NCBI RefSeq assembly: GCF_024612015.1
Contig: NZ_CP102512.1
Location: 8,494,001 to 8,558,000 of the forward strand
Length of the DNA: 64,000 nucleotides
From: Streptomyces sp. CA-210063
Lineage (GTDB): Bacteria; Actinomycetota; Actinomycetes; Streptomycetales; Streptomycetaceae
Direction of reading: 5' to 3'
Shown: positions 1-64,000 of the stretch, piece after piece
How positions within the stretch are numbered: the stretch's first letter is position 1
Layout of the letters: every line of letters starts with the position of its first letter
Notes under the pieces: model-generated
Told to the model about the DNA's origin: nothing
Seen by the model: the letters and a program-made list of their open reading frames with translations, nothing else
Database searches by the model: none
Program-made: the position numbers and the translations under genes

Positions 1-335
1 TCGGCTGGTACTCGGAGGGGCCCGCGCCCGGCGGGCCCGGCACCGCGGTCGTCGTCGGCCACCGGGACACCCGGACGGGTCCCGCCGTCTTCGCCGCGCT
101 GGAGATGATCAAGCCCGGCCGCATCGTGGAGGTCCGGCGGGACGACGGCCGCACCGCCGTGTACACCGTGGACGCCGTGAGGACGTACGAGAAGGCCCGC
201 TTCCCCAACAAGGAGGTGTACGGCCGGCGCGGCCGCCCGGAGCTTCGCCTGATCACCTGCGGTGGGACGTACGACCGGCGGAAGGGGTACGCGAGCAACG
301 TCGTCGTCTTCGCCCACCTCACCGCGACCCGCTGA
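1..335 (+). CDS. class F sortase, C-terminal part (truncated by window edge)
   Basis: The reading frame is open from base 3 and enters the window in mid-gene, so only about 110 C-terminal residues are visible. They contain the sortase catalytic triad in order: a His in VVVGHRDT, a Cys in LITCGG about 65 residues later, and an Arg in the following YDRRKGYASN segment. Spacing and sequence fit the class F sortases of high-GC actinobacteria, membrane-anchored transpeptidases or proteases of largely unknown substrate. The N-terminal membrane anchor lies outside the window. A long chaplin with an LAQTG sorting signal lies about 42 kb away, but such substrates are normally handled by class E enzymes, so no link is claimed. 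Confidence 0.85.
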   Translation, partial: GWYSEGPAPGGPGTAVVVGHRDTRTGPAVFAALEMIKPGRIVEVRRDDGRTAVYTVDAVRTYEKARFPNKEVYGRRGRPELRLITCGGTYDRRKGYASNVVVFAHLTATR

Positions 336-483
336 CCCGCTGACCCGCGCGCACGACGTGAACGGGCGTGCGGGGCGCGGGATGTGCGCCTCGGTGAGCA
401 CCGGGGGCGTACGGGCGCACGCACGGCCCGGCCCCAGCGCGGCTGACGGCTCCGGAGCCGGTGATCCCGTTAGAGGTGGAGGC

Positions 484-1068
484 ATGACCTCGCACTCCAC
501 CCGCACCCGTCACTCCACCCGCACCCGTCACTCCACCCGCACCCGTCACTCCACCCGCACCCGCGCCCGTCACTCCACCCGCACCCGTCGCTCCACGCCC
601 ACCAACCCCCGCCGAGTCACCCGCACCCGCGTCGCCCTCGCGGCGGCCGCCTGTCTGCTCGCCGTCGGCGCCCCGACCGCGTACGCCGCGTTCACCGAGG
701 ACGCCACCACCGGTTCCGTGGTCGCCCCGGCGCGCGGCACGCCGTACATCGAGACACGGCTCTTCTTCGGGACCGAGCGGCCCGACGGCGGTCCGGCCGT
801 CACCGAGGAGCAGTTCACGGACTTCGTCGACCGCGAGGTCACGCCGGGGTTTCCGGGCGGGCTGACCGTGCAGGAGGGGCGCGGGCAGTGGCGGGGTGCG
901 AGCGGGACCATCGAGAAGGAGCGGTCGTACGAGCTGATCCTGCTGTATCCGGCGGCGGCGGCCGGCGGATACGACCGGAAGATCGAGGAGATCCGCGGCG
1001 ACTACCGGAAGCAGTTCGCGCAGGAGGCGGTGGCGCGGGTCGACGACCGGACGCTGGTGGACTTCTGA
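484..1068 (+). CDS. secreted DUF3574 domain protein with repetitive N-terminus
   Basis: ATG at 484 follows a purine-rich site (GGTGGAGG) by a few bases; the longer upstream frame overlaps the sortase and is not needed. The first 35 residues are repeats of HSTRTR, giving a strongly basic tail, followed by a hydrophobic stretch (VALAAAACLLAVGAPTAYA) that looks like a signal peptide with an AYA-A cleavage site. The rest, from about residue 70, has the small DUF3574 fold signature (IETRLFFGTERPDG, then a C-terminal YDRKIEEIRGDYRKQF). Function is unknown. The Arg/His/Thr-rich leader is encoded by a perfect 18-bp tandem repeat, so its length may vary between strains; a start inside the repeat is possible. 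Confidence 0.75.
   Translation: MTSHSTRTRHSTRTRHSTRTRHSTRTRARHSTRTRRSTPTNPRRVTRTRVALAAAACLLAVGAPTAYAAFTEDATTGSVVAPARGTPYIETRLFFGTERPDGGPAVTEEQFTDFVDREVTPGFPGGLTVQEGRGQWRGASGTIEKERSYELILLYPAAAAGGYDRKIEEIRGDYRKQFAQEAVARVDDRTLVDF
493..594 (+). repeat. 18-bp tandem repeat inside a coding region
   Basis: The unit CACTCCACCCGCACCCGT occurs at 493-510, 511-528 and 529-546. It is followed by a slightly extended copy (547-570), another exact copy (571-588) and a decayed copy. It keeps the frame and encodes the HSTRTR repeats of the DUF3574 protein. Confidence 0.95.
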
Positions 1069-1148
1069 GGCCGGGGCCGCTTCGCCCCGGCCGTCGACGG
1101 GCGGGGCGGTGACGAGTCCTGCCTCACTGTCCGAGGCCCTGGTGCCGG

Positions 1149-1169
1149 AAAACTATCAGGGCTAGTTTT
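1149..1169. promoter_or_regulatory. inverted repeat, probable TetR-type operator before the aldehyde dehydrogenase
   Basis: AAAACTA (1149-1155) and TAGTTTT (1163-1169) form a perfect 7-bp inverted repeat with a 7-bp spacer, in otherwise GC-rich DNA, 39 bp upstream of the dehydrogenase start. The same element, 15 of 19 bases identical, lies between the TetR gene ending at 5455 and the acyl-CoA dehydrogenase starting at 6200. The shared site suggests one regulator for both. Confidence 0.6.
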
Positions 1170-1207
1170 TGGTGCGGACGACACGGCTCCGCCCGGGAGG
1201 CAGCGCG

Positions 1208-2596
1208 ATGAAGGCACACGACGGCATGTACATCGGCGGTAGCTGGCGGCCCGCCGCCGGCACCGACACGATCGAGGTCGTGAACCCGGCCGACGAGCAG
1301 GTGATCGACCGGGTCCCGGCGGGCACGGCCGAGGACGTCGACGCCGCCGTTCGGGCCGCTCGCGCGGCCCTCCCCGGCTGGGCCGCGACCTCGCCCGCCG
1401 AGCGGGGCGCGATCATCGGCGCGCTGCGCGACGTGCTCGCCGCGCGCCGGGAGGAGATCGCCGAGACGGTGACGGCGGAGCTCGGCTCACCGCTGCCGTT
1501 CTCCCAGAGGGTGCACGCGGACCTGCCGGTCGCGGTCGCCGGTTCGTACGCCGAGCTGGCCGCGAAGCACCCCTTCGAGGAGAAGGTCGGCAACTCGACC
1601 GTCCATCACGAGCCCATCGGCGTCGTCGGCGCGATCACCCCCTGGAACTACCCGCTCCACCAGATCGTCGCCAAGGTCGCCCCGGCCCTCGCCGCGGGCT
1701 GCACCGTCGTCCTGAAGCCCGCCGAGGACACCCCGCTGACCGCCCAGCTGTTCGCCGAGGCCGTCCACGAGGCGGGCGTGCCCGCCGGGGTGTTCAACCT
1801 GGTCACCGGCCTCGGCCCGGTCGCCGGGCAGGCGCTCGCCGAGCACGACGGCGTCGACCTGGTCTCCTTCACCGGCTCCACGGCGGTGGGCCGCCGCATC
1901 GCCGCGACGGCGGGGGCCGCCATCAAGAAGGTCGCCCTGGAACTCGGCGGCAAGTCCGCCAACGTGATCCTCCCGAGCGCCGACCTGACCAAGGCGGTCG
2001 GCGTCGGCGTCGCCAACGTCATGTCCAACTCCGGCCAGACGTGCAGCGCCTGGACCCGCATGCTCGTCCACACCTCCCAGTACGACGAGGCCGTCGAGCT
2101 GGCCGCCGCGGCCGCCGCGAAGTACGGCGACCGCATCGGCCCGCTGGTCAACGCCAAGCAGCAGGCACGCGTGCGGGGTTACATCGAGCAGGGCGTCGCC
2201 GAGGGCGCCCGTCTGATCGCCGGTGGTCCCGAATCCCCGCGCGAACAGGGCTACTTCGTCAGCCCCACCGTCTTCGCCGACGTGACCCCCGAGATGGCCA
2301 TCGCCCAGGAGGAGATCTTCGGCCCGGTCCTGTCCATCCTGCGCTACGAGGACGAGGACGACGCCCTGCGGATCGCCAACGGCACGGTCTACGGGCTGGC
2401 CGGCGCCGTCTGGGCCGGCGACGACACCGAGGCCGTGGCCTTCGCCCGCCGCATGGACACCGGCCAGGTCGACATCAACGGCGGCCGCTTCAACCCGCTG
2501 GCCCCCTTCGGCGGTTACAAGCAGTCGGGGGTGGGCCGCGAACTCGGCGCCCACGGTCTGACCGAGTACCTGCAGACCAAGTCCCTTCAGTTCTGA
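1208..2596 (+). CDS. NAD(P)-dependent aldehyde dehydrogenase
   Basis: This oxidises an aldehyde to the acid. The 462-residue protein has the full family architecture: N-terminal cofactor domain with the PWNYP loop, the FTGSTAVG nucleotide loop, the general-base motif LELGGKSAN and the catalytic Cys279 in SGQTCSAW. ATG at 1208 is chosen because GGGAGG lies 7 bases upstream; an upstream in-frame GTG would read through the operator. An alcohol dehydrogenase gene starts 51 bp downstream on the same strand, and the pair probably works as an alcohol to aldehyde to acid route, with the MFS gene as a possible importer. The natural substrate cannot be read from sequence. Confidence 0.93.
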   Translation: MKAHDGMYIGGSWRPAAGTDTIEVVNPADEQVIDRVPAGTAEDVDAAVRAARAALPGWAATSPAERGAIIGALRDVLAARREEIAETVTAELGSPLPFSQRVHADLPVAVAGSYAELAAKHPFEEKVGNSTVHHEPIGVVGAITPWNYPLHQIVAKVAPALAAGCTVVLKPAEDTPLTAQLFAEAVHEAGVPAGVFNLVTGLGPVAGQALAEHDGVDLVSFTGSTAVGRRIAATAGAAIKKVALELGGKSANVILPSADLTKAVGVGVANVMSNSGQTCSAWTRMLVHTSQYDEAVELAAAAAAKYGDRIGPLVNAKQQARVRGYIEQGVAEGARLIAGGPESPREQGYFVSPTVFADVTPEMAIAQEEIFGPVLSILRYEDEDDALRIANGTVYGLAGAVWAGDDTEAVAFARRMDTGQVDINGGRFNPLAPFGGYKQSGVGRELGAHGLTEYLQTKSLQF

Positions 2597-2647
2597 CCGC
2601 TTCCAGGCGAGTCGTAGTCGTAGCCTCAGTAGGAGAGTCGTACCCCC

Positions 2648-3733
2648 ATGGCCGTTCGAGCCGCCGTACTGCCCGCCGTCGGTGCTCCGTTGGAGATCAC
2701 CGAGATCGAGCTGCCGGATCCCGGGCCCGGCCAGGTCCGGGTGCGGCTCGCCGCCGCCGGCGTCTGTCACTCCGACCTGTCGCTGTCCGACGGGACCATG
2801 CGGGTACCGGTGCCCGCGGTGCTCGGCCATGAGGGCGCGGGTACGGTCCTCGCGGTCGGCGACGGGGTCACCCATGTCGCGCCCGGCGACGGAGTGGTCC
2901 TCAACTGGGCGCCCTCCTGCGGGAGTTGCCACGCCTGCTCGCTCGGCGAGGTGTGGCTGTGCGCGAACGCGCTGGTCGGCGCCGGGAACGTGTACGCCCG
3001 GCGCGCCTCCGACGGCGCCGACCTCCACCCCGGTCTGAACGTGGCCGCCTTCGCGGAGGAGACGGTCGTGGCCGCCGGCTGTGTGCTCCCCGCCCCGGAC
3101 GGCGTCCCGCTCACCGACGCGGCCCTGCTGGGCTGTGCCGTCCTCACCGGTTACGGCGCGGTCCACCACTCGGCGCGGGTCCGGGAGGGCGAGACCGTCG
3201 CCGTCTTCGGGGTGGGCGGGGTCGGGCTGGCCGCGCTCCAGGCGGCGCGGATCGCGGGCGCGTCCCGGATCGTCGCCGTGGACGTCTCCCCGGCGAAGGA
3301 GGAGCTGGCGCGTGCGGCGGGGGCCACGGAGTATGTCGTCGCCTCCGAGAACACCGCCCGCGAGATCCGTGCGCTGACCGGAAAGCAGGGTGTGGACGTC
3401 GCCGTGGAGTGCGTCGGCCGTGCGGTCACCATCCGGGCGGCCTGGGAGTCGACCCGGCGCGGCGGCCGCACCACCGTCGTCGGCATCGGCGGCAAGGACC
3501 AGCAGGTCACCTTCAACGCGCTGGAGCTCTTCCACTGGGGCCGCACCCTGTCCGGCTGCGTCTACGGCAACTCCGACCCGGCTCGCGACGTCCCGATCCT
3601 CGCGGGCCACATCCGCGCAGGGCGCCTGGACCTCGGCGTCCTGGTGACCGACCGCATCTCCCTGGACGGCATCCCGGCGGCCTTCGACAACATGCTGGCG
3701 GGCAAGGGCGGCCGGGCGCTGGTGACGTTCTGA
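2648..3733 (+). CDS. Zn-dependent alcohol dehydrogenase (MDR superfamily)
   Basis: This 361-residue medium-chain dehydrogenase has the catalytic zinc ligands of the GroES-like domain (Cys in GVCHSD, His in GHEGAGTV), the structural zinc cluster CGSCHACSLGEVWLC, and a Rossmann fold with VFGVGGVG. ATG at 2648 follows TAGGAGAG at a suitable distance. The overall pattern resembles class III-like dehydrogenases of actinobacteria that use NAD or a mycothiol adduct, but the residues needed to assign mycothiol use were not checked. It is probably co-transcribed with the upstream aldehyde dehydrogenase. A long palindromic intergenic repeat begins 18 bp after its stop. Confidence 0.92.
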   Translation: MAVRAAVLPAVGAPLEITEIELPDPGPGQVRVRLAAAGVCHSDLSLSDGTMRVPVPAVLGHEGAGTVLAVGDGVTHVAPGDGVVLNWAPSCGSCHACSLGEVWLCANALVGAGNVYARRASDGADLHPGLNVAAFAEETVVAAGCVLPAPDGVPLTDAALLGCAVLTGYGAVHHSARVREGETVAVFGVGGVGLAALQAARIAGASRIVAVDVSPAKEELARAAGATEYVVASENTAREIRALTGKQGVDVAVECVGRAVTIRAAWESTRRGGRTTVVGIGGKDQQVTFNALELFHWGRTLSGCVYGNSDPARDVPILAGHIRAGRLDLGVLVTDRISLDGIPAAFDNMLAGKGGRALVTF

Positions 3734-3750
3734 TGCGGGCGCGGGTGGGC

Positions 3751-3870
3751 TGTGGTTGCTCGCGCAGTTCCCCGCGCCCCTAGAAGACTCCGGGCGCGCC
3801 CCCATGCTTTCCAGGGGCGCGGGGCTGTGCCGAAATGCGGCTCCGCCGCGTGGGCGCGACCAGCCCCCAC
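3751..3870. repeat. palindromic intergenic repeat, copy 1
   Basis: The left arm GTTGCTCGCGCAGTTCCCCG lies near 3755 and a right arm ends in GCGCGACCAGCCCCCAC at 3870; between them lies a copy-specific loop and a block found again at 51606 and 56744 (ATGCGGCT, CCGCGTGGGCGCGACC). It sits just after the alcohol dehydrogenase stop and may act as a terminator for it. Confidence 0.85.
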
Positions 3871-3911
3871 TCGGCGGCGGACAAACATCGCACCCAACCC
3901 GTGCAGGACCG

Positions 3912-3952
3912 TTGACCAACATACCGTCCGGTCAGTACGTTCCCGGGAACGT
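3912..3952 (+). promoter_or_regulatory. promoter and operator of the MFS gene
   Basis: TTGACC (3912-3917) and TACGTT (3936-3941) are spaced 18 bp and make a plausible vegetative promoter. The spacer holds ACATACCGTCCGGT (3919-3932), which differs at one base from the operator in front of the SDR gene (19567) and the kinase gene (23664). Overlapping the -10 region is a perfect 16-bp palindrome, ACGTTCCCGGGAACGT (3937-3952). Two different regulators could therefore act here. Confidence 0.55.
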
Positions 3953-3978
3953 CCCCGCACCCACCGGAGTGTGCACAC

Positions 3979-5298
3979 ATGGACACCGCTCCCGCCCCCG
4001 TCACCACCCCCCGCCCCCAGAGCCACCGCAAGGTCGCCACCGCCGCGGCGCTCGCCTCGGCCGTGGAGTGGTACGACTACTTCGTCTTCGGCATAGCCGC
4101 GGCCCTGGTCCTGGGTGACCTCTACTTCCCGGCCGGCAGTTCCTCCGCAGGAGTCCTCGCCGCGTTCGCCACCTTCGCCGTCGGCTTCCTCGCCCGCCCC
4201 CTCGGCGGAGTCGTCGCCGGTCACCTCGGCGACAAACGCGGCCGCAAGCCGATGCTCGTCCTGGCCCTCACCCTGATGGGCCTGGCCACCACCGGCATCG
4301 GTCTCCTCCCCACGTACGAGACGATCGGGATCGCCGCTCCGATCCTGCTCGTCCTCCTCCGCGTCGCCCAGGGCGTCGCCGTCGGCGCCCAGTGGGGCGG
4401 CGCGATGCTGCTCGCCACCGAGTACGCCCCGGAGGGCAAGCGCGGGGTGTACGGCAGCTTCGTCCAACTCGGCGTCCCCATCGGCGTGGTGAGCGCCAAC
4501 ACGATGTTCCTCGTCGTGGGGGCCGCCACCAGCGACTCCGCGTTCGCCGCCTGGGGCTGGCGCGTGCCCTTCCTGGTCGGCCTGTTCGTCCTCGTCCTCG
4601 CCTGGTACATCCACCGCCATGTCGAGGAGACCCCCGAATTCCGGGCGGCGGAACGGGCGTTGACGGAGAAGGAGAAGAGCGAGAAGGGCTCCCCGCTCAG
4701 GACGATCCTCCGCGGCCACCTCGGCACGGTGTTCCTCGCGGGCGGCTCGTTCGCCGTGAACACCGCGACCTTCTACATCCTCATCACCGGCGTCCTCGAC
4801 TACACCACCCGCGAACTCGACATGAAACGCAGCGCGGTGCTCGCCGTCTCCCTCTGCGTCAGCCTCACCCAGCTGGTGCTGATCCCCGCCGCCGCGGCCC
4901 TTTCCGACCGCGTCGGCCGTATCCGGATCTACGCGTTCGGGGCGGCCGGTATCGCCCTGTGGGCCGTTCCGCTGTTCCTGCTCATCGACACCGGCTCCCT
5001 GCTGTGGCTCGCCGTCGGCACCTTCGTCGCCAGCTGCTTCCTCAGCATCATGTACGGCCCTCAAGCCGCCCTGTTCGCCGAGCTGTTCACCCCCGAGATG
5101 CGGTACACGGGCGCCTCCCTCGGCTACCAGATCGCCGCGGTGTTCGGCGGCGGCCTCGCCCCGTTCCTGATGGTTCTCCTCCTGGAGGCCACGGGCACGT
5201 CCATGGCGGTGTCCGCGTACATCATCGGGCTCTCGGTGATCGCCCTCCTGTCGATCAAGGTCCTCGCAGGGAGGGCGAGTTCACGAACCGAGGGCTAG
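3979..5298 (+). CDS. MFS transporter, metabolite:H+ symporter type
   Basis: The 439-residue integral membrane protein shows about twelve hydrophobic segments and the hallmarks of the MHS (ProP/ShiA/KgtP-like) subfamily: SAVEWYDYF near the N-terminus and, after segment 2, the signature GHLGDKRGRKPML. It probably imports an organic acid or a related metabolite with protons. GGAG lies about 9 bases before ATG 3979. The gene follows the alcohol and aldehyde dehydrogenases but has its own promoter, so it may be co-regulated rather than co-transcribed. The substrate is not predictable here. Confidence 0.9.
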   Translation: MDTAPAPVTTPRPQSHRKVATAAALASAVEWYDYFVFGIAAALVLGDLYFPAGSSSAGVLAAFATFAVGFLARPLGGVVAGHLGDKRGRKPMLVLALTLMGLATTGIGLLPTYETIGIAAPILLVLLRVAQGVAVGAQWGGAMLLATEYAPEGKRGVYGSFVQLGVPIGVVSANTMFLVVGAATSDSAFAAWGWRVPFLVGLFVLVLAWYIHRHVEETPEFRAAERALTEKEKSEKGSPLRTILRGHLGTVFLAGGSFAVNTATFYILITGVLDYTTRELDMKRSAVLAVSLCVSLTQLVLIPAAAALSDRVGRIRIYAFGAAGIALWAVPLFLLIDTGSLLWLAVGTFVASCFLSIMYGPQAALFAELFTPEMRYTGASLGYQIAAVFGGGLAPFLMVLLLEATGTSMAVSAYIIGLSVIALLSIKVLAGRASSRTEG

Positions 5299-5454
5299 TC
5301 CCGTGAGCCGCTGGTCAGTCCCATGCCCGCCGCCCCTGCCGCGCCCCCGGAACCACATCCGCGGGCGCGGCGCCGGCCACGCTCGCCGCCGCGTCGGCCG
5401 TCCCCCGTGTGCGCGCTCGGCATTTTCAGACGCCCGGCCGGCCACCGCGGGCGC

Positions 5455-6102
5455 CTAACGCCCCCCGCCCCGCCGCGCCCCCTCGTACTGCCGCTCCAAC
5501 CCGTCCAGCAACGCCCTCAACCCCACCTCGAACGCCCGCTCGTCCACCTTCTGCTGCTGCTCGGCCAGCAGATGGGCCTGCCCGAGGTGCGGGTAGTCGG
5601 CCGGGTCGTACGCGCTCTCGTCGTCGACGAACCCCCCGGCGAACGACCCGATCGCGGACCCCATGATGAAGTACCGCATCAACGCCCCGATGGACGTGGC
5701 CTGCGCGGCGGGCCACCCCGCCTCGACCATGGCGCCGAACACCACGTCGGCGACCCGGAGCCCGGCCGGCCGCCGCCCGGGGCCACGCGCGAGGATCGGC
5801 ACGATGTTGGGGTGGTCGCGCAGAGCGGCCCGGTAGGAGACGGCCCAGTCGTGCAGCGCGGTGCGCCAGTCCCGTCCGTCCTCGAACATCGACAGGTCGA
5901 CCTGAGCGCTCACCGAGTCGGCGACGGCCTCCAGGATCTGGTCCATGGTCCGGAAGTGGTTGTAGAGGGAGGGCCCGCTCACGCCCAGCTCGGCGGCGAG
6001 CCGCCGCGTGGAGACCGCCGCCAGCCCCTCCGCGTCCACCAGCGCCCGCGCCGTCTCCACGATGCGGTCGGTGCTCAGCAGGGGCTTGCGCGGTCGGGCC
6101 AT
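5455..6102 (-). CDS. TetR/AcrR family transcriptional regulator
   Basis: Residues 8-55 form the TetR DNA-binding domain (STRRLAAELGVSGPSLYNHF); the rest is a ligand domain of the TetR_C type. ATG at 6102 (MARPRKP) is preferred over an upstream start eight codons earlier because TACTAT stands exactly 7 bases before it and no ribosome binding site is visible, which fits a leaderless mRNA. The gene is divergent from an acyl-CoA dehydrogenase. A 7-bp-spaced inverted repeat in the shared promoter (6127-6149) recurs before the aldehyde dehydrogenase at 1149, so this is the likely regulator of both. The ligand may be an acyl-CoA, by analogy with similarly placed TetR proteins. Confidence 0.9.
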   Translation of the reverse strand: MARPRKPLLSTDRIVETARALVDAEGLAAVSTRRLAAELGVSGPSLYNHFRTMDQILEAVADSVSAQVDLSMFEDGRDWRTALHDWAVSYRAALRDHPNIVPILARGPGRRPAGLRVADVVFGAMVEAGWPAAQATSIGALMRYFIMGSAIGSFAGGFVDDESAYDPADYPHLGQAHLLAEQQQKVDERAFEVGLRALLDGLERQYEGARRGGGR

Positions 6103-6126
6103 GGCGCACATAGTAGGGCTGCACAA

Positions 6127-6149
6127 TTAAACTAGCAGTGATAATTTAA
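6127..6149. promoter_or_regulatory. inverted repeat operator between TetR and acyl-CoA dehydrogenase genes
   Basis: TTAAACTA (6127-6134) and TAATTTAA (6142-6149) form an 8-bp inverted repeat with one mismatch and a 7-bp spacer. The core AAACTA-N7-TA(A/G)TTT is shared with the site at 1149-1169, and CAG in the spacer is conserved too. The site overlaps the expected -35 area of the TetR gene and lies 51 bp before the dehydrogenase. Confidence 0.65.
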
Positions 6150-6199
6150 GCATGAATGGGCATGCCCGAGCGTGTGATCTCTTGATGGGGTGATCCGAC

Positions 6200-7351
6200 G
6201 TGAACCTTGAGCTCAGCGAGGAGCAGACCGCCGTACGGCAGCTCGCCCGGGACTTCGTGGAGCGCGAGATCGCCCCGCACGTCATCGCCTGGGACCGCGC
6301 CGAGAACGTCGACCGGGCCATCGTGAAGAAGCTCGGCGAGGTCGGTTTCCTGGGGCTCACCGTCGACGAGGAGTACGGCGGCTCCGGCGGCGACCATCTC
6401 GCGTACTGCCTGGTCACCGAGGAGCTCGGCCGCGGCGATTCCTCCGTGCGCGGCATCGTCTCCGTCTCCCTCGGCCTGGTCGCGAAGACGATCGCGGCCT
6501 GGGGCGACGAGGACCACAAGCGCCGCTGGCTGCCGGGGCTCACGGCGGGGGAGTACATCGGCTGCTTCGGCCTCACCGAACCGGGCACGGGCTCCGACGC
6601 GGGCAACCTCGCCACCCGTGCGGCGCGGGACGGCGACGACTACGTCATCAACGGCACCAAGATGTTCATCACGAACGGCACCTGGGCCGATGTCGTCCTC
6701 CTCTTCGCCCGCTCCACCGACGCCCCCGGCCACCAGGGCATCTCCGCCTTCCTCGTCCCCACCGACACCCCCGGCCTGACCCGCCGCCCCCTCCACGGCA
6801 AGCTCGGCCTGCGTGGCCAGGCCACCGCCGAACTGGTCCTTCAGGACGTCCGCGTCCCCGCCTCCGCGATGCTCGGCCCGGAGGGCAAGGGCTTCACCGT
6901 CGCCATGTCCGCGCTCGCCAAGGGCCGGATGTCGGTCGCGGCCGGCTGCGTCGGCATCGCCCAGGCGGCGCTCGACGTGGCGGTGCGCTACGCCGGTGAG
7001 CGCGAGCAGTTCGGCAAGTCCATCGCCCATCACCAGCTCGTCCAGGAACTCCTCAGCGACATCGCGGTCGACGTCGACGCGGCCCGGCTGCTCACCTGGC
7101 GCGTCGCCGACCTCGTCGACCGGGGCCGGCCCTTCGCCACCGAGGCGAGCAAGGCCAAGCTCTTCGCCTCCGAGGCCGCCGTCCGCGCCGCGAACAACGC
7201 CCTCCAGGTCTTCGGCGGCTACGGCTACATCGACGAGTACCCGGCCGGCAAACTCCTGCGCGACGCCCGCGTGATGACCCTCTACGAAGGCACCAGCCAG
7301 ATACAGAAACTGCTCATCGGACGGGCACTGACAGGAGTGTCGGCGTTCTGA
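6200..7351 (+). CDS. acyl-CoA dehydrogenase
   Basis: This 383-residue FAD enzyme catalyses alpha,beta-dehydrogenation of an acyl-CoA. The N-terminal helical domain is followed by the FAD-contact signature CFGLTEPGTGSDAG, the Ser/Thr-rich mid-domain and the C-terminal signature ending in LYEGTSQIQ with the catalytic Glu363, the position used by short- and medium-chain enzymes. The start is GTG at 6200 behind a G-rich stretch (TGGGGTGATC). It is divergent from its presumed TetR regulator. Chain-length or branched-chain preference is not resolvable by eye. Confidence 0.93.
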   Translation: MNLELSEEQTAVRQLARDFVEREIAPHVIAWDRAENVDRAIVKKLGEVGFLGLTVDEEYGGSGGDHLAYCLVTEELGRGDSSVRGIVSVSLGLVAKTIAAWGDEDHKRRWLPGLTAGEYIGCFGLTEPGTGSDAGNLATRAARDGDDYVINGTKMFITNGTWADVVLLFARSTDAPGHQGISAFLVPTDTPGLTRRPLHGKLGLRGQATAELVLQDVRVPASAMLGPEGKGFTVAMSALAKGRMSVAAGCVGIAQAALDVAVRYAGEREQFGKSIAHHQLVQELLSDIAVDVDAARLLTWRVADLVDRGRPFATEASKAKLFASEAAVRAANNALQVFGGYGYIDEYPAGKLLRDARVMTLYEGTSQIQKLLIGRALTGVSAF

Positions 7352-7460
7352 GTCCGGCGTTCCGAATCCGGTGTCCGGAGTTCTGGGTTGAGTACGCGGA
7401 CGCGCCGTCTGAGTATCCCGACGGATGTGGCCCGAGCCACACCTGCCGAACCATGTCCCC

Positions 7461-7748
7461 ATGAGTGAGACACCGGTCAAGCAGCAGAGTACGGCGGCCT
7501 TCTACGGCCAGGCCGTCGCCTCCTTCATCGTCGCCATGGCGGCCACCACCGTCGGCATCTACAACCTGGACGCCAATGTCTGGGTCCGTTCCTTCCTGGC
7601 CATCGCGGTCCTCTACCTGGTGACCTCGTCCTTCACCCTGGCCAAGGTGATCCGCGACCGGCAGGAGGCCGGGCAGATCGTCAGCCGGGTCGACCAGGCC
7701 AGGCTGGAAAAGCTCCTCGCGGACCACGACCCCTTCGAGAAACTCTGA
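7461..7748 (+). CDS. YiaA/YiaB family inner membrane protein
   Basis: This is a small 95-residue protein with two hydrophobic segments (FYGQAVASFIVAMAATTVGI and the segment around FLAIAVLYLVTSSFTLAKV) followed by a polar C-terminus, RDRQEAGQIVSR, as in the YiaA/YiaB domain. ATG at 7461 is used; the upstream in-frame ATG adds twelve residues without the family pattern. Its role is unknown, and no operon partner is evident: it lies between the acyl-CoA dehydrogenase and a TetR gene on the same strand. Confidence 0.85.
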   Translation: MSETPVKQQSTAAFYGQAVASFIVAMAATTVGIYNLDANVWVRSFLAIAVLYLVTSSFTLAKVIRDRQEAGQIVSRVDQARLEKLLADHDPFEKL

Positions 7749-7803
7749 CAAGCCCCGTTCCGGTACGGCACAGCCCGGTACGGCACCGCCCTGAGCGGGC
7801 CTT

Positions 7804-7819
7804 CTAAGCGCTCGCTCAC
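7804..7819. promoter_or_regulatory. imperfect inverted repeat before the TetR gene
   Basis: CTAAGCG-CT-CGCTCAC is an imperfect 7+7 repeat with a 2-bp spacer, 49 bp before the TetR start; it is a plausible autoregulatory site. A perfect version with the same layout (CTAAGCA-AC-TGCTTAG) lies before the MaoC gene at 10778-10793. Confidence 0.45.
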
Positions 7820-7867
7820 CTTTCGGCGGTATGGTGGTGCCGAGCCATCGGAAGGGGCGAACGAGCG

Positions 7868-8494
7868 ATGAGTACGGCGGAGGAGACGGCCGGCGGCGAA
7901 CCGCAGCCGTGGGCCGAGGTCAACCCGGACGCGGCCCGGCGGCTGCTGGTGGCCGCCGTGGAGGCCTTCGCCGAGCGCGGCTACCACGCGACGACGACCC
8001 GAGACATCGCGGGCCGCGCGGGTATGAGCCCCGCCGCGCTGTACATCCACTACAAGACCAAGGAAGAGCTGCTCCATCGGATCAGCCGCATCGGTCACGA
8101 GAAGGCCCTCGATGTGCTGCGTACGGCGGCCAAGGGCGAGGGCGGCCCGGCCGACCGTCTCGCCGAGGCCGTGCGGTCCTTCGTCCGCTGGCACGCCGGG
8201 CAGCACACCGTCGCCCGCGTCGTCCAGTACGAGCTCGACGCCCTCGGCCCCGACGCCCGCGCCGAGATCGTCACCCTCCGCCGCGAGAACGAAGCGGCGG
8301 TCCGCGGCATCATCGAGGACGGCGTCGCCGCCGGCGACTTCGACGTCCCCGACGTCCGCGGCACCACCATCGCCGTCCTCTCCCTCTGCATCGACGTCGC
8401 CCGCTGGTTCAACGCGAACGGCCCCCGCACGCCGGACGAGGTGGGCGCGCTGTACGCGGACCTGGTCCTGCGGATGGTGAGCGCGAAGAAGTAG
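7868..8494 (+). CDS. TetR/AcrR family transcriptional regulator
   Basis: This 208-residue regulator has a helix-turn-helix at about residues 45-65 (GRAGMSPAALYIHYKTKEEL) and a TetR_C-type ligand domain after it. GGAAGGGG upstream of ATG 7868 supports the start. Proteins of this subgroup are usually found beside fatty-acid or acyl-CoA genes. The candidate site at 7804 resembles the one before the MaoC hydratase, so this may be a fatty-acid degradation regulator. That link is inference from the sites only. Confidence 0.9.
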   Translation: MSTAEETAGGEPQPWAEVNPDAARRLLVAAVEAFAERGYHATTTRDIAGRAGMSPAALYIHYKTKEELLHRISRIGHEKALDVLRTAAKGEGGPADRLAEAVRSFVRWHAGQHTVARVVQYELDALGPDARAEIVTLRRENEAAVRGIIEDGVAAGDFDVPDVRGTTIAVLSLCIDVARWFNANGPRTPDEVGALYADLVLRMVSAKK

Positions 8495-8526
8495 CCGGGG
8501 GAACGTCGACCTCGGTCGGAGCGTCG

Positions 8527-8716
8527 TTCGAAACATTCGAAGAATCTGGTCATGGATTTGATCTTCTCTTTGAGGTCGGCGACGGGTCATCGCCCTTTAT
8601 GGCGGCTCACCTGCCCTGTGAACTGGTGAATTGGCCTTCCCGTAAATCTTGAGGGGCGCGAATGTTTCGGGATCATTGCCGAAACCATTGACAGTTGACA
8701 GGAGCAGGCCAACACT
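8527..8716 (+). promoter_or_regulatory. xylanase promoter region with repeated CGAAACATTCG sites
   Basis: The 11-bp element CGAAACATTCG occurs at 8529-8539 and, inverted, at 8659-8669; a half-like copy CCGAAACCATT follows at about 8680. Streptomyces xylanase and mannanase promoters are known to carry CGAAA(N)TTTCG-type palindromes bound by LacI-type xylan regulators. A promoter TTGACA (8688-8693), 17 bp, AACACT (8711-8716) lies just downstream of the second site, in position for repression. The 270-bp interval holds no gene. Confidence 0.6.
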
Positions 8717-8763
8717 CCCGGGTGACAGGGCGACCCCACACAAGCCCGAGGAGGAAGCGCCGC

Positions 8764-9474
8764 ATGAACGACGCACCCGCACCCGCATCCGTACCCACTC
8801 CCACCCCACCGCCGAGCCGCAGGCTCTTCCTGACCGGACTGTGTACGACCGCGCTGGCCGCCGCGACCGCGGTGGCCCTGCCCGGCACCGCCCACGCGGA
8901 CACGGTCGTCACCACGAACCAGACCGGCACGAACAACGGCTTCTACTACTCGTTCTGGACCGACGCCCCCGGCACGGTCTCCATGACCCTGGCCTCCGGC
9001 GGCAGTTACCGGACGTCGTGGAGCAACACCGGGAACTTCGTCGCGGGCAAGGGCTGGAGCAACGGCTCCCGCAGGACCGTGACCTACTCCGGCACGTTCA
9101 ATCCGTCCGGCAACGCCTACCTGACCCTCTACGGCTGGACCGCCAGTCCGCTCATCGAGTACTACATCGTCGACAACTGGGGCACCTACCGGCCCACGGG
9201 AACGTACAAGGGCACGGTCACCAGCGACGGCGGCACGTACGACATCTACAAGACGACGCGGTACAACGCCCCGTCCGTCGAGGGCACCCGTACCTTCGAC
9301 CAGTACTGGAGCGTCCGTCAGTCGAGGCGGACGGGCGGCAGCATCACCACCGGCAACCACTTCGACGCCTGGGCCCGCGCCGGCATGCCCCTCGGCAGCT
9401 TCAGGTACTACATGATCATGGCCACGGAGGGGTTCCGGAGCAGCGGCAACTCCAGCATCACGGTGAACCCATGA
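8764..9474 (+). CDS. secreted endo-1,4-beta-xylanase, GH11
   Basis: The enzyme cleaves xylan internally outside the cell. The 236-residue precursor begins with a twin-arginine signal (SRRLFLTG, then ALPGTAHA), then a complete GH11 jelly-roll domain with the two catalytic glutamates: Glu132 in [12 protein letters not shown] (nucleophile) and Glu222 in ATEGFRSSG (acid/base). There is no linker or carbohydrate-binding module, unlike many Streptomyces XlnB-type enzymes, so it ends right after the catalytic domain. AGGAGGAAG precedes ATG 8764. Its TGA overlaps the ATG of the next gene (ATGA), which couples xylanase to esterase. Expression is probably repressed through the CGAAACATTCG sites upstream. 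Confidence 0.95.
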
Positions 9475-10175
9475 GTGCCGGACCGCGCCGCTCGTTCGCT
9501 GTCCTGGGGAAGCGGCTGGCCGTCGTCGCGATGGCTCTGGCGAGCACCGTGCCCCTCACGCTCACCGCCGCCGCGGCCGCCCCGGCGCGGGCCGCCGCCT
9601 GCACCGGCTATGTCGGGCTCACGTTCGACGACGGACCGTCCGGCAACACGTCGGCCCTGCTCAACACGCTCCGGCAGAACGGGCTCCGGGCCACCATGTT
9701 CAACCAGGGCCAGAACGCCGCCGCCAACCCCTCCCTGGTCCGGGCCCAGGTCGGCGCCGGGATGTGGATCGGCAACCACAGCTACACCCACCCGCACCTG
9801 ACCCAGCTGAACCAGGCGCAGATCGACTCGGAGATCGCCCGGACCCAGCAGGCCATAGCGGGCGCCGGCGGCGGCACTCCGAGGCTCTTCCGGCCCCCGT
9901 ACGGAGAGACCAACGCGACGGTGCGGGCAGTCGCGGCCAGGTACGGACTGACCCAGATCATCTGGGACGTCGACTCGCAGGACTGGAACGGCGCCGGCAG
10001 CGACGCGATCGTGCGGGCCGCCGCCCGGCTCACCAACGGCCAGATCATGCTCATGCACGACTGGTCCGCCAACACGCTCGCCGCGATTCCGCGCATCGCC
10101 CAGGGGCTGGCCGCCCGTGGACTGTGCTCCGGGATGATCTCACCGCAGACCGGCCGAGCCGTGGCTCCCGCGTGA
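9471..10175 (+). CDS. secreted polysaccharide deacetylase (CE4), probable acetyl-xylan esterase
   Basis: This 234-residue precursor has a basic N-terminus, a hydrophobic signal and an ARA-A cleavage site, followed by a NodB-homology domain with the CE4 metal and catalytic motifs in order: TFDDGPSG (catalytic Asp plus metal Asp), HSYTH (metal His pair), RPPYGE, a DSQDW segment and LMHD. Its position, translationally coupled behind a GH11 xylanase, indicates removal of acetyl groups from xylan, as in AxeA of S. lividans, rather than chitin or peptidoglycan. There is no cellulose- or xylan-binding module. Confidence 0.92.
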
Positions 10176-10256
10176 GCGGTCCCGGCGAGGGGGCGGCAAC
10201 GGCCATATCGCGCGCCGTCCCCCCCGCCGGGACTCGGCACCAGGACCCGCCGGGTC

Positions 10257-10718
10257 TCAGAAGTAGTACCGGGACACCGACTCCGCCACACACACCGGCT
10301 TGTCCCCGCCCTCGCGCTCCACGACGACCGCGGCCGTGACCTGGACGCCGCCGCCGGCCTCCGTGACGTCCTGGAGGGTCGCCGTGGCGCGCAGCTGCGA
10401 ACCGACCGGCACCGGCGCGGGGAAGCGGACCTTGTTGGTGCCGTAGTTGACGCCCATCTTGACGTTCTCGACCTTGAGCACCTGGGGGACCAGGAGGGGA
10501 AGCAGCGACAGGGTCAGATAGCCGTGGGCGATGGTCGTACCGAAGGGCCCGGCCGCGGCCTTCTCCGGGTCGACGTGGATCCACTGGTGGTCGCCGGTCG
10601 CCTCGGCGAACAGGTCGATCCGCTTCTGGTCGACCTCCACCCAGTCGCTGTGGCCCAGTTGCTCGCCCACCGCCGCCTTGAGCTCGTCGGCGGACGTGAA
10701 GATCCTCGGCTCTGCCAT
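10257..10718 (-). CDS. MaoC family dehydratase (enoyl-CoA hydratase 2-like)
   Basis: The 153-residue hot-dog-fold protein carries the hydratase signature: Asp and His in the helix of GDHQWIHVDPEKA, then the FGTTIAHGYLTLSLLPLL overhanging segment. It probably hydrates a trans-2-enoyl-CoA. ATG at 10718 follows GGGAGG. The gene is divergent from soxR. A perfect inverted repeat (10778-10793) sits in its promoter spacer, and a second one, CGGATGCC-CGC-GGCATCCG (10738-10756), lies in its 5' leader. Confidence 0.9.
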   Translation of the reverse strand: MAEPRIFTSADELKAAVGEQLGHSDWVEVDQKRIDLFAEATGDHQWIHVDPEKAAAGPFGTTIAHGYLTLSLLPLLVPQVLKVENVKMGVNYGTNKVRFPAPVPVGSQLRATATLQDVTEAGGGVQVTAAVVVEREGGDKPVCVAESVSRYYF

Positions 10719-10777
10719 GTCCCGGCCTCCCGCATCCCGGATGCCCGCGGCATCCGTGTCAACCCCGTCCAGCATAT

Positions 10778-10793
10778 CTAAGCAACTGCTTAG
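10778..10793. promoter_or_regulatory. perfect inverted repeat operator before MaoC gene
   Basis: CTAAGCA-AC-TGCTTAG is a perfect 7+7 palindrome with a 2-bp spacer. Read leftward it is followed directly by TATGCT (10771-10776), a good -10 box for the MaoC gene, so a bound repressor would block the promoter. A TetR-type protein is the most likely ligand. Confidence 0.6.
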
Positions 10794-10859
10794 CATGGTC
10801 GGCTGCGCGGCCCCTGTCAACGGACCGTGACCCTTCCGGGTGTGGGTAGGCTCGGAGGG

Positions 10860-11339
10860 GTGCCCCAGATCCCTGAGAAGATCCACGAGTTGACCGTCGG
10901 CCAGCTGTCGGCCCGTAGTGGTGCCGCCGTCTCCGCCCTGCACTTCTACGAGTCCAAGGGGCTGATCAGCAGCCGCCGCACCACTGGCAACCAGCGCCGC
11001 TACAGCCGTGACACCCTGCGCCGCGTCGCCTTCGTCCGGGCCGCGCAGCGCGTCGGCATCCCGCTCGCGACGATCCGCGACGCGCTCGCCGCACTGCCCG
11101 AGGAGCGCACGCCCACCCGCGAGGACTGGGCCCGTCTCTCCGAGGCCTGGCGGGCCGAGCTGGAGGAGCGGATCAAGCAGCTCAACCGGCTGCGCGACCA
11201 CCTCGCCGACTGCATCGGCTGTGGCTGTCTGTCCCTGGCCACCTGTGTGCTGTCCAACCCCGACGACGTCTTCGGCGAACGGCAGAGCGGCTCCCGCCTC
11301 TTGGTCGAGCGCCGGACCGCCGGCGCACAGCGGGAGTGA
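10860..11339 (+). CDS. soxR: redox-sensing MerR-family regulator SoxR
   Basis: The N-terminal MerR winged helix ([19 protein letters not shown]) and dimerisation helix are followed by the [2Fe-2S] ligands in the SoxR pattern C-x2-C-x-C-x5-C ([12 protein letters not shown]). In Streptomyces SoxR senses redox-active metabolites and induces a small regulon of oxidoreductases and exporters. GTG at 10860 is chosen: TAGGCT ends 7 bases before it, consistent with a leaderless mRNA, and the GGAGGG directly abutting GTG is too close to serve as a binding site. A GTG at 10827 would add eleven residues. No obvious SoxR target adjoins it. Confidence 0.92.
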
Positions 11340-11451
11340 CGGGAGTCGTCGTGGCGGACGGTGGAACAGGAGGAGCCCGGGAACTGCCGCTGAGCGGTTC
11401 CCGGGCCCCGGGCCCCACGAGTCCCCCGAAGATCCCGTGGGGAGTCCGGTC

Positions 11452-12528
11452 TCACTCGTACTCGGTGCCGCCCTTGCGGGTCAGATACGCCGGGCTGACC
11501 GCCTTCGCGACGGCGCGCCCGCCGGTCACCGGGCTGTACCTCTCGGCGGCCGGCCGGATCACGACACCCTCGCGCAGATGCAGATCCCGCCCGGAGACCG
11601 TCTCCCGGCCGGTCGCCACCTCCAGGACCCGGTCGATGGCGTACGGGCCCTCGTACAGCCGCGGCACCAGCGGCAGTTCGCCGTCGAGCAGGTCGGACAG
11701 CTCCGCCGTGTCCAGCCAGCGGACCTGGCCGTCGATCTCCGCGGAGACGTCGAACACGGCGTACCCGAGCGTGTCGCGGCGCCCGTCGGCGCCGTACGCC
11801 AGGTCCTGCACCCCGGCGCCGTACACCTCACCGAAGATCCCCACCCGGCGCGCCCCGAGCCGCTCGGCGAGCCGGGACGCGGCCTCGGCGACCTTGTGGC
11901 CGTGGACGGCACGCCAGTACAGGTTGCGTGGGTCCTCCTTCAACGCGAGGGACTTCGAGCCGAAGCCCTTCGAGGACACCTGGACGCGGCCGTCCTCGGC
12001 GAAGTACGTCAGCAGGCAGGCCGTGCCGTGCAGCTTCTCCGTCAGGACGACCTGCTCGCCGGGCGTGAAGATGTCCGGATAGCGCTGGATGTTCTCGATG
12101 TCGACCCAGGGCAGCAGACCCGGCGCCGACTCCACCTCGCCGCTCATCGTCGGAGGGATCGGCGGCACCCATTTGACGATGCCGAGCCGCTCCGCGAAGT
12201 CCGTGCCGTCGGCGACGGCGGCCGACAGGTCCACGTCCGCGAGCGCCCGCGGACGGCAGACGATGCCCTGGGACAGTTCGCCCCGCAGCCGTACGGCCTT
12301 CACCCGGTCCGACTTGCCGCCGGCGAGACGTCCGGTCAGCCCCAGCTCCTCGATCAGTCCGGCCGGGAGCACGGACTGCTCGGGGATGTAGACGGCGGTG
12401 TCACCGGTGCGGTACGCGCCCTTGGCGACGACGGCTCGGTACAGGCCCACCTGGGCCAGTTCGAGCGCGTCGGCGTTCGGGTGTTCGTGGATCGTCAGCA
12501 CTTCGGCGGTGACGCGCAGCGTCGACAT
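11452..12528 (-). CDS. RNA ligase, DraRnl (Rnl5)-like
   Basis: This 358-residue protein has an N-terminal OB-like module (residues about 1-120) and a C-terminal covalent nucleotidyltransferase domain with the ligase motifs: motif I EKLHG (the adenylated lysine), motif III-like GIFGEVYG, motif IV EGVVIRP and motif V AVAKAVSP. The order, with an N-terminal OB module, is that of Deinococcus radiodurans DraRnl, which seals 3'-OH RNA strands in nicked duplexes. AGGAG precedes ATG 12528. It has no evident operon partner; the biological substrate in Streptomyces is not known to me. Repair of damaged tRNA or RNA is a possible role. Confidence 0.85.
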   Translation of the reverse strand: MSTLRVTAEVLTIHEHPNADALELAQVGLYRAVVAKGAYRTGDTAVYIPEQSVLPAGLIEELGLTGRLAGGKSDRVKAVRLRGELSQGIVCRPRALADVDLSAAVADGTDFAERLGIVKWVPPIPPTMSGEVESAPGLLPWVDIENIQRYPDIFTPGEQVVLTEKLHGTACLLTYFAEDGRVQVSSKGFGSKSLALKEDPRNLYWRAVHGHKVAEAASRLAERLGARRVGIFGEVYGAGVQDLAYGADGRRDTLGYAVFDVSAEIDGQVRWLDTAELSDLLDGELPLVPRLYEGPYAIDRVLEVATGRETVSGRDLHLREGVVIRPAAERYSPVTGGRAVAKAVSPAYLTRKGGTEYE

Positions 12529-12928
12529 CGGGCACTCCTCGCGTGCTCAGCTCGGTTTCATCGCCCTCCACTGTCCGTACGGGAATGGGGTGGAGCGAAC
12601 ATATTTGCGGCTGCTAGGGTCGCGAGCTTCGGCCGGCGGACGGACAGACGCAACACCGCCCGGAACACCGCCCGGAACACCGCCCGGAACACCGCCCGGT
12701 ACGGAGTCCGTGAATCGCCGCCCCGGCGCGCCCTCCGGCAAGAGGGGCAGGACGTCGATGAGCGGGACGAAGAAGAAGTACGGCTCTCGGCCTGAAGGTA
12801 TCCGCGCGTGGGCTGGGGGACACCAGGCCGTGGTCGTCCACGCGGACAGCGGGGTCGTACCCGTCACTGAAGGTCGTGCGCGCCGCTCATACACGGGGGT
12901 GCGGCATCCCCGGCGCACCCCCGCCGCG
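12529..12928. other. 400-bp interval without a supported gene
   Basis: The interval contains a TAGGGT box near 12615 read rightward, a 12-bp tandem repeat (12652-12699) and a short rightward frame from 12759 that runs into the antisense of the next gene. No protein family is recognisable in it. Confidence 0.5.
12652..12699. repeat. 12-bp tandem repeat, four copies
   Basis: AACACCGCCCGG is repeated exactly four times (12652-12663, 12664-12675, 12676-12687, 12688-12699) between the RNA ligase gene and the next leftward gene. Confidence 0.95.
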
Positions 12929-13531
12929 CTACGCCGAGACCAGCAACCGTCCGCGCCTGGACTCCGCCAGGGCCTCGGGTGTGAGCACCGGTCGTGGCAC
13001 CACGATTCCGCACTCCGTGCAGACCGGGCCCGAGGACGGTTCATGGGCCAGGTCGTACATCCAGACGAGGCGCTCGCCCTCGCACACCGGGCAGGTCGAG
13101 CCCGGTTCGCGCTCCAGCGCGGCGATGAGCCGGCGCAGCACCTCCGCCATCGGTTCCTGGGGATGGACCTTCGGATCGTCGCACCAGGCGACTCCGAACC
13201 CGCCCCAGGTCAGCCGGTGCCAGTCGTCGACACTGCCCGGCCTGCGCAGCCCGTCGTGCTTCTCCTTCTTGCGGCGCTGCGCGAACTGCACCTCGTAGTC
13301 GAGCCAGACGGAGCGGGCCTCCTCCAACTCGTCCAGTGCGGCCACGAGCCGCGCTGGATCGGGGTTGCGGTCCTCGGGGCCGAACCCGGCCCGGGAGCAC
13401 AAGTGGTCCCAGGTCGCCCGATGCCCGTAGGGGGCGAACCTCTCAAGGCACTTGCGCAGCGAATAACGCCGCAGTGCCAGGTCGCACCGTGGATCTCGCA
13501 CCTGTCTTGCCAGACTCCGGAAACCCGCCAT
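12929..13531 (-). CDS. conserved hypothetical protein with zinc-ribbon-like cysteines
   Basis: This is a 200-residue soluble protein. GGAGGTG lies 8 bases before ATG 13531. The N-terminal half is rich in Arg and Leu and likely helical; the C-terminal part has two CxxC pairs (CPVC, then CTEC about 27 residues later) typical of a small zinc ribbon. I do not recognise a named family, although similar proteins occur in other streptomycetes as hypothetical proteins. Its neighbours give no functional hint. It lies convergent with nothing and shares its upstream region with the divergent penicillin-acylase gene. Confidence 0.75.
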   Translation of the reverse strand: MAGFRSLARQVRDPRCDLALRRYSLRKCLERFAPYGHRATWDHLCSRAGFGPEDRNPDPARLVAALDELEEARSVWLDYEVQFAQRRKKEKHDGLRRPGSVDDWHRLTWGGFGVAWCDDPKVHPQEPMAEVLRRLIAALEREPGSTCPVCEGERLVWMYDLAHEPSSGPVCTECGIVVPRPVLTPEALAESRRGRLLVSA

Positions 13532-13907
13532 CGCCCTGCACCTCCGTCACACCTGCACCTGTACTTCGGTCACTTCGGCGTCGTCGTCGGGACGTCGCCG
13601 AATAGACGTATCGACACGCGATTCGGCTCCATCCGATTTCCGATGACCTCCATAAGTCGTCTACTGAGCCGTTCACGGACCATTCCTGCCTACGTCTGAC
13701 TGTTCTTGGCTTCTTCTTGTGTGGTTACGACTACTTCTGCGTACCTGTTCATGCTGTGAGTCACCTGTCCGGTGGCGGTGGTCCCCGTCTTCGGTCCGGC
13801 GCCGCCCGGGGAGCGGCGCGGTGATCCCAAAAACGTGACGCATGTTCATCTTCAAACCCGGGGATACCGGCGGTAACGTCCGGCCCACCCCGTCGGGAGG
13901 AGCTGCC
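13532..13907. other. divergent intergenic region, 376 bp
   Basis: This is less GC-rich than its surroundings. It must hold the promoters of the hypothetical gene (leftward) and the secreted acylase (rightward). No tRNA, repeat or clear operator was found. Confidence 0.4.
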
Positions 13908-16721
13908 ATGTCATGGCGCACCCCACGCACCTCACGCAACACACTGGACAGACTGAGAACTCCCCGTGGATTCCCGGAGTTCCTCAAGGCCGCCTCGATA
14001 TGCGCACTCGTTGCCGGTCTTTTGTCGCCTCTTTCCCCGGCTTCCCCGGCAGCGGCGGCTGACACCGAGTCAGTCGAGACCGCGGCCGTGACCGACTACT
14101 GCGGCGGGCAGTGCTCCGACATCCTGCCGCCCGGCCAGAACGGCAACGCCACCCTCGCCCAGATCATCCTCAACCAGGGCTTCGGCACGATGCCGGAGAA
14201 CGCGAGCAACCAGCTCGGGCCCTACAACAACCTGGCCACCGGCTACTCGGGGCTCACCAACGCCACGATCAACACCTTCTTCAACGACGCCTCCTTCGGC
14301 GTCGCCTCCGACCAGGTCGCCTCCACCCTGAACCCGGCCGGCCGCACCGACGTCACGATCGTCCGCGACAAGAAGACCGGTGTGCCGCACATCACGGGCA
14401 CCACCCGCTACGGCACCGAGTTCGGCGCGGGCTACGCGGCCGCCCAGGACCGGCTGTGGCTGATGGACGTCTTCCGGCACGTCGGCCGCGGCAAGCTCAC
14501 CCCGTTCGCGGGCGGCGCCGAGTCCAACCAGGGCCTTGAACAGGAGTTCTGGCGCCACGCCCCGTACACCGAGGCCGACCTCCAGGCCCAGATCGACAAG
14601 GCCGTGGCGTCCAACGGCGAGCGCGGTCAGCTGGCCCTCGCCGACGTCAACGCCTACGTCGCCGGCATCAACGCCTACATCGACGCCTCCGACAGCGGCC
14701 GTTACTTCCCCGGCGAGTACGTCCTGACCGGCCACAAGGACTCCGTCACCAACGCCGGCACGATCGAGCGCTTCAAGCCCACCGACCTGGTCGCGCTGGC
14801 CTCCGTCATCGGCGCCCTCTTCGGCTCCGGAGGCGGCGGCGAGGTCAACAACGCCCTGTCCCTGCTGGCCGCCCAGGAGAAGTACGGCGTCACCGAGGGC
14901 ACCGAGGTCTGGGAGTCCTTCCGCGAGCGCAACGACCCCGAGGCCGCCCTCAGCGTCCACGACGGCAGCTTCCCCTACGCCACCAAGCCCGCCGACCCGC
15001 AGGGCATGGCCCTGCCCGACGACGGTTCCGTCGCCGAGGAGCCGCTGGTCCACGACCGCACCGGCAGCGCGGCCACCGCGGCCGCGACGAGCGTCTCCTC
15101 CGAGGCCACCGAGAGCGCCCTCAGCTCCGCCCGGCGCGGTATGTCCAACGCCCTCGTCGTCAGCGGCGAGCACACCGCGAGCGGCCGTCCCATCGCCGTC
15201 TTCGGCCCCCAGACCGGCTACTTCGCGCCCCAACTCCTCATGCTCCAGGAGATCCAGGGCCCGGGCATCAGCGCCCGCGGCGCCTCCTTCGCCGGCCTGA
15301 GCATGTACGTCGAACTCGGCCGCGGCCCGGACTACGCCTGGAGCGCCACCACCTCCGGCCAGGACATCATCGACGCGTACGCCGTCGAACTGTGCCAGGA
15401 CGACGTCCACTACCTGTACCGCGGCACCTGCACGCCCATGGAGAAGGTCGAGCAGACCAACGCCTGGAAGCCCACCACCGCCGACGACACCCCCGCCGGC
15501 TCGTACCGCATGCAGGTCTGGCGCACCAAGTACGGCCCCGTCACGCATCGCGCGACGGTCGACGGCAAGAAGGTCGCCTACACCACCCTGCGCTCCTCGT
15601 ACCTGAACGAGGCCGAGTCGATCATCGGCTTCCAGATGCTGAACGACCCGGACTACGTCAAGGGCCCGGAGACCTTCCAGAAGGCCGTCCAGCACATCAA
15701 CTACACCTTCAACTGGTTCTACGCCGACTCCAGCCACACCGCGTACTACAACAGCGGCGACAACCCGGTGCGCGCCACCGGCGTCGACCCCGAGTTCCCG
15801 GCCTGGGCCCGGGCGGCGTACGAGTGGCGCGGCTGGAACCCGGCCACCAACACCGCCGACTACACCGCCCCGTCGGCCCACCCCAACTCCATGGACCAGG
15901 ACTATTACATCTCCTGGAACAACAAACAGGCCAAGGACTACACCACCGCCCCCTGGGGCAACGGCTCCGTCCACCGCGGCAACCTGCTGGACGACCGGGT
16001 GAAGCGGCTGGTCGCCGCGGGCGGGGTCACCAGGGCCTCGCTCACGAAGGCCATGGCGGAGGCGGGCCTCGCCGACCTGCGGGCCGAGGACGTCGTCCCG
16101 GACCTGCTGAAGGTCATCAACAGCAGCACGGTCACCGACTCCACGGCCGCCGCGGCGGTCAGCAGGCTCCAGACCTGGGTCACATCCGGCTCGAAACGCA
16201 CGGAGACCTCCGCCGGCTCCAAGACCTACGCCAACGCCGAGGCGATCCGCATCCTGGACGCCTGGTGGCCGCTGCTCGTGAAGGCCCAGTTCGAACCCGG
16301 CCTCGGCACCGACCTGTACACCGCCATCACCGCCAACCTGCCCGTCGACGAGTCCCCGTCGGCCGCGCACGGCCCGACCGGCTCCCACGCCGGAAGCTCC
16401 TTCCAGTACGGCTGGTGGAGCTATGTCGACAAGGACATCCGCTCGGTGCTGGGTGAGTCGGTGCGTGGCCCGCTGGCCAACCAGTACTGCGGCGGCGGCA
16501 GCCTCGGCGCCTGCCGCACCCTCCTGATCAACACCCTCAAGGAGGCGGCCGGCAAGACCGCCGCCCAGGTCTACCCCGGCGACGAACACTGCTCGGCCGG
16601 CGACCAGTGGTGCGCCGACTCGATCATCCAGCAGCCCCTGGGAGGCATCAAGCACAACAAGATCAGCTGGCAGAACCGGCCGACCTACCAGCAGGTCGTG
16701 GAGTTCACGTCCCACAGGTGA
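13908..16721 (+). CDS. secreted penicillin-acylase family N-terminal nucleophile hydrolase
   Basis: The 937-residue precursor has a signal region (residues about 25-50, ending in SPAAAAD), then an alpha subunit, a linker, and a beta subunit starting at the nucleophile Ser413 in RRGMSNALVVSG. Autoproteolysis before that serine is how the family matures. Downstream the oxyanion and substrate-loop segments typical of acylases appear (GRPIAVFGPQTGY; EAESIIGFQ). Relatives in actinomycetes include aculeacin A acylase and AhlM, which hydrolyse acyl-homoserine lactones and cyclic lipopeptides. GGGAGGAG precedes ATG 13908. The likely job is extracellular deacylation of an amide; the substrate is unknown. 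It is somewhat longer than typical penicillin G acylases. Confidence 0.92.
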   Translation: MSWRTPRTSRNTLDRLRTPRGFPEFLKAASICALVAGLLSPLSPASPAAAADTESVETAAVTDYCGGQCSDILPPGQNGNATLAQIILNQGFGTMPENASNQLGPYNNLATGYSGLTNATINTFFNDASFGVASDQVASTLNPAGRTDVTIVRDKKTGVPHITGTTRYGTEFGAGYAAAQDRLWLMDVFRHVGRGKLTPFAGGAESNQGLEQEFWRHAPYTEADLQAQIDKAVASNGERGQLALADVNAYVAGINAYIDASDSGRYFPGEYVLTGHKDSVTNAGTIERFKPTDLVALASVIGALFGSGGGGEVNNALSLLAAQEKYGVTEGTEVWESFRERNDPEAALSVHDGSFPYATKPADPQGMALPDDGSVAEEPLVHDRTGSAATAAATSVSSEATESALSSARRGMSNALVVSGEHTASGRPIAVFGPQTGYFAPQLLMLQEIQGPGISARGASFAGLSMYVELGRGPDYAWSATTSGQDIIDAYAVELCQDDVHYLYRGTCTPMEKVEQTNAWKPTTADDTPAGSYRMQVWRTKYGPVTHRATVDGKKVAYTTLRSSYLNEAESIIGFQMLNDPDYVKGPETFQKAVQHINYTFNWFYADSSHTAYYNSGDNPVRATGVDPEFPAWARAAYEWRGWNPATNTADYTAPSAHPNSMDQDYYISWNNKQAKDYTTAPWGNGSVHRGNLLDDRVKRLVAAGGVTRASLTKAMAEAGLADLRAEDVVPDLLKVINSSTVTDSTAAAAVSRLQTWVTSGSKRTETSAGSKTYANAEAIRILDAWWPLLVKAQFEPGLGTDLYTAITANLPVDESPSAAHGPTGSHAGSSFQYGWWSYVDKDIRSVLGESVRGPLANQYCGGGSLGACRTLLINTLKEAAGKTAAQVYPGDEHCSAGDQWCADSIIQQPLGGIKHNKISWQNRPTYQQVVEFTSHR

Positions 16722-16755
16722 GCGCCGGTCGGTGAGGGACGGCGGCGGGCAGGCA

Positions 16756-18075
16756 TCAGACGATGCGGCCCGCCGCCAGCACCACCCCGGCCAGTTCCCT
16801 GTGGCAGATGTCGCTGTGGGCACCGGACGGCGCGCCACCGCGTCTCACCACCGCCGCCGCGTCGATGTTCACACAGCCGGACGTGGGCAGTTGGGCCTTG
16901 AGGGCGTCGGCGAGCCTGAACGAACGGGTGCCCCGCACCGCCTGGATCCCGCCGTAGCCGAGGGCGCCCCACTTGGCGCCGAGCAGGCTGTTCACGCTCA
17001 GGCCGAGCACCGTCCGCGCATCGCCCGCCATCCGGGACGCCAGCGGGTAGATCGTGCCGAGCGCCGAGTCGTGCTTGGAGTGGCAGCACACCAACGGGCC
17101 GTCGATCCGCTTCTGCTGGCCGTTCAGTACTCCGCTCGCGCGTGTGTCGTGGGGCAGTCGCGCCGCGAACGCGTAGTGCGAGAAGGCCGCCTGAAGCAGC
17201 GTCACCGACTTCACCGTGCGCACGCCCTCGGGAAGGCCGCGCAGCGCGAACGACACCAGACGTGCGCCGAAGCTGTGTCCGACCAGGTGCACCCGCACGT
17301 CCGGCGCCGTTCGCGCGAGCTGCCCAAGGAGCCGCCCGAGGCCCCGCTCGCCGACCGTCCCCGCTCGGCGCTTCATCGCGAAGTACGTGGCCTGGCGCAG
17401 GAGTTCATGGGCGCCGTCCCAGACCTGGGGCGGGGTGACGGCGGCCCCTGTCATCTCCCCCGTGGTCTCGACCTCCGCCAGCGCCGCCGCGAAGTCCGCG
17501 CACACCGTGACCGCGTCCCCGCGCAGCATCCCCGGGGTGCCCTCCGGCACCCCCTCCGCAATCGTGTCCGCCGTGAACGCGCCCTGCGGCCCCTGCGGCG
17601 GCACCTCCACCAGCAGTCGTACGAGCCGCCCGAACTCCTCCAACGAGGCGCTCTCGTCCGGCCGTTGGTCCAGCAGCCGCGCGAGCTGTTCGACGATCGT
17701 GGCCCGCCCCGGGAACACCTCCAGCAGCGCGTGCCGGGTGTTCTTGTCGAGCGCGGGCCGGCTGGGCGCCACGGCCGGGACCGGCTTGAAATCCGGGATC
17801 GGCTCGTCCGAGAACCGCATCGACGGCCACAGCACACCGACGTACCCCAGCTCGGCGTGCGGTGCGAGGGGCGGGAACGGGGCGAGGAAGCGGCTGTAGA
17901 GCCCGGTCGCGCCGGACCGGTCGTTGTTCCAGCCGTGCGCGAAGACGACCAGATCCGCGACCCCGCGCTTCCCGACCCCGTCGAGCAGCCGGTCCCGCTG
18001 ACCGGCGTCCACGTCCCCGTCCGCGTCGAAGGTCAGTTCCCAGTAGGGAGTCACGCTCATATCCGGATCCGCCAT
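16756..18075 (-). CDS. alpha/beta-hydrolase-like protein
   Basis: The 439-residue cytoplasmic protein has the beta-strand segment LVVFAHGWNND early and the nucleophile elbow VHLVGHSFGAR in the middle, then CCHSKHD, which could supply the acid, and a late HSDI that could supply the histidine. This arrangement fits large alpha/beta hydrolases of unknown substrate that are sometimes misannotated as kinases. No signal peptide or membrane segment was seen. The start is ATG 18075 behind a G-run. It is read in the same direction as the NamZ-like gene upstream, with 94 bp between them. Confidence 0.75.
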   Translation of the reverse strand: MADPDMSVTPYWELTFDADGDVDAGQRDRLLDGVGKRGVADLVVFAHGWNNDRSGATGLYSRFLAPFPPLAPHAELGYVGVLWPSMRFSDEPIPDFKPVPAVAPSRPALDKNTRHALLEVFPGRATIVEQLARLLDQRPDESASLEEFGRLVRLLVEVPPQGPQGAFTADTIAEGVPEGTPGMLRGDAVTVCADFAAALAEVETTGEMTGAAVTPPQVWDGAHELLRQATYFAMKRRAGTVGERGLGRLLGQLARTAPDVRVHLVGHSFGARLVSFALRGLPEGVRTVKSVTLLQAAFSHYAFAARLPHDTRASGVLNGQQKRIDGPLVCCHSKHDSALGTIYPLASRMAGDARTVLGLSVNSLLGAKWGALGYGGIQAVRGTRSFRLADALKAQLPTSGCVNIDAAAVVRRGGAPSGAHSDICHRELAGVVLAAGRIV

Positions 18076-18169
18076 GACGAGCCCCCTTCGGCCCCGGTGG
18101 TGATGCGCTCAGGCGCATGGTCCTGCCAACGGAGAAAGATGGCCATACGTCACGTACGGCGTTCGTCGC

Positions 18170-19423
18170 TCAGCGGTAGAGCAGATACTCCTCGCGCACC
18201 TCGCGGAACGCCGCCAGCTCCTCCTGCCAGCCCGCCACGACCTCGTCCGTGTCCGCCCCCGCGTCGATCATCGTCCGCACCCGCGCCGAACCGGTCAGCT
18301 TGTCGATCCAGTGGTCCGGGCGCCAGGCGAAGCCGCTCCACACCTTCCTGGCGGTCACGAGGAGGCCGATCCCGGTGCGCACGGGGTCGTACGCGGCCCG
18401 GTCGTGGACATGGATCTGTACGCCTCCGATGGTCTTCCCCTGGAACTTGGAGAACGTCGGAGCGAAGTACGCCTCCCTGAAGTGCGCGCCGGGCAGCCCG
18501 AGTTCGTTCGCGGCGGCCGCCCACCGACCGTCGACGCCCTCCGCGCCGAGCAGTTCGAACGGCCGGGTCGTGCCGCGCCCCTCCGACAGGTTCGTCCCCT
18601 CGAAGAGGCAGGTCCCGGAGTACACGAGCGCCGTGTCCGGCGTCGGCATGTTCGGGCTGGGCGGCACCCAGGGCAGCCCGGAGTCGCCGAAGAACCGCGA
18701 CCGCTTCCACCCCGACATCAGCACGGTCTCCAGCCGTACGGGCGTGGTGAGGAACTCCTCGTTGAACAGCCGCGCCAGCTCCGCCACCGTCATCCCGTGC
18801 GCCTGCGAGATCGGCTGCCGCCCGACGAACGTCGCGAACTCCTTGTGCAGCACGGGCCCTCGGGCGCTCCGCCCGGTCACCGGGTTCGGCCGGTCAAGCA
18901 CCACGAAACGCTTCCCCGCGAGCTGGGCCGCCTCCATGCAGTCGTACAGCGTCCAGATGTACGTGTAGAAGCGGGCGCCGACGTCCTGGATGTCGAAGAC
19001 GACCGTGTCCACGCCGGAGGCGGTGAAGATGTCCGCGAGGGGCCGGCCGCTCTTCAGGTAGGTGTCGTAGACCGGCAGTCCGGTCGCCGGGTCGTCGTAG
19101 CGGCCCTCGGAGCCGCCGGCCTGGGCGGTGCCCCGAAAGCCGTGCTCAGGGCCGAAGACGGCCCTGAGGTCCACGCGGTCGTCGGCGTGCATCACGTCGA
19201 CGATGTGGCGGGCGTCTCGGGTGATGCCGGTGGGGTTGGTGACGATGCCGGCCTTTTGGCCGCGGAGGGGTTGGTAACCGGTGGCGGCCAGTCGCTCGAA
19301 GCCGGTGCGAAGCCGTGGGCCGGCCGCCTTGGCAGGGGGAGCGGTGGTGACGTCGGCCGTGGCGGCTGTGGAAGCGGCGGCTGCCGTTGAGGCGGCGAGG
19401 AAAGTGCGGCGGGAGAGGTGCAT
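18170..19423 (-). CDS. secreted NamZ-like exo-beta-N-acetylmuramidase (DUF1343)
   Basis: The 417-residue precursor opens with a clean twin-arginine signal (LSRRTFLAAS). The mature part is a full DUF1343 domain: GIVTNPTGI, FGPEHGFRG, the acidic DIQDVGARFYTY segment, LDRPNP, and a second domain around GTNLSEGRGTTRPFE. The family was shown, with Bacillus subtilis NamZ, to release MurNAc from the ends of peptidoglycan fragments. Here it would act outside the membrane, perhaps in cell-wall recycling during growth or sporulation. ATG 19423 directly gives the Tat signal. Confidence 0.88.
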   Translation of the reverse strand: MHLSRRTFLAASTAAAASTAATADVTTAPPAKAAGPRLRTGFERLAATGYQPLRGQKAGIVTNPTGITRDARHIVDVMHADDRVDLRAVFGPEHGFRGTAQAGGSEGRYDDPATGLPVYDTYLKSGRPLADIFTASGVDTVVFDIQDVGARFYTYIWTLYDCMEAAQLAGKRFVVLDRPNPVTGRSARGPVLHKEFATFVGRQPISQAHGMTVAELARLFNEEFLTTPVRLETVLMSGWKRSRFFGDSGLPWVPPSPNMPTPDTALVYSGTCLFEGTNLSEGRGTTRPFELLGAEGVDGRWAAAANELGLPGAHFREAYFAPTFSKFQGKTIGGVQIHVHDRAAYDPVRTGIGLLVTARKVWSGFAWRPDHWIDKLTGSARVRTMIDAGADTDEVVAGWQEELAAFREVREEYLLYR

Positions 19424-19510
19424 GGGGGTGACCTCCGGGTCGCGGGCGCGAGGAGCGGCGTATACGCAAGCTAAGCGCTTCCGCGGGTGGTTTGTAACCT
19501 GCGGGGCCGT

Positions 19511-19541
19511 TGTGGCTGGTCGCGCAGTTCCCGCGTCCCTG
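19511..19541. repeat. palindromic intergenic repeat, half copy 2
   Basis: Only one arm (TGTGGCTGGTCGCGCAGTTC, followed by CCGCG) is present, followed by TCCCTGA; it lies between the divergent NamZ and SDR genes. Confidence 0.75.
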
Positions 19542-19566
19542 AAAGCAGCCTGGCACCCTTTTCAGT

Positions 19567-19587
19567 GACATACCGACCGGTTAGTCT
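19567..19587 (+). promoter_or_regulatory. operator and -10 box before the SDR gene
   Basis: GACATACCGACCGGT (19567-19581) is identical over 15 bases to the site before the kinase gene (23664-23678, opposite strand). TAGTCT (19582-19587) directly follows and can serve as the -10 box, so binding would block the promoter. The TetR protein encoded at 20532 is the natural candidate. Confidence 0.65.
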
Positions 19588-19637
19588 GGTCGTCCGAGTG
19601 GAGCCGTTCGTGTTCGTCGCGTCGAAGGAGAACCAGC

Positions 19638-20399
19638 GTGGGAGCCGTGCAGGGTGCGGGTGTGGTGGTCACAGGAGCCGGGGGCGGGATCGGGGCCGCG
19701 TTGGCGCGGCGGTTCGCGGCGGAGGGTGCCCGGGTCGTGGTGAACGACCTGGACGGCGACCGGGCCGGGGCCGTGGCCGACGAGATCGGCGGGATCGCGG
19801 TGCCCGGGGACGCCTCGTCGATCGTCTCGGCGGCGCGTGACGCGCTCGGCGGCACCGTGGACGTGTACTGCGCGAACGCGGGGCTCGCCTCGGGCGGTAC
19901 GGAGGCGGCCGACGAGAAGGTCTGGGCGCTCGCCTGGGACGTGAACGTGATGGCACATGTGCGGGCGGCCCAGGAGCTGCTGCCGGACTGGCTGGAGCGG
20001 GGCAGTGGGCGTTTCGTGTCCACGGTCTCGGCGGCGGGGCTGCTCACGATGATCGGCGCGGCGCCCTACAGCGTCACCAAGCACGGGGCGTACGCCTTCG
20101 CCGAATGGCTGTCCCTGACCTATCGGCACCGGGGGATCAAGGTCCACGCGATCTGCCCGCAGGGCGTGCGCACCGACATGCTGACGGCCTCCGGCAGCGC
20201 GGGCGACCTGGTACTGGCGCCCACCGCGATCGAGCCGGAGGACGTGGCCGACGCGCTCTTCGAGGGCATTGAGAAGGACCGTTTCCTGATCCTGCCGCAC
20301 CCCGAGGTGGGCGGTTTCTACCAGGCGCGGGCGGCCGATCCGGACCGCTGGCTGACGAACATGAACCACATCCAGCAGAAGTGGGAGACGACCGGCTGA
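19638..20399 (+). CDS. short-chain dehydrogenase/reductase
   Basis: This 253-residue SDR has the NAD(P) motif TGAGGGIG near the N-terminus, NAG in CANAG, a catalytic serine region STVSAAG and the YSVTK catalytic Tyr-Lys pair. GTG at 19638 is supported by GAAGGAG. It is followed by a TetR gene on the same strand and faces an APH-like kinase / acyl-CoA dehydrogenase operon with which it shares an operator. In the levulinate pathway of Pseudomonas putida a SDR reduces 4-ketoacyl-CoA to 4-hydroxyacyl-CoA before kinase and dehydrogenase act; a similar role is proposed here as inference. Confidence 0.92.
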   Translation: MGAVQGAGVVVTGAGGGIGAALARRFAAEGARVVVNDLDGDRAGAVADEIGGIAVPGDASSIVSAARDALGGTVDVYCANAGLASGGTEAADEKVWALAWDVNVMAHVRAAQELLPDWLERGSGRFVSTVSAAGLLTMIGAAPYSVTKHGAYAFAEWLSLTYRHRGIKVHAICPQGVRTDMLTASGSAGDLVLAPTAIEPEDVADALFEGIEKDRFLILPHPEVGGFYQARAADPDRWLTNMNHIQQKWETTG

Positions 20400-20531
20400 C
20401 CGCCCTGCCCGGCGGACGGGGCTCCGAGGGTGGGATGATCCTCCGACGGGAGCCTGGCGGTTCCGGCAGGTCGGGAACCGATCGGGGGCCGGCGGACGAC
20501 CAGTAGGCGACAACAGAACCTCGGAAGGCAG

Positions 20532-21134
20532 GTGGCGGCAGTGCCCAGGACGACGGACGGGGACGGTACTCCTGTCCCGCAGCGGCTGCTGGCCGCCGCC
20601 ACCCGGCTCTTCGCCGAGCAGGGCTACGACCGCACCTCCGTGCAGGAGATCGTCGAGGCGGCCGGCGTCACCAAGGGCGCGCTGTACCACTACTTCGGCT
20701 CCAAGGACGACCTGCTGCACGAGGTGTACGCGCGCGTGCTGCGTATCCAGCAGGAGCGGCTGGACGCGTTCGCGGGGGCCGACGCGCCGGTCGAGGAGCG
20801 GCTGCGGGGTGCCGCCGCCGATGTCGTCGTCACCACCATCGACAACCTCGACGACGCGATGATCTTCTTCCGCTCCATGCACCATCTGAGCCCCGAGAAG
20901 AACAAGCAGGTCCGCGCGGAGCGGCGCCGCTACCACGAACGCTTCCGGGCACTCATCGAAGAGGGCCAGACCTCCGGCGTCTTCTCCAAGGCGACCCCGG
21001 CGGACCTGGTCGTCGACTACCACTTCGGCTCGGTCCACCACCTGTCGACGTGGTACCGCCCGGGCGGCCCGATGACCCCCCAGGAGGTCGCGGACCACTT
21101 GGCGGACCTGCTGCTGCGGGCGCTGCGGCCGTAG
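20532..21134 (+). CDS. TetR/AcrR regulator, probable controller of the SDR/kinase/dehydrogenase set
   Basis: This is a 200-residue protein with an N-terminal TetR domain (TSVQEIVEAAGVTKGALYHYF) and a C-terminal domain resembling the FadR/acyl-CoA-sensing TetR proteins. The start is either GTG 20532 or GTG 20541; the second has the better-spaced AGGTGG. It lies behind the SDR gene, and the 15-bp operator repeated at 19567 and 23664 is the best candidate binding site. A coenzyme A thioester of the pathway is a plausible ligand. Confidence 0.9.
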   Translation: MAAVPRTTDGDGTPVPQRLLAAATRLFAEQGYDRTSVQEIVEAAGVTKGALYHYFGSKDDLLHEVYARVLRIQQERLDAFAGADAPVEERLRGAAADVVVTTIDNLDDAMIFFRSMHHLSPEKNKQVRAERRRYHERFRALIEEGQTSGVFSKATPADLVVDYHFGSVHHLSTWYRPGGPMTPQEVADHLADLLLRALRP

Positions 21135-21186
21135 GGGCGCGCGGGGGAGCTCGGGGGTGCGTGTGGGTGGGCGGGTGCGGGTGGTG

Positions 21187-21320
21187 TGTGGTTGCTCGCG
21201 CAGTTCCCCGCGCCCCTTTCGGGCCTACGCCCCTTTCGGGCCTACGGCCCTCAGGGCAAGAAGCACGGGCGCAGCCCCTGCTTTTTGAGGGGCGCGGGGA
21301 ACTGCGCGACCAGCCCCCAC
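21187..21320. repeat. palindromic intergenic repeat, copy 3 (complete)
   Basis: Both arms are present: GTGGTTGCTCGCGCAGTTCC at the left and, ending at 21320, its inverted partner (GGGGAACTGCGCGACCAG then CCCCCAC). In between lies a short direct duplication, CCCCTTTCGGGCCTACG. It lies between the convergent TetR and acyl-CoA dehydrogenase genes and could terminate both. Confidence 0.9.
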
Positions 21321-21363
21321 GCACCCGCACCCGACAACGCCCCCTCGCCCCCCTCACCGGCGG

Positions 21364-22578
21364 TCACACGTACCGCTTCAGCTCCCGCCGAGCCAACGAC
21401 CGCTGATGCACCTCGTCCGGCCCGTCCGCGATCATCAGCGTCCGCGCCCCCGCGTACAGCTCGGCCAGCGGGAAGTCCTGGCTGACACCGCCCGCGCCGT
21501 GCAGCTGGATCGCCCGGTCGATGATGTCCACGACCGTACGAGGCGTCGCGATCTTGATCGCCTGGATCTCGGTGTGGGCGCCCTTGTTGCCGACGGTGTC
21601 CATCATCCACGCGGTCTTCAGGACCAGCAGCCGCAACTGCTCCACCGCGACCCGCGCGTCGGCGATCCAGTTGTGGACGACCCCCTGCTGGGCCAGTGCC
21701 TTGCCGAAGGCCTCCCGGGCCACCGCCCGCCGGCACATCAGCTCGATCGCCCGCTCGGCCATCCCGATGAGCCGCATGCAGTGATGGATACGGCCGGGAC
21801 CGAGCCGCGCCTGCGCGATCGCGAACCCGCCGCCCTCCTCACCGATCAGGTTGGCAGCAGGCACGCGCGCATTTTCGAAGATCACCTCGGCGTGGCCGCC
21901 GTGGGAGTGGTCCTCGTACCCGAAGACCCGCATCGCCCGCTTCACCGTGACACCCGGAGTGTCCCGCGGGACCAGGACCATCGACTGCTGGCGGCGGACG
22001 TCGGCCCCACCGGGATCCGTCTTGCCCATCACGATGAAGATCTGGCAGTCGGGGTTCATGGCCCCGGAGATGTACCACTTCCGCCCGGTGATGACGTAGT
22101 CGTCACCCTCTCGCTCGATCAGCGTGGTGATGTTGGTGGCGTCCGAGGAGGCCACCTCCGGCTCCGTCATCGCGAAGGCCGACCGGATCTCACCGGCGAG
22201 CAGCGGCTGAAGCCACTGCTTCTTCTGCGCCTCGTCGCCGAACTGGGTCAGCACCTCCATGTTGCCCGTGTCCGGCGCCGCGCAGTTCAGCGCGGTCGGC
22301 GCCAGCTGCGGGGAACGCCCGGTGATCTCGGCGAGCGGCGCGTACTGGAGGTTGGTGAGCCCGGCCCCGTACTCGGAGTCGGGGAGGAAGAGGTTCCACA
22401 GGCCCTGCCTGCGGGCCTCCGCCTTCAGCTCCTCCACCACGGCCGGCGTGTCCCACGGCGAGGCCAGCTCCGCCCGCTGTTCCTCGGCGACGGCCTCGGC
22501 CGGGTAGACGTACTCGTCCATGAAGGCGAGGAGCTTGGCGCGCAGTTCCTCCGTACGGGCGTCGAATGCGAAGTCCAT
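21364..22578 (-). CDS. acyl-CoA dehydrogenase, ACAD10/11-like
   Basis: The 404-residue flavoenzyme has AMTEPEVASSDATN in place of the usual TEPGTGSD loop, RIHHCMR, and the C-terminal HGAGGVSQDFPLAELYAGARTL segment; these are the features of the subgroup that includes mammalian ACAD10/ACAD11 and P. putida LvaC. The usual catalytic glutamate position near the C-terminus (YEGT) reads ADGPDEVH here, as in that subgroup. It lies 6 bp downstream of an APH-like kinase gene whose 3' end supplies its ribosome binding site (AGGAAGG). Human ACAD10/11 carry exactly this kinase fused to this dehydrogenase and act on 4-hydroxyacyl-CoA. Confidence 0.9.
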   Translation of the reverse strand: MDFAFDARTEELRAKLLAFMDEYVYPAEAVAEEQRAELASPWDTPAVVEELKAEARRQGLWNLFLPDSEYGAGLTNLQYAPLAEITGRSPQLAPTALNCAAPDTGNMEVLTQFGDEAQKKQWLQPLLAGEIRSAFAMTEPEVASSDATNITTLIEREGDDYVITGRKWYISGAMNPDCQIFIVMGKTDPGGADVRRQQSMVLVPRDTPGVTVKRAMRVFGYEDHSHGGHAEVIFENARVPAANLIGEEGGGFAIAQARLGPGRIHHCMRLIGMAERAIELMCRRAVAREAFGKALAQQGVVHNWIADARVAVEQLRLLVLKTAWMMDTVGNKGAHTEIQAIKIATPRTVVDIIDRAIQLHGAGGVSQDFPLAELYAGARTLMIADGPDEVHQRSLARRELKRYV

Positions 22579-22584
22579 GCTGGG

Positions 22585-23622
22585 TCAGCCTTCCTGGGAG
22601 CCGGCGCGAAGAGTCGTCAGGCCGTGTTCGATGAAGACGGGGACCAGGTCGCCGATGCGGTCGAAGCCGCGGCCGACCGTCTGGCCGAGGGTGTACCGGT
22701 AGTGGATGCCCTCCAGGATCACGGCGAGCTTGAACCACGCGAACGCCGTGTACCAGGACACCGAGGAGACATCGCGGCCCGAGCGGGCCGCGTACCGCTC
22801 GATGATCTCGGCCGGATCCGGATGCCCTGCCGCCGCCGCGGTCGTGGAGACGGGCGAGTCGGGCATGGCGAGCGGCACGCTGTACATCACCAGCAGACCC
22901 AGGTCGGTGAGCGGATCGCCGAGCGTGGACATCTCCCAGTCCAGGATGGCCTTGATCCGGTCGTCGTCGCCCAGCAGCACGTTGTCCAGCCGGTAGTCGC
23001 CGTGCACGACGGCCGACGCGGGGGAGTGCGGCAGTCGGCGTCCGAGGGCCGCGTGCAGCTCGTCGACGCCGGCCAGCTCACGGTTGCGGGACGCGTCCAA
23101 CTGCTTGCCCCAGCGCCGCAGTTGGCGGTCCAGGAAGCCCTCCGGGCGCCCGAAGTCGGCGAGGCCCACCTCGGCCGGGTCCACCGCGTGCAGCTCGACG
23201 AGGGTGTCGACCAGGCCCAGCACGGCGGCCCGGGTGCGCTCGGGGCCGAGCGGGGCCAGCTGCTCGGCGGTGCGGTACGGGGTGCCCTCGACGAAGTCCA
23301 TGACGTAGAAGGGCGCGCCGAGTACGTCCTCGTCCTCGCACAGCAGGACGGGGCGCGGGACCGGTACGTTCGTCGGGTGCAGCGCGCTGATCACCCGGTG
23401 CTCGCGCTTCATGTCGTGCGCGGTCGCCAGCACATGGCCCAGCGGCGGCCGCCGTACGACCCACTTCGCGGTGCCGTCCGTGACCTCGTACGTCAGGTTC
23501 GACCGTCCGCCCTCGATCAGCCGGCCGGTGAGCGGACCACCCACGAGTCCGGGCCGCTCGGCGTCGAGCAGGGCGCGGAGCCGGTCGGGATCGAGACCTG
23601 GCGGGTGGTCTGGGTGCATCAT
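22585..23622 (-). CDS. APH-like phosphotransferase of the ACAD10/11 (LvaA) type
   Basis: The 345-residue kinase-fold protein has an N-lobe (LIEGGRSNLTYEV; WVVRRPP with the ATP lysine position replaced in the usual way of this subgroup), a brHxD-like catalytic loop VVHGDYRLDN and the metal motif ILDWE. It is not an antibiotic resistance gene by context: it is paired with an ACAD10/11-type dehydrogenase, as in the 4-hydroxyacyl-CoA pathway, where the kinase phosphorylates the 4-hydroxyl group. AGGAG precedes the ATG pair at 23622/23619. Its promoter holds the shared operator. Confidence 0.9.
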   Translation of the reverse strand: MMHPDHPPGLDPDRLRALLDAERPGLVGGPLTGRLIEGGRSNLTYEVTDGTAKWVVRRPPLGHVLATAHDMKREHRVISALHPTNVPVPRPVLLCEDEDVLGAPFYVMDFVEGTPYRTAEQLAPLGPERTRAAVLGLVDTLVELHAVDPAEVGLADFGRPEGFLDRQLRRWGKQLDASRNRELAGVDELHAALGRRLPHSPASAVVHGDYRLDNVLLGDDDRIKAILDWEMSTLGDPLTDLGLLVMYSVPLAMPDSPVSTTAAAAGHPDPAEIIERYAARSGRDVSSVSWYTAFAWFKLAVILEGIHYRYTLGQTVGRGFDRIGDLVPVFIEHGLTTLRAGSQEG

Positions 23623-23660
23623 CGCTCCTACGCGCGGGTGAACCGGACCCGACTATGATG

Positions 23661-23678
23661 CCGACCGGTCGGTATGTC
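23661..23678 (-). promoter_or_regulatory. operator before the kinase-dehydrogenase operon
   Basis: CCGACCGGTCGG (23661-23672) is a perfect 12-bp palindrome; the leftward strand reads GACATACCGACCGGT, identical to the SDR operator. It lies about 40 bp upstream of the kinase start. Confidence 0.65.
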
Positions 23679-23767
23679 GTCCAGTGGGCGACACGAAAGT
23701 GATCGGAGTCTCGACGGGATCCGGCCGCGCCCGGCCGGATCCCGGAAACGGACTGCCAGGCGTGCTG

Positions 23768-24694
23768 TCACGCGTGGCAGGTCATCATCTCCCCGCCGTT
23801 GATGGTCGCCATGTCCGTGAACCCGGCGAACGGGTCCACGCCCTCACCCTCCGGTGCCCCGTCCAGCTCGGCGTACGCCCGGCGCAGGTTCGCCACCAGC
23901 CGCTCGCTCTCCGGCAGTGCGGCGTACTCCCCGAGATCCGTGCTCCGCGCGGCCTCCAGCGGCGTGAGGCCCGCCGCGTGCGACTTCTCGGCGACCTCGC
24001 CCACGAACCGCATGTACCGCTCGGCCTTGTCGAACGCCGACGGGTCGGTCACCGGCCCGTGTCCCGGTACGACGGTCTCGGCGCCCAGTTCGCGCAGCAG
24101 CGCCAGCGCCCGCAGCGAACCGCTCAGCGAGCCCATCAGGAAGAACGGTGTCCCGCCCTCGAAGACGAGGTCCCCCGCGAACAGCACCCGCCGGTGCGGC
24201 AGCCAGACCACCGAGTCGCCGACCGTGTGCGAGATGCCGGGGTGGATGACCTGGGCCTCGATGTCACCGACGTGGACCGTCATACGGTCGTCGTACGTCA
24301 GGTCCGCGCCCTTGATGTCGACGTCCCCGAAGTCGGTCTTCGGCCACAGCAGATGGAGGTGCTGCCCGCTGGCGAGTGCCTCGCGGCGGCAGGCCGAGTG
24401 CGAGACGAGGGTGGCGGCCGACGTGAAGAAGCCGTTGCCGTAGGTGTGGTCCCCGTGGTGGTGGGTGTTGACCAGGAAGCGGGGCTTCGGGACGCCGGTG
24501 GCGTCGAGCGCGGCGCCCAGGGCGCGGGTCCGGCGCTCCGTCGCCGCCGTGTCCACGAGCAGAGTGGTGGTTCCGTCACTCACGAAGCCGGAGTTGTTCA
24601 GACACCATCCGCCGTCCGGCTGCACATACGCGTACACGTCGCTCGCGAGCTCGACGGTGTACGGCTCTCCTGCGGTCACAGTGACCCCCTTCAT
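23768..24694 (-). CDS. MBL-fold metallo-hydrolase
   Basis: The 308-residue protein has the metallo-beta-lactamase fold: FLVNTHHHGDHTYGNG (HxHxDH-type zinc site), the downstream His in HPGISHTVGD, the Asp in LFAGDLVFEG and the final His in VVPGHGPV. It belongs to the broad hydrolase group rather than to clinical beta-lactamases. ATG 24694 directly follows a GGGGGG stretch; the much longer open frame upstream is unsupported. The substrate is unknown. The neighbours (kinase operon downstream on the same strand, His-rich protein upstream) do not define it. Confidence 0.88.
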   Translation of the reverse strand: MKGVTVTAGEPYTVELASDVYAYVQPDGGWCLNNSGFVSDGTTTLLVDTAATERRTRALGAALDATGVPKPRFLVNTHHHGDHTYGNGFFTSAATLVSHSACRREALASGQHLHLLWPKTDFGDVDIKGADLTYDDRMTVHVGDIEAQVIHPGISHTVGDSVVWLPHRRVLFAGDLVFEGGTPFFLMGSLSGSLRALALLRELGAETVVPGHGPVTDPSAFDKAERYMRFVGEVAEKSHAAGLTPLEAARSTDLGEYAALPESERLVANLRRAYAELDGAPEGEGVDPFAGFTDMATINGGEMMTCHA

Positions 24695-24816
24695 CCCCCC
24701 GAATCGTCGCCAACTGGTGGTCAGAGCCTGCCAGTCGGCGACGATCCGGTGGAATCCGGGGTGGACGGAAACGGCGCGGGCGTCGTGCTGACGCCGCCGT
24801 CGGCCGTCAGTGATCG

Positions 24817-25113
24817 TCAGTGGTCGTCCCAGTGCCCCTCGTGGGCGGCGTGCCGGTGGCCGTCGTGCACGAAGTCCACGTGGTCCCCGTGCGTGACGGC
24901 CTGATGCCCGCAGTCCTCGCCGTGCTCGTGGGCGTGCCCGTCGTGCGCGGTGTGCCCGCTCGGCTCGCACTCGTCCCAGTGGCCGGAGTGCTCGCGGTGC
25001 AGATGCCCGTCGTGCGCGTAGTCGGTGTGGTCACCGTGCGGCACGGCGGCGTGTCCGCAGGTCGGGCCGTGGGCGTGGTCGTGGACGGGGTGTTCCTGGT
25101 GCAGAGTGGTCAT
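24817..25113 (-). CDS. histidine-rich metal-binding protein with internal duplication
   Basis: Of 98 residues 27 are histidine, with three cysteines and many Asp/Glu. Two units of about 31 residues are clearly duplicated: each starts with CGH, continues with a hydrophobic-HGDH pair and HDGHxH, and ends with GHWDE or GHWDD. No membrane segment or signal is visible, so it is probably a cytoplasmic metal store or chaperone (Zn, Ni or Cu). ATG 25113 is chosen, with GAAGGTGA upstream; an in-frame GTG lies three codons earlier. TTTCGAAA at 25180-25187 is a possible palindromic regulator site. Confidence 0.8.
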   Translation of the reverse strand: MTTLHQEHPVHDHAHGPTCGHAAVPHGDHTDYAHDGHLHREHSGHWDECEPSGHTAHDGHAHEHGEDCGHQAVTHGDHVDFVHDGHRHAAHEGHWDDH

Positions 25114-25241
25114 CGTGCTCACCTTCGGTGGTGCGGGGGTGACTTATCCAGGCTAGTCACAGAAGCCCCACTTGATCCTTTTCGAAACTCCATGCGTGTA
25201 CCAAGGCTTGCCCCTGCTTCGGTCTGCTCGCTCGTCGGCGG

Positions 25242-25613
25242 TCAGAACACCAGCGCCGCCCCGCACACCGCGAGGGCGACCGTGCACAGGACGGCCGTCG
25301 CGGCGACCCCGGGTGCGAGGACCGGCGGGCGGGAGGCCGACAGGGCGTGGATACGGCGGTGGGCGAGCCCTAGAAAACCGAGCCACAGCACCGCGCACAG
25401 GGCGGCGGCGACCAGGCCGGCCGTCGACGGCCCGCCGTGCAGCGCCGACTTCGCGGCGAGCACGGCGATCACGGCACCCGTGAGGGTCGTACGCCGCCAG
25501 GCGAGCCGGGTGCGCTCGGGCTGGAGGCCGGGGTCACGGTCGGGAGGGCCGGGAGGGCCGGGAGGGCCGTCGGGCCCGGGGGGAGCGGGAGGTGACGGAG
25601 GCGCGGGGCTCAT
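25242..25613 (-). CDS. DUF202 membrane protein (second of a pair)
   Basis: After a Pro/Gly-rich N-terminus of about 30 residues comes the DUF202 pattern QPERTRLAWRRT followed by three hydrophobic segments. Length is 123 residues from ATG 25613; an alternative ATG at 25622 overlaps the stop of the preceding gene. It is evidently translated together with the upstream DUF202 gene. The function is unknown; the pair may form a small heteromeric membrane protein. Confidence 0.8.
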   Translation of the reverse strand: MSPAPPSPPAPPGPDGPPGPPGPPDRDPGLQPERTRLAWRRTTLTGAVIAVLAAKSALHGGPSTAGLVAAALCAVLWLGFLGLAHRRIHALSASRPPVLAPGVAATAVLCTVALAVCGAALVF

Positions 25614-25618
25614 CCCTC

Positions 25619-26011
25619 TCATCCCTCCCACCCCAGCAGCACTACGGCGACCATGGCGACGGCGACCACGGCGACCACCAAGCCGAGCAGCGCCGGGAAG
25701 CGGGACACCGGCAGGTCCTCGCCGCGCCGCATCGCCCGCTCGCAGCGCACCCAGTGGTTGACGGCCCGCAACGCGCACAGCACCCCGGCGGCCAGCAGGG
25801 AGAGGGCGAGCCCGACGCGCCAGCCCCACCGCAGGTCCGGCAGGAACTGGTCCACCGCGAAACCGCCGCCGACGAGCGCGAGCGAGGTGCGCAGCCAGGC
25901 CAGGAACGTCCGCTCATTGGCCAGGGAGAACCGGTAGTCCGGGGTCCGGCCTTCCTCCCGGATCCGCTCGGGGGCGAACCAGAGCCGGACGTTCCGTACA
26001 AATTCGATCAC
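25619..26011 (-). CDS. DUF202 (YidH-like) membrane protein
   Basis: This 130-residue protein has the family motif LANERTFLAWLRTSLAL and three membrane segments, the last ending near the C-terminus (VVAVAMVAVVLLGW). The start is GTG 26011: TAGTGT stands 7 bases upstream and no ribosome binding site is visible, so a leaderless mRNA is likely. The stop overlaps the next DUF202 gene. No biochemical function is established for the family. Confidence 0.85.
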   Translation of the reverse strand: MIEFVRNVRLWFAPERIREEGRTPDYRFSLANERTFLAWLRTSLALVGGGFAVDQFLPDLRWGWRVGLALSLLAAGVLCALRAVNHWVRCERAMRRGEDLPVSRFPALLGLVVAVVAVAMVAVVLLGWEG

Positions 26012-26057
26012 GTGTAGGACACTACCGGTCGGCTTCGGAAGTCAGGGGCCCCGTCCG

Positions 26058-26576
26058 TCAGCCCACCCCGCGACGGGCCCGCAGCCGTTCGTACGCCGCC
26101 ATCCCGTCCGGCACCCACTCCCACTCGCCCAGCCGCCGTTCCACCTCGGCCTCCGCCAGGAAGCCGTGCCAGGCGACCTCCTCCACCTGCGGGTTCACCG
26201 GAAGCTCGCAGCGGACCTCGTACACCGCCGACCACCAGGTCCGGCCGGCCCCGTCGTCGTACAGGAACGTGAAGAGCGGGACGGGCCGCGGCAGCCCCGA
26301 GACGCCCAGCTCCTCCTCGGCTTCGCGGAGCGCCGCGTGGTCGTAGGACTCGCCCGCCCCGACGACCCCGCCCACGAACATGTCGTACAGCGACGGGAAG
26401 ATCAGCTTCGTGGCCGTACGCCGATGCACGAAGACCCGCCCCTCGACGTCCCGGACCAGCACGAACACGGCCCGATGACGCATCCCACGCGCGTACACCT
26501 CCCCCCGCGGTGCCTGCCCGATGACCTGGTCGTTCTCATCCACGATGTCGAGGATCTCGTCGGCGGCGGTACTCAT
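26058..26576 (-). CDS. Nudix hydrolase (YfcD/IPP-isomerase-like)
   Basis: In this 172-residue protein a Nudix box spans about residues 70-92 (GGVVGAGESYDHAALREAEE, then LGV), with the expected G-x5-E-x7-REUxEE spacing. The N-terminal segment DENDQVIGQAPR and the overall length match the YfcD-like group related to isopentenyl-diphosphate isomerase, which acts on unknown nucleotide or prenyl diphosphates. The start is ATG 26576 with a GGGGGC stretch just upstream. Confidence 0.88.
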   Translation of the reverse strand: MSTAADEILDIVDENDQVIGQAPRGEVYARGMRHRAVFVLVRDVEGRVFVHRRTATKLIFPSLYDMFVGGVVGAGESYDHAALREAEEELGVSGLPRPVPLFTFLYDDGAGRTWWSAVYEVRCELPVNPQVEEVAWHGFLAEAEVERRLGEWEWVPDGMAAYERLRARRGVG

Positions 26577-26640
26577 GCCCCCATCCAAGCAGGGAGTGGG
26601 TGGAGCGTGTGTGTTCGGCTGCGGACCCGGCCCTGGGGGC

Positions 26641-26705
26641 CGATGAAAAGCCGGGGCGCAGCCCCCGCTTTCAGGGGCGCGGGGAACTGCGCGACCAGCC
26701 CCCAC
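26641..26705. repeat. palindromic intergenic repeat, right-arm copy 4
   Basis: AGGGGCGCGGGGAACTGCGC and the GACCAGCCCCCAC end are present, with a loop (GGGGCGCAGCCCC); the far arm is absent. It lies between the Nudix and DMT genes, both read leftward. Confidence 0.85.
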
Positions 26706-26718
26706 TCACCCGCACCCG

Positions 26719-27615
26719 CTACGCAACCCGCACCCCCGAGCTCTCCCGCGTCCCCCCGGCGGAGCCGCACGGCATCGCCGGATGCATCCCGAGCAGCACC
26801 ACCCCGACGACGATCCCCGCAAGCCCCGTGACCTCCCACGCCACCGCCCCCGCGTCCATCCGCAGCCGGTCCCCCAAAAAACCCACCCCGCACGCGATCC
26901 CCGCCAGCGGCTGCGCCGCCGTCAGCGCGGGCAGGGACATCCGCAGCGGGGCCGTCTCGAAGGCGCTCTGCACGAGCAGGAGGCCGGTCACACCGAGGAG
27001 CACGACCCCGTACGGCTGCCACGAGGTGAACAGCCCGCCCCAGCCGACCTCGGCGAACAACTGCCCGCTGATCCGGGTGAGCGCGTCCTGGACGCCGTAG
27101 AGGAGCCCGGCCGCGACCGCCAGGAGCACCGGCGCGGCGCTGAGCCGGGACCGCTTCGCGTACGCCGTGAGCAGGAGTGCGAGCCCCACCATGACGCCGA
27201 TGATCAGCCACTGCCGGAAGGGGCCGCCGACCGCCGCACCGCCCTCCGGCCGCCCGGCGACGATGAACGCGGTGACACCGCCCGCGAGCAGCACCAGCCC
27301 CGCCCAGCCCTGGCGGCCCAGCGGCTGCCGGGTCCGCCGGCGGGAGAGGGCGAGCGCGAAGAGCAGGTTGGTGGCGAGCAGGGGCTCCACGAGAGAGACC
27401 TGGCCGTGGCCGAGCGCGATCGCGCCCAGAGCCATGCCGCACACCATCAGCCCGATCCCGCCGAGCCAGCGCGGCACGCGGATCAGGTCGAGGAGCAGCC
27501 GGGGCGACAGGAAGTCGCCCAGCGGGGCATGCGAAGCGGCCTGCTGCTGGAGCACGAAACCGAAACCCAGACAGCAGGCGGCGCCTACGGAGAGAAGGAG
27601 AACGAGAACCGACAC
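26719..27615 (-). CDS. DMT-superfamily (EamA-like) transporter
   Basis: This is a 298-residue membrane protein with about nine to ten hydrophobic segments; SLVEPLLATNLLFALALSR and the second-half LPALTAAQPLAGIACG segment are typical of the EamA/DMT fold. GTG 27615 (then SVLVLLLSV) is preferred, with CGAGG upstream, because it places membrane segment 1 at the N-terminus; an upstream GTG at 27660 would add 15 polar residues. The direction and substrate of transport are unknown. Confidence 0.82.
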   Translation of the reverse strand: MSVLVLLLSVGAACCLGFGFVLQQQAASHAPLGDFLSPRLLLDLIRVPRWLGGIGLMVCGMALGAIALGHGQVSLVEPLLATNLLFALALSRRRTRQPLGRQGWAGLVLLAGGVTAFIVAGRPEGGAAVGGPFRQWLIIGVMVGLALLLTAYAKRSRLSAAPVLLAVAAGLLYGVQDALTRISGQLFAEVGWGGLFTSWQPYGVVLLGVTGLLLVQSAFETAPLRMSLPALTAAQPLAGIACGVGFLGDRLRMDAGAVAWEVTGLAGIVVGVVLLGMHPAMPCGSAGGTRESSGVRVA

Positions 27616-27848
27616 GCGGAATACCTCGGGTCGTGGGGCGGGCCGCGGCGACCGTCCCACCGGACATCCCGCTCGGCATCCCGGCCGGAGGGTGATTTGT
27701 GCCCCGACGGGTGGCCCGATACGTATTCGGACGACCTTAGCCGCGCCATCGGTGAGCTGTCCGTAAGAGGAGACACATCCGGGCAGTTGACTAGGTCACT
27801 CCTTCTGCCGAAGGATCAGGGGCCAAAGTCGCTGACCGGCCAGTAACA

Positions 27849-27890
27849 AAGCGGGGGCCGTGCCTGGCCTGCTTCGGCCTGCCCCCGCTT
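27849..27890 (+). other. long hairpin in the leader of the FAD dehydrogenase gene
   Basis: AAGCGGGGGC (27849-27858) and GCCCCCGCTT (27881-27890) form a perfect 10-bp stem around a 22-nt loop, 30 bp before the ATG of the FAD dehydrogenase. There is no T-run. It may stabilise or attenuate the mRNA, or be a DNA-level site. Confidence 0.5.
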
Positions 27891-27920
27891 GCCTGACCCG
27901 TTCCCGAGAGGACGTCCTCC

Positions 27921-29576
27921 ATGTCGTACGACGCAGATGTGATCGTGATCGGGGCGGGCCTCGCCGGGCTCGCGGCGACCGCGGAGCTCGTCGACGCGGG
28001 CCGCAAGGTGATCCTCCTCGACCAGGAGCCGGAGCAGTCGATCGGCGGCCAGGCGCACTGGTCCTTCGGCGGGCTCTTCTTCGTCGACTCGCCCGAACAG
28101 CGCCGCCTGCGCATCAAGGACAGTCATGCCCTCGCCCTCCAGGACTGGATGGGCACGGCCGCCTTCGACCGTGAGGAGGACCACTGGCCGCGCAAGTGGG
28201 CCGAGGCGTACGTCGACTTCGCGGCCGGTGAGAAGCGGTCCTGGCTGTACCGGCAGGGCGTCCGGTTCTTCCCGGTGGTCGGCTGGGCCGAGCGCGGCGG
28301 CTACGACGCCAACGGCCACGGCAACTCCGTCCCCCGCTTCCACATCACCTGGGGCACCGGCCCGGGCCTCGTCGCGCCCTTCGAGCGGCGGGTACGGGAG
28401 GGTGTGGCCCGGGGGCTGGTCCAGCTGAGGTTCCGCCACCGCGTGACCGGCCTCTCGCGCAGCGCGGGCGCCGTCGACACCGTCACCGGCGAGATCCTGG
28501 AGGCGTCGGCCATCGAGCGCGGCCAGGCCAGCAGCCGCAGTGTCACCGGTGCCTTCGAACTGAAGGCCCAGGCCGTGATCGTCACCTCCGGCGGCATCGG
28601 CGGCAACCACGACCTGGTCCGCGCCAACTGGCCCGAGCGCCTCGGCAACCCCCCGGAGAAGATGATCTCCGGTGTCCCCGCGCATGTCGACGGCAAGATG
28701 CTCGCCATCGCCGAGGAGACGGGCGCGCACCTGATCAACCGCGACCGGATGTGGCACTACACCGAGGGCATCCAGAACTGGAACCCCATCTGGGAGAACC
28801 ACGGCATCCGTGTCCTGCCCGGCCCGTCCTCGCTCTGGCTGGACGCGCGCGGCAAGCGACTGCCGGTGCCGCTGTTCCCCGGCTTCGACACCCTCGGCAC
28901 CCTTGAGCACATCATGAAGACCGGCTACGACTACACGTGGTTCGTCCTCGACCAGAAGATCATCGGCAAGGAGTTCGCCCTCTCCGGCTCCGAGCAGAAC
29001 CCCGACCTGACCGGCAAGTCCATCAAGGACGTCTTCATCCGGGCCCGCGCGGACGTCCCCGGCCCGGTGAAGGCCTTCATGGACCAGGGTGTCGACTTCG
29101 TCGTGGAGAAGGACCTCGGCTCCCTGGTCCGCGGCATGAACGCGCTCACCAAGGAACCGCTGATCGACGAGGCCGAGCTGCGCCGCGAGATCGTCTCCCG
29201 GGACCGCGAGGTCGCCAACCCCTTCACCAAGGACCTCCAGATCATGGCGATCCGGGGTGCCCGCAACTACCTCGGCGACAAGCTCATCCGCACCGCCGCC
29301 CCGCACCGCATCCTCGACCCCAAGGCGGGTCCGCTGATCGCCGTCCGTCTGAACATCCTGACCCGCAAGACCCTCGGCGGCCTGGAGACCGACCTCTCCT
29401 CCCGCGTCCTCACCGAGGGCGGCGACCCGCTGGAGGGCGTGTACGCGGCGGGCGAGGCCGCCGGCTTCGGCGGCGGCGGCGTCCACGGCTACCGCTCCCT
29501 GGAGGGCACCTTCCTCGGCGGCTGCCTGTTCTCCGGCCGCACGGCGGGCCGGGCGGCGGCGAAGGCGACGGCCTGA
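27921..29576 (+). CDS. FAD-binding dehydrogenase (fumarate reductase/ketosteroid dehydrogenase-like)
   Basis: The 551-residue flavoprotein has the N-terminal dinucleotide motif VIVIGAGLAGLAATAEL, a mid-protein TSGGIGGNHDLVR segment and a C-terminal FAD-closing motif AGEAAGFGGGGVHGYRSLEG. It belongs to the succinate dehydrogenase/fumarate reductase flavoprotein superfamily without a covalent-His motif I can identify. Members in actinobacteria are annotated as FAD-binding dehydrogenases, some as 3-ketosteroid dehydrogenases, but no steroid genes adjoin. ATG 27921 follows GAGAGGA. Confidence 0.88.
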   Translation: MSYDADVIVIGAGLAGLAATAELVDAGRKVILLDQEPEQSIGGQAHWSFGGLFFVDSPEQRRLRIKDSHALALQDWMGTAAFDREEDHWPRKWAEAYVDFAAGEKRSWLYRQGVRFFPVVGWAERGGYDANGHGNSVPRFHITWGTGPGLVAPFERRVREGVARGLVQLRFRHRVTGLSRSAGAVDTVTGEILEASAIERGQASSRSVTGAFELKAQAVIVTSGGIGGNHDLVRANWPERLGNPPEKMISGVPAHVDGKMLAIAEETGAHLINRDRMWHYTEGIQNWNPIWENHGIRVLPGPSSLWLDARGKRLPVPLFPGFDTLGTLEHIMKTGYDYTWFVLDQKIIGKEFALSGSEQNPDLTGKSIKDVFIRARADVPGPVKAFMDQGVDFVVEKDLGSLVRGMNALTKEPLIDEAELRREIVSRDREVANPFTKDLQIMAIRGARNYLGDKLIRTAAPHRILDPKAGPLIAVRLNILTRKTLGGLETDLSSRVLTEGGDPLEGVYAAGEAAGFGGGGVHGYRSLEGTFLGGCLFSGRTAGRAAAKATA

Positions 29577-29611
29577 GCGCGGCTGCCGCACTCAGGACGG
29601 CCCGAGCGCGG

Positions 29612-29674
29612 CTCCCGCACTCATGACGGAACCTCCCGCACCCATGACGGAACCTCCCGCACTCATGACGGAAT
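29612..29674. repeat. 21-bp tandem repeat, three copies
   Basis: CTCCCGCACTCATGACGGAA plus one base repeats at 29612-29632, 29633-29653 (one difference) and 29654-29674; a more decayed copy lies at 29582-29602. The unit is two helical turns and the array ends 58 bp before the molybdopterin oxidoreductase start. Confidence 0.95.
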
Positions 29675-29732
29675 TCTGACGAATATCCGCCGTCGCTGGC
29701 CCAGCCGGGGCGGCGGGTGTTCGAATCAGTAC

Positions 29733-30524
29733 GTGAACCCTGAACACCCCCAAGCACGGGAAGCGCCGCCGGAGCCCCCGGACCCGGCGGCGTCCGCCGG
29801 CCGAGCGGAGACCTCCGAAGAGCGCGGCGCACCCATCGGCCGCCGTGTCCTCCTCGGCACCCTCGGACTCGGCGCCCTCGGCGTGGTCTCCGCGCCCGTC
29901 CTCCAGCGCGGCATGGAGGCGTTCCTCGGCGAGGCGGCCCAGAAGGACCCCACCGGCCTGACCGGCCTGCTCCCCAACGGCGGAGGCTTCCGCTACTACT
30001 CGGTGACGTCGTCCGTCCCCCGCAAGACCGCGAAGAACTACCGCCTCACCGTCGACGGCCTGGTCGACAAGCCCGCCTCCTACACCCTCGCCGACCTGCG
30101 GGCTCTCCCGCAGACCCGGATGGTCAAGGACGTCCAGTGCGTCACGGGCTGGCGCGTCCCGGACACCCCCTTCGAGGGCGTACGACTGTCCGAGCTGCTG
30201 GACGCGGCCGGTGTGCGCTCTTCGGCGGGCGCGGTCCGCTTCACCTGCTTCGACGGGGCGTACAGCGAGAGCCTCACCCTGGAGCAGGCCCGCCGCGCGG
30301 ACGTCCTGGTGGCCCTCCGTATGCAGGACAAGGACCTCAGCCACAACCACGGCGGCCCGGTACGCCTGTACGTCGCCCCCATGTACTTCTACAAATCGGC
30401 CAAGTGGCTCTCCGGCATCGAGGTCACGGAGGAGGTCGAGCCCGGCTACTGGGAGGAGCGGGGCTATGACATCGACGCGTGGGTGGGCCGATCGAACGGG
30501 CGGGACGATGAACCAACGACTTGA
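29733..30524 (+). CDS. molybdopterin-dependent oxidoreductase (sulfite oxidase/YedY fold), Tat-exported
   Basis: The 263-residue protein has a polar N-terminus, a GRRVLLG twin-arginine motif and a hydrophobic helix, then a sulfite-oxidase-type Moco domain with the Mo ligand Cys in VQCVTGW and the conserved SHNHGGPVRLYVAPMY segment. The start is GTG 29733; no clear ribosome binding site is seen. It overlaps by 17 bp the following cytochrome b gene, so the pair works like MsrPQ (YedYZ): an extracytoplasmic oxidoreductase with its membrane electron donor or acceptor. Repair of oxidised methionine is one possibility. Confidence 0.88.
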   Translation: MNPEHPQAREAPPEPPDPAASAGRAETSEERGAPIGRRVLLGTLGLGALGVVSAPVLQRGMEAFLGEAAQKDPTGLTGLLPNGGGFRYYSVTSSVPRKTAKNYRLTVDGLVDKPASYTLADLRALPQTRMVKDVQCVTGWRVPDTPFEGVRLSELLDAAGVRSSAGAVRFTCFDGAYSESLTLEQARRADVLVALRMQDKDLSHNHGGPVRLYVAPMYFYKSAKWLSGIEVTEEVEPGYWEERGYDIDAWVGRSNGRDDEPTT

Positions 30525-31131
30525 GGCGCCACCTGTTCGGGCGGAGTCCCGCGTCCGGCGCTTCACCGCCGCCGAACGCTGGATCCACCGCACGACGGCC
30601 GCCCTGATGGGCATCTGCGTGGCGACGGCGGCCTGTCTCTACGTCCCCGCCCTCGCCGAACTGGTCGGCCGTCGGGCCCTGGTGGTGGCGGTCCACAAGT
30701 GGACGGGCCTGCTGCTGCCCCTCCCGGTCCTCGCGGGCCTGGCCTCCCGCGCGTTCCGCGCGGATGTCGGCCGCCTGAACCGCTGGGGCCCGCACGACCG
30801 CCTCTGGCTCCGCGCCGCCCGCCGCCGCGCTCCCGGGCCGCGCCCCGCCGCCAAGTTCAACGCCGGCCAGAAGCTCTACGCCGCGTGGATCGCCGGCGCC
30901 ACCCTCGTCATGCTCGCCACGGGCCTGATGATGTGGTTCACCCACCTCACCCCGCTGATGTGGCGCACCAGCGCGACCTTCGTCCACGACTGGCTGGCGC
31001 TGACGATCGGCATCGTCCTGGCCGGCCACATCGGCATGGCCCTGGGCGATCCGGAGGCCCGGCGGGGGCTGCGGACGGGGTCGGTGAGCCGGGAGTGGGC
31101 GGACCGGGAGCATTCCCTTTGGCGCCCGTAG
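30508..31131 (+). CDS. cytochrome b/b6-domain membrane protein, partner of the Moco enzyme
   Basis: This 207-residue protein has four to five hydrophobic segments and well-placed heme-ligand histidines: AERWIHRTTAAL (segment 1), VHKWTGLLLPL (segment 2), FVHDWLALTIG and LAGHIGMAL (last segments). This is the cytochrome b561/formate-dehydrogenase gamma type fold rather than the YedZ fold. ATG 30508 lies inside the end of the preceding Moco gene. It would pass electrons between the quinone pool and that enzyme. Confidence 0.85.
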   Translation: MNQRLEAPPVRAESRVRRFTAAERWIHRTTAALMGICVATAACLYVPALAELVGRRALVVAVHKWTGLLLPLPVLAGLASRAFRADVGRLNRWGPHDRLWLRAARRRAPGPRPAAKFNAGQKLYAAWIAGATLVMLATGLMMWFTHLTPLMWRTSATFVHDWLALTIGIVLAGHIGMALGDPEARRGLRTGSVSREWADREHSLWRP

Positions 31132-31242
31132 CACCCCGAGTGGATACGGCGGTCCGTGGCAGCGCGGGCGGCGGTATCACCGAGCCCTCGGCGATACGGC
31201 CCGAGACCCTGCCCGCCCGCCGACACCCGCCGGGCCCGAGCG

Positions 31243-32640
31243 CTAGATCACCAGCGACAACAGCAGCACGATCGCCCCCGCCACCACCGAAATGATCGTC
31301 TCCATCACCGACCACGTCTTGATGGTCTGGCCGACGCTCATCCCGAAGTACTCCTTCACCATCCAGAACCCGGCGTCGTTGACGTGGCTGAAGAAGAGCG
31401 AGCCCGCGCCGATGGCCAGCACCAGCAGGGCCGCGTGGGTCGTCGACATGTCCGCCGCGAGGGGCGCCACCAGCCCGGCCGCCGAGATCGTGGCGACCGT
31501 GGCCGAGCCCGTCGCCAGCCGGATCGCCACCGCGATCAGCCAGGCCAGGACGAGCGCGGGGATCGACCAGTCCTCGGAGATGTCCAGGATCATCTGCCCG
31601 ACCCCGGAGTCGATGAGCGTCTGCTTGAACCCGCCACCGGCACCGACGATCAGCAGGATGCCCGCGATCGGCGCGAGGGACGTCTCCACCGTCGAGGACA
31701 GCCGCCCCTTGGCGAACCCGGCCGCCCGCCCCAGCGTGAACATGCCCACGATCACGGCCGCGAGCAGCGCGATCAGCGGCGAGCCGGCCACGTCGAAGAC
31801 CCGCTGGACCATGTTCTCGGGATCGTCCACGACGATGTCCACCAGCGCCTTGGCCAGCATCAGCACCACCGGCAGCAGCACGGTCGCGATGGTCGCGCCG
31901 AACCCGGGCCGCTTCTCCAACTCCTCCGAGGCGCGTACGGGAATCATGCGCTCCGGGACGGGCACATCCACCCAGCGGGCCGCGTACCTCGAGAACAGCG
32001 GTCCGGCGATGACCACGGTCGGTATCGCGACGACCAGCCCCAGCGCCAGCGTGACCCCCAGGTTGGCCTGCACCGCGTCGATCGCGACGAGCGGCCCGGG
32101 GTGCGGCGGGATCAGCCCGTGCATGACGGACAGACCGGCGAGGGCCGGTATGCCGATGCGCATCAGCGAGTAGTTCCCGCGCTTGGCGACCATCAGCACC
32201 ACCGGGATGAGCAGCACGATCCCGACCTCGAAGAACAGCGGCAGCCCGATCACGGAGGCGATCAGCACCATCGCCCACGGCATCGCCCGCCCGCCGGCCC
32301 TGGCGAGGATCGTGTCGACGATCTGGTCGGCGCCGCCGGAGTCCGCCAGCAGCTTGCCGAGGATCGCGCCCAGCGCGATGAGCACGCCGACCCCGGCCAC
32401 GGTCGACCCGAGCCCGGTGGTGAAGCTCGCGATCGCCTTGTCCAGCGGCGCCCCGGCGAACGCGCCGAGCGCGAGCGAGCCGATGGTCAGCGCCAGGAAG
32501 GCGTGCACCTTGAACCTGGTGATGAGCACGACGATGACGGCGATGCCCGCCAGTACGGCGATGCCCAGCTGAGCGTGTCCCGCCGAGGTGATCGGCTCGA
32601 CGGGGTCCGCTGCCAGCAGCTCGACGTTGAGTCTGGTCAC
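31243..32640 (-). CDS. gntP: gluconate:H+ symporter, GntP family
   Basis: The 465-residue protein has about twelve to fourteen membrane segments with the family motifs GLPLFFEVG and the long HGLIPPHPGPLVA segment, plus a late SHVNDAGFW. It imports D-gluconate. GTG 32640 has AAGGA upstream. The gluconokinase gene lies just upstream on the same strand and the FadR/GntR regulator is divergent; together they form a complete gluconate uptake and phosphorylation unit that feeds the pentose phosphate pathway. Confidence 0.93.
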   Translation of the reverse strand: MTRLNVELLAADPVEPITSAGHAQLGIAVLAGIAVIVVLITRFKVHAFLALTIGSLALGAFAGAPLDKAIASFTTGLGSTVAGVGVLIALGAILGKLLADSGGADQIVDTILARAGGRAMPWAMVLIASVIGLPLFFEVGIVLLIPVVLMVAKRGNYSLMRIGIPALAGLSVMHGLIPPHPGPLVAIDAVQANLGVTLALGLVVAIPTVVIAGPLFSRYAARWVDVPVPERMIPVRASEELEKRPGFGATIATVLLPVVLMLAKALVDIVVDDPENMVQRVFDVAGSPLIALLAAVIVGMFTLGRAAGFAKGRLSSTVETSLAPIAGILLIVGAGGGFKQTLIDSGVGQMILDISEDWSIPALVLAWLIAVAIRLATGSATVATISAAGLVAPLAADMSTTHAALLVLAIGAGSLFFSHVNDAGFWMVKEYFGMSVGQTIKTWSVMETIISVVAGAIVLLLSLVI

Positions 32641-32756
32641 GGTTCATCCTTGTATGGGGGAAGTTGAGGGGGAGAGTGGAGAAGGACGCCGACGGAGACG
32701 GACGCTCACGACGGCACACCCGGCCGAGCCCCGGTGGACGACGCCCGGCCGGACTC

Positions 32757-32790
32757 TTACGACGACGACTACGACGACTACGACGACGAC
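32757..32790. repeat. ACG-type trinucleotide repeat at the end of gntK
   Basis: The run TACGACGACGACTACGACGA and the bases after it span the gluconokinase stop codon (32778-32780); slippage here would alter the C-terminus. Confidence 0.7.
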
Positions 32791-33299
32791 GCGGGATCGA
32801 GCTCCCGCAGCGCGGCGGCCGCCCGCTCGGCGATCTCCTCGGGCTCGCCCGAGACATCGACCGTGACACCCGCCTCGTCCGCCTCCAGCGGCTGCAGCGT
32901 GGCGAACTGCGAGTCGAGCAGCGCGGTGGGCATGAAGTGCCCCTGCCGATGGGACATCCGCTCCTCGACGAGGGCGCGGTCACCGGCGAGGTGCAGGAAG
33001 ACCAGCCCCGGCGCGGCGGCCCGCAACCGGTCACGGTAGGCACGCTTCAACGCGGAACAGCTCACCACCCCGCCGAGCCCGGCCCGGCCGTCGGCCCACG
33101 CGCCGATGGCGTCCAGCCACGGCCACCGGTCCGCGTCGTCCAGCGGTGTCCCGGCCGACATCTTGGCGATGTTGGCCTCGGGGTGGAAGTCGTCGCCCTC
33201 GGCGTACGGAACGCCGAGCCGGGCCGCGAGCAGGGGACCGATCGTGGTCTTCCCGGTGCCTGCCACGCCCATCACCACGACGACATGAGGGGTACGCAT
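32778..33299 (-). CDS. gntK: gluconokinase
   Basis: This 173-residue P-loop kinase has the Walker A GVAGTGKTTIG, the gluconate loop GDDFHPEANIAKMSAGTPLD and the lid segment CSALKRAYRD, all typical of GntK/IdnK. It phosphorylates D-gluconate to 6-phosphogluconate. ATG 33299 follows GGTGAGG; the 18-codon upstream extension lacks family similarity. It is divergent from the regulator gene at 33443 and followed by gntP. Confidence 0.93.
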   Translation of the reverse strand: MRTPHVVVVMGVAGTGKTTIGPLLAARLGVPYAEGDDFHPEANIAKMSAGTPLDDADRWPWLDAIGAWADGRAGLGGVVSCSALKRAYRDRLRAAAPGLVFLHLAGDRALVEERMSHRQGHFMPTALLDSQFATLQPLEADEAGVTVDVSGEPEEIAERAAAALRELDPASSS

Positions 33300-33442
33300 T
33301 GCTACCTCACCGTCTTCATCGACATCTGAGACGTCACCCGACGTCGACGACACTGAAACCCATTAGATACGACGAATTCAAGCCCCTGACCCAAATAAGT
33401 CTGACTTTTTCTTCACTCTCTCCGCCTCGTACCCTGATCCCC

Positions 33443-34168
33443 ATGAGCACACCGGGCCGGGGGCTGCACGGCCGAGTACTGGAAACCCTCGGTCCGGCGA
33501 TCACGGCGGGCGAGTACCCGCCGGGGAGTGTGCTGCGCACGGACGAGCTCGCCCACACCTTCGACGTGTCCCGCTCGGTGATGCGCGAGGCGGTGCGTGT
33601 GCTGGAGTCCATGCACCTGGTCGAGTCCCGCCGCCGGGTCGGGGTGATCGTCCGCCCGTCCGTCGAGTGGAACGTCTACGACCCCCAGGTGATCCGCTGG
33701 CGCCTGGCCGGCGCGGACCGCCCCCGCCAGCTGCGCTCGCTCACGGTCCTGCGCTCGGCCGTCGAACCGATCGCGGCGGGCCTCGCCGCCCGCCACGCCA
33801 CCGCCGAGCAGTGCGCCGAGCTCACCGAGTGCGCGATCGGCATGGTCGCCCATTCACGCGGCCACAAGCTGGAGGGCTACCTCCGCCACGACGTCGCCTT
33901 CCACCGCCTGATCCTCAACGCCTCCGGCAACGAGATGTTCGCCCGCCTCGGCGACGTCGTCGAGGAGGTCCTGGCCGGCCGCACCCACCACGCCGTCATG
34001 TTCGACGACCCCGACCCCGCCGCCGTGACCCTCCACGTCCAGGTGGCCGAAGCCATCCGCGAACACGACGCCCTCCGAGCCGAAGAACTCACCAGAGAAA
34101 TCACCGTGGGCGCCCTCCAGGAACTCGACATCCTGGCCCCCAACGCCCACTCCACAGCCTCCGGTTGA
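33443..34168 (+). CDS. FadR-subfamily GntR regulator of gluconate genes
   Basis: The 241-residue regulator has an N-terminal winged helix (LRTDELAHTFDVSRSVMREAVRVL) and a C-terminal FCD domain with the metal/ligand residues in FHRLILNASGN and the late HVQVAEAIREHD. TACCCT ends 7 bases before ATG 33443 and there is no ribosome binding site, consistent with a leaderless mRNA. Divergence from gntK-gntP makes it the likely gluconate-responsive repressor; 6-phosphogluconate or gluconate is the expected effector. Confidence 0.9.
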   Translation: MSTPGRGLHGRVLETLGPAITAGEYPPGSVLRTDELAHTFDVSRSVMREAVRVLESMHLVESRRRVGVIVRPSVEWNVYDPQVIRWRLAGADRPRQLRSLTVLRSAVEPIAAGLAARHATAEQCAELTECAIGMVAHSRGHKLEGYLRHDVAFHRLILNASGNEMFARLGDVVEEVLAGRTHHAVMFDDPDPAAVTLHVQVAEAIREHDALRAEELTREITVGALQELDILAPNAHSTASG

Positions 34169-34169
34169 C

Positions 34170-34604
34170 CTAGGTCGGGAACTCCCCGTCCCGATAGACC
34201 CAGGCCCCGTCCACCCGCTCGAACCGGCTGCGCTCATGCATCGAGCCGCCCCGGAACGAGGCGCGGAAGGTGACGGTGCCGGTGGTGTGGAAGGGCGAGC
34301 CGTCGTGGGTGTCCAGGATCTCCAGGCCGGTCCAGCGCATGGTCGTGTCGAAGTCGACGGAGGCGGGGCGCGTCCGGGGATGCCAGGTGCGCAGGAGGTA
34401 CGCCTCGTCGCGTACCACGAAGGCGCTGTAGCGCGACCGCATCAGGGCCTCGGCGGTCGGAGCGGAGGCCGCACCGGTGTGGTAGCGGCCGCAGCAGGAC
34501 TCGTACGCCTCGCGCAGCCCGCACGGGCAGGTACGAGGCGTCTGAGAAGAGGCTTTCGCGGGGCTCTTCGACCTGGCCCTGGAACCACTGCGGCGCGACG
34601 ACAT
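34170..34604 (-). CDS. YchJ family protein (UPF0225, SEC-C-like motif)
   Basis: This 144-residue protein has, after a basic N-terminus, the zinc motif CPCGLREAYESCCGRYHTG, then ALMRSRYSAFVV and the conserved RTWHPRTRP segment, the pattern of YchJ. The function is unknown; the fold is NTF2-like. The start is ATG 34604; another ATG three codons upstream is equally possible. It is convergent with the gluconate regulator, stops only 1 bp apart. Confidence 0.88.
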   Translation of the reverse strand: MSSRRSGSRARSKSPAKASSQTPRTCPCGLREAYESCCGRYHTGAASAPTAEALMRSRYSAFVVRDEAYLLRTWHPRTRPASVDFDTTMRWTGLEILDTHDGSPFHTTGTVTFRASFRGGSMHERSRFERVDGAWVYRDGEFPT

Positions 34605-34672
34605 GCCCGCCATTCTGCCCGCCCCGCGAACCGAGGCCCACACGAGCCCGCGTCGGCCTCCCGTTCCGCGGC

Positions 34673-36145
34673 CTACGCGGAACCCGCGTTCGTGGGCGGA
34701 TACGGTGGCCGGGCCGGGACCACGGGCCCCTTCGGCACAGGCAGCGAGGGCAGCGGCGGCAGCGCGGGCTCCCGCAACCACGCCTTGAACAGGGTGTCCA
34801 GCGGGCCGTCCGCGTACCGCGCGGCGTGCGCGGTGAACGCCGCCGTCGTGACGGCGCCACCGCGGTGGACCGAGACCCAGCCGCGCAGCATACGGAAGAA
34901 GGCGTCGTCACCGAGGGCACAGCGGACGGCGTGGACGGTGAGGCCACCGCGCTCGTAGAGGCGGTCGTCGAACATCAGCTTGCGGCCCGGGTCGGCCAGC
35001 CGCAGATCCTGGGGGAGCGCGGCGAGCTTCTGGTGCGCGGCGGCGGCCAGTTGATGCGCCGTACGGCCGCCGGAGCGCTCCGACCACAGCCACTCGGCGT
35101 ACTTGGCGAACCCCTCGTTCAGCCAGATGTGCCGCCAGTCGGCGATGGACACACTGTTGCCGAACCACTGGTGGGCCAGCTCGTGCGCGACCAGCCGCTC
35201 CGAACCCCGCGCCCCGTCCACATGGTTGGCGCCGAACAGCGACAGCCCCTGTGCCTCGACCGGGACATCGAGCTCCTCCTCGGTCACCACCACCGCGTAC
35301 TCCCCGAACGGGTACGGCCCGAAGAGCTCCTCGAACAGCTCCATCATGGCCGGCTGCCGCGCGAAGTCCCGCGAGAACTCGGTCAGCAGATGCGCCGGGA
35401 TGTGCCCGTGCTGCGGTATCCCTCCGGGACGCGGGTCGCCCAGCAGCACCGTCTGGTACTTGCCGATCGACAGACCGACCAGATAGCTCGACGTCGGCGC
35501 CGACTGCTCGAACACCCACGTCGTCGTGGACGCCTTCGCCGTACGGGTGAGCAGGCGCCCGCCCGCCACGACCTGGTACGCGGACGGCGTCGTGATCGAG
35601 ATCTGGTACGAGGCCTTGTCGGCGGGCCGGTCGTTGCACGGATACCAGGACGGCGCCCCGATCGGCTGGCTCGCCACCAGCGCCCCGTCGGTCAGCTCCT
35701 CCCAACCGAGGCCGCCCCAGGGGCTGTTCACCGGCTTGGGGTTGCCCGACCAGTGGATCTCGACCGTGAACGCGGCCCCGGGCCGGATCGGCTTGGCGGG
35801 CCGGACCCGCAGCCTGCCGCCCCGGTGCGTGTAGTGCGGCGCCCGGCCGTCGACCCGGATCCGCCCGATCTTGAAGTCGGCCAGGTTCAGGTGGAATTCG
35901 GACAGCGCCGCCCGGCCCGCGATGGCGTTCAGCCGCGCGGTGCCCGACAACCGGTTGGGCCCCGGCCGGTAGTCCACAGCCAGCTCGTACCGATGCACCC
36001 GGTAACGGGAATCACCGTTCGCCGGGAAGTACGGGTCCGGACCCACTGACTGCTGAACCGCCACTGCCGCTTCTGCTCCCCGCTCCGGTCTCGTACGACG
36101 TCCATCGTCCCCCGACGCCGCACGAGCCGCACTCAGCGGCGCCAT
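34673..36145 (-). CDS. M1 family zinc aminopeptidase, overlapping the Pls-like synthetase gene
   Basis: The 490-residue protein has the M1 catalytic set HELAHQWFGN (His321, Glu322, His325) followed 18 residues later by the third ligand Glu344 in WLNEGFAKYAE, and an N-terminal beta domain. Part of the C-terminal superhelical domain of large M1 enzymes is lacking, as in short actinobacterial members. No clear signal peptide is present, so it is probably cytoplasmic. Its ATG 36145 lies 13 bp inside the end of the Pls-like gene, so it is translationally coupled. Epsilon-poly-lysine producers contain a Zn aminopeptidase that degrades the polymer; this is the natural candidate for that role here (inference). 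Confidence 0.9.
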   Translation of the reverse strand: MAPLSAARAASGDDGRRTRPERGAEAAVAVQQSVGPDPYFPANGDSRYRVHRYELAVDYRPGPNRLSGTARLNAIAGRAALSEFHLNLADFKIGRIRVDGRAPHYTHRGGRLRVRPAKPIRPGAAFTVEIHWSGNPKPVNSPWGGLGWEELTDGALVASQPIGAPSWYPCNDRPADKASYQISITTPSAYQVVAGGRLLTRTAKASTTTWVFEQSAPTSSYLVGLSIGKYQTVLLGDPRPGGIPQHGHIPAHLLTEFSRDFARQPAMMELFEELFGPYPFGEYAVVVTEEELDVPVEAQGLSLFGANHVDGARGSERLVAHELAHQWFGNSVSIADWRHIWLNEGFAKYAEWLWSERSGGRTAHQLAAAAHQKLAALPQDLRLADPGRKLMFDDRLYERGGLTVHAVRCALGDDAFFRMLRGWVSVHRGGAVTTAAFTAHAARYADGPLDTLFKAWLREPALPPLPSLPVPKGPVVPARPPYPPTNAGSA

Positions 36146-39100
36146 GCTTCGATCGGGTTGCCCAGCCACCGCGTGTCGTCGGGAACGGACTCCGCGGCCA
36201 TGACCAGCGACGCCGGACCCAGCGTGGTGCGGGCCCCGACCACACTGCCGGGCAGGACGATTCCGCCCGGGCCCAGGGTTGCGCCCTCACGGAGTTCCAC
36301 AGTATCCGTACGCAAGATCCGGTCGTGGAAGAGGTGGGTCTGGAGCACACAGCCCCGGTTCACCGTCGCCCCGTCGCCGAGCGTGACGAGATCGGTCTCC
36401 GGCAGCCAGTAGCTCTCCACCCACACGCCCTTGCCGATTGTCGCACCGAGCCCGCGCAGCCACACGTTCAGCACCGGCGTACCGGGCACCGAACCGGCCA
36501 GCCACGGCACGGCCAGCACCTCCACGAAGGTGTCCGCCAGCTCGTTGCGCCACACGAAACCGCTCCACAGCGGATGCTCACCGCTCCGGTGACGCCCCAC
36601 GAGCAGCCACTTCGCGACGACGGACGCCAGACAGGCCAGCAGGCCCACCCCGAGCAGCACGACCCCGCCCAGCAGCCACGCCCAGCCGTCCAGCACGCTC
36701 AGCACCGCCACCGTCAGCAGCGCGAGGCCCGCCGAGCAGAACACCGGCACGATCCGGCACAGCTCCACCAGAGCACGCGCCCACAGCAGCCGCGCGGGCG
36801 GCTCGTACGTCAGACTCTGGTCGCCACTCGCCGCCGACCTGGGCAGCTTCACCGGCGGCAGCCCCAGATACGAGCTGCCCTTCTTGGCCTTCTTCGGCGT
36901 CGCCGACAGCACCCCCACCAGGCCGCCGTCCGGCACGGAACGCCCCGGCGCGGTCATCCCGGAGTTCCCGAGGAACGCCCGCCGCCCGATCTCCGCCCGC
37001 CCGATCCGCAGCCAGCCACCGCCCAGCTCGTACGGCGCGGTCAACGTGTCGTCGGCGAGGAACGCCCCGTCGCCGACCGTCGTCAGACTCGGCAGCGCGA
37101 GCACGGTGGACACCTCCGCGCCCCGCCCGATCCGCATCCCGAGCAGCCGCAGCCACACCGGCGTGACCAGCCCGGCGTACAGCGGGAACAGCGTCTGCCG
37201 CGAACGGTCCATCAGCTGGGTGACCGTCCAGGCCTGCCACCCGATCCGGCTGTGCGTGGGATGCGTACCCTCCCGCAGCCCCAGGCTCAGCAGCCGTACG
37301 GCGACGAGCAGCAGCAGCGCGTACGCCGCCCCGAACGCCAGCGTGGCGGGCACCAGCCCGAGCGCCGCACCCCGCGACGCGGCGCCGAGCCCGGCGTCCG
37401 GATCCACGAACAGGCTCAGCACGGCCAGCGCGGCGACCCCGCAGACCAGCGGCAGCGCGGTCAGCCCGACTCCGGTGACGCCGTACGACACCCGCCAGAA
37501 CAGGCCCCGCCGCGGCCGCTCCTTGGGCCAGTTCCGCTTCGCCTTGCCCAGCTTGACCGCCGGCGCCCCGGCCCAGCGCTGCCCGGTGGGGATCTGCCCG
37601 GCGACCGCCGACCCCGGCGCCACCTCGGCCCGCTTGCCGACCCTGGCCCCCGGCAGCAGCATGCTCCGCGTCCCGACGACCGCACCGGCGCCCACCTTGA
37701 CGGGCCCGATCTCCAGCCGGTCCCCGTCCAGCCAGTAGCCGGAGAGGTCCACCTCGGACTCCACGGCGGCACCCCGGCCGAGTTTGAGCATCCCGGTCAC
37801 CGGCGGCAGCGCGTGCAGATCGACATCGGCCCCGACCTTGGCACCCAGCGCCCGCGCGTACCGCTCCAGCCAGACCCCGGTCAGCGAGGTCGCCCCGCTG
37901 AACTCGGCCAGCCGCTCGGCCGCCCACAGCCGCAGATGCACGCTCCCGCCCCGCGCGTACCGCCCCGGCTCGACGCCGCGCAGCAGCAGCCGCGCCCCGC
38001 CCGCCGCGATCGCGAGCCGCCCCGGCGGGGTGAAGATCAGCACCGCCCCGGCCGCCACGGCCCACCAGGGCGCGGTCGGCAGCCAGGCGTACGGCCCGAG
38101 CAGATTCCCGAGCGCGGCCAGCGGAACGATCCAGCGCAGCCCGAGCAGCGTGAACAGCGGGACGAGCAGCAGGAGCTGGACGACTCTCGCGCGCACCGGC
38201 ACGGGCGCCACGGCCTGCCTGGGACCGTCCGCCTCGCCGGACTCCTCCAGATACCGGGCCAGCTTCCGCAAGGTCGGCCGCTGGTAGATGTCCACCACGG
38301 CGACGCTCGGATACCGGCTCCGCAGCCTGGTCGTCAGCTGGGCGGCGGCCAGGCTGCCGCCGCCGATCGCGAAGAAGTCGTCCTGGGCGCCACCGACCGG
38401 GATGCCCAGCACTTCGGTCCACTGCTCGGCGAGCCACGCCTCGGTCCCGTACAGGTCCTCGGCCGGCCCGGCGCTCTCCACGTCGGCCAGCGGCCACGGC
38501 AGCGCGTTCCGGTCGACCTTCCCGGACGTCCGGGTGGGCAGCTCCGCCACCGGCGCCAGCAGCGGCACCAACGCGGCCGGCAGCTCGGCCCGCAACTTCT
38601 CCACGGCCGCCGCCCGGTCCCACCCGTCCTGGGTGACCACATACCCGACGAGCAGCTGATTCCCGCTCCGCGCGGTCCGTACGGCGGCCGCGGCGCCCGC
38701 GACACCGGGCAGCGCCTGCAACGCGGCGTCGACCTCGCCCAGCTCGATCCGCCGCCCACCGAGCTTGATCTGCTCATCGGCCCGCCCGAGGAAGACCAGC
38801 CCCTCGGGCTCGGCCTTGACCAGGTCACCACTGCGATAGGCCCGCTCCCAGCCCAGCGACTCCAGCGGCGCGTACTTCTCCGCGTCCTTCTCGGCGTCGA
38901 GATACCGTGCGAGCCCCACGCCACCGATCACGAGCTGCCCGCTGGCACCCATCGGCACGGGCTCCCCGGCCTCGTCGACGACGGCCAGCTCCCAGCCGTT
39001 CAGCGGCAGTCCGATCCGGATCGGCTCCTCGCCGGACATCAGCGAGGCGCAGGCGACGACGGTGGCCTCGGTCGGCCCGTAGGTGTTCCAGACCTCGCGC

Positions 39101-39999
39101 CCCTCCGTCACCAGCCGCTGCGCCAGCTCCGGCGGGCAGGCCTCACCGCCGAAGATCAGCAGCCGTACGTCGTTGAGCGTCTCGGGCTCCCACAGCGCGG
39201 CCAGCGTCGGCACGGTCGACACGACCGTGATGTCCTGCTCGACCAGCCAGGGCCCCAGATCGGCACCGCTGCGGACCTGCGCACGCGGCACCGGCACCAG
39301 ACAGGCCCCGTACCGCCAGGCCAGCCACATCTCCTCGCAGGACGCGTCGAAGGCCACCGAAAGGCCGGCCATCACGCGGTCCCCGGGCCCGATCGGCTCC
39401 TCGGCGAGGAACAACTCGGCCTCGGCGTCCACGAACGCGGCCGCGCTGCGGTGGCTCACGGCCACACCCTTGGGCTTCCCGGTCGAACCGGAGGTGAAGA
39501 TGATCCACGCGTCGTGCTCGACCCCGGGCCGCGCGGCGGGGGAGTCGGACGCGCCGTTGACGGTCAGCCGGTGCCCGGCCCCGATGACCGCCCGCACCTC
39601 CGCCTCGCCGAACACCAGCTCGGCCCGCTCATCGGGGTCCTCGGCGTCGACGGGCACATAGGCGGCCCCCGCGGCCAGCACCGCCAGGATGGCGACATAC
39701 AGCTCATTGGTGCCCGACGGCACCCGCACCCCGACCCGGTCCCCGAGGCCGACCCCCGCCGCCCCCAGCCCTCGTCGCAGGTTCTCCACCTCGACGGCCA
39801 GCGCGCGATAGGTCAGCCGGCGGGTCCCGTCGTCCAGCGCGGGCTCGTCCGGATACGACCGCACGGACGCCTCGAAGATGTCGACGAGCGTGCGGGGCGG
39901 CGCCGCCGGACCGGCGGTGAAACGCGCCGACCCGTCGAATCCCTCCGTCAGCTCTCCGTCGAGCAGCGTGAGGTCGGGACTTTCGTATACGGCGGCCAT
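36133..39999 (-). CDS. Pls-like non-ribosomal peptide synthetase (epsilon-poly-L-lysine synthetase architecture)
   Basis: The 1288-residue membrane protein has an adenylation domain at residues about 40-500 with A3 IIFTSGSTGKPKGVAVSHRS, A4 FDASCEEMW, A5 NTYGPTEATV, A7 YRSGDLV and A10 RTSGKVDRNALP, then a carrier domain with Ser549 in FFAIGGGSLAAAQL. The C-terminal half has three pairs of membrane helices (about 605-660, 842-905, 1083-1130), each followed by a left-handed beta-helix (hexapeptide) domain. This is the layout of S. albulus Pls (about 1319 residues, six membrane helices, three tandem soluble domains), which makes poly-lysine. A hand alignment gives specificity residues D-A-E-S-I-G-T-V-V-K. 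ATG 39999 follows GCGAGG. The product is predicted to be a poly-amino acid; which one is unproven. Confidence 0.92.
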   Translation of the reverse strand: MAAVYESPDLTLLDGELTEGFDGSARFTAGPAAPPRTLVDIFEASVRSYPDEPALDDGTRRLTYRALAVEVENLRRGLGAAGVGLGDRVGVRVPSGTNELYVAILAVLAAGAAYVPVDAEDPDERAELVFGEAEVRAVIGAGHRLTVNGASDSPAARPGVEHDAWIIFTSGSTGKPKGVAVSHRSAAAFVDAEAELFLAEEPIGPGDRVMAGLSVAFDASCEEMWLAWRYGACLVPVPRAQVRSGADLGPWLVEQDITVVSTVPTLAALWEPETLNDVRLLIFGGEACPPELAQRLVTEGREVWNTYGPTEATVVACASLMSGEEPIRIGLPLNGWELAVVDEAGEPVPMGASGQLVIGGVGLARYLDAEKDAEKYAPLESLGWERAYRSGDLVKAEPEGLVFLGRADEQIKLGGRRIELGEVDAALQALPGVAGAAAAVRTARSGNQLLVGYVVTQDGWDRAAAVEKLRAELPAALVPLLAPVAELPTRTSGKVDRNALPWPLADVESAGPAEDLYGTEAWLAEQWTEVLGIPVGGAQDDFFAIGGGSLAAAQLTTRLRSRYPSVAVVDIYQRPTLRKLARYLEESGEADGPRQAVAPVPVRARVVQLLLLVPLFTLLGLRWIVPLAALGNLLGPYAWLPTAPWWAVAAGAVLIFTPPGRLAIAAGGARLLLRGVEPGRYARGGSVHLRLWAAERLAEFSGATSLTGVWLERYARALGAKVGADVDLHALPPVTGMLKLGRGAAVESEVDLSGYWLDGDRLEIGPVKVGAGAVVGTRSMLLPGARVGKRAEVAPGSAVAGQIPTGQRWAGAPAVKLGKAKRNWPKERPRRGLFWRVSYGVTGVGLTALPLVCGVAALAVLSLFVDPDAGLGAASRGAALGLVPATLAFGAAYALLLLVAVRLLSLGLREGTHPTHSRIGWQAWTVTQLMDRSRQTLFPLYAGLVTPVWLRLLGMRIGRGAEVSTVLALPSLTTVGDGAFLADDTLTAPYELGGGWLRIGRAEIGRRAFLGNSGMTAPGRSVPDGGLVGVLSATPKKAKKGSSYLGLPPVKLPRSAASGDQSLTYEPPARLLWARALVELCRIVPVFCSAGLALLTVAVLSVLDGWAWLLGGVVLLGVGLLACLASVVAKWLLVGRHRSGEHPLWSGFVWRNELADTFVEVLAVPWLAGSVPGTPVLNVWLRGLGATIGKGVWVESYWLPETDLVTLGDGATVNRGCVLQTHLFHDRILRTDTVELREGATLGPGGIVLPGSVVGARTTLGPASLVMAAESVPDDTRWLGNPIEAWRR

Positions 40000-40095
40000 C
40001 GGATCCTCGCCTCTTGTACCCGGTCCGTCCGGGGGCGCCGGTGGGCCCACAGGTCTGCCTGGGGATGTTTCCGTTCCGGCATGAACAAGCCCCAT

Positions 40096-40101
40096 ACTCT
40101 A
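40096..40101 (-). promoter_or_regulatory. candidate -10 box for the Pls-like gene
   Basis: Leftward TAGAGT, about 97 bp before the start codon. No convincing -35 was found, so this is weak. The rest of the 240 bp between the synthetase and the tRNA terminator holds no gene. Confidence 0.3.
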
Positions 40102-40242
40102 GTGCTCGGGTGACTACGGCCTGTCGTGTCGGCCACGGGGAGGTATCCGCCGGGGGCCCGGAGAGGTAGGCGCGACGGCCCTGACCTGTGGTTTTCCCCG
40201 CCGGTAGAGACGTCCCCCACATTTCGTCGGTGTTAACGCAGA

Positions 40243-40270
40243 AAGGCCGCGACCTGATGGTCGCGGCCTT
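40243..40270 (-). terminator. terminator of tRNA-Leu
   Basis: AAGGCCGCGACC (40243-40254), a 4-nt loop and GGTCGCGGCCTT (40259-40270) form a perfect 12-bp stem just past the 3' end of the leftward tRNA, followed by a short TTTCT. Confidence 0.85.
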
Positions 40271-40280
40271 CGCCACTGTG

Positions 40281-40365
40281 TGTCCGAGGGGGGACTTGAA
40301 CCCCCACGCCCGATAAAGGGCACTAGCACCTCAAGCTAGCGCGTCTGCCATTCCGCCACCCGGAC
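40281..40365 (-). tRNA. tRNA-Leu (anticodon GAG)
   Basis: This is an 85-nt class II tRNA. The acceptor stem GTCCGGG pairs with CTCGGAC with one G-T wobble, followed by discriminator A. The D-arm is TGGCGGAATGGCAGACGCG, the anticodon stem-loop GCTAGCTTGAGGTGCTAGT holds GAG, a long variable arm (GCCCTTTATCGGGC) follows, and the T-arm is GGGGGTTCAAGTCCCCC. CCA is not encoded. Confidence 0.97.
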
Positions 40366-40563
40366 AAGGTGTCTGTCGTGCGGGGTTTCCCTCGCGGCGA
40401 CGGAGAAAACATTACCAGGCTTTCGGGGGGCCCCGATCACCCCCCGGCCCGTGGGCGGCAGGGCGTGAACGGCGTGTGACGGGCCGGTCCCGGTCTTGGG
40501 GCGAGGGGTGGGCAGGAGGAGTATGAGGGGGAACCACCAGCAGCGACAGCGGGAGGAACCAGC

Positions 40564-41889
40564 GTGAGCGAGACGGACACGGGCAGGCGCGTGACCGGCG
40601 AGGACGAGGTCGTCGACCTCTGCCGCGAGCTGATCCAGATCGACACCAGCAACTTCGGCGACCACTCGGGCCCGGGCGAGCGCAAGGCCGCCGAGTACGT
40701 CGCCGAGAAGCTCGCCGAGGTGGGGCTCGAACCGAAGATCTTCGAGTCGCACCCGGGTCGCGCCTCCACGGTGGCCCGTATCGAGGGCGAGGACCGGTCC
40801 CGGCCCGCGCTGCTCATCCACGGTCACACCGACGTCGTCCCGGCCAACGCGGCGGACTGGACCCACCATCCGTTCTCCGGCGAGGTCGCGGACGGCTGTG
40901 TGTGGGGCCGGGGCGCGGTCGACATGAAGGACATGGACGCGATGACGCTGGCGGTCGTACGCGACCGGCTGCGCAGCGGCCGCAAGCCCCCGCGCGACAT
41001 CGTGCTGGCCTTCCTCGCGGACGAGGAGGCCGGCGGCACGTACGGCGCGAAGCACCTCGTCAAGAACCACGCGGATCTCTTCGAGGGCGTCACCGAGGCG
41101 ATCAGCGAGGTCGGCGGCTTCTCGTTCACCGTGAGCGAGCAGCGGCGGCTCTATCTGATCCAGACGGCCGAGAAGGGCATGCACTGGATGAAGCTCACCG
41201 TGGCAGGCACGGCCGGGCACGGGTCGATGATCCACCGGGACAACGCCATCACCGAGCTGTCGGAGGCCGTCGCGCGCCTCGGCCGCCACCAGTTCCCGGT
41301 GCGGGTCACCAAGACCACCCGGGCCTTCCTCGACGAGCTCGGCGACGCGCTCGGCACCGAGCTCGACCCGGAGGACATGGAGGGCACCCTCGCCAGGCTC
41401 GGCGGCATCGCCAAGCTCATCGGCGCGACCCTGCGGAACACCGCCAACCCCACGCAGCTCGGCGCCGGCTACAAGGTCAACGTCATCCCGGGCGAGGCCA
41501 CCGCGCATGTCGACGGGCGGTTCCTGCCCGGGTTCGAGGAGGAGTTCCTCGCCGACCTCGACACGATCCTCGGCCCGAACGTGCGGCGCGAGGACGTGCA
41601 CTCCGACAAGGCGCTGGAGACCTCCTTCGACGGGGCGATCGTCGACGCCATGCAGTCCGCGCTGCTCGCCGAGGACCCGGCCGCGAAGGCGGTCCCGTAC
41701 ATGCTCTCCGGCGGTACGGACGCCAAGTCCTTCGACGACCTCGGTATCCGCGGCTTCGGCTTCGCGCCGCTCAAGCTGCCGCCGGAGCTGGACTTCGCGG
41801 GCATGTTCCACGGCGTCGACGAAAGGGTGCCGGTGGAGGGTCTGAAGTTCGGTGTGCGCGTGCTCGACCGTTTCATCGACGCGTCCTGA
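40564..41889 (+). CDS. M20 family metallopeptidase
   Basis: In this 441-residue protein the metal-site segments of the M20/ArgE/DapE family are present in order: HGHTDVVPA, WGRGAVDMKDMDAM, FLADEEAGG with the general-base Glu pair, and a C-terminal GGTDAKSFDDL plus FHGVDERV. It hydrolyses a peptide or N-acyl amino acid in the cytoplasm. GTG 40564 has GGGAGGAAC upstream. From memory its position next to chpH/chpC is conserved in streptomycetes. The substrate is unknown. Confidence 0.9.
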   Translation: MSETDTGRRVTGEDEVVDLCRELIQIDTSNFGDHSGPGERKAAEYVAEKLAEVGLEPKIFESHPGRASTVARIEGEDRSRPALLIHGHTDVVPANAADWTHHPFSGEVADGCVWGRGAVDMKDMDAMTLAVVRDRLRSGRKPPRDIVLAFLADEEAGGTYGAKHLVKNHADLFEGVTEAISEVGGFSFTVSEQRRLYLIQTAEKGMHWMKLTVAGTAGHGSMIHRDNAITELSEAVARLGRHQFPVRVTKTTRAFLDELGDALGTELDPEDMEGTLARLGGIAKLIGATLRNTANPTQLGAGYKVNVIPGEATAHVDGRFLPGFEEEFLADLDTILGPNVRREDVHSDKALETSFDGAIVDAMQSALLAEDPAAKAVPYMLSGGTDAKSFDDLGIRGFGFAPLKLPPELDFAGMFHGVDERVPVEGLKFGVRVLDRFIDAS

Positions 41890-41982
41890 ACGTTGCGTCC
41901 GGAAATGTGTGCTGAAACGAGACTCCACTATTCGGCAGCGCGTACGAAGATCGACCGTCCCGGGTGAATCGGACCATAAGCT

Positions 41983-42010
41983 CGTAGCTCGATTACTCCC
42001 TCCTCGTTAC
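41983..42010 (+). promoter_or_regulatory. candidate sigma-BldN type promoter of the short chaplin gene
   Basis: CGTAGC (41983-41988), 16 bp, CGTTAC (42005-42010) resembles the CGTAAC / CGTTGA pattern reported for sigma-BldN promoters, which drive chaplin and rodlin genes. It lies 50 bp before the start codon. The match is imperfect. Confidence 0.4.
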
Positions 42011-42059
42011 AGGTGATGCGACTCGCTACTTGGGGTCGCTTTGCCAACAAGGAGGAATA

Positions 42060-42293
42060 ATGATCAAGAAGGTCGTCGCCGCTGCGGCTGCCACCGGTGG
42101 CCTGGTTCTCGCTGGTGCGGGTCTGGCCGTCGCCGACGCCGGCGCCCAGGGTGCCGCCGTCCACTCCCCGGGTGTCGTGTCCGGCAACGTCGTCCAGGTG
42201 CCGGTTCATGTCCCCGTGAACGTGTGCGGCAACACGATCTCGGTGATCGGGCTGCTGAACCCTGCCTTCGGCAACACCTGCATCAACAAGTGA
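42060..42293 (+). CDS. chpH: short secreted chaplin, ChpH-like
   Basis: The 77-residue precursor has a signal peptide (to about residue 25) and one chaplin domain with the GNVVQVPVHVPVNVCGNTIS core and the two cysteines (NVCGN, NTCIN) that form a disulfide. Short chaplins assemble into amyloid fibrils at the air interface and make aerial hyphae and spores hydrophobic. AGGAGGAATA precedes ATG 42060. It is followed by the long chaplin gene, as for chpH and chpC in S. coelicolor (from memory), which supports the name. Confidence 0.93.
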   Translation: MIKKVVAAAAATGGLVLAGAGLAVADAGAQGAAVHSPGVVSGNVVQVPVHVPVNVCGNTISVIGLLNPAFGNTCINK

Positions 42294-42334
42294 CGTTGTG
42301 CCTCACCCGGTGAGGGTCTGAAATAACCGTCGGT

Positions 42335-42361
42335 CCCGGAGCGCGCGCCATGCACTCCGGG
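42335..42361 (+). terminator. stem-loop after the short chaplin gene
   Basis: CCCGGAG (42335-42341) and CTCCGGG (42355-42361) form a stem around a 13-nt loop; a smaller palindrome CCTCACC-C-GGTGAGG (42301-42315) precedes it. Together they probably end or attenuate transcription before the long chaplin gene. Confidence 0.55.
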
Positions 42362-42425
42362 GCCGCTCGGTCTCCCGACAAGGTGCAGAAGATCAGAACA
42401 TAGGGCTAAGGCAGGTAATTCAGTA

Positions 42426-43382
42426 ATGCGACAGGTCACCCGCAAAGGCCTCATGACGGTGGCGGCCGCTTCCGGCGTTCTCGCCGCAGCGGGCGGTTAC
42501 GCGCACGCCGACTCCGGCGCGCAGGGATCCGCCACCAACTCGCCCGGCGTACTGTCCGGCAACACCGTGCAGGCGCCGGTGGAGGCCGAGGTCAACGTCT
42601 GCGGCAACACGGTCAACGTGGTCGGGCTGCTCAACCCGGCGGCGGGCAACAAGTGTTCCAACGGCGGTGGGGGCGGCAAGCACGGCGGCGGTTCCGGTTC
42701 GTCGCACGGCGGCTCCCAGGCCCACGGTCACACCGGCGATTCACCGGGCGTGGCTTCCGGGAACACCGTGCAGGCTCCGGTGAACGTGCCGGTCAACGCG
42801 TGCGGCAACAGCGTCAACGTGATCGGCGTCGGCAACACGGCCATGGGCAACGACTGCTCCAACGGCGGAGGCGGCGGCCACCACGGTGGTGGTTCCGGTT
42901 CGTCGTACGGCGGCTCCCACGCCGACGGTCACGCGAGCAACTCGCCGGGTGTGGCGTCCGGCAACCACGTGCAGGCTCCGGTCGATGTGCCGGTCAACGT
43001 GTGCGGCAACACCATCAGTGTGGTCGGGATCGGCAACGGGGTCACGGGCAACGACTGCGGGAACTCGGGCGGCGGAGGGGCGCACGAGAACCCGGGTGGC
43101 GGCCACCAGAACCCGCCGGGCGACTCCGAGGAGGCGTCCCCGCAGCAGCCCGGGAAGCCGGGACAGCCGGGTGGGCCCGGGCAGCCGGGCAACCCCGGCG
43201 GTGAGGTCCCCGGTGGTGACACCAACACCCCGGGTACGCAGACCGTCACCCAGCCCGACGGTGTCGCGCAGCTCGCCCAGACCGGTGCCGAGGTGCCCCT
43301 CGGCCTGGCACTGTCGGTGGGCGCGGGGACGCTCCTCGGGGGCGCCCTGATCTACCGCAAGGCACGGGCCGCCGCTCTGTAA
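42426..43382 (+). CDS. chpC: long chaplin with three chaplin domains and a sortase signal
   Basis: The 318-residue precursor has a signal peptide to about residue 28, then three chaplin domains (about residues 30-78, 102-146 and 170-214), each with the SPGxxSGNxVQAPV and CGNxxxVxGxxN core and a cysteine pair. Gly/His/Ser linkers GGGSGSSHGG and GGGSGSSYGG separate them. A Pro/Gly-rich wall-spanning stretch follows, then the sorting signal LAQTGAEVP, a hydrophobic helix and a basic tail (RKARAAAL). Long chaplins known to me have two domains; the second and third here look like a recent tandem duplication of about 68 residues. It is anchored to the wall by a class E type sortase encoded elsewhere. 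ATG 42426 is used. Confidence 0.92.
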   Translation: MRQVTRKGLMTVAAASGVLAAAGGYAHADSGAQGSATNSPGVLSGNTVQAPVEAEVNVCGNTVNVVGLLNPAAGNKCSNGGGGGKHGGGSGSSHGGSQAHGHTGDSPGVASGNTVQAPVNVPVNACGNSVNVIGVGNTAMGNDCSNGGGGGHHGGGSGSSYGGSHADGHASNSPGVASGNHVQAPVDVPVNVCGNTISVVGIGNGVTGNDCGNSGGGGAHENPGGGHQNPPGDSEEASPQQPGKPGQPGGPGQPGNPGGEVPGGDTNTPGTQTVTQPDGVAQLAQTGAEVPLGLALSVGAGTLLGGALIYRKARAAAL

Positions 43383-43400
43383 CCGGGCCCGGCGCACACA

Positions 43401-43440
43401 AACGGAGCGGGCCCCGCACCAGCGGGGCCCGCTCCGTTTC
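43401..43440. terminator. strong bidirectional terminator after the long chaplin gene
   Basis: AAACGGAGCGGGCCCCGC and its exact complement flank ACCA: 18-bp perfect stem, 4-nt loop, 43401-43440. It lies between convergent genes and serves both. Confidence 0.92.
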
Positions 43441-43451
43441 GATCTGCCCAC

Positions 43452-43640
43452 TCACCACGTGGCTCGCACCTGGCGGATGATCCGTCGGCGCAACCGCACC
43501 CTGCGGCTGCCATCACGCAGCAGGCTCAGTCGGTCCAACTCCCAGTGTCCGTACTCGGCATGGTCCGTCAGCAGGCGTGTGGCGTCCTTGCGAGAGACCC
43601 CGCGCGGTACGTACACGTCGACAAATTCGTATTCCGGCAT
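43452..43640 (-). CDS. small DUF5703 family protein
   Basis: This 62-residue basic protein (MPEYEFVDVYVPRGVSRKDA) ends in a highly Arg-rich segment. It matches the short conserved actinobacterial DUF5703 pattern. The function is unknown. It is divergent, with only 48 bp, from the acidic hypothetical gene at 43689, and convergent with the long chaplin gene. Confidence 0.75.
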   Translation of the reverse strand: MPEYEFVDVYVPRGVSRKDATRLLTDHAEYGHWELDRLSLLRDGSRRVRLRRRIIRQVRATW

Positions 43641-43688
43641 CGGTATCTATTGTGCGGGCTGGGGCCCGGTACGGATAGCGTCTGCACT

Positions 43689-44378
43689 ATGTCTGATGCT
43701 GCGCAGCCCACCGCTGCCGAGGTACGCGCCGCCGCCGAGGCGGTCAAGACCGCGCTCGACCGCCACCTGGCCGCGGTCGAACGCCGGTCGGGTGAGGACG
43801 ACCCGGCTGTCTACGAGGCGTTCAACGAGCTGGCCGCTGCCGCCGAGGAGTACGACGAACTGCTATACGACCGTTACGACGAGGTCACTCCCTTCGAGAT
43901 CCCCGGCACCGAGGACATGCCGCCGTACACGGGCCCCGAGGAACCCAGCGCGCTCAGTGTGCTGATCCGCCGGGACTACACGGTGGCCGAGCCACAGCGG
44001 CTGCTGGCGCAGGCCCAGCGGGTGGAGTCCGCGGAGGAGCCGGCCGCCTCCGGCGGGGCGGCCGAGACGGTGCATGGGGCGCTGGGTCTACTGTTCGGGG
44101 AGTTCGAGCCGGACGAGATCGCCTCCCGGCACAAGGAGTTCGGTCTCGAAGAGGGCGACTCCACGCTCTGGGTCACGGCCGCGGACGACACCGCCGAGCC
44201 CGGCGAGTGGCTGGAGGCGCCCTTCGAGCAGGTCGATCCGCAGCGGGTCGTCTGCCGTTTCGACGTCAGCGCGGTCTTCGACGACGACGTGGAGGACGAC
44301 GACCTCGACGACGAGCTCCCGCTCGAACCGGAACTCGATGAGGACGAGGACTTGGAACCGCTGGACGCGGACCGCTAG
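43689..44378 (+). CDS. conserved acidic hypothetical protein
   Basis: This 229-residue protein has a helical N-terminal part (VRAAAEAVKTALDRHLAAVE) and a long C-terminal tail composed almost entirely of Asp, Glu and Leu. No enzyme motif or membrane segment is recognised. TAGCGT ends exactly 7 bases before ATG 43689 with no ribosome binding site, suggesting a leaderless mRNA. It is probably a streptomycete-conserved cytoplasmic protein of unknown function. Confidence 0.8.
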   Translation: MSDAAQPTAAEVRAAAEAVKTALDRHLAAVERRSGEDDPAVYEAFNELAAAAEEYDELLYDRYDEVTPFEIPGTEDMPPYTGPEEPSALSVLIRRDYTVAEPQRLLAQAQRVESAEEPAASGGAAETVHGALGLLFGEFEPDEIASRHKEFGLEEGDSTLWVTAADDTAEPGEWLEAPFEQVDPQRVVCRFDVSAVFDDDVEDDDLDDELPLEPELDEDEDLEPLDADR

Positions 44379-44460
44379 CGCGGGGCTTGGGCCGGGCGCC
44401 TCATAGCTCGGGGGCGTCTGCTGTTCGGCGGCAGCAGGTGGTTCGGCGGCCGCAGGTGCT

Positions 44461-44605
44461 TCTTGGTTGCTCGCGCGGTTCCCCCGCGCCCCTGAGACGG
44501 CCCTGCGGGCCGATCCGCGGGCGTGGCCCAGGTGCCCCAGCCGCGTCCGCCCGCCGTACTCAGCTGCGGGCAGTCGTGCCGCTGGGGCGGCACGGGTGGG
44601 CGCAG
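44461..44605. repeat. composite intergenic repeat, copy 5 (arm plus second repeat type)
   Basis: The left arm GGTTGCTCGCGCGGTTC is at about 44465. A second repeat type (44565-44605, GGGCAGTCGTGCCGCTGGGG plus the GGCACGGGTGGGCGCAG end) recurs inverted at 53973-54014. No gene lies between 44379 and 44710. Confidence 0.85.
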
Positions 44606-44616
44606 CGGCACCCGGC

Positions 44617-44667
44617 GAGCGCCGGTGGCCGGTGAGCGCCGGTGGCCGGTGAGCGCCGGTGGCCGGT
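44617..44667. repeat. 17-bp tandem repeat, three exact copies
   Basis: GAGCGCCGGTGGCCGGT at 44617-44633, 44634-44650 and 44651-44667, just before the 3' end of the RecD-like gene. Confidence 0.95.
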
Positions 44668-44710
44668 GAGCGAAACCCGCCCCCGCCCAGCCCCCGCCTC
44701 GGCGGCACTG

Positions 44711-47104
44711 TCAATCGGCTGACGGCATCTGCGCCCTCAGAAGCGCCGGCAGACGTGTCGTGCGGGGCTTGGCGGGGACCTCGGCGACCGCGCGGGGCAA
44801 GGCCTGCTCCACGCCATGGACGACGGACAGGTGCCGCTCGGCACGACCGAAGGCCGTGTAGACCCAGGGCCGGGTCAGCGCCTGTGCCGCGTCGCCCGGC
44901 AGCACCACGACCGCGGCCGGCCACCGGTGTCCCACGGCCTGGTGCGCGGTCAGGGCCCACCCGTGCCGCACGGTCTGCTCGACCCGCTCCTTCGGTACGA
45001 CCACGGCCGCGCCCGCACACTCCAGGTGCAAGCCCTCGGCATCGGCCTTCACCACACGCCCGGGAGTCGTACGGCCCGGCGCGGGGGAGTAGGCCACGCG
45101 GTCGCCGGGGTCGAACCCGCCGAAGCGGCCCGGCCCGGGGTTCAGTCGCTCCTTGAGCGCCGTGTTGAGCGCGCGCGTCCCGGCCGCGCCACCATGCCCG
45201 GGGGTGATCACCTGCACCTGCTCGGCGGGGATCCCGAACGCCCTCGGCACCGAGTCCACGACCAGCTGCGCGGTGCGGTGCACCGCCTCACCGGCGTCCC
45301 GCACCGGCACGATCACGACCTCCTTGCCGGGCGCGTCGATCTGGTTGAGCTCACCGATCCCGATCCCGGAGACCAGTTCGCCGATGGGCCCCGGGTCGGG
45401 CGTGCGCGAGGCGACCTGGGGGCAGGCGCGGGCGGCGAGCAGATCCGCGAAGACCCGCCCCGGCCCGGCGGACCACAGCACCCCCGGATCGCCGCTGAGC
45501 ACCAACCGGGCTCCGTCGGGCAGCGACTCGGCGACCAGGGCGGCGGTCTCGACGTCCAACTGGGGCGCGTCCAGGACCACGAGGAGGTCGAGGTCGAGCG
45601 CACCGTCCGCATCCCGGCCGGGCCCCTCGGCGCCGGACAGCAGCCCGGCGAGGGTCGTCACGGCGGCGTCGCCTTCCTCGGCGGTGCCCAGCTGGGACGC
45701 GAACCGTCGCCTCCCGTCCGCGCTGTGCGCCGCCGCGTACGCCCGCAAGCCGAGCGCCCGCGCGGCAGCGACCAGCGCCGCCGGTTCGGCGAGGGCCGCC
45801 TCGCCGCCGGTGTGCAGCACGAGCCCGTGCCCGGCGACGGTGCGGATCAGCTCCGCTGCGGAGCGCGGTGCCGATGCGGCCGCCGAGGACCAGTCCGTCG
45901 GGTCCTCCTTGGGCAGGGAGTTCACGACGCGGGCGAGTCCGTCGGCGAGGCTCTCCTCGGCGAGGGCGTAACGCTCCAGGCCGATGAGGACGCGTACCGG
46001 ACGCTCCTCCTCCGCCTCACCCGCCTCGGTGTCCGTGCTGGTGGCCGCGGCGGCGGGCGGGGCGTTGTCGAGCGCGTCCTGGAAGACCAGGGCTTCGCCC
46101 TCGGCGACCGTGCTCTGGACGGCCTCGTCGGGGTCGGGCACGGACCGCTGGGCGAGTGCGGCGGCCAGCGCCGGGGCCTCCAGCGCGGTGTGCCCGGCGA
46201 CGGCCGCCTGCTCCAGCAGCCACACCGTGACGGCCCGGCCCCGCCGCTCGTCGTCCGGGCCGCACTCCGCACCGAGCAGCGCCCGCGCGAACCCGTCGGC
46301 CTGCTCCGGCCACACCCCGGGAACCCGCAGCAACTGCCAGGGATCCTCGCGCAGTCGAGTGCCCGCACCCTCGCCGAGCGCCTCGGCGACCTGCGCCACC
46401 AGCGCCTCCGGAGCGCCGCCCTCGGTCAGCATCGCGCGCACCGCCTCGACGGTCTCGCCCGAGGGAGCCACCGCACCTGCTCCGGGCGCCACGGGCTGCG
46501 GTCGCCGCACCGGCTCCGGCGCGGGTCGGCGCGGCGCGGGCTCCGCCTCGCTGAAAACGGCCGCCGGGGGCTTCTGTCCGCCCTCCACGGCCCGCACGGC
46601 GGCCAGCAGATCGGCGGCCGTCCCGCTGAGCTTGGTCCCGCTCGCGATCGGCGCCCCCTTCTCCGCCTTGCGCCGCTCGATCCGCTCCCGCTCCAACCGC
46701 TGAGCCGCCAACTCGGCCTGCGCCTCGGACACATCGGCCGCGACTTCGGCGCCGCCGGTGTCAGTGCTCGCCGTCGAGTCGCCGTCCGCTGTCGAGTCGC
46801 TGTTGCCTGCCGTCGAGTCACCGTCCGCCGCCGGGTTGTCTCCGCTCGCCTCGCGTTCGCCACCGGCGCGATCGGACGTGTCTCCCGGCTCGTCCTCGCC
46901 GTCCTCGTTCCCCGCGGCGGACTCGCTTCCAGCCGTGTCGACGGCGCTCTCCTCGGCGCTCTCCTCCGCGTCCTCGGACGCCGTCGTGGAAGCGGCCTCC
47001 CGGTCGTCGGGTGTGCCCTCGGCCGCGGGAGTCCCGTCGGTGGGGGCCCCGTCGCCCCGTCCCCCCGGCTCGTCCGTCCCCGTGGTCGCGGGCTCCGTGC
47101 TCAC
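44711..47104 (-). CDS. RecD2-like helicase-fold protein with degenerate Walker motifs
   Basis: In this 797-residue protein the first 130 or so residues are acidic, Ser/Thr/Asp/Glu-rich and probably disordered, followed by a charged helix and a helix-hairpin-helix-like region (DPWQLLRVPGVW). The C-terminal half aligns with RecD2 helicase domains (ARLVLSGDPGVLWSAGPGRV; WALTAHQAVGHRWPAAVVVL). However the P-loop position reads TGGEAALAEP instead of GGPGTGKT, and motif II reads LDAPQL instead of DEAS, so ATP hydrolysis is unlikely. The GTG start overlaps the stop of the aldo/keto reductase (GTGA). It may be a structural or DNA-binding derivative of RecD2. Confidence 0.8.
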   Translation of the reverse strand: MSTEPATTGTDEPGGRGDGAPTDGTPAAEGTPDDREAASTTASEDAEESAEESAVDTAGSESAAGNEDGEDEPGDTSDRAGGEREASGDNPAADGDSTAGNSDSTADGDSTASTDTGGAEVAADVSEAQAELAAQRLERERIERRKAEKGAPIASGTKLSGTAADLLAAVRAVEGGQKPPAAVFSEAEPAPRRPAPEPVRRPQPVAPGAGAVAPSGETVEAVRAMLTEGGAPEALVAQVAEALGEGAGTRLREDPWQLLRVPGVWPEQADGFARALLGAECGPDDERRGRAVTVWLLEQAAVAGHTALEAPALAAALAQRSVPDPDEAVQSTVAEGEALVFQDALDNAPPAAAATSTDTEAGEAEEERPVRVLIGLERYALAEESLADGLARVVNSLPKEDPTDWSSAAASAPRSAAELIRTVAGHGLVLHTGGEAALAEPAALVAAARALGLRAYAAAHSADGRRRFASQLGTAEEGDAAVTTLAGLLSGAEGPGRDADGALDLDLLVVLDAPQLDVETAALVAESLPDGARLVLSGDPGVLWSAGPGRVFADLLAARACPQVASRTPDPGPIGELVSGIGIGELNQIDAPGKEVVIVPVRDAGEAVHRTAQLVVDSVPRAFGIPAEQVQVITPGHGGAAGTRALNTALKERLNPGPGRFGGFDPGDRVAYSPAPGRTTPGRVVKADAEGLHLECAGAAVVVPKERVEQTVRHGWALTAHQAVGHRWPAAVVVLPGDAAQALTRPWVYTAFGRAERHLSVVHGVEQALPRAVAEVPAKPRTTRLPALLRAQMPSAD

Positions 47105-48096
47105 AGCGTGCTCCAGTCGTGATCGGGATAGCGGTGCACGGGCGCCGACACGTCGTCGAGGGCCCGGCAGATCTCGTCAGGAAGACTAAGGGTCTCCACT
47201 GACAATGCCCCCGTGAGCTGCAGCGCGTTGCGCGCCCCGATGATGGGCGCCGCCACGCCGGGCCGGTCGCGCACCCAGGCGAGGGCCACCTGGAGCGGGG
47301 TCACGGCGAGGCCGTCCGCCGCGGTCTGCACGGCGTCCACGATGCCGGTCGCCGTCTCGTCGAGGTACGGCGCGACGAACGGGGCCATGTGCTCCGAGCC
47401 GCCCCGCGAGTCCGGGGGTGTGATGTGGCGGTACTTGGCGGTCAGCACCCCGCGGCCCAGCGGCGAGGACGGGAGCAGACCGACGCCCAGGTCCAGTGCG
47501 GCGGGCAGCACCTCGCGCTCGACGCCACGTTGCAACAGGGAGTACTCCATCTGCGTACTGGCCAGGCGGGTGCGTATTCCGGGGGCCGCGAGCTGCCAGG
47601 TGGCCGCCTTCGCGAGCTGCCAGCCGCAGAAGTTGGACACCCCGGCGTAACGGGCCCGGCCGCTGCTCACGGCCAGGTCGAGGGCCTGGAGCGTTTCGTC
47701 CAGCGGGGTCTCGGGGTCGAAGGCGTGGATGTGCCAGAGGTCGACGTAGTCCGTGCCGAGGCGGGCGAGGGAGGCGTCCAGGGCGGTGAGCAGATGGCCC
47801 CGGGAGCCGTCGAAACGGCGGTCCGGGTCCGGGACGCTGCCGGCCTTCGTGGAGATGATCAGATCGCGGCGGGGCACGAGCCCGTCCATCAGCTGTCCGA
47901 GCAGGTATTCGGCCTCGCCGTCCCCGTACACGTCCGCCGTGTCGACGAGGGTGCCGCCCGCCTCCCAGAACACCTTCAACATGTCCGCGGCGTCATGCTC
48001 GTCCGTGTCGCGCCCCCACGTCAGGGTGCCGAGCCCGATCCGGGACACACGCAGGCCGGTACGGCCGAGATGCCTCTGCTCCATGGACGCCGACAT
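47101..48096 (-). CDS. aldo/keto reductase
   Basis: The (beta/alpha)8 reductase of 331 residues has GLRVSRIGLGTLTWG, the catalytic Asp/Tyr in DTADVYGDGEAE, the Lys in STKAG, the His in WHIHAFDP, and late NADPH-binding IIGARNALQL. The start is ATG 48096 or the ATG four codons later (MEQRHLGRTGL), the usual N-terminus of the group. Its stop overlaps the GTG of the RecD-like gene, so the two are translationally coupled although no functional connection is obvious. Confidence 0.9.
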   Translation of the reverse strand: MSASMEQRHLGRTGLRVSRIGLGTLTWGRDTDEHDAADMLKVFWEAGGTLVDTADVYGDGEAEYLLGQLMDGLVPRRDLIISTKAGSVPDPDRRFDGSRGHLLTALDASLARLGTDYVDLWHIHAFDPETPLDETLQALDLAVSSGRARYAGVSNFCGWQLAKAATWQLAAPGIRTRLASTQMEYSLLQRGVEREVLPAALDLGVGLLPSSPLGRGVLTAKYRHITPPDSRGGSEHMAPFVAPYLDETATGIVDAVQTAADGLAVTPLQVALAWVRDRPGVAAPIIGARNALQLTGALSVETLSLPDEICRALDDVSAPVHRYPDHDWSTL

Positions 48097-48170
48097 TACT
48101 GGCCGGAGTTCGCCACGTGGGGCCCTGTGGACAACCGATTTCCCCGGGGCGCGTTCGTTGTCCGCGGCTG

Positions 48171-48268
48171 AGTGGGGGTTGATCGCGCAGTTCCCCGCGC
48201 CCCTTAAAAGCATGGGGCGAGCCCGGAGTCTTTCAGGGGCGCGGGGAACTGCGCGACCAGCCCCTACT
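48171..48268. repeat. palindromic intergenic repeat, copy 6 (complete)
   Basis: Left arm GATCGCGCAGTTCCCCGCGC and right arm GCGCGGGGAACTGCGCGACC with a short loop; it lies between the divergent aldo/keto reductase and F420 oxidoreductase genes. Confidence 0.9.
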
Positions 48269-48355
48269 CAGCCGCACCCGTCCAACAACCTCAGCCTCCC
48301 GAGCTCCCCACCTCCCCCAGCGGAGCGTAGGGGTAGGGTCTGCGCGACAAGGACG

Positions 48356-48369
48356 TTACTGATCGGTAA
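48356..48369. promoter_or_regulatory. palindrome before the LLM oxidoreductase
   Basis: TTACTGATCGGTAA is a 14-bp palindrome with one mismatched pair, ending 17 bp before the start codon and abutting GGGGAAGG, the ribosome binding site; a repressor bound here would block expression. Confidence 0.4.
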
Positions 48370-48386
48370 GGGGAAGGCTGGTCTAT

Positions 48387-49442
48387 ATGAAGCTCGGGAT
48401 CAACCTCGGCTACTGGGGCGCCGGAATGGACGCGGACAATCTGGCCGTCGCCCAGGAGGCCGACCGGCTGGGATACGCCGTGTGCTGGGCCGCCGAGGCC
48501 TACGGCTCGGACGCGGCGACGGTGCTCAGCTGGGTCGCAGCCAAGACCGACCGTATCGACGTGGGCTCGGCCATCTTCCAGATTCCGGCCCGCCAGCCCG
48601 CGATGACCGCGATGACCGCCGCGACGCTGGACTCGCTCTCCGGCGGCCGCTTCCGGCTGGGTCTCGGTGTCTCCGGGCCGCAGGTCTCCGAGGGCTGGTA
48701 CGGGGTCAAGTTCGACAAGCCGCTGGCCCGCACCCGCGAGTACGTGGAGATCGTCCGCAAGGCGATGACCCGCGAGCGTCTGTCGCACGACGGCGAGCAC
48801 TGGACGCTGCCGCTCCCCGGCGGCCCCGGCAAGCCGCTGAAGCTGACCGTGCACCCGACCCGCGAGCACATCCCGCTGTACATCGCCGCGATCGGCCCGA
48901 AGAACCTGGAGCAGACCGGCGAGATCGCCGACGGCGCGCTGCTGATCTTCCCGTCGGCCGCGCACCTGGAGGACACGGCCGTCACGTACCTGCGGGCGGG
49001 CCGGGAGAAGGCGGGCAAGACCCTCGACGGGTTCGACGTCTGCCCGACGCTGCCCATCGCCGTCGGCGGCGACAAGGACGTGGCGACGCTCGCCGACACC
49101 TTCCGTCCGTACACCGCGCTGTACGTGGGCGGCATGGGCAGCCGCAAGCAGAACTTCTACAACCAGCTCGCCCGGCGCATGGGGTACGAGAAGGAGGCCG
49201 CCGAGATCCAGGACAAGTACCTGGCCGGTGACAAGGCCGGTGCCGCGGCCGCCATCCCGCACGAGCTGATCGACCAGACGACGCTGCTCGGTTCCGTGGA
49301 GCGCATCGCCGACCGGATGAAGGCCTACGCCGAGGCCGGGGTCACCACTCTCACCCTCGCCCCGGCGGGCTTCACCCTGGACGAGCGGATCGCCTCGCTC
49401 CGGGCCGGCTCGGAGGCCATGGAGCACGCCGGGCTCGCGTAA
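48387..49442 (+). CDS. LLM-class F420-dependent oxidoreductase
   Basis: This 351-residue TIM-barrel luciferase-like protein shows INLGYWGAGMD at the N-terminus, ALSGGRFRLGLGVSGPQV-like cofactor loop elements (SGGRFRLGLGVSGPQVSEGW), and PLYIAAIGPKNLEQTGEIAD later. It resembles F420-dependent enzymes of actinobacteria. The substrate is unknown. ATG 48387 is preceded by GGGGAAGG. Confidence 0.9.
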   Translation: MKLGINLGYWGAGMDADNLAVAQEADRLGYAVCWAAEAYGSDAATVLSWVAAKTDRIDVGSAIFQIPARQPAMTAMTAATLDSLSGGRFRLGLGVSGPQVSEGWYGVKFDKPLARTREYVEIVRKAMTRERLSHDGEHWTLPLPGGPGKPLKLTVHPTREHIPLYIAAIGPKNLEQTGEIADGALLIFPSAAHLEDTAVTYLRAGREKAGKTLDGFDVCPTLPIAVGGDKDVATLADTFRPYTALYVGGMGSRKQNFYNQLARRMGYEKEAAEIQDKYLAGDKAGAAAAIPHELIDQTTLLGSVERIADRMKAYAEAGVTTLTLAPAGFTLDERIASLRAGSEAMEHAGLA

Positions 49443-49665
49443 CCCGAACGGCGGAACGGACAAGTACTACGGCCGTGGTGGGGGCTCGGGGGTCTTCCCC
49501 GCCACGGCCGTCACCGGGGACAACGCGGCAGGGGCCCGCTCGGTTACGCGACTTCGCCACTCCGGTGTCCTTCGTTCGGCGGATTTGTCCGACACAGCTG
49601 TTGCCTGGCTCCTGGTACCCCATTTGACTCGTTTTCTGCGGGAACCCTGCAGAGAGGTGCCTCAG

Positions 49666-50454
49666 ATGCTTTCGGCCAAGAGTCTGTTCCAGGAAATCGT
49701 CGACAGCGACGAGTCGTTCCGACTGTTCTGCTCCATCGCCGCCAGCGGGGAGACGCAAGGCGGCTGGGAGAACGCGCGCATCGCCGCGCTCGTCCCGCGG
49801 AGCGAGCGCGCACTCGCACCCAAGATCACCCGCCATGGCGCCGACGAGGACAAGCACGGGCGGATCTTCAACGCCCTCATGAAGAAGCGCGGACTCCAGC
49901 CCGTGGAGGTTCCGCCCGAGACCGACTACACCCTGCTCCTGGAGCGCCACGGCATCGGCCTCGCGCACGAGAAGCTGAAGGCCGACCAGCCCCTCACGGT
50001 GCGGGACATCATCGTCTACCTGTCCCACAGCCGGGTCACCGAACAGCGTGCCGCCGACCAGATGGTGATGCTCCGCAAGCACTTCGCGAACCATCCCGAG
50101 ATCGGCAAGGCCGTCCGGATGATCTCCGACGACGAGGACAACCACCTCGCCTACACCCACGAGGAACTGCTGCGCTATGCGGCCGCCGGACACGGCCGCC
50201 TCATCCAGCGGACACTGCGGGAGTGCGCCCTCGCGGAGATCGGCATCTACCGGGACGTCAGCCTCGCCGTGATGGACCACATGGGGCGCATCCTGGGCTG
50301 GCCGAAGGCCAAGGCGGCCGTCCTCGCCGCGGGCATCCGCGCCATGTACGTCTACGAGCGTGCCCTCGGCTGGCGCCGCATGGTCACGCTGGAGATGCCG
50401 GAACGCCGCGACGCACTGGGCGGACCGGCGACGGCGGCCCCCGAGGTCGCCTGA
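49666..50454 (+). CDS. ferritin-like domain protein
   Basis: The 262-residue, largely helical protein has carboxylate and histidine metal-ligand positions: ENARIA, GADEDKHGRIF, EQRAADQM and DDEDNHLAYTHEE, the four-helix-bundle diiron pattern of ferritin-like oxygenases and demethoxyubiquinone-type proteins. ATG 49666 follows GAGAGGTG; the extension upstream to 49585 has no family support. From memory it is conserved in streptomycetes. The substrate is unknown. A 13-bp stem terminator follows. Confidence 0.8.
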   Translation: MLSAKSLFQEIVDSDESFRLFCSIAASGETQGGWENARIAALVPRSERALAPKITRHGADEDKHGRIFNALMKKRGLQPVEVPPETDYTLLLERHGIGLAHEKLKADQPLTVRDIIVYLSHSRVTEQRAADQMVMLRKHFANHPEIGKAVRMISDDEDNHLAYTHEELLRYAAAGHGRLIQRTLRECALAEIGIYRDVSLAVMDHMGRILGWPKAKAAVLAAGIRAMYVYERALGWRRMVTLEMPERRDALGGPATAAPEVA

Positions 50455-50468
50455 GGCACCTGACGCAT

Positions 50469-50515
50469 CCGCACGCGCGCGCGGAGAACCCGTACGCGTC
50501 CACGCGCGCGTGCGG
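50469..50515. terminator. terminator between ferritin-like and corA genes
   Basis: CCGCACGCGCGCG (50469-50481) and CGCGCGCGTGCGG (50503-50515) form a perfect 13-bp stem with a 21-nt loop between two convergent genes. Confidence 0.75.
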
Positions 50516-50542
50516 CATCACATGAGGCGGTACGGAAGAGGG

Positions 50543-51535
50543 CTACAGCCAGCCCCGGCGCTTGAAGAGCCGGTACACCAGGATCTCCGTCACGGCCATC
50601 AGCGCCATCAGCGCCGGGTACGACCACACCCAGCGGAGTTCGGGCATGTGCTCGAAGTTCATGCCGTAGACGCCTGCGGCCATGGTGGGGATCGCGGCCA
50701 TGGCGGCCCAGGCGGAGATCTTCCGCATGTCGTCGTTCTGGCGGACGCTCATCTGGGCCAGGTGCGCGGAGAGAATGTCGGAGACCAGCCGGTCCAGGCC
50801 CTCGACGGACTCGTTGACGCGGGTGAGGTGGTCGTTGACGTCACGGAAGAAGGGCTGGGCCTTCTCGTCCACGAAGGGCACCGCGGCGGTGTCGCCCGCG
50901 CCCGAGAGCCGGACGAGCGGAGCGGTGAGGGGGCCGGTGGCCCGGCGGAACTCCAGGACCTGGCGCTTGAAGGTGTAGATCCGGGACGCCGTGTTCCGTG
51001 AGCCGCCGACGTCGGGGGAGAAGACCTCCGCCTCCAGCTCCTCCAGGTCGGTCTGGAGCTCGGTCGCCACGTCCAGGTAGTGGTCGACGGCGGCGTCGGC
51101 GATCGCGTACAACACGGACGTGGGCCCCTTGCCGAGCAGTTCGGGCTCCCGCTCCAGACGGCGGCGTACGACGCTCAGGGGTGAGCCCTCGCCGTGGCGG
51201 ACGGTCACGACGAAGGCGTGGCCGAGGAAGACCATCACCTCGCCCGTGGTCACCGTGTCGCCGGCCGGCTCGTACACGACCGGCTTGGTGACCATGAACA
51301 GCGAGTCGTCGTACACCTCCAGCTTGGGCCGCTGATGGGCCTTCAGGGCGTCCTCGACGGCCAGCGGATGCAGCGCGAACTCCTGGGTGACCAGGGCGAA
51401 CTCCTTCTCCGTCGGCTCATGCAGGCCGATCCACACGAAGCCGCCCGAGGCACGGGCGGCGGCCAGGGCGTCCGAGAGGTCGTCGGGGCCCTCGGTGCGG
51501 TGGCCGTCGTGGTAGACGGCACAGTCGACGATCAA
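50543..51535 (-). CDS. corA: CorA family magnesium/cobalt transporter
   Basis: This 330-residue protein has a long acidic and helical cytoplasmic domain followed by two C-terminal membrane helices with the selectivity motif YGMNFEHMPE between them and a basic tail (FKRRGW). It imports Mg2+ or exchanges divalent cations as a pentamer. The start is TTG 51535, since AAGGA lies 7 bases upstream and the longer frame runs into an intergenic repeat. Confidence 0.92.
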   Translation of the reverse strand: MIVDCAVYHDGHRTEGPDDLSDALAAARASGGFVWIGLHEPTEKEFALVTQEFALHPLAVEDALKAHQRPKLEVYDDSLFMVTKPVVYEPAGDTVTTGEVMVFLGHAFVVTVRHGEGSPLSVVRRRLEREPELLGKGPTSVLYAIADAAVDHYLDVATELQTDLEELEAEVFSPDVGGSRNTASRIYTFKRQVLEFRRATGPLTAPLVRLSGAGDTAAVPFVDEKAQPFFRDVNDHLTRVNESVEGLDRLVSDILSAHLAQMSVRQNDDMRKISAWAAMAAIPTMAAGVYGMNFEHMPELRWVWSYPALMALMAVTEILVYRLFKRRGWL

Positions 51536-51589
51536 GGGAGGTTCCTTTCTCCGGTCTCCGGGAGCGTCCTTCCGCCGCCCGGCGCGGTA

Positions 51590-51660
51590 CCGCGCCCCAA
51601 AGGGGCGCGGGGCTCTGCCGATATGCGGCTTGGCCGCGTGGGCGCGACCGGCCCCCACCG
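51590..51660. repeat. palindromic intergenic repeat, copy 7 (variant right part)
   Basis: AGGGGCGCGGGGCTCTGCCG, then ATGCGGCT and CCGCGTGGGCGCGACCGGCCC; this is the same variant as copies 1 and 9. It lies between divergent corA and the phosphatase gene. Confidence 0.85.
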
Positions 51661-51710
51661 GCCCGCAGGTTCATCACTGTGCCTCCGGCGGAGCGCCTAC
51701 GCTGGGCCGC

Positions 51711-52397
51711 ATGCCCACGTTGATCCTTGTCCGGCACGGACGTTCCACCGCCAACACCGATGGAGTGCTCGCCGGGTGGACGCCCGGCGTCGCACTCGAC
51801 GAGCGGGGCGCCGCGCAGGCCGCGGCGCTGCCCGGCCGCCTCGCCGGTCTGCCGATCGCCGAGGTCGTGACCAGCCCGCTCCAGCGCTGCCAGGAAACGA
51901 TTCGCCCGCTCCTGGACACCCGGCCCGAACTCAGTCCGCACACCGACGAACGCATCGGCGAGTGCCACTACGGCGACTGGTCCGGCCGCAAGCTCGCCGA
52001 GCTGAAGGACGAACCGCTGATGGAGGTCGTACAGACATATCCGACGGCGGTCGAGTTCCCCGGCGGGGAGTCGATGCGGGCCATGCAGCACCGGGCCGCC
52101 GAGGCGGTACGGGAGTGGAACGCGCGCGTGGAGCGCGAGCACGGGGCCGACGCCGTGTATCTGATGTGCTCGCACGGCGACGTCATCAAGTCGCTCGTCG
52201 CGGACGCACTCGGACTTCATCTGGACCTCTTCCAGCGGATCTCTGTCGAACCGTGTTCCATCACCGCGATCCGTTACACACGACTCAGGCCGTTTCTCGT
52301 TCGCCTGGGCGACACCGGGGATTTCTCGTCCCTGGCGCCGCGCGAGGAGCCCCCGAGCGGTGACGCGACCATCGGGGGTGGTGCGGGGGCACCGTGA
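51711..52397 (+). CDS. histidine phosphatase family protein (MSMEG_4193-like)
   Basis: This 228-residue phosphoglycerate-mutase-fold enzyme has the catalytic LVRHGRSTAN, the phosphate-pocket Arg in SPLQRCQET, the Glu in GECHYGDW and the second His in CSHGDVIKS. TACGCT ends 7 bases before ATG 51711 and no binding site is seen, hence a likely leaderless mRNA. It opens the conserved group phosphatase, DUF3090, SCO1664, mshC, a neighbourhood also present in mycobacteria, but its substrate is unknown. Confidence 0.9.
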   Translation: MPTLILVRHGRSTANTDGVLAGWTPGVALDERGAAQAAALPGRLAGLPIAEVVTSPLQRCQETIRPLLDTRPELSPHTDERIGECHYGDWSGRKLAELKDEPLMEVVQTYPTAVEFPGGESMRAMQHRAAEAVREWNARVEREHGADAVYLMCSHGDVIKSLVADALGLHLDLFQRISVEPCSITAIRYTRLRPFLVRLGDTGDFSSLAPREEPPSGDATIGGGAGAP

Positions 52398-52492
52398 TCG
52401 TCAACCGCAGTAGGGTGAAGCGGTCGCGGCGGCACTGAACAGTCAGCAGCCGACGCGGCCGGCCCCGACGTCGATTCCAATGGAGACAGGAC

Positions 52493-53083
52493 GTGTCCCG
52501 TCAGGTGTTCCTCTACGACCCCCCGGACCGCTTCGTGGCCGGTACGGTCGGGCTGCCCGGGCGCCGGACCTTCTTCCTGCAGGCCTCCTCAGGGCAGCGT
52601 GTCACCAGCGTGGCCCTGGAGAAGACCCAGGTCGCCGCGCTCGCCGAGCGCATGGACGAGCTGCTCGACGAGGTCGTGCGGCGCAGTGGCGGCAGCGCCG
52701 CGGTGCCGGCCGTCGCGCCCACCGAGGTGTCGGACACGGCGCCGCTCGAAACCCCCGTCGAGGAGGAGTTCCGGGTCGGCACCATGGCGCTGGCCTGGGA
52801 CGGTGACGAAGAGCGCATGATCGTCGAGGCCCAGGCCCTGGTCGAGCTGGACGCCGACACCGAGGAGGACCTGGCCGAGGCGGAGGAGCGGATGCTCCAG
52901 GACGAGGAGAACGGCCCGCCGATGCTCCGCGTCCGCCTCACCGGCGCGCAGGCCCGGGCCTTCGCCAAGCGCGCCCTCGACGTCGTCAACGCGGGGCGGC
53001 CGCCGTGCCCGCTGTGCAGCCTGCCGCTCGATCCGGAGGGACATGTATGCCCGCGCCAGAACGGATACCGGCGCGGGGCGTGA
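52493..53083 (+). CDS. DUF3090 family protein
   Basis: This 196-residue protein has a SRQVFLYDPPDRFVAGTVGL start and ends in a zinc-like motif PCPLCSLPLDPEGHVCPRQN. GTG 52493 follows GGAGACAGGAC. It is conserved next to mshC in actinobacteria; the function is unknown. The start of the next gene lies 37 bp inside its 3' end. Confidence 0.92.
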   Translation: MSRQVFLYDPPDRFVAGTVGLPGRRTFFLQASSGQRVTSVALEKTQVAALAERMDELLDEVVRRSGGSAAVPAVAPTEVSDTAPLETPVEEEFRVGTMALAWDGDEERMIVEAQALVELDADTEEDLAEAEERMLQDEENGPPMLRVRLTGAQARAFAKRALDVVNAGRPPCPLCSLPLDPEGHVCPRQNGYRRGA

Positions 53084-53910
53084 CCTCCTCCGCCGAGTCG
53101 TCGTCGCCCGCCCAGCCGTCGATCGAGCCGTTGGCCGAACTGCTGGCCGAGGGTGAGCTGACCGTGCGCGGGCGGGTGCGGGAGGCGTCCAACGCGGTGC
53201 TGTACTGCACGGTCTCGTACGAGGGACGGGAGGCCGCCTGCGTCTACAAGCCCGTCGCCGGGGAGCGGCCCCTGTGGGACTTCCCCGACGGGACGCTCGC
53301 ACAACGGGAGGTCGCCACGTACGAGGTGTCCGAGGCGACCGGGTGGGGGCTCGTGCCGCCCACCGTGCTGCGGGACGGGCCGTACGGGGAGGGCATGTGC
53401 CAGCTGTGGATCGAGGGCGTGCCCGGGTCCGAGCTGCTGGCCCTCGTGGACGGCGAGGAGGCCGGGGAGGGCTGGAAGGCGGTCGGGTTCGCGGAGGTCG
53501 GGGACGGGAAGACCGCGCTCCTCGTCCACGCCGACGATCAGCGGCTGCGGCGGCTCGCCGTGCTCGACGCGGTCGTCAACAACGCCGACCGCAAGGGCGG
53601 GCATCTGCTGCCGGCCGCCGAGGGGCGGTTGTACGGCATCGACCACGGGGTGACCTTCAACGTCGAGAACAAGCTGCGGACGTTGTTGTGGGGGTGGGCC
53701 GGGGAGCCGCTCACGGATGAGGCCGTCGAGGTGCTGGGACGGCTCAGGGATGCGCTCGGTGAGGGCGGGGCGCTGGCGGCGAAGCTGTCGGCCTTGATCA
53801 CTTCGGCCGAGCTGGACGCCACGAGAGAGCGGGTTGCCGAGCTGCTGAAGACCGGCCGGCACCCGGAGCCGAGCGGCGACTGGCCGGCGATCCCGTGGCC
53901 GCCGGTCTGA
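53047..53910 (+). CDS. SCO1664 family protein (kinase-like fold)
   Basis: This 287-residue protein has NAVLYCTV, CVYKPVAGERPLWDFPDGTLAQREVA-like ATP-site elements (VYKPVAGERPLWDFPDG), LAVLDAVVNNADRKGGH and YGIDHGVTFN, the pattern of a PI3/4-kinase-like fold found in actinobacteria. ATG 53047 is supported by GGAGGG at 53035 and lies inside the upstream gene. It belongs to the mshC neighbourhood; the phosphorylated substrate, if any, is unknown. Confidence 0.9.
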   Translation: MPAPERIPARGVTSSAESSSPAQPSIEPLAELLAEGELTVRGRVREASNAVLYCTVSYEGREAACVYKPVAGERPLWDFPDGTLAQREVATYEVSEATGWGLVPPTVLRDGPYGEGMCQLWIEGVPGSELLALVDGEEAGEGWKAVGFAEVGDGKTALLVHADDQRLRRLAVLDAVVNNADRKGGHLLPAAEGRLYGIDHGVTFNVENKLRTLLWGWAGEPLTDEAVEVLGRLRDALGEGGALAAKLSALITSAELDATRERVAELLKTGRHPEPSGDWPAIPWPPV

Positions 53911-53972
53911 GGGCACCCCTTGCCGGGGCCGACCGGGGGCGGGTTCCGCTGCTCGGCGGTGACGAGGCGCCG

Positions 53973-54074
53973 CTGCGCCCACCCGTGCCGCCCCAGCGGC
54001 ACGATTGCCCGCAGTCGGGGCGGCCAGGACGGCTGGGGGCGCGCCCCGTCAGGGCGCGGGGAACTGCGCGCCGC
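53973..54074. repeat. composite intergenic repeat, copy 8
   Basis: An inverted copy of the second repeat type (CTGCGCCCACCCGTGCCGCC to GCAG, 53973-54014; one base different from 44565-44605) is followed by AGGGCGCGGGGAACTGCGCG of the main family. It lies between SCO1664 and mshC. Confidence 0.88.
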
Positions 54075-54144
54075 AAAACAGGACGTACCCCCGTGTGGAC
54101 AGGCGCCCGGCTTAGCGCCGTGGCGATCGGGTTAGGCTCATGAC

Positions 54145-55374
54145 ATGCATGCCTGGCCCGCTTCTGAGGTCCCCGCCCTGCCTGGCAAGGGCCGCGACCT
54201 TCGGATCCACGACACCGCGACCGATGGGCTCGTCACACTCGACCCCGGTCCCGTCGCCCGTATCTACGTCTGCGGTATCACCCCGTACGACGCGACCCAC
54301 ATCGGTCACGCGGCGACCTACAACGCGTTCGACCTCGTACAGCGCGTGTGGCTCGACACCAAGCGGCAGGTTCACTACGTCCAGAACGTGACGGACGTCG
54401 ACGACCCACTGCTGGAGCGAGCGCAGCGCGACGGCATCGACTGGGTGGCCCTCGCCGAGAAGGAGACCGCCCTCTTCCGTGAGGACATGACCGCCCTGCG
54501 GATGCTGCCGCCGCGCCATTACATCGGCGCGGTCGAGGCCATCCCCGGGATCGTCCCGCTCGTCGAGCGGCTCAGGGACTCCGGTGCCGCGTACGAGCTC
54601 GAAGGGGACATCTACTTCTCCGTCGAGTCCGACCCCGACTTCGGCAAGGTGTCACGTCTCGACGCCGCCGCGATGCGAGTGCTGTCCGCCGAACGCGGCG
54701 GGGACCCGGACCGGGCGGGGAAGAAGAACCCGCTCGACCCGATGCTCTGGATGGCCGCCCGGGAGGGCGAGCCCAGCTGGGACGGCGGCTCCCTCGGGCG
54801 CGGCCGGCCCGGGTGGCACATCGAGTGCGTCGCCATCGCCCTCGACCACCTGGGCATGGGCTTCGACGTGCAGGGCGGCGGCTCCGACCTCGCCTTCCCG
54901 CACCACGAGATGGGCGCCTCGCACGCGCAGGCGCTGACCGGCGAGTTCCCCATGGCCAAGGCGTACGTCCACGCCGGCATGGTGGCGCTGCACGGCGAGA
55001 AGATGTCGAAGTCCAAGGGCAACCTGGTCTTCGTCTCCAAGCTGCGCCGCGACGGGGTCGACCCGGCCGCGATACGTCTCGCGCTCCTCGCGCACCACTA
55101 CCGGGCGGACTGGGAGTGGACCGACCAGGTGCTGGAGGACGCCGTCGCACGGCTCGACCGGTGGCGCGCCGCCGTCTCCCGGCCCGACGGACCGTCCGCC
55201 GAGGCGCTCGTCGAGGAGATCCGCGAGGCTCTCACGAACGACCTGGACGCGCCGACCGCGCTCGCCGCGGTCGACCGCTGGGCCGTGCTCCAGCAGGAGC
55301 AGGGCGGTACGGACGAGGGCGCACCCGGCGTCGTCACGCGTTCCGTGGACGCCCTGCTCGGCGTGGCCCTGTGA
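54145..55374 (+). CDS. mshC: cysteine--1-D-myo-inosityl 2-amino-2-deoxy-alpha-D-glucopyranoside ligase
   Basis: This 409-residue class I aminoacyl-tRNA-synthetase-like ligase has [13 protein letters not shown] (HIGH) and [10 protein letters not shown] (KMSKS), with the Cys-tRNA synthetase-like zinc residues [16 protein letters not shown] and HHEMGASHA. It lacks the C-terminal tRNA-binding part of CysRS. It joins cysteine to GlcN-Ins in mycothiol synthesis. TAGGCT ends 6 bases before ATG 54145, consistent with a leaderless mRNA. Confidence 0.97.
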
Positions 55375-55375
55375 A

Positions 55376-55432
55376 TCAACTGAAGTAACGGAACCAACTG
55401 AAGTAACCAACTGAACTAGCCAACTGAAGTAA
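55376..55432. repeat. 13-bp tandem repeat just after mshC
   Basis: CCAACTGAAGTAA at 55394-55406 and 55420-55432, a variant CCAACTGAACTAG at 55407-55419, and TCAACTGAAGTAA at 55376-55388 after a 5-bp gap. It is unusually A-rich for this genome. Confidence 0.95.
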
Positions 55433-55485
55433 CGACTCTGCACAGGCGTCGCCGGCGTCACACGTGTCAGACGGCAAGACTGCAG

Positions 55486-55519
55486 AGGGGCGCTTTCTCC
55501 GGCCGGAGAAAGCGCCCCT
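55486..55519 (+). terminator. terminator downstream of mshC
   Basis: AGGGGCGCTTTCTCC, loop GGCC, then GGAGAAAGCGCCCCT: 15-bp perfect stem. The remaining bases to 55721 hold only the promoter of the next gene. Confidence 0.9.
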
Positions 55520-55721
55520 TCGCCTTGTGACCGCGACTTGGCGTTTCCTCGGCCCGGGGTCATCGGCCGGCTGTATCCGGCCGGAAGGTGTTCCGGGGCT
55601 GTCAAGGCGCTGTCGGTCGCTTGTCGAGGGCTGCGGGGCCGGGCGGCATGTGATGAGGTGACAGACGTCAGTTGAAAGCCGGACCGGCCAGCTGCCGGTC
55701 CCTTCGTGGAAGGGACGAACA

Positions 55722-56705
55722 GTGGCACCCCCGCAATCATCCCCCGTTCGTCACATCAGTCGGCGAAGACTGCTCACGACCTCGGCCGCCACCGCGGGCG
55801 CGCTGCTCGTCGGGTCCTCGGCCGCGACCGCCTCGGCGACCGGGGACACCTGGCCCGACGTCATCCCGCTGCCCAACGGTTTCCGCCCCGAGGGCATCAC
55901 CATCGGCGGCCCGTACGCCTACCTGGGCTCCCTCGGCGACGGCTCGATCTACCGTGCCGACCTGCGCACAGGAAAGGGCGGCATCATCTCCGCGGGCCCC
56001 GGCACGCCCTCCGTCGGGCTCAAACTCGACGACCGGGGGCGGCTGTTCGTCGCCGGACGCGGTCAGGGTGCCCGCGTGGTGGACGTGCGCACCGGCGAGA
56101 TCCTCGCGTCGTACACGCTCACCATGAAGGCGCCGACCTTCGCCAACGACGTCTTCCTCACCCCGCGCGCCGCCTGGTTCACCGACTCGTTCCAGCCCGC
56201 CCTGTACGCCCTGCCGCTCGGCCACGACGGCCGGCTGCCGGGCCCGGACGAGATCGTCACGGTCAATCTGCGCGGCGACTGGATCCAGACCCCCGGCGAG
56301 GTCGTCAACGGCAACGGCATCACCAGCACCCCCGACGGCAAGGCCCTCCTGGTCGTCCAGTCCGGTGCCGGCGGCCTCCACCGGGTCGACGTAAGGACCG
56401 GATTCACCAAGCTCGTCGACCTCGGCGACGCGGCGCCCCTCACCAACGGCGACGGCCTGCTGCTCCTCGGCCGGCGCCTCTACGTCGTCCAGAACCGCCA
56501 GAACGCGATCGACGTGTTCCAGCTCGCCGACGACGGCCGCAGCGGCATCTTCGAGGGCCGCCTCACGGACGCCGACTTCGACGTCCCGACGACGGTCGCG
56601 GCCCACAAGAACCGCCTCTACCTGCCCAACGCCCGCTTCACGACGACCCCGACCCCGGACACGCCGTACGCGGTCGTGTCGGTGAAACGCTCAGTGTTCG
56701 GGTAG
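55722..56705 (+). CDS. Tat-exported beta-propeller protein (SMP-30/gluconolactonase-like)
   Basis: This 327-residue precursor has a twin-arginine signal (ISRRRLLTTS) and repeating propeller blades such as GLKLDDRGRLFVAG, FANDVFLTPRAAWFTD, GNGITSTPDGKALLVVQ and GDGLLLLGRRLYVVQN. It resembles the calcium-dependent lactonase/SMP-30 propeller group; related proteins are sometimes labelled superoxide dismutase without reason. It acts outside the cytoplasm. GTG 55722 follows GGAAGGGAC. Confidence 0.82.
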   Translation: MAPPQSSPVRHISRRRLLTTSAATAGALLVGSSAATASATGDTWPDVIPLPNGFRPEGITIGGPYAYLGSLGDGSIYRADLRTGKGGIISAGPGTPSVGLKLDDRGRLFVAGRGQGARVVDVRTGEILASYTLTMKAPTFANDVFLTPRAAWFTDSFQPALYALPLGHDGRLPGPDEIVTVNLRGDWIQTPGEVVNGNGITSTPDGKALLVVQSGAGGLHRVDVRTGFTKLVDLGDAAPLTNGDGLLLLGRRLYVVQNRQNAIDVFQLADDGRSGIFEGRLTDADFDVPTTVAAHKNRLYLPNARFTTTPTPDTPYAVVSVKRSVFG

Positions 56706-56728
56706 ACGCCTGTGCCGTCCCCGCGCTC

Positions 56729-56790
56729 CATTCAGGGGCGCGGGGCTGTGTCGATGTGCGGCTCCGCCGCGTGGGCGCGACCAGCCACGA
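56729..56790. repeat. palindromic intergenic repeat, copy 9 (variant right part)
   Basis: TTCAGGGGCGCGGGGCTGTG, then TGCGGCTCCGCCGCGTGGGC and GCGACCAGCC. It lies between the convergent beta-propeller and PAC2 genes. Confidence 0.85.
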
Positions 56791-56835
56791 TGTGTCCGCG
56801 GTGTCCGCGCAGCGTCTCGCGCGCAACCGCCGGTC

Positions 56836-57852
56836 TCAGTCGTCCGACGAATCCTCGTCCTCAGCCTCAGCCTCAGCCTCAGCCTCGGGCCGCGGCGGCT
56901 TGGGCGGCCGGGACCGCCCGCTGGGGTTGTCCTTCGGATTCCACGCACCGGTCCCCGTGTCACCCCCGTCAGCCGTGGCATGCCCCCCGGCTGAACCGGC
57001 GGAGCCAGGCCCACCGTCGCGCCGCCTGAGATACCGCTCGAACTCACGAGCGATCGCCTCACCCGACGCCTCGGGCAGCTCCGCGGTGTCCCGCGCCTCC
57101 TCCAGCGTCTGGACGTACTCGGCGACCTCGCTGTCCTCCGCGGCCAGCTGGTCCACGCCCACCTGCCAGGCGCGCGCGTCCTCGGGCAGCTCGCCCAGCG
57201 GGATGCGCACGTCGATCAGGTCCTCCAGCCGGTTCAGGAGGGCCAGGGTCGCCTTCGGGTTCGGCGGCTGCGACACGTAGTGCGGCACCGCGGCCCAGAG
57301 CGAGACCGCCGGGACGCCCGCGTGTGTGCACGCCTCCTGGAGGATGCCGACGATGCCCGTGGGGCCCTCGTACTTGGTCTCCTCCAGATCCATCCGCTGC
57401 GCCAGGTCCGGGTCGGACGTGACACCGCTGACCGGCACCGGACGCGTGTGCGGGGTGTCACCGAGCAGCGCGCCCATGATGACCACCAGCTCCACACCCA
57501 GCTCGTGGGCGAAGCCCAGCAGCTCGTTGCAGAACGAGCGCCAGCGCATCGACGGTTCGATGCCTCGGACGAGTACGAGATCACGGGGCTTGTCGCCGCC
57601 GACCCTGACCACCGACAACCTTGTCGTCGGCCAGGTGATCTTCCGTACGCCGCCGTCCAGCCACACCGTGGGACGGTTCACCTGGAAGTCGTAGTAGTCC
57701 TCGGCGTCCAGCGCCGCGAACACCTCGCCCTTCCATTCCTTGTCCAGGTGCGCGACCGCGGTGGAGGCGGCGTCGCCGGCGTCGTTCCAGCCTTCGAACG
57801 CGGCCACCATCACTGGGTCGATCAGCTCGGGAACCCCCTCCAGCTCGATCAC
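56836..57852 (-). CDS. PAC2 family protein
   Basis: The 338-residue protein is of the proteasome-assembly-chaperone-2 type: FEGWNDAGDAASTAV, FCNELLGFAHELGVELVVIMG and the conserved SLWAAVPHYVSQPPNPKA. The C-terminal 60 residues are disordered, with EAEAEAEAEDED. GTG 57852 has AAGGAGG upstream. From memory it corresponds to SCO1662, next to mshC. Its exact function in actinobacteria is unclear. Confidence 0.92.
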   Translation of the reverse strand: MIELEGVPELIDPVMVAAFEGWNDAGDAASTAVAHLDKEWKGEVFAALDAEDYYDFQVNRPTVWLDGGVRKITWPTTRLSVVRVGGDKPRDLVLVRGIEPSMRWRSFCNELLGFAHELGVELVVIMGALLGDTPHTRPVPVSGVTSDPDLAQRMDLEETKYEGPTGIVGILQEACTHAGVPAVSLWAAVPHYVSQPPNPKATLALLNRLEDLIDVRIPLGELPEDARAWQVGVDQLAAEDSEVAEYVQTLEEARDTAELPEASGEAIAREFERYLRRRDGGPGSAGSAGGHATADGGDTGTGAWNPKDNPSGRSRPPKPPRPEAEAEAEAEDEDSSDD

Positions 57853-58010
57853 CCAGCGCCTCCTTCCGATGTGCCCTCGCGTACGCCCCAACCTTACGGC
57901 GTGCCGAGGGGGCCTCCGCAGCCCCCTCGCACGGGGGAGTGAACGGATCAATGCCCCGATCGCACGGACGAAACACTCGTGGGCGCCCGAGGCCGCAAGT
58001 GATCAACTTC

Positions 58011-58682
58011 TCACAACGTCGACCGCAGCCACTGCTCCACGCTCGCGATGTGCACCGTGGCCCACGAGCGCGCGGCGTCCGCGTCGCGGTCGCGCAGGGC
58101 GGCGAGGATGGCGCGGTGTTCGTGCAGGGTGCGGCTGACGGCGTCCTCCTGGGTCAGGCCGCGCCAGATACGGGCCCGGGTGGTCGGGCCCGACAGACCG
58201 TCAAGAAGCGAGCAGAGCACGGAGTTTCCGGAGCTCTGCACGATGCCCTTGTGGAACTCCAGGTCGCAGGCGACCAGCTCCTCCACCGACGGCTCGGTGC
58301 CCAGCTTGTCCAACTGTGCGCCCAGCGCGTCCAGTTGCTGCTCGCTGATGCGCAGGGCGGCCATCGCCGTCGCCGCCGGTTCGAGTATGCGGCGTACGGC
58401 CAGGAACTCCAGGACCGTGTCGTCGCGGTGGAAGTCGACGACGAAACTCATCGCCTCAAGGAGGAGTTGGGGGTCCAGGCTGGTGACATAGGTGCCGTCG
58501 CCCTGCCGCACGTCCAGGATGCGGATCAGCGACAGGGCGCGTACCGCCTCGCGCAGGGAGTTGCGGGACAGCCCGAGATCGGCGGCCAGCTCACTCTCTT
58601 TGGGGAGCCGGTCGCCGGGGCGCAGCGCGCCCGAGACGATCATGTCCTTGATCTTCTCGATCGCCTCGTCGGTGACTGCCAT
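58011..58682 (-). CDS. FadR-subfamily GntR regulator
   Basis: This 223-residue protein has an N-terminal winged helix (LPKESELAADLGLSRNSLREAVRAL) and a C-terminal FCD domain (LEFHKGIVQSSGN; late HEHRAILAALRDRD). ATG 58682 follows GGGAGGG. A perfect 15-bp palindrome lies just upstream (58704-58718) and is probably its own operator. Sugar acid or organic acid ligands are usual in the family; no catabolic target adjoins because the next segment is a scar of truncated genes. Confidence 0.9.
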   Translation of the reverse strand: MAVTDEAIEKIKDMIVSGALRPGDRLPKESELAADLGLSRNSLREAVRALSLIRILDVRQGDGTYVTSLDPQLLLEAMSFVVDFHRDDTVLEFLAVRRILEPAATAMAALRISEQQLDALGAQLDKLGTEPSVEELVACDLEFHKGIVQSSGNSVLCSLLDGLSGPTTRARIWRGLTQEDAVSRTLHEHRAILAALRDRDADAARSWATVHIASVEQWLRSTL

Positions 58683-58703
58683 GCGGGGCCCTCCCTGTCG
58701 TTC

Positions 58704-58718
58704 AGACATCCGATGTCT
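58704..58718. promoter_or_regulatory. FadR autoregulatory palindrome
   Basis: AGACATC-C-GATGTCT: perfect 7-bp arms with a 1-bp spacer, 22 bp before the regulator start; the size fits GntR-family operators. Confidence 0.6.
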
Positions 58719-58739
58719 CTGGCCATTATGGCGGCTCCA

Positions 58740-58877
58740 TCAGGCCAAAGCCTCCAGGTCGGCCGAGGCCGCGGCCTCGTCGAGCGTAGTGAGGACGCGA
58801 TCGCGCATCAGCACCCTCCCCTCGCCGACCGTGTCACGTACGTCCGCCGAGTGGGCCGCGTAGGCGACGGTGGACCA
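58740..58877 (-). pseudogene. C-terminal remnant of a MTA/SAH-deaminase-type amidohydrolase
   Basis: About 45 leftward codons read STVAYAAHSADVRDTV, then EGRVLMRDRVLTTLDE, the C-terminus of 5-methylthioadenosine/S-adenosylhomocysteine deaminase-like amidohydrolases, ending in TGA at 58740. Upstream of codon TGG at 58877 the similarity stops abruptly in every frame. The gene is therefore a truncated remnant. Confidence 0.6.
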
Positions 58878-58959
58878 CGTGCACCAGCTCCTGGAGGGTG
58901 ACGTCGTCAGCGCGGCCCCGCAGAAGGATCATGTCCATACGGTGCCCCGATGGTGCGGT

Positions 58960-59490
58960 GCGCCCACCTCGTTGCCTCACGGGCCCCTGCTCCTGGAGGA
59001 GTTCGTCTCCGGGGAGACCGAGCCCGGAGACCTGACCTTCGACGGACTGGTGGACGCGGCAGGACGGGTGCACGAGGTGGGTGTCGCCGTCATGGACGTC
59101 GAGGGCACCGTCTACCAGGGCGCCACCGTCGGCCCCGGTGTCGTGCCGGAACCGCTCAGCGAGACCGTGGCGCGCTTCGGCAGGGCCGTGGGGGAGCGGA
59201 TCGCCGCGAGCGGGTACCGGGGATGGTTCGACGTCGACTTCGTGACCGGCTCCGACGGCCGCCCGGCACCCACCGAGATCAACCTCCGGATGACGGGACC
59301 TTCCGTCGCCTTCATGGTCAAGGCGCGGCTCGACGAGATCCGAGGGGGCGACCACCTCGTCCGCACCGTCGACCACGTCCCGCTCGGCGCCCGGCTGCCC
59401 GGCCCCGAACTGTCCGTCTTCCTACGGGAGACGACGAGGCGGTGCGGCGGGATCGACGCCGTCCTGCTGCCCTCGGGTATGCAGAAGGGG
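58960..59490 (+). pseudogene. C-terminal remnant of an ATP-grasp family enzyme
   Basis: The rightward frame shows LLLEEFVSGETEPGDLTFDG, then RIAASGYRGWFDVDFV and PTEINLRMTGPSVAFM, the metal-binding end of an ATP-grasp ligase. There is no N-terminal ATP-grasp half and no natural start; the frame stays open antisense to glpD, so the true end was probably near the hairpin at 59486. It is a truncated gene beside the deaminase remnant. An alternative is a short functional fragment, but this seems unlikely. Confidence 0.6.
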
Positions 59491-59526
59491 CGGCTCCACC
59501 ACCGAATTCGGTGCGGAGCCGCCCCT
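59486..59526. terminator. long hairpin terminator before glpD (leftward)
   Basis: AGGGGCGGCTCC (59486-59497) and GGAGCCGCCCCT (59515-59526) form a 12-bp stem. Its loop holds another perfect palindrome, CACCGAATTCGGTG (59500-59513). A smaller stem GGTGCCGG/CCGGCACC (59534-59568) adjoins. It ends the leftward glp operon. Confidence 0.85.
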
Positions 59527-59577
59527 GCTGTGCGGTGCCGGTTCCGGTCAGGGGGAGGGGCCGGCACCGAGACCCGG

Positions 59578-61194
59578 TTACTTCTTGTCGAGCAGGTCCT
59601 GGGTCTTCGCACGGATGTCGTCCGTCGCGAGCCCTCGTATCGTCAGTGTCGTCCGGCGGCGCAGCACGTCGTCGGCCGTCTCGGCCCACTCGGTGTCGCG
59701 GGCGTAGACGACCTGCGCCCAGATCTCGGGGGCGTCGGGGTGCACGCGCTCGCCCAGCTCGGGGTTCTCGTTGGCGAGGCGGGCGATGTCGAAGGCCAGC
59801 GAACCGTAGTGCGTGGCCAGGTGCCGCGCGGTGTCGGCACCCATGCGGGGACCGGGAGCCGGACGGTCGACGAGGAGCCGGTGGGCGACCGCACGAGGGT
59901 TGGCGACACCCGGCAGCGGCAGCCTCTTCGGCAGCGTGGAGACCGGCTCGAAGTCCTCACCCAGCGGCTGCCCCGGCAGCGTCTGAAGCTTCTTCATGAT
60001 CGTGCGGCCGATGTGCCGGAAGGTCGTCCACTTGCCGCCCGCGACGGACAGCATGCCGCTCCGGCCCTCGGTGACGACCGTCTCGCGCTTGGCCTTGGCG
60101 GTGTCGCCGGGGCCGCCCGGCAGCACCCGCAGACCGGCGAAGGCGTAGGTGATCAGGTCACGGTCGAGCTGCTGGTCCCGGATCGAGAACGCGGCCTCGT
60201 CCAGGATCTGGGCTATGTCCTTGTCGTTGACCGCGACGTCCGCCGGGTCACCCTCATACATCTCGTCGGTCGTGCCGAGGAGCAGCATGTCCTCCCAGGG
60301 AAGGGCGAAGGTGATGCGGTACTTGTCGATCGGGGTGGCGAGCGCGGCCTTCCACGGAGACGTCCGCTTCAGCACCAGGTGCGCGCCCTTGGACAGCCGG
60401 ATGGAGGGGGCCGCGTTCGGGTTCTCCATCCTGCGCAGGTGGTCGACCCACGGGCCGGTCGCGTTGAGCACCAGCCGGGCGCTGACGCCGAACTCGTCGC
60501 CGGAGAGCCGGTCGCGCAGCTCGGCACCGGTGACCCGGCCCTTGGTGAAGCGCAGCCCGGTGACCTCGGCGTGGTTGAGGACGACGGCACCGGACTCGAC
60601 GGCCGCGCGGACCGTCATCAGCGCCATCCGGGAGTCGTTCATCTGGTCGTCGCCGTAGACGGCCACGGCCTTGAGGTTGTCGGTGCGCAGCTCGGGCACG
60701 TCCTGCGCCGCCTTGGCGGGGGAGAGCAGGTGGCCGACGCCGTCACCGAAAGCCGAGAGCGCGGAGTAGGCGAAGACGCCCGCCCCGAGCTTCGCCGCGC
60801 CGTGCGGCCCGCCCTTGTACACGGGGAGGTAGAACGTGAGCGGGTTCGCCAGGTGGGGGGCCACCTGGCGGGAGACCGCACGGCGCTCGAAGTGGTTCTC
60901 CGCCACCAGCTTCACCGCGCCGGTCTGCAGGTAGCGCAGACCGCCGTGGAGCAGCTTGGAGGAGGCGGAGGAGGTGGCGCCGGCGAAGTCACCGGCGTCG
61001 ACCAGCGCCACCCTGAGCCCGGACTGCGCGGCGTGCCAGGCGGTGGAGATGCCCAGGATGCCGCCGCCGATCACGAGAAGGTCGTACGACGCCTTGGAGA
61101 GCTGCTCCCGGGTCTCGGCACGGCTCGGGTTCGAGCCGGACGCCGGGCGCGTCCCCAGGGCAGGCAGGGTCAGCAGGGTGGACTGACTGGTCAT
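59578..61194 (-). CDS. glpD: glycerol-3-phosphate dehydrogenase/oxidase
   Basis: The 538-residue FAD enzyme has the N-terminal dinucleotide motif LLVIGGGILGISTAWHAA and the GlpD signature ATSSASSKLLHGGLRYL, plus GGKWTTFRHIG near residue 385. It oxidises glycerol-3-phosphate to dihydroxyacetone phosphate at the membrane. It is third in the leftward glpF-glpK-glpD operon, as in gylCABX of Streptomyces. Confidence 0.95.
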   Translation of the reverse strand: MTSQSTLLTLPALGTRPASGSNPSRAETREQLSKASYDLLVIGGGILGISTAWHAAQSGLRVALVDAGDFAGATSSASSKLLHGGLRYLQTGAVKLVAENHFERRAVSRQVAPHLANPLTFYLPVYKGGPHGAAKLGAGVFAYSALSAFGDGVGHLLSPAKAAQDVPELRTDNLKAVAVYGDDQMNDSRMALMTVRAAVESGAVVLNHAEVTGLRFTKGRVTGAELRDRLSGDEFGVSARLVLNATGPWVDHLRRMENPNAAPSIRLSKGAHLVLKRTSPWKAALATPIDKYRITFALPWEDMLLLGTTDEMYEGDPADVAVNDKDIAQILDEAAFSIRDQQLDRDLITYAFAGLRVLPGGPGDTAKAKRETVVTEGRSGMLSVAGGKWTTFRHIGRTIMKKLQTLPGQPLGEDFEPVSTLPKRLPLPGVANPRAVAHRLLVDRPAPGPRMGADTARHLATHYGSLAFDIARLANENPELGERVHPDAPEIWAQVVYARDTEWAETADDVLRRRTTLTIRGLATDDIRAKTQDLLDKK

Positions 61195-61258
61195 GTCGGG
61201 TTCTTACTCCTCATCAGAGCCGGTTCGGAGCGGGCGTCCGAACTTTTCTCAGCTCTCG

Positions 61259-62797
61259 TCAGTGCTCGTCTTCGAGCCAGCCCATGGTCCGCTCGACGGC
61301 CTTGAGCCAGCTCTTGTACTCACGGTCGCGGGCGTCCGCGTCCATGCGGGGGGTCCACTCGGCGGCCCGCCGCCAGTTGGCGCGCAGGTCGTCGGTGTTG
61401 GTCCAGAAGCCGACGGCGAGACCGGCGGCGTAGGCGGCACCGAGGCAGGTCGTCTCGGCGACCATCGGGCGCACCACGGGGGCGTCCAGGAAGTCCGAGA
61501 GCGTCTGCATCAGCAGGTTGTTGGAGGTCATGCCGCCGTCGACCTTGAGAGCCGCGAGCTCGACGCCCGAGTCCTTGGTCATGGCGTCCGTGATCTCACG
61601 GGTCTGCCAGGCGGTGGCCTCCAGGACGGCGCGCGCGAGGTGCGCCTTGGTGACGTAGCGGGTGAGACCGGCGATCACACCGCGGGCGTCGGAGCGCCAG
61701 TACGGGGCGAACAGACCGGAGAAGGCGGGCACGAAGTACGCGCCGCCGTTGTCCTCGACCGAGAGCGCGAGCGTCTCGATCTCGGCGGCGGTGGAGATGA
61801 GACCCATCTGGTCGCGCATCCACTGCACCAGCGAACCGGTGACGGCGATCGAGCCCTCCAGCGCGTAGACCGGCTTCTGGTCGCCGATCCGGTAGCCGAC
61901 CGTGGTCAGCAGGCCGCTGTAGGAGTTGATGATCTTCTCGCCGGTGTTCATCAGCATGAACGTGCCGGTGCCGTACGTGGACTTGGCCTCGCCCTCGGCG
62001 AAACAGGTCTGGCCGAACAGGGCCGCCTGCTGGTCGCCGAGCGCGGACGCGACCGGGATGCCGCCGAGCAGGTCACCGAGCTTGCCGCCGGTGATCTCGC
62101 CGTAGACCTCGGCGGAGGAGCGGATCTCCGGGAGCATCGACAGCGGGACGCCGATGGACTCGGCGATCTTCTCGTCCCACTCCAGGGTGTGCAGGTTCAT
62201 CAGGAGGGTGCGGGAGGCGTTGGTGACGTCGGTGACGTGGTGGCCGCCGTTGACACCACCGGTCAGGTTCCAGATGACCCAGCTGTCCATGGTGCCGAAG
62301 AGGATGTCGCCGGCCTCGGCGCGCTCGCGCAGGCCCTCGACGTTGTCCAGCAGCCAGCGGGCCTTCGGACCGGCGAAGTACGAGGCCAGCGGCAGGCCGG
62401 TCTCGCGGCGGAAGCGGTCCTGGCCGACGTTGCGGCCGAGCTCCTTGCAGAGCGCGTCGGTGCGGGTGTCCTGCCAGACGATGGCGTTGTGGACGGGCTC
62501 ACCGGTGTTCTTGTCCCAGAGCAGCGTGGTCTCGCGCTGGTTGGTGATGCCGATGGCCTTGATGTCGTCGCGCGTGATGCCGGCCTTCTCGATGGCCCCG
62601 GCGACGACCTCCTCGACGTTCGTCCAGATCTCGGTGGCGTTGTGCTCGACCCAGCCCGGCTTCGGGAAGATCTGCTCGTGCTCCTTCTGGTCGACGGAGA
62701 CGATGCGCCCGTCGCGGTCGAAGACGATGCAGCGGCTGGAGGTGGTGCCCTGGTCGATGGCGGCGATGAATGGGCCGGCGGTGTGGGCGTCGGTCAC
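61259..62797 (-). CDS. glpK: glycerol kinase
   Basis: The 512-residue kinase of the FGGY family has [15 protein letters not shown], the two FGGY signatures ([20 protein letters not shown] region and [17 protein letters not shown]), and the [12 protein letters not shown] segment. It phosphorylates glycerol to glycerol-3-phosphate. GTG 62797 is preferred (GGAG 7 bases upstream) over an ATG seven codons before it. Confidence 0.96.
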
Positions 62798-62883
62798 GGT
62801 GTGCTCCTGAAAGTTCACTGGTCAAAGGGCTGTACGTACGGCGCGTGCTGAGCGTTTCGTGGAACTGCGGCTCGGGTGTGCTC

Positions 62884-63684
62884 TTAAGCAAATGCGACGT
62901 TGTAGATACCTGCAGCGATGGCGGCGCCGATCAGGGGACCCACCACCGGGATCCAGGCATAGCCCCAGTCGGAGCCGCCCTTGTTGGGCAGGGGCAGAAG
63001 GGCGTGGACGATACGCGGACCGAGGTCACGGGCCGGGTTGATCGCGTAACCGGTCGGGCCGCCGAGGGACAGACCGATGGAGACCACGACGAGCGCGGTG
63101 ATCAGGGCGCCGAGAGTGCCGAGACCCTTGCCCTCGCCGTTCAGGCCCTGGGTGAGGATCGCCAGGACCAGGACCACGGTGCCGATGACCTCCGTGGCGA
63201 TGTTCTGCGCCACGTTCCGGATCTCGGGGCCGGTGGAGAAGATACCGAGCACGGGGCCGGCGCCGGCCTCGCGGGCCTCGACGGCCTTGGCCTTGGTGGT
63301 CTCCGCGCCCGGACCGCCGACGATCTCCCGGTCGGTGAGGTGGGCGTGGAACTGGCCGTAGTAGGCGACCCAGACCAGAGCGGCACCGATCATCGCGCCG
63401 AGCACCTGGCCGGCCCAGTAGGTGGGGACCTGGCTCCACTCGATGCCGTTGTCCTTCAGCGCGAGCGCGAGGGTCACGGCCGGGTTCAGGTGGGCGCCGG
63501 AGAGCGGCGCGGAGGTGTAGACGGCCGTCAGAACGGCGAAACCCCACCCGAAGGTGATGGCGAGCCAACCGGCGTTACGGGCCTTGGAGGCCTTCAGCGT
63601 GACGGCGGCGCACACGCCACCGCCCAGCAGGATGAGTATGGCGGTACCGATGGTCTCGCCGATGAAGATGTCGGAGCTGGACAC
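62884..63684 (-). CDS. glpF: glycerol uptake facilitator (aquaglyceroporin)
   Basis: The 266-residue membrane protein has the two NPA motifs, [10 protein letters not shown] and [13 protein letters not shown], with six membrane helices and the extra loop typical of GlpF between them. It admits glycerol by facilitated diffusion. GTG 63684 has AAAGGAG upstream. It is the first gene of the glycerol operon; a -10-like TAGAGT lies near 63735 on its strand. The GylR regulator expected nearby probably lies beyond the window. Confidence 0.95.
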
Positions 63685-63918
63685 CCGCGACTCCTTTGTC
63701 CTTCGTCCAGGGGAAAGAGTTCGGCCCTTGGCGTTGTCACACTCTAGCGCGTATTGCCGGTAGGTGTTCGACAATGCCGACCGATGGACGGGAGTCTCAC
63801 CGGGGGGTCAGTGGGTCGTCAAGGGCCCGGTTGTTGAAAACACCACCGTTGTTGGTTGTTGTTGGTTATTGATCCCGGGGCGGGTGCGGCATGTGTGCCC
63901 CTGTGGGCATGAGATGCG

Positions 63919-63954
63919 GAGAGGGCCGGGACACCGTGGTGTCCCGGCCCTCTC
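63919..63954. terminator. strong hairpin upstream of glpF
   Basis: GAGAGGGCCGGGACACC (63919-63935), two bases, then its complement (63938-63954): 17-bp stem. It probably ends transcription of the gene beyond the right edge. No gene was found between 63685 and 64000. Confidence 0.85.
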
Positions 63955-64000
63955 GGGTCGATCGTCGAGGTCGTACCTCTGACTCGTACCTCTCGTACGT

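Follow-up and report, generated by a model that had tools for sequence, protein, structure and literature searches.

What does the large Pls-like protein encoded near the middle of this stretch of Streptomyces sp. CA-210063 DNA make, if it makes anything? The window, the whole 64,000-nucleotide stretch that was analysed, comes from a genome that is a single contig of 10.86 Mb. The initial annotation, made from the sequence alone, likened the protein to epsilon-poly-L-lysine synthetase (Pls) and proposed that the strain might make a cationic polymer not yet assigned to it. Epsilon-poly-L-lysine is a natural food preservative.

Family membership and substrate code

Judged by its sequence, the protein is a member of the Pls family of membrane poly-amino-acid synthetases. 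It matches the NCBI Pls/PosA domain model TIGR02353 over all of its length (model positions 1-695 of 695) and scores 837.3 bits where the cut-off is 423.1. Pfam at E <= 0.001 finds AMP-binding, PP-binding, Hexapep and AMP-binding_C domains only, the last scoring slightly under its cut-off, and the same search finds no condensation or thioesterase domain. The reading frame extends without a stop as far as an ATG at 40095, which would give 1320 aa; the later ATG at 39999, which has a plausible ribosome-binding site and is the start of the database entry, is preferred. The nearest homologs among the matches listed are Streptomyces proteins with 95% identity, from S. europaeiscabiei and Streptomyces sp. 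NBC_00391. In that search 7996 candidates were scored and the best 120 considered. The names of these 120 are generic; "Pls/PosA family non-ribosomal peptide synthetase" is an example. They give no sign of the outcome that the initial annotation had named as a refutation, a closely matching Pls-like clade whose known product is a different one.

A 1262-aa open frame lies antisense to the gene at 36325-40113 (+). Such a frame could argue that the pls frame is itself a chance artefact of GC-rich sequence, a reading that is rejected and to which we give virtually no probability, because homologs of equal length carry the same domains and the TIGR02353 score is far over the cut-off. The antisense frame is probably a by-product of the high GC content.

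Table 1. Coordinates of the pls-type gene, its domains and neighbouring features in the window.
Feature	Position	Strand	Evidence or remark
pls-type gene, 1288 aa	36133..39999	-	ORF calling; TIGR02353 837.3 bits; database entry P0003
Adenylation (A) domain, residues 28-505, code DAESIGTVVK	38485..39918	-	7wew 652.9 bits; code from alignment
Carrier (T) domain, residues 520-585, Ser549	38245..38442	-	PF00550 45.2 bits
Membrane helix pair 1, residues about 602-672	37984..38196	-	hydropathy; model H15-46, H58-69, H71-85
Beta-helix (hexapeptide) domain C1, residues about 720-819	37543..37842	-	
Membrane helix pair 2, residues about 833-905	37285..37503	-	hydropathy; model H246-274, H284-318
Beta-helix domain C2, residues about 955-1046	36862..37137	-	model
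Membrane helix pair 3, residues about 1083-1133	36601..36753	-	two hydropathy peaks; model
Beta-helix domain C3, residues about 1186-1280, motif QTHLFHDR	36160..36444	-	model; conservation
pldII-type M1 metallopeptidase gene, 490 aa from ATG	34673..36145	-	PF01433 90.2 bits
tRNA-Leu (gag) gene	40280..40365	-	tRNA scan; just upstream of pls, outside operon
M20-family peptidase, conserved flanking gene	40564..41889	+	PF01546; context
Chaplin gene, three ChpA-C stretches	42426-43382		243.5 bits

The best solved structure for the A domain is 7wew, named epsilon-poly-L-lysine synthase, which we take to be the A domain of S. albulus Pls. The A domain of the S. albulus-type protein P0127 is nearly the same as 7wew, with three visible differing positions, and is identical to that of the window protein at 318 of 476 aligned positions (66.8%). 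The alignment from which the code was read (MAFFT) has 107 rows: the window protein, 83 loci (L009-L091) and 23 homolog proteins. Its ten pocket positions follow what we take to be Stachelhaus numbering. They were placed via sequence motifs, and their order agrees with the codes given in PMC10522769. The window protein and P0127 share the code DAESIGTVVK, which is present in 106 of the 107 rows; these rows are mutually dependent and most were chosen for similarity to the window protein. Eighty of the aligned loci are the best 80 of 589 confirmed relatives, so that near homologs are over-represented in the set; one protein appears twice, as L089 and as P0123. The sole odd row, L091, is a PosA-type relative from an A. 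baumannii plasmid with the code DMEHNGTVSK and about 31% identity to the window protein, and likewise is not such a close match. At code position 2 the window protein has Ala219; the ornithine-type Met is absent. At this position (Met218) lysine enzymes are described as having Ala and the PDAP synthetase Phe (PMC10522769). As read from the alignment, the substrate code of the A domain is the lysine code.

Carrier domain and C-terminal half

The domain plan in the initial annotation (an A domain, a carrier domain with Ser549 and three helix pairs alternating with hexapeptide domains in 1288 residues) is confirmed by Pfam, hydropathy and a structural model (Table 1). The carrier serine is kept in 107/107 aligned rows. 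Identity to P0127 is 41.5% in the carrier domain and 54.4% in the C-terminal half. An AlphaFold2 model of residues 588-1288, calculated from a hand-chosen alignment of 32 rows (pLDDT 86.0, pTM 0.88), shows the C-terminal half as three repeats of membrane helices plus a beta-helix domain. The second helix of pair 1 is under the hydropathy threshold and is seen in the model alone. Pair 3 is one 51-residue helix in the model, its turn unseen, and two peaks in the hydropathy plot, and the confidence of the model falls toward the end of C2. Structure searches with the model match hexapeptide acyltransferases, in alignments that span mainly the first repeat (model residues 84-237). The family score, the lysine code and this model all bear out the earlier proposal of a membrane poly-amino-acid synthetase of the Pls type. 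A model of the same kind, also with three beta-helices, has already been published for PosA (PMC10522769).

His1222, in the C3 motif QTHLFHDR, is the only invariant histidine of the C-terminal half (35/35 rows, including L091, which shares QTHLF-DR with the window protein). His729 in the first repeat, His688 and His1225 are each kept in 34/35 rows, and the second repeat of the window protein has no histidine. Since the catalytic base of hexapeptide acetyltransferases is often a histidine, we infer by analogy that His1222 is a candidate catalytic residue.

Partner peptidase, neighbourhood and distribution

An M1 metallopeptidase gene follows pls, its ATG (36145) lying inside the end of pls with a 13-base overlap. 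Neither this gene nor the lysine code was mentioned in the initial annotation. The zinc motif of the peptidase, HELAHQW...NEG, is intact; its start, judged by eye from the sequence, has no clear hydrophobic leader. It shares 209 of 451 positions (46%) with the peptidase that neighbours an annotated pls in NZ_CP109461. Same-strand M1 peptidase homologs are found directly after pls in 82/82 related loci, all chosen by similarity (the best 80 of 589 relatives plus L089 and L090). The zinc-motif pattern matches in 79 of them, the loci without a match being L063, L074 and L086, and an ATG or GTG stands at the same overlap position in at least 32/82 (hand count). In S. albulus, translation of pldII is coupled to that of pls; the gene serves in polymer degradation and is required for self-protection, and PldII is reported to be located outside the membrane (PMC9223678). 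The best reading of the pair in the window is a pls-pldII operon.

The ORFs scanned with Pfam between about 29.6 and 48.2 kb encode GntR, GntP, M1, M20, chaplin and aldo/keto reductase proteins, and seven others have no Pfam match. Among them there is no sbnA/sbnB-type, dat or ask gene and no lysine 2,3-aminomutase gene. Rfam was searched over 30-45 kb and tRNA genes over the whole window, and both found the tRNA-Leu gene and nothing else. In 30/82 loci pls has M20 peptidase and chaplin genes upstream, and a GntR gene is present in 26/82 (in L047 the match is weak and lies on the opposite side), counts to be read knowing that several of the 82 loci end too soon to show these genes. The M20 peptidase has matches in 198/199 Streptomyces genomes. 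Among the 44 genomes whose copy is at least 84% identical, the window's included, it lies within about 7 kb of pls in 35 by hand count; in the remaining nine it is farther away on the same contig (six), far off (one) or on another contig (two). Transfer RNA genes are usual insertion sites of mobile elements, and because tRNA-Leu lies between the M20 gene and pls, insertion there may explain the variable gap.

Phylogenetic reconstruction places the window group apart from a 17-row S. albulus-type group that holds P0127 (support 95) and includes P0196 (S. roseoverticillatus) and P0239 (K. aureofaciens). Both of these species are given as proven producers in PMC8117764, which is not tied to P0196 or P0239 themselves. 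The tree is a quick maximum-likelihood phylogeny of 56 rows hand-picked from the 107, rooted at the midpoint for drawing only; the branch of L091 is very long, support is weak for 14 of the 53 inner branches, and the C. variabile Pls is absent. In the comparison with Pls called for by the initial annotation, the family score and the code agree with a Pls; the window protein as a whole is identical to P0127 at 731 of 1255 aligned positions (58.2%) and falls outside its clade.

Related genes are widespread. TIGR02353 matches over the cut-off occur in 110/199 Streptomyces genomes, split forms counted; in control genomes the same search gave a match in 13/14, over the cut-off in one. With the C-terminal half of the window protein as query, 78/199 Streptomyces genomes match at E <= 1e-100. 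In both searches of the Streptomyces genomes up to five candidates were scored per genome. Identity classes in the second were counted by hand: 63/199 genomes (the window's own included) have a copy with 77-100% identity, 6/199 one with 61-65% and 10/199 one with 52-56%. The last class lies at the S. albulus-type distance, in terms of identity and not of tree placement. One genome (G146) falls into two classes, with one copy at 77-100% and another at 52-56%, and in a further one (G139) the copy is cut short at query residue 73. By these identities, the pls lineage met most often in the sampled Streptomyces genomes differs from the industrial S. albulus lineage.

Plasmids of Mycobacterium avium (four) and M. 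intracellulare (one) also carry near full-length genes of the Pls/PosA family, with 95% of the query covered and 57.6% identity to the window protein.

Predicted product, alternatives and a second locus

The predicted product of the operon is, with high probability, epsilon-poly-L-lysine, a known polymer and not a new one. The lysine code together with the coupled pldII-type gene makes this much likelier than a new polymer; the initial annotation had not fixed a product. The sequence basis covers the family, the domain plan, the lysine code, the operon partner and the conserved pairing; the reaction and the role of pldII come from the literature on S. albulus and C. variabile, and the product named for the window protein itself is our prediction. 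S. albulus has the same plan of A domain, T domain and membrane/beta-helix repeats, the same code and an M1 peptidase gene directly after pls. Coryneform Pls proteins were assigned by operon and code, and the C. variabile Pls, which shares 51% identity with Streptomyces Pls, produced epsilon-poly-L-lysine in S. coelicolor (PMC8117764). Strain M145 of S. coelicolor lacks a pls of its own (PMC8117764). By the description in that paper, without alignment to the window protein, C. variabile Pls also shares the domain plan and the operon with a peptidase. Experimental work on the window protein or a member of its clade, and a clade member with a proven product, were not found in the open-licence literature. 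The modest carrier-domain identity to P0127, and the lack of a clear leader on a peptidase whose S. albulus counterpart is reported outside the membrane (PMC9223678), also weigh against the prediction.

By analogy, the A domain would activate L-lysine with ATP and load it onto the phosphopantetheine arm on Ser549. The C-terminal half, which is anchored in the membrane and was modelled with a hexapeptide acyltransferase fold, would then add the lysyl group to the growing lysine chain at its epsilon-amino end, so that epsilon-poly-L-lysine would form with neither a condensation nor a thioesterase domain. The M1 peptidase encoded by the coupled gene would trim the polymer and shield the producer.

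A Pls-like synthetase could keep this architecture and make another cationic polymer, such as poly-ornithine, poly-diaminobutyrate, poly-diaminopropionate or poly-beta-lysine. PosA (delta-poly-L-ornithine, A. baumannii) has the same overall plan and a three-beta-helix model, and the Streptomyces poly-diaminopropionate (PDAP) and poly-diaminobutyrate (PDAB) synthetases share the family architecture, which alone is therefore not product-specific (PMC10522769, PMC8117764, PMC4668381). A change of product in the window clade is conceivable and still compatible with the phylogeny, because the window protein lies outside the 17-row group of P0127. We consider it unlikely, however, in view of the lysine code, which differs from that of the PosA-type row, and of Ala at the Met218 position, as in lysine enzymes (PMC10522769). 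The neighbour is an M1 peptidase, the same as beside pls, whereas posA is a single-gene operon (PMC10522769), and the flanking ORFs scanned with Pfam include no diaminobutyrate or diaminopropionate biosynthesis gene. By description, unaligned here, the PDAP and PDAB synthetases differ in pocket and gene neighbourhood, and the context of a pls-peptidase operon is unlike that of beta-PDAP and gamma-PDAB synthetases (PMC8117764).

Compatible with the epsilon-poly-L-lysine reading, and judged independently of it, is the suggestion that the operon is silent in this strain, or that its chains are too short for an antimicrobial effect, and that no polycation accumulates. C. variabile has a functional pls, yet its culture held no detectable polymer or Pls protein (PMC8117764), and one sampled genome, G140, has a broken ortholog. 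On the other hand, the frame, the code, the carrier serine and the zinc motif of the peptidase are intact, and 62 sampled genomes (the window's included) have a copy of at least 77% identity with no internal stop, which argues for selection on function. We regard this suggestion as a serious possibility, though a somewhat doubtful one. The window clade might also consist of functionally distinct lysine polymerases, making for example short or cell-retained chains for development or stress. This would fit the chaplin genes nearby and a partner peptidase on which no leader is obvious; we hold it to be quite improbable. The broken ortholog in G140 (G140:C1:8264174-8266253) consists of two overlapping pieces, one with an internal stop.

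With epsilon-poly-L-lysine as the predicted product, the window locus is an ordinary, common member of a known enzyme family. A single such gene adds little; these loci have their own antiSMASH class, NAPAA, which is a prediction label and no proof of product. In a Streptomyces pangenome, 730 clusters match epsilon-poly-L-lysine above 80% (PMC11734326), and in an antiSMASH case from S. naphthomycinicus genome data and thin-layer chromatography are the sole grounds on which a product is suggested (PMC11061393). Should the window lineage share this product, the number of potential producer strains is large; should it not, automatic annotation is in error for many loci.

The same genome contains a second, split Pls-like system (L092:9379-11889 onward, at about 2.175-2.184 Mb of its contig C1). 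Its 836-aa protein lacks an A domain but combines a carrier domain with the complete TIGR02353 C-terminal domain (793 bits). After it come an A-T NRPS protein, an oxygenase of the TauD family, an SbnB-type 2,3-diaminopropionate enzyme that scores 403.8 bits (cut-off 326.9), and a PALP enzyme. The locus was considered as a duplicate of the window gene and rejected as such, being a split, different system; its product may contain diaminopropionate. In this genome the window gene and the split protein are the two matches listed over the TIGR02353 cut-off, and there is a third, weaker match besides. Many Streptomyces TIGR02353 matches with frames of about 820-1000 aa may be of the same split type.
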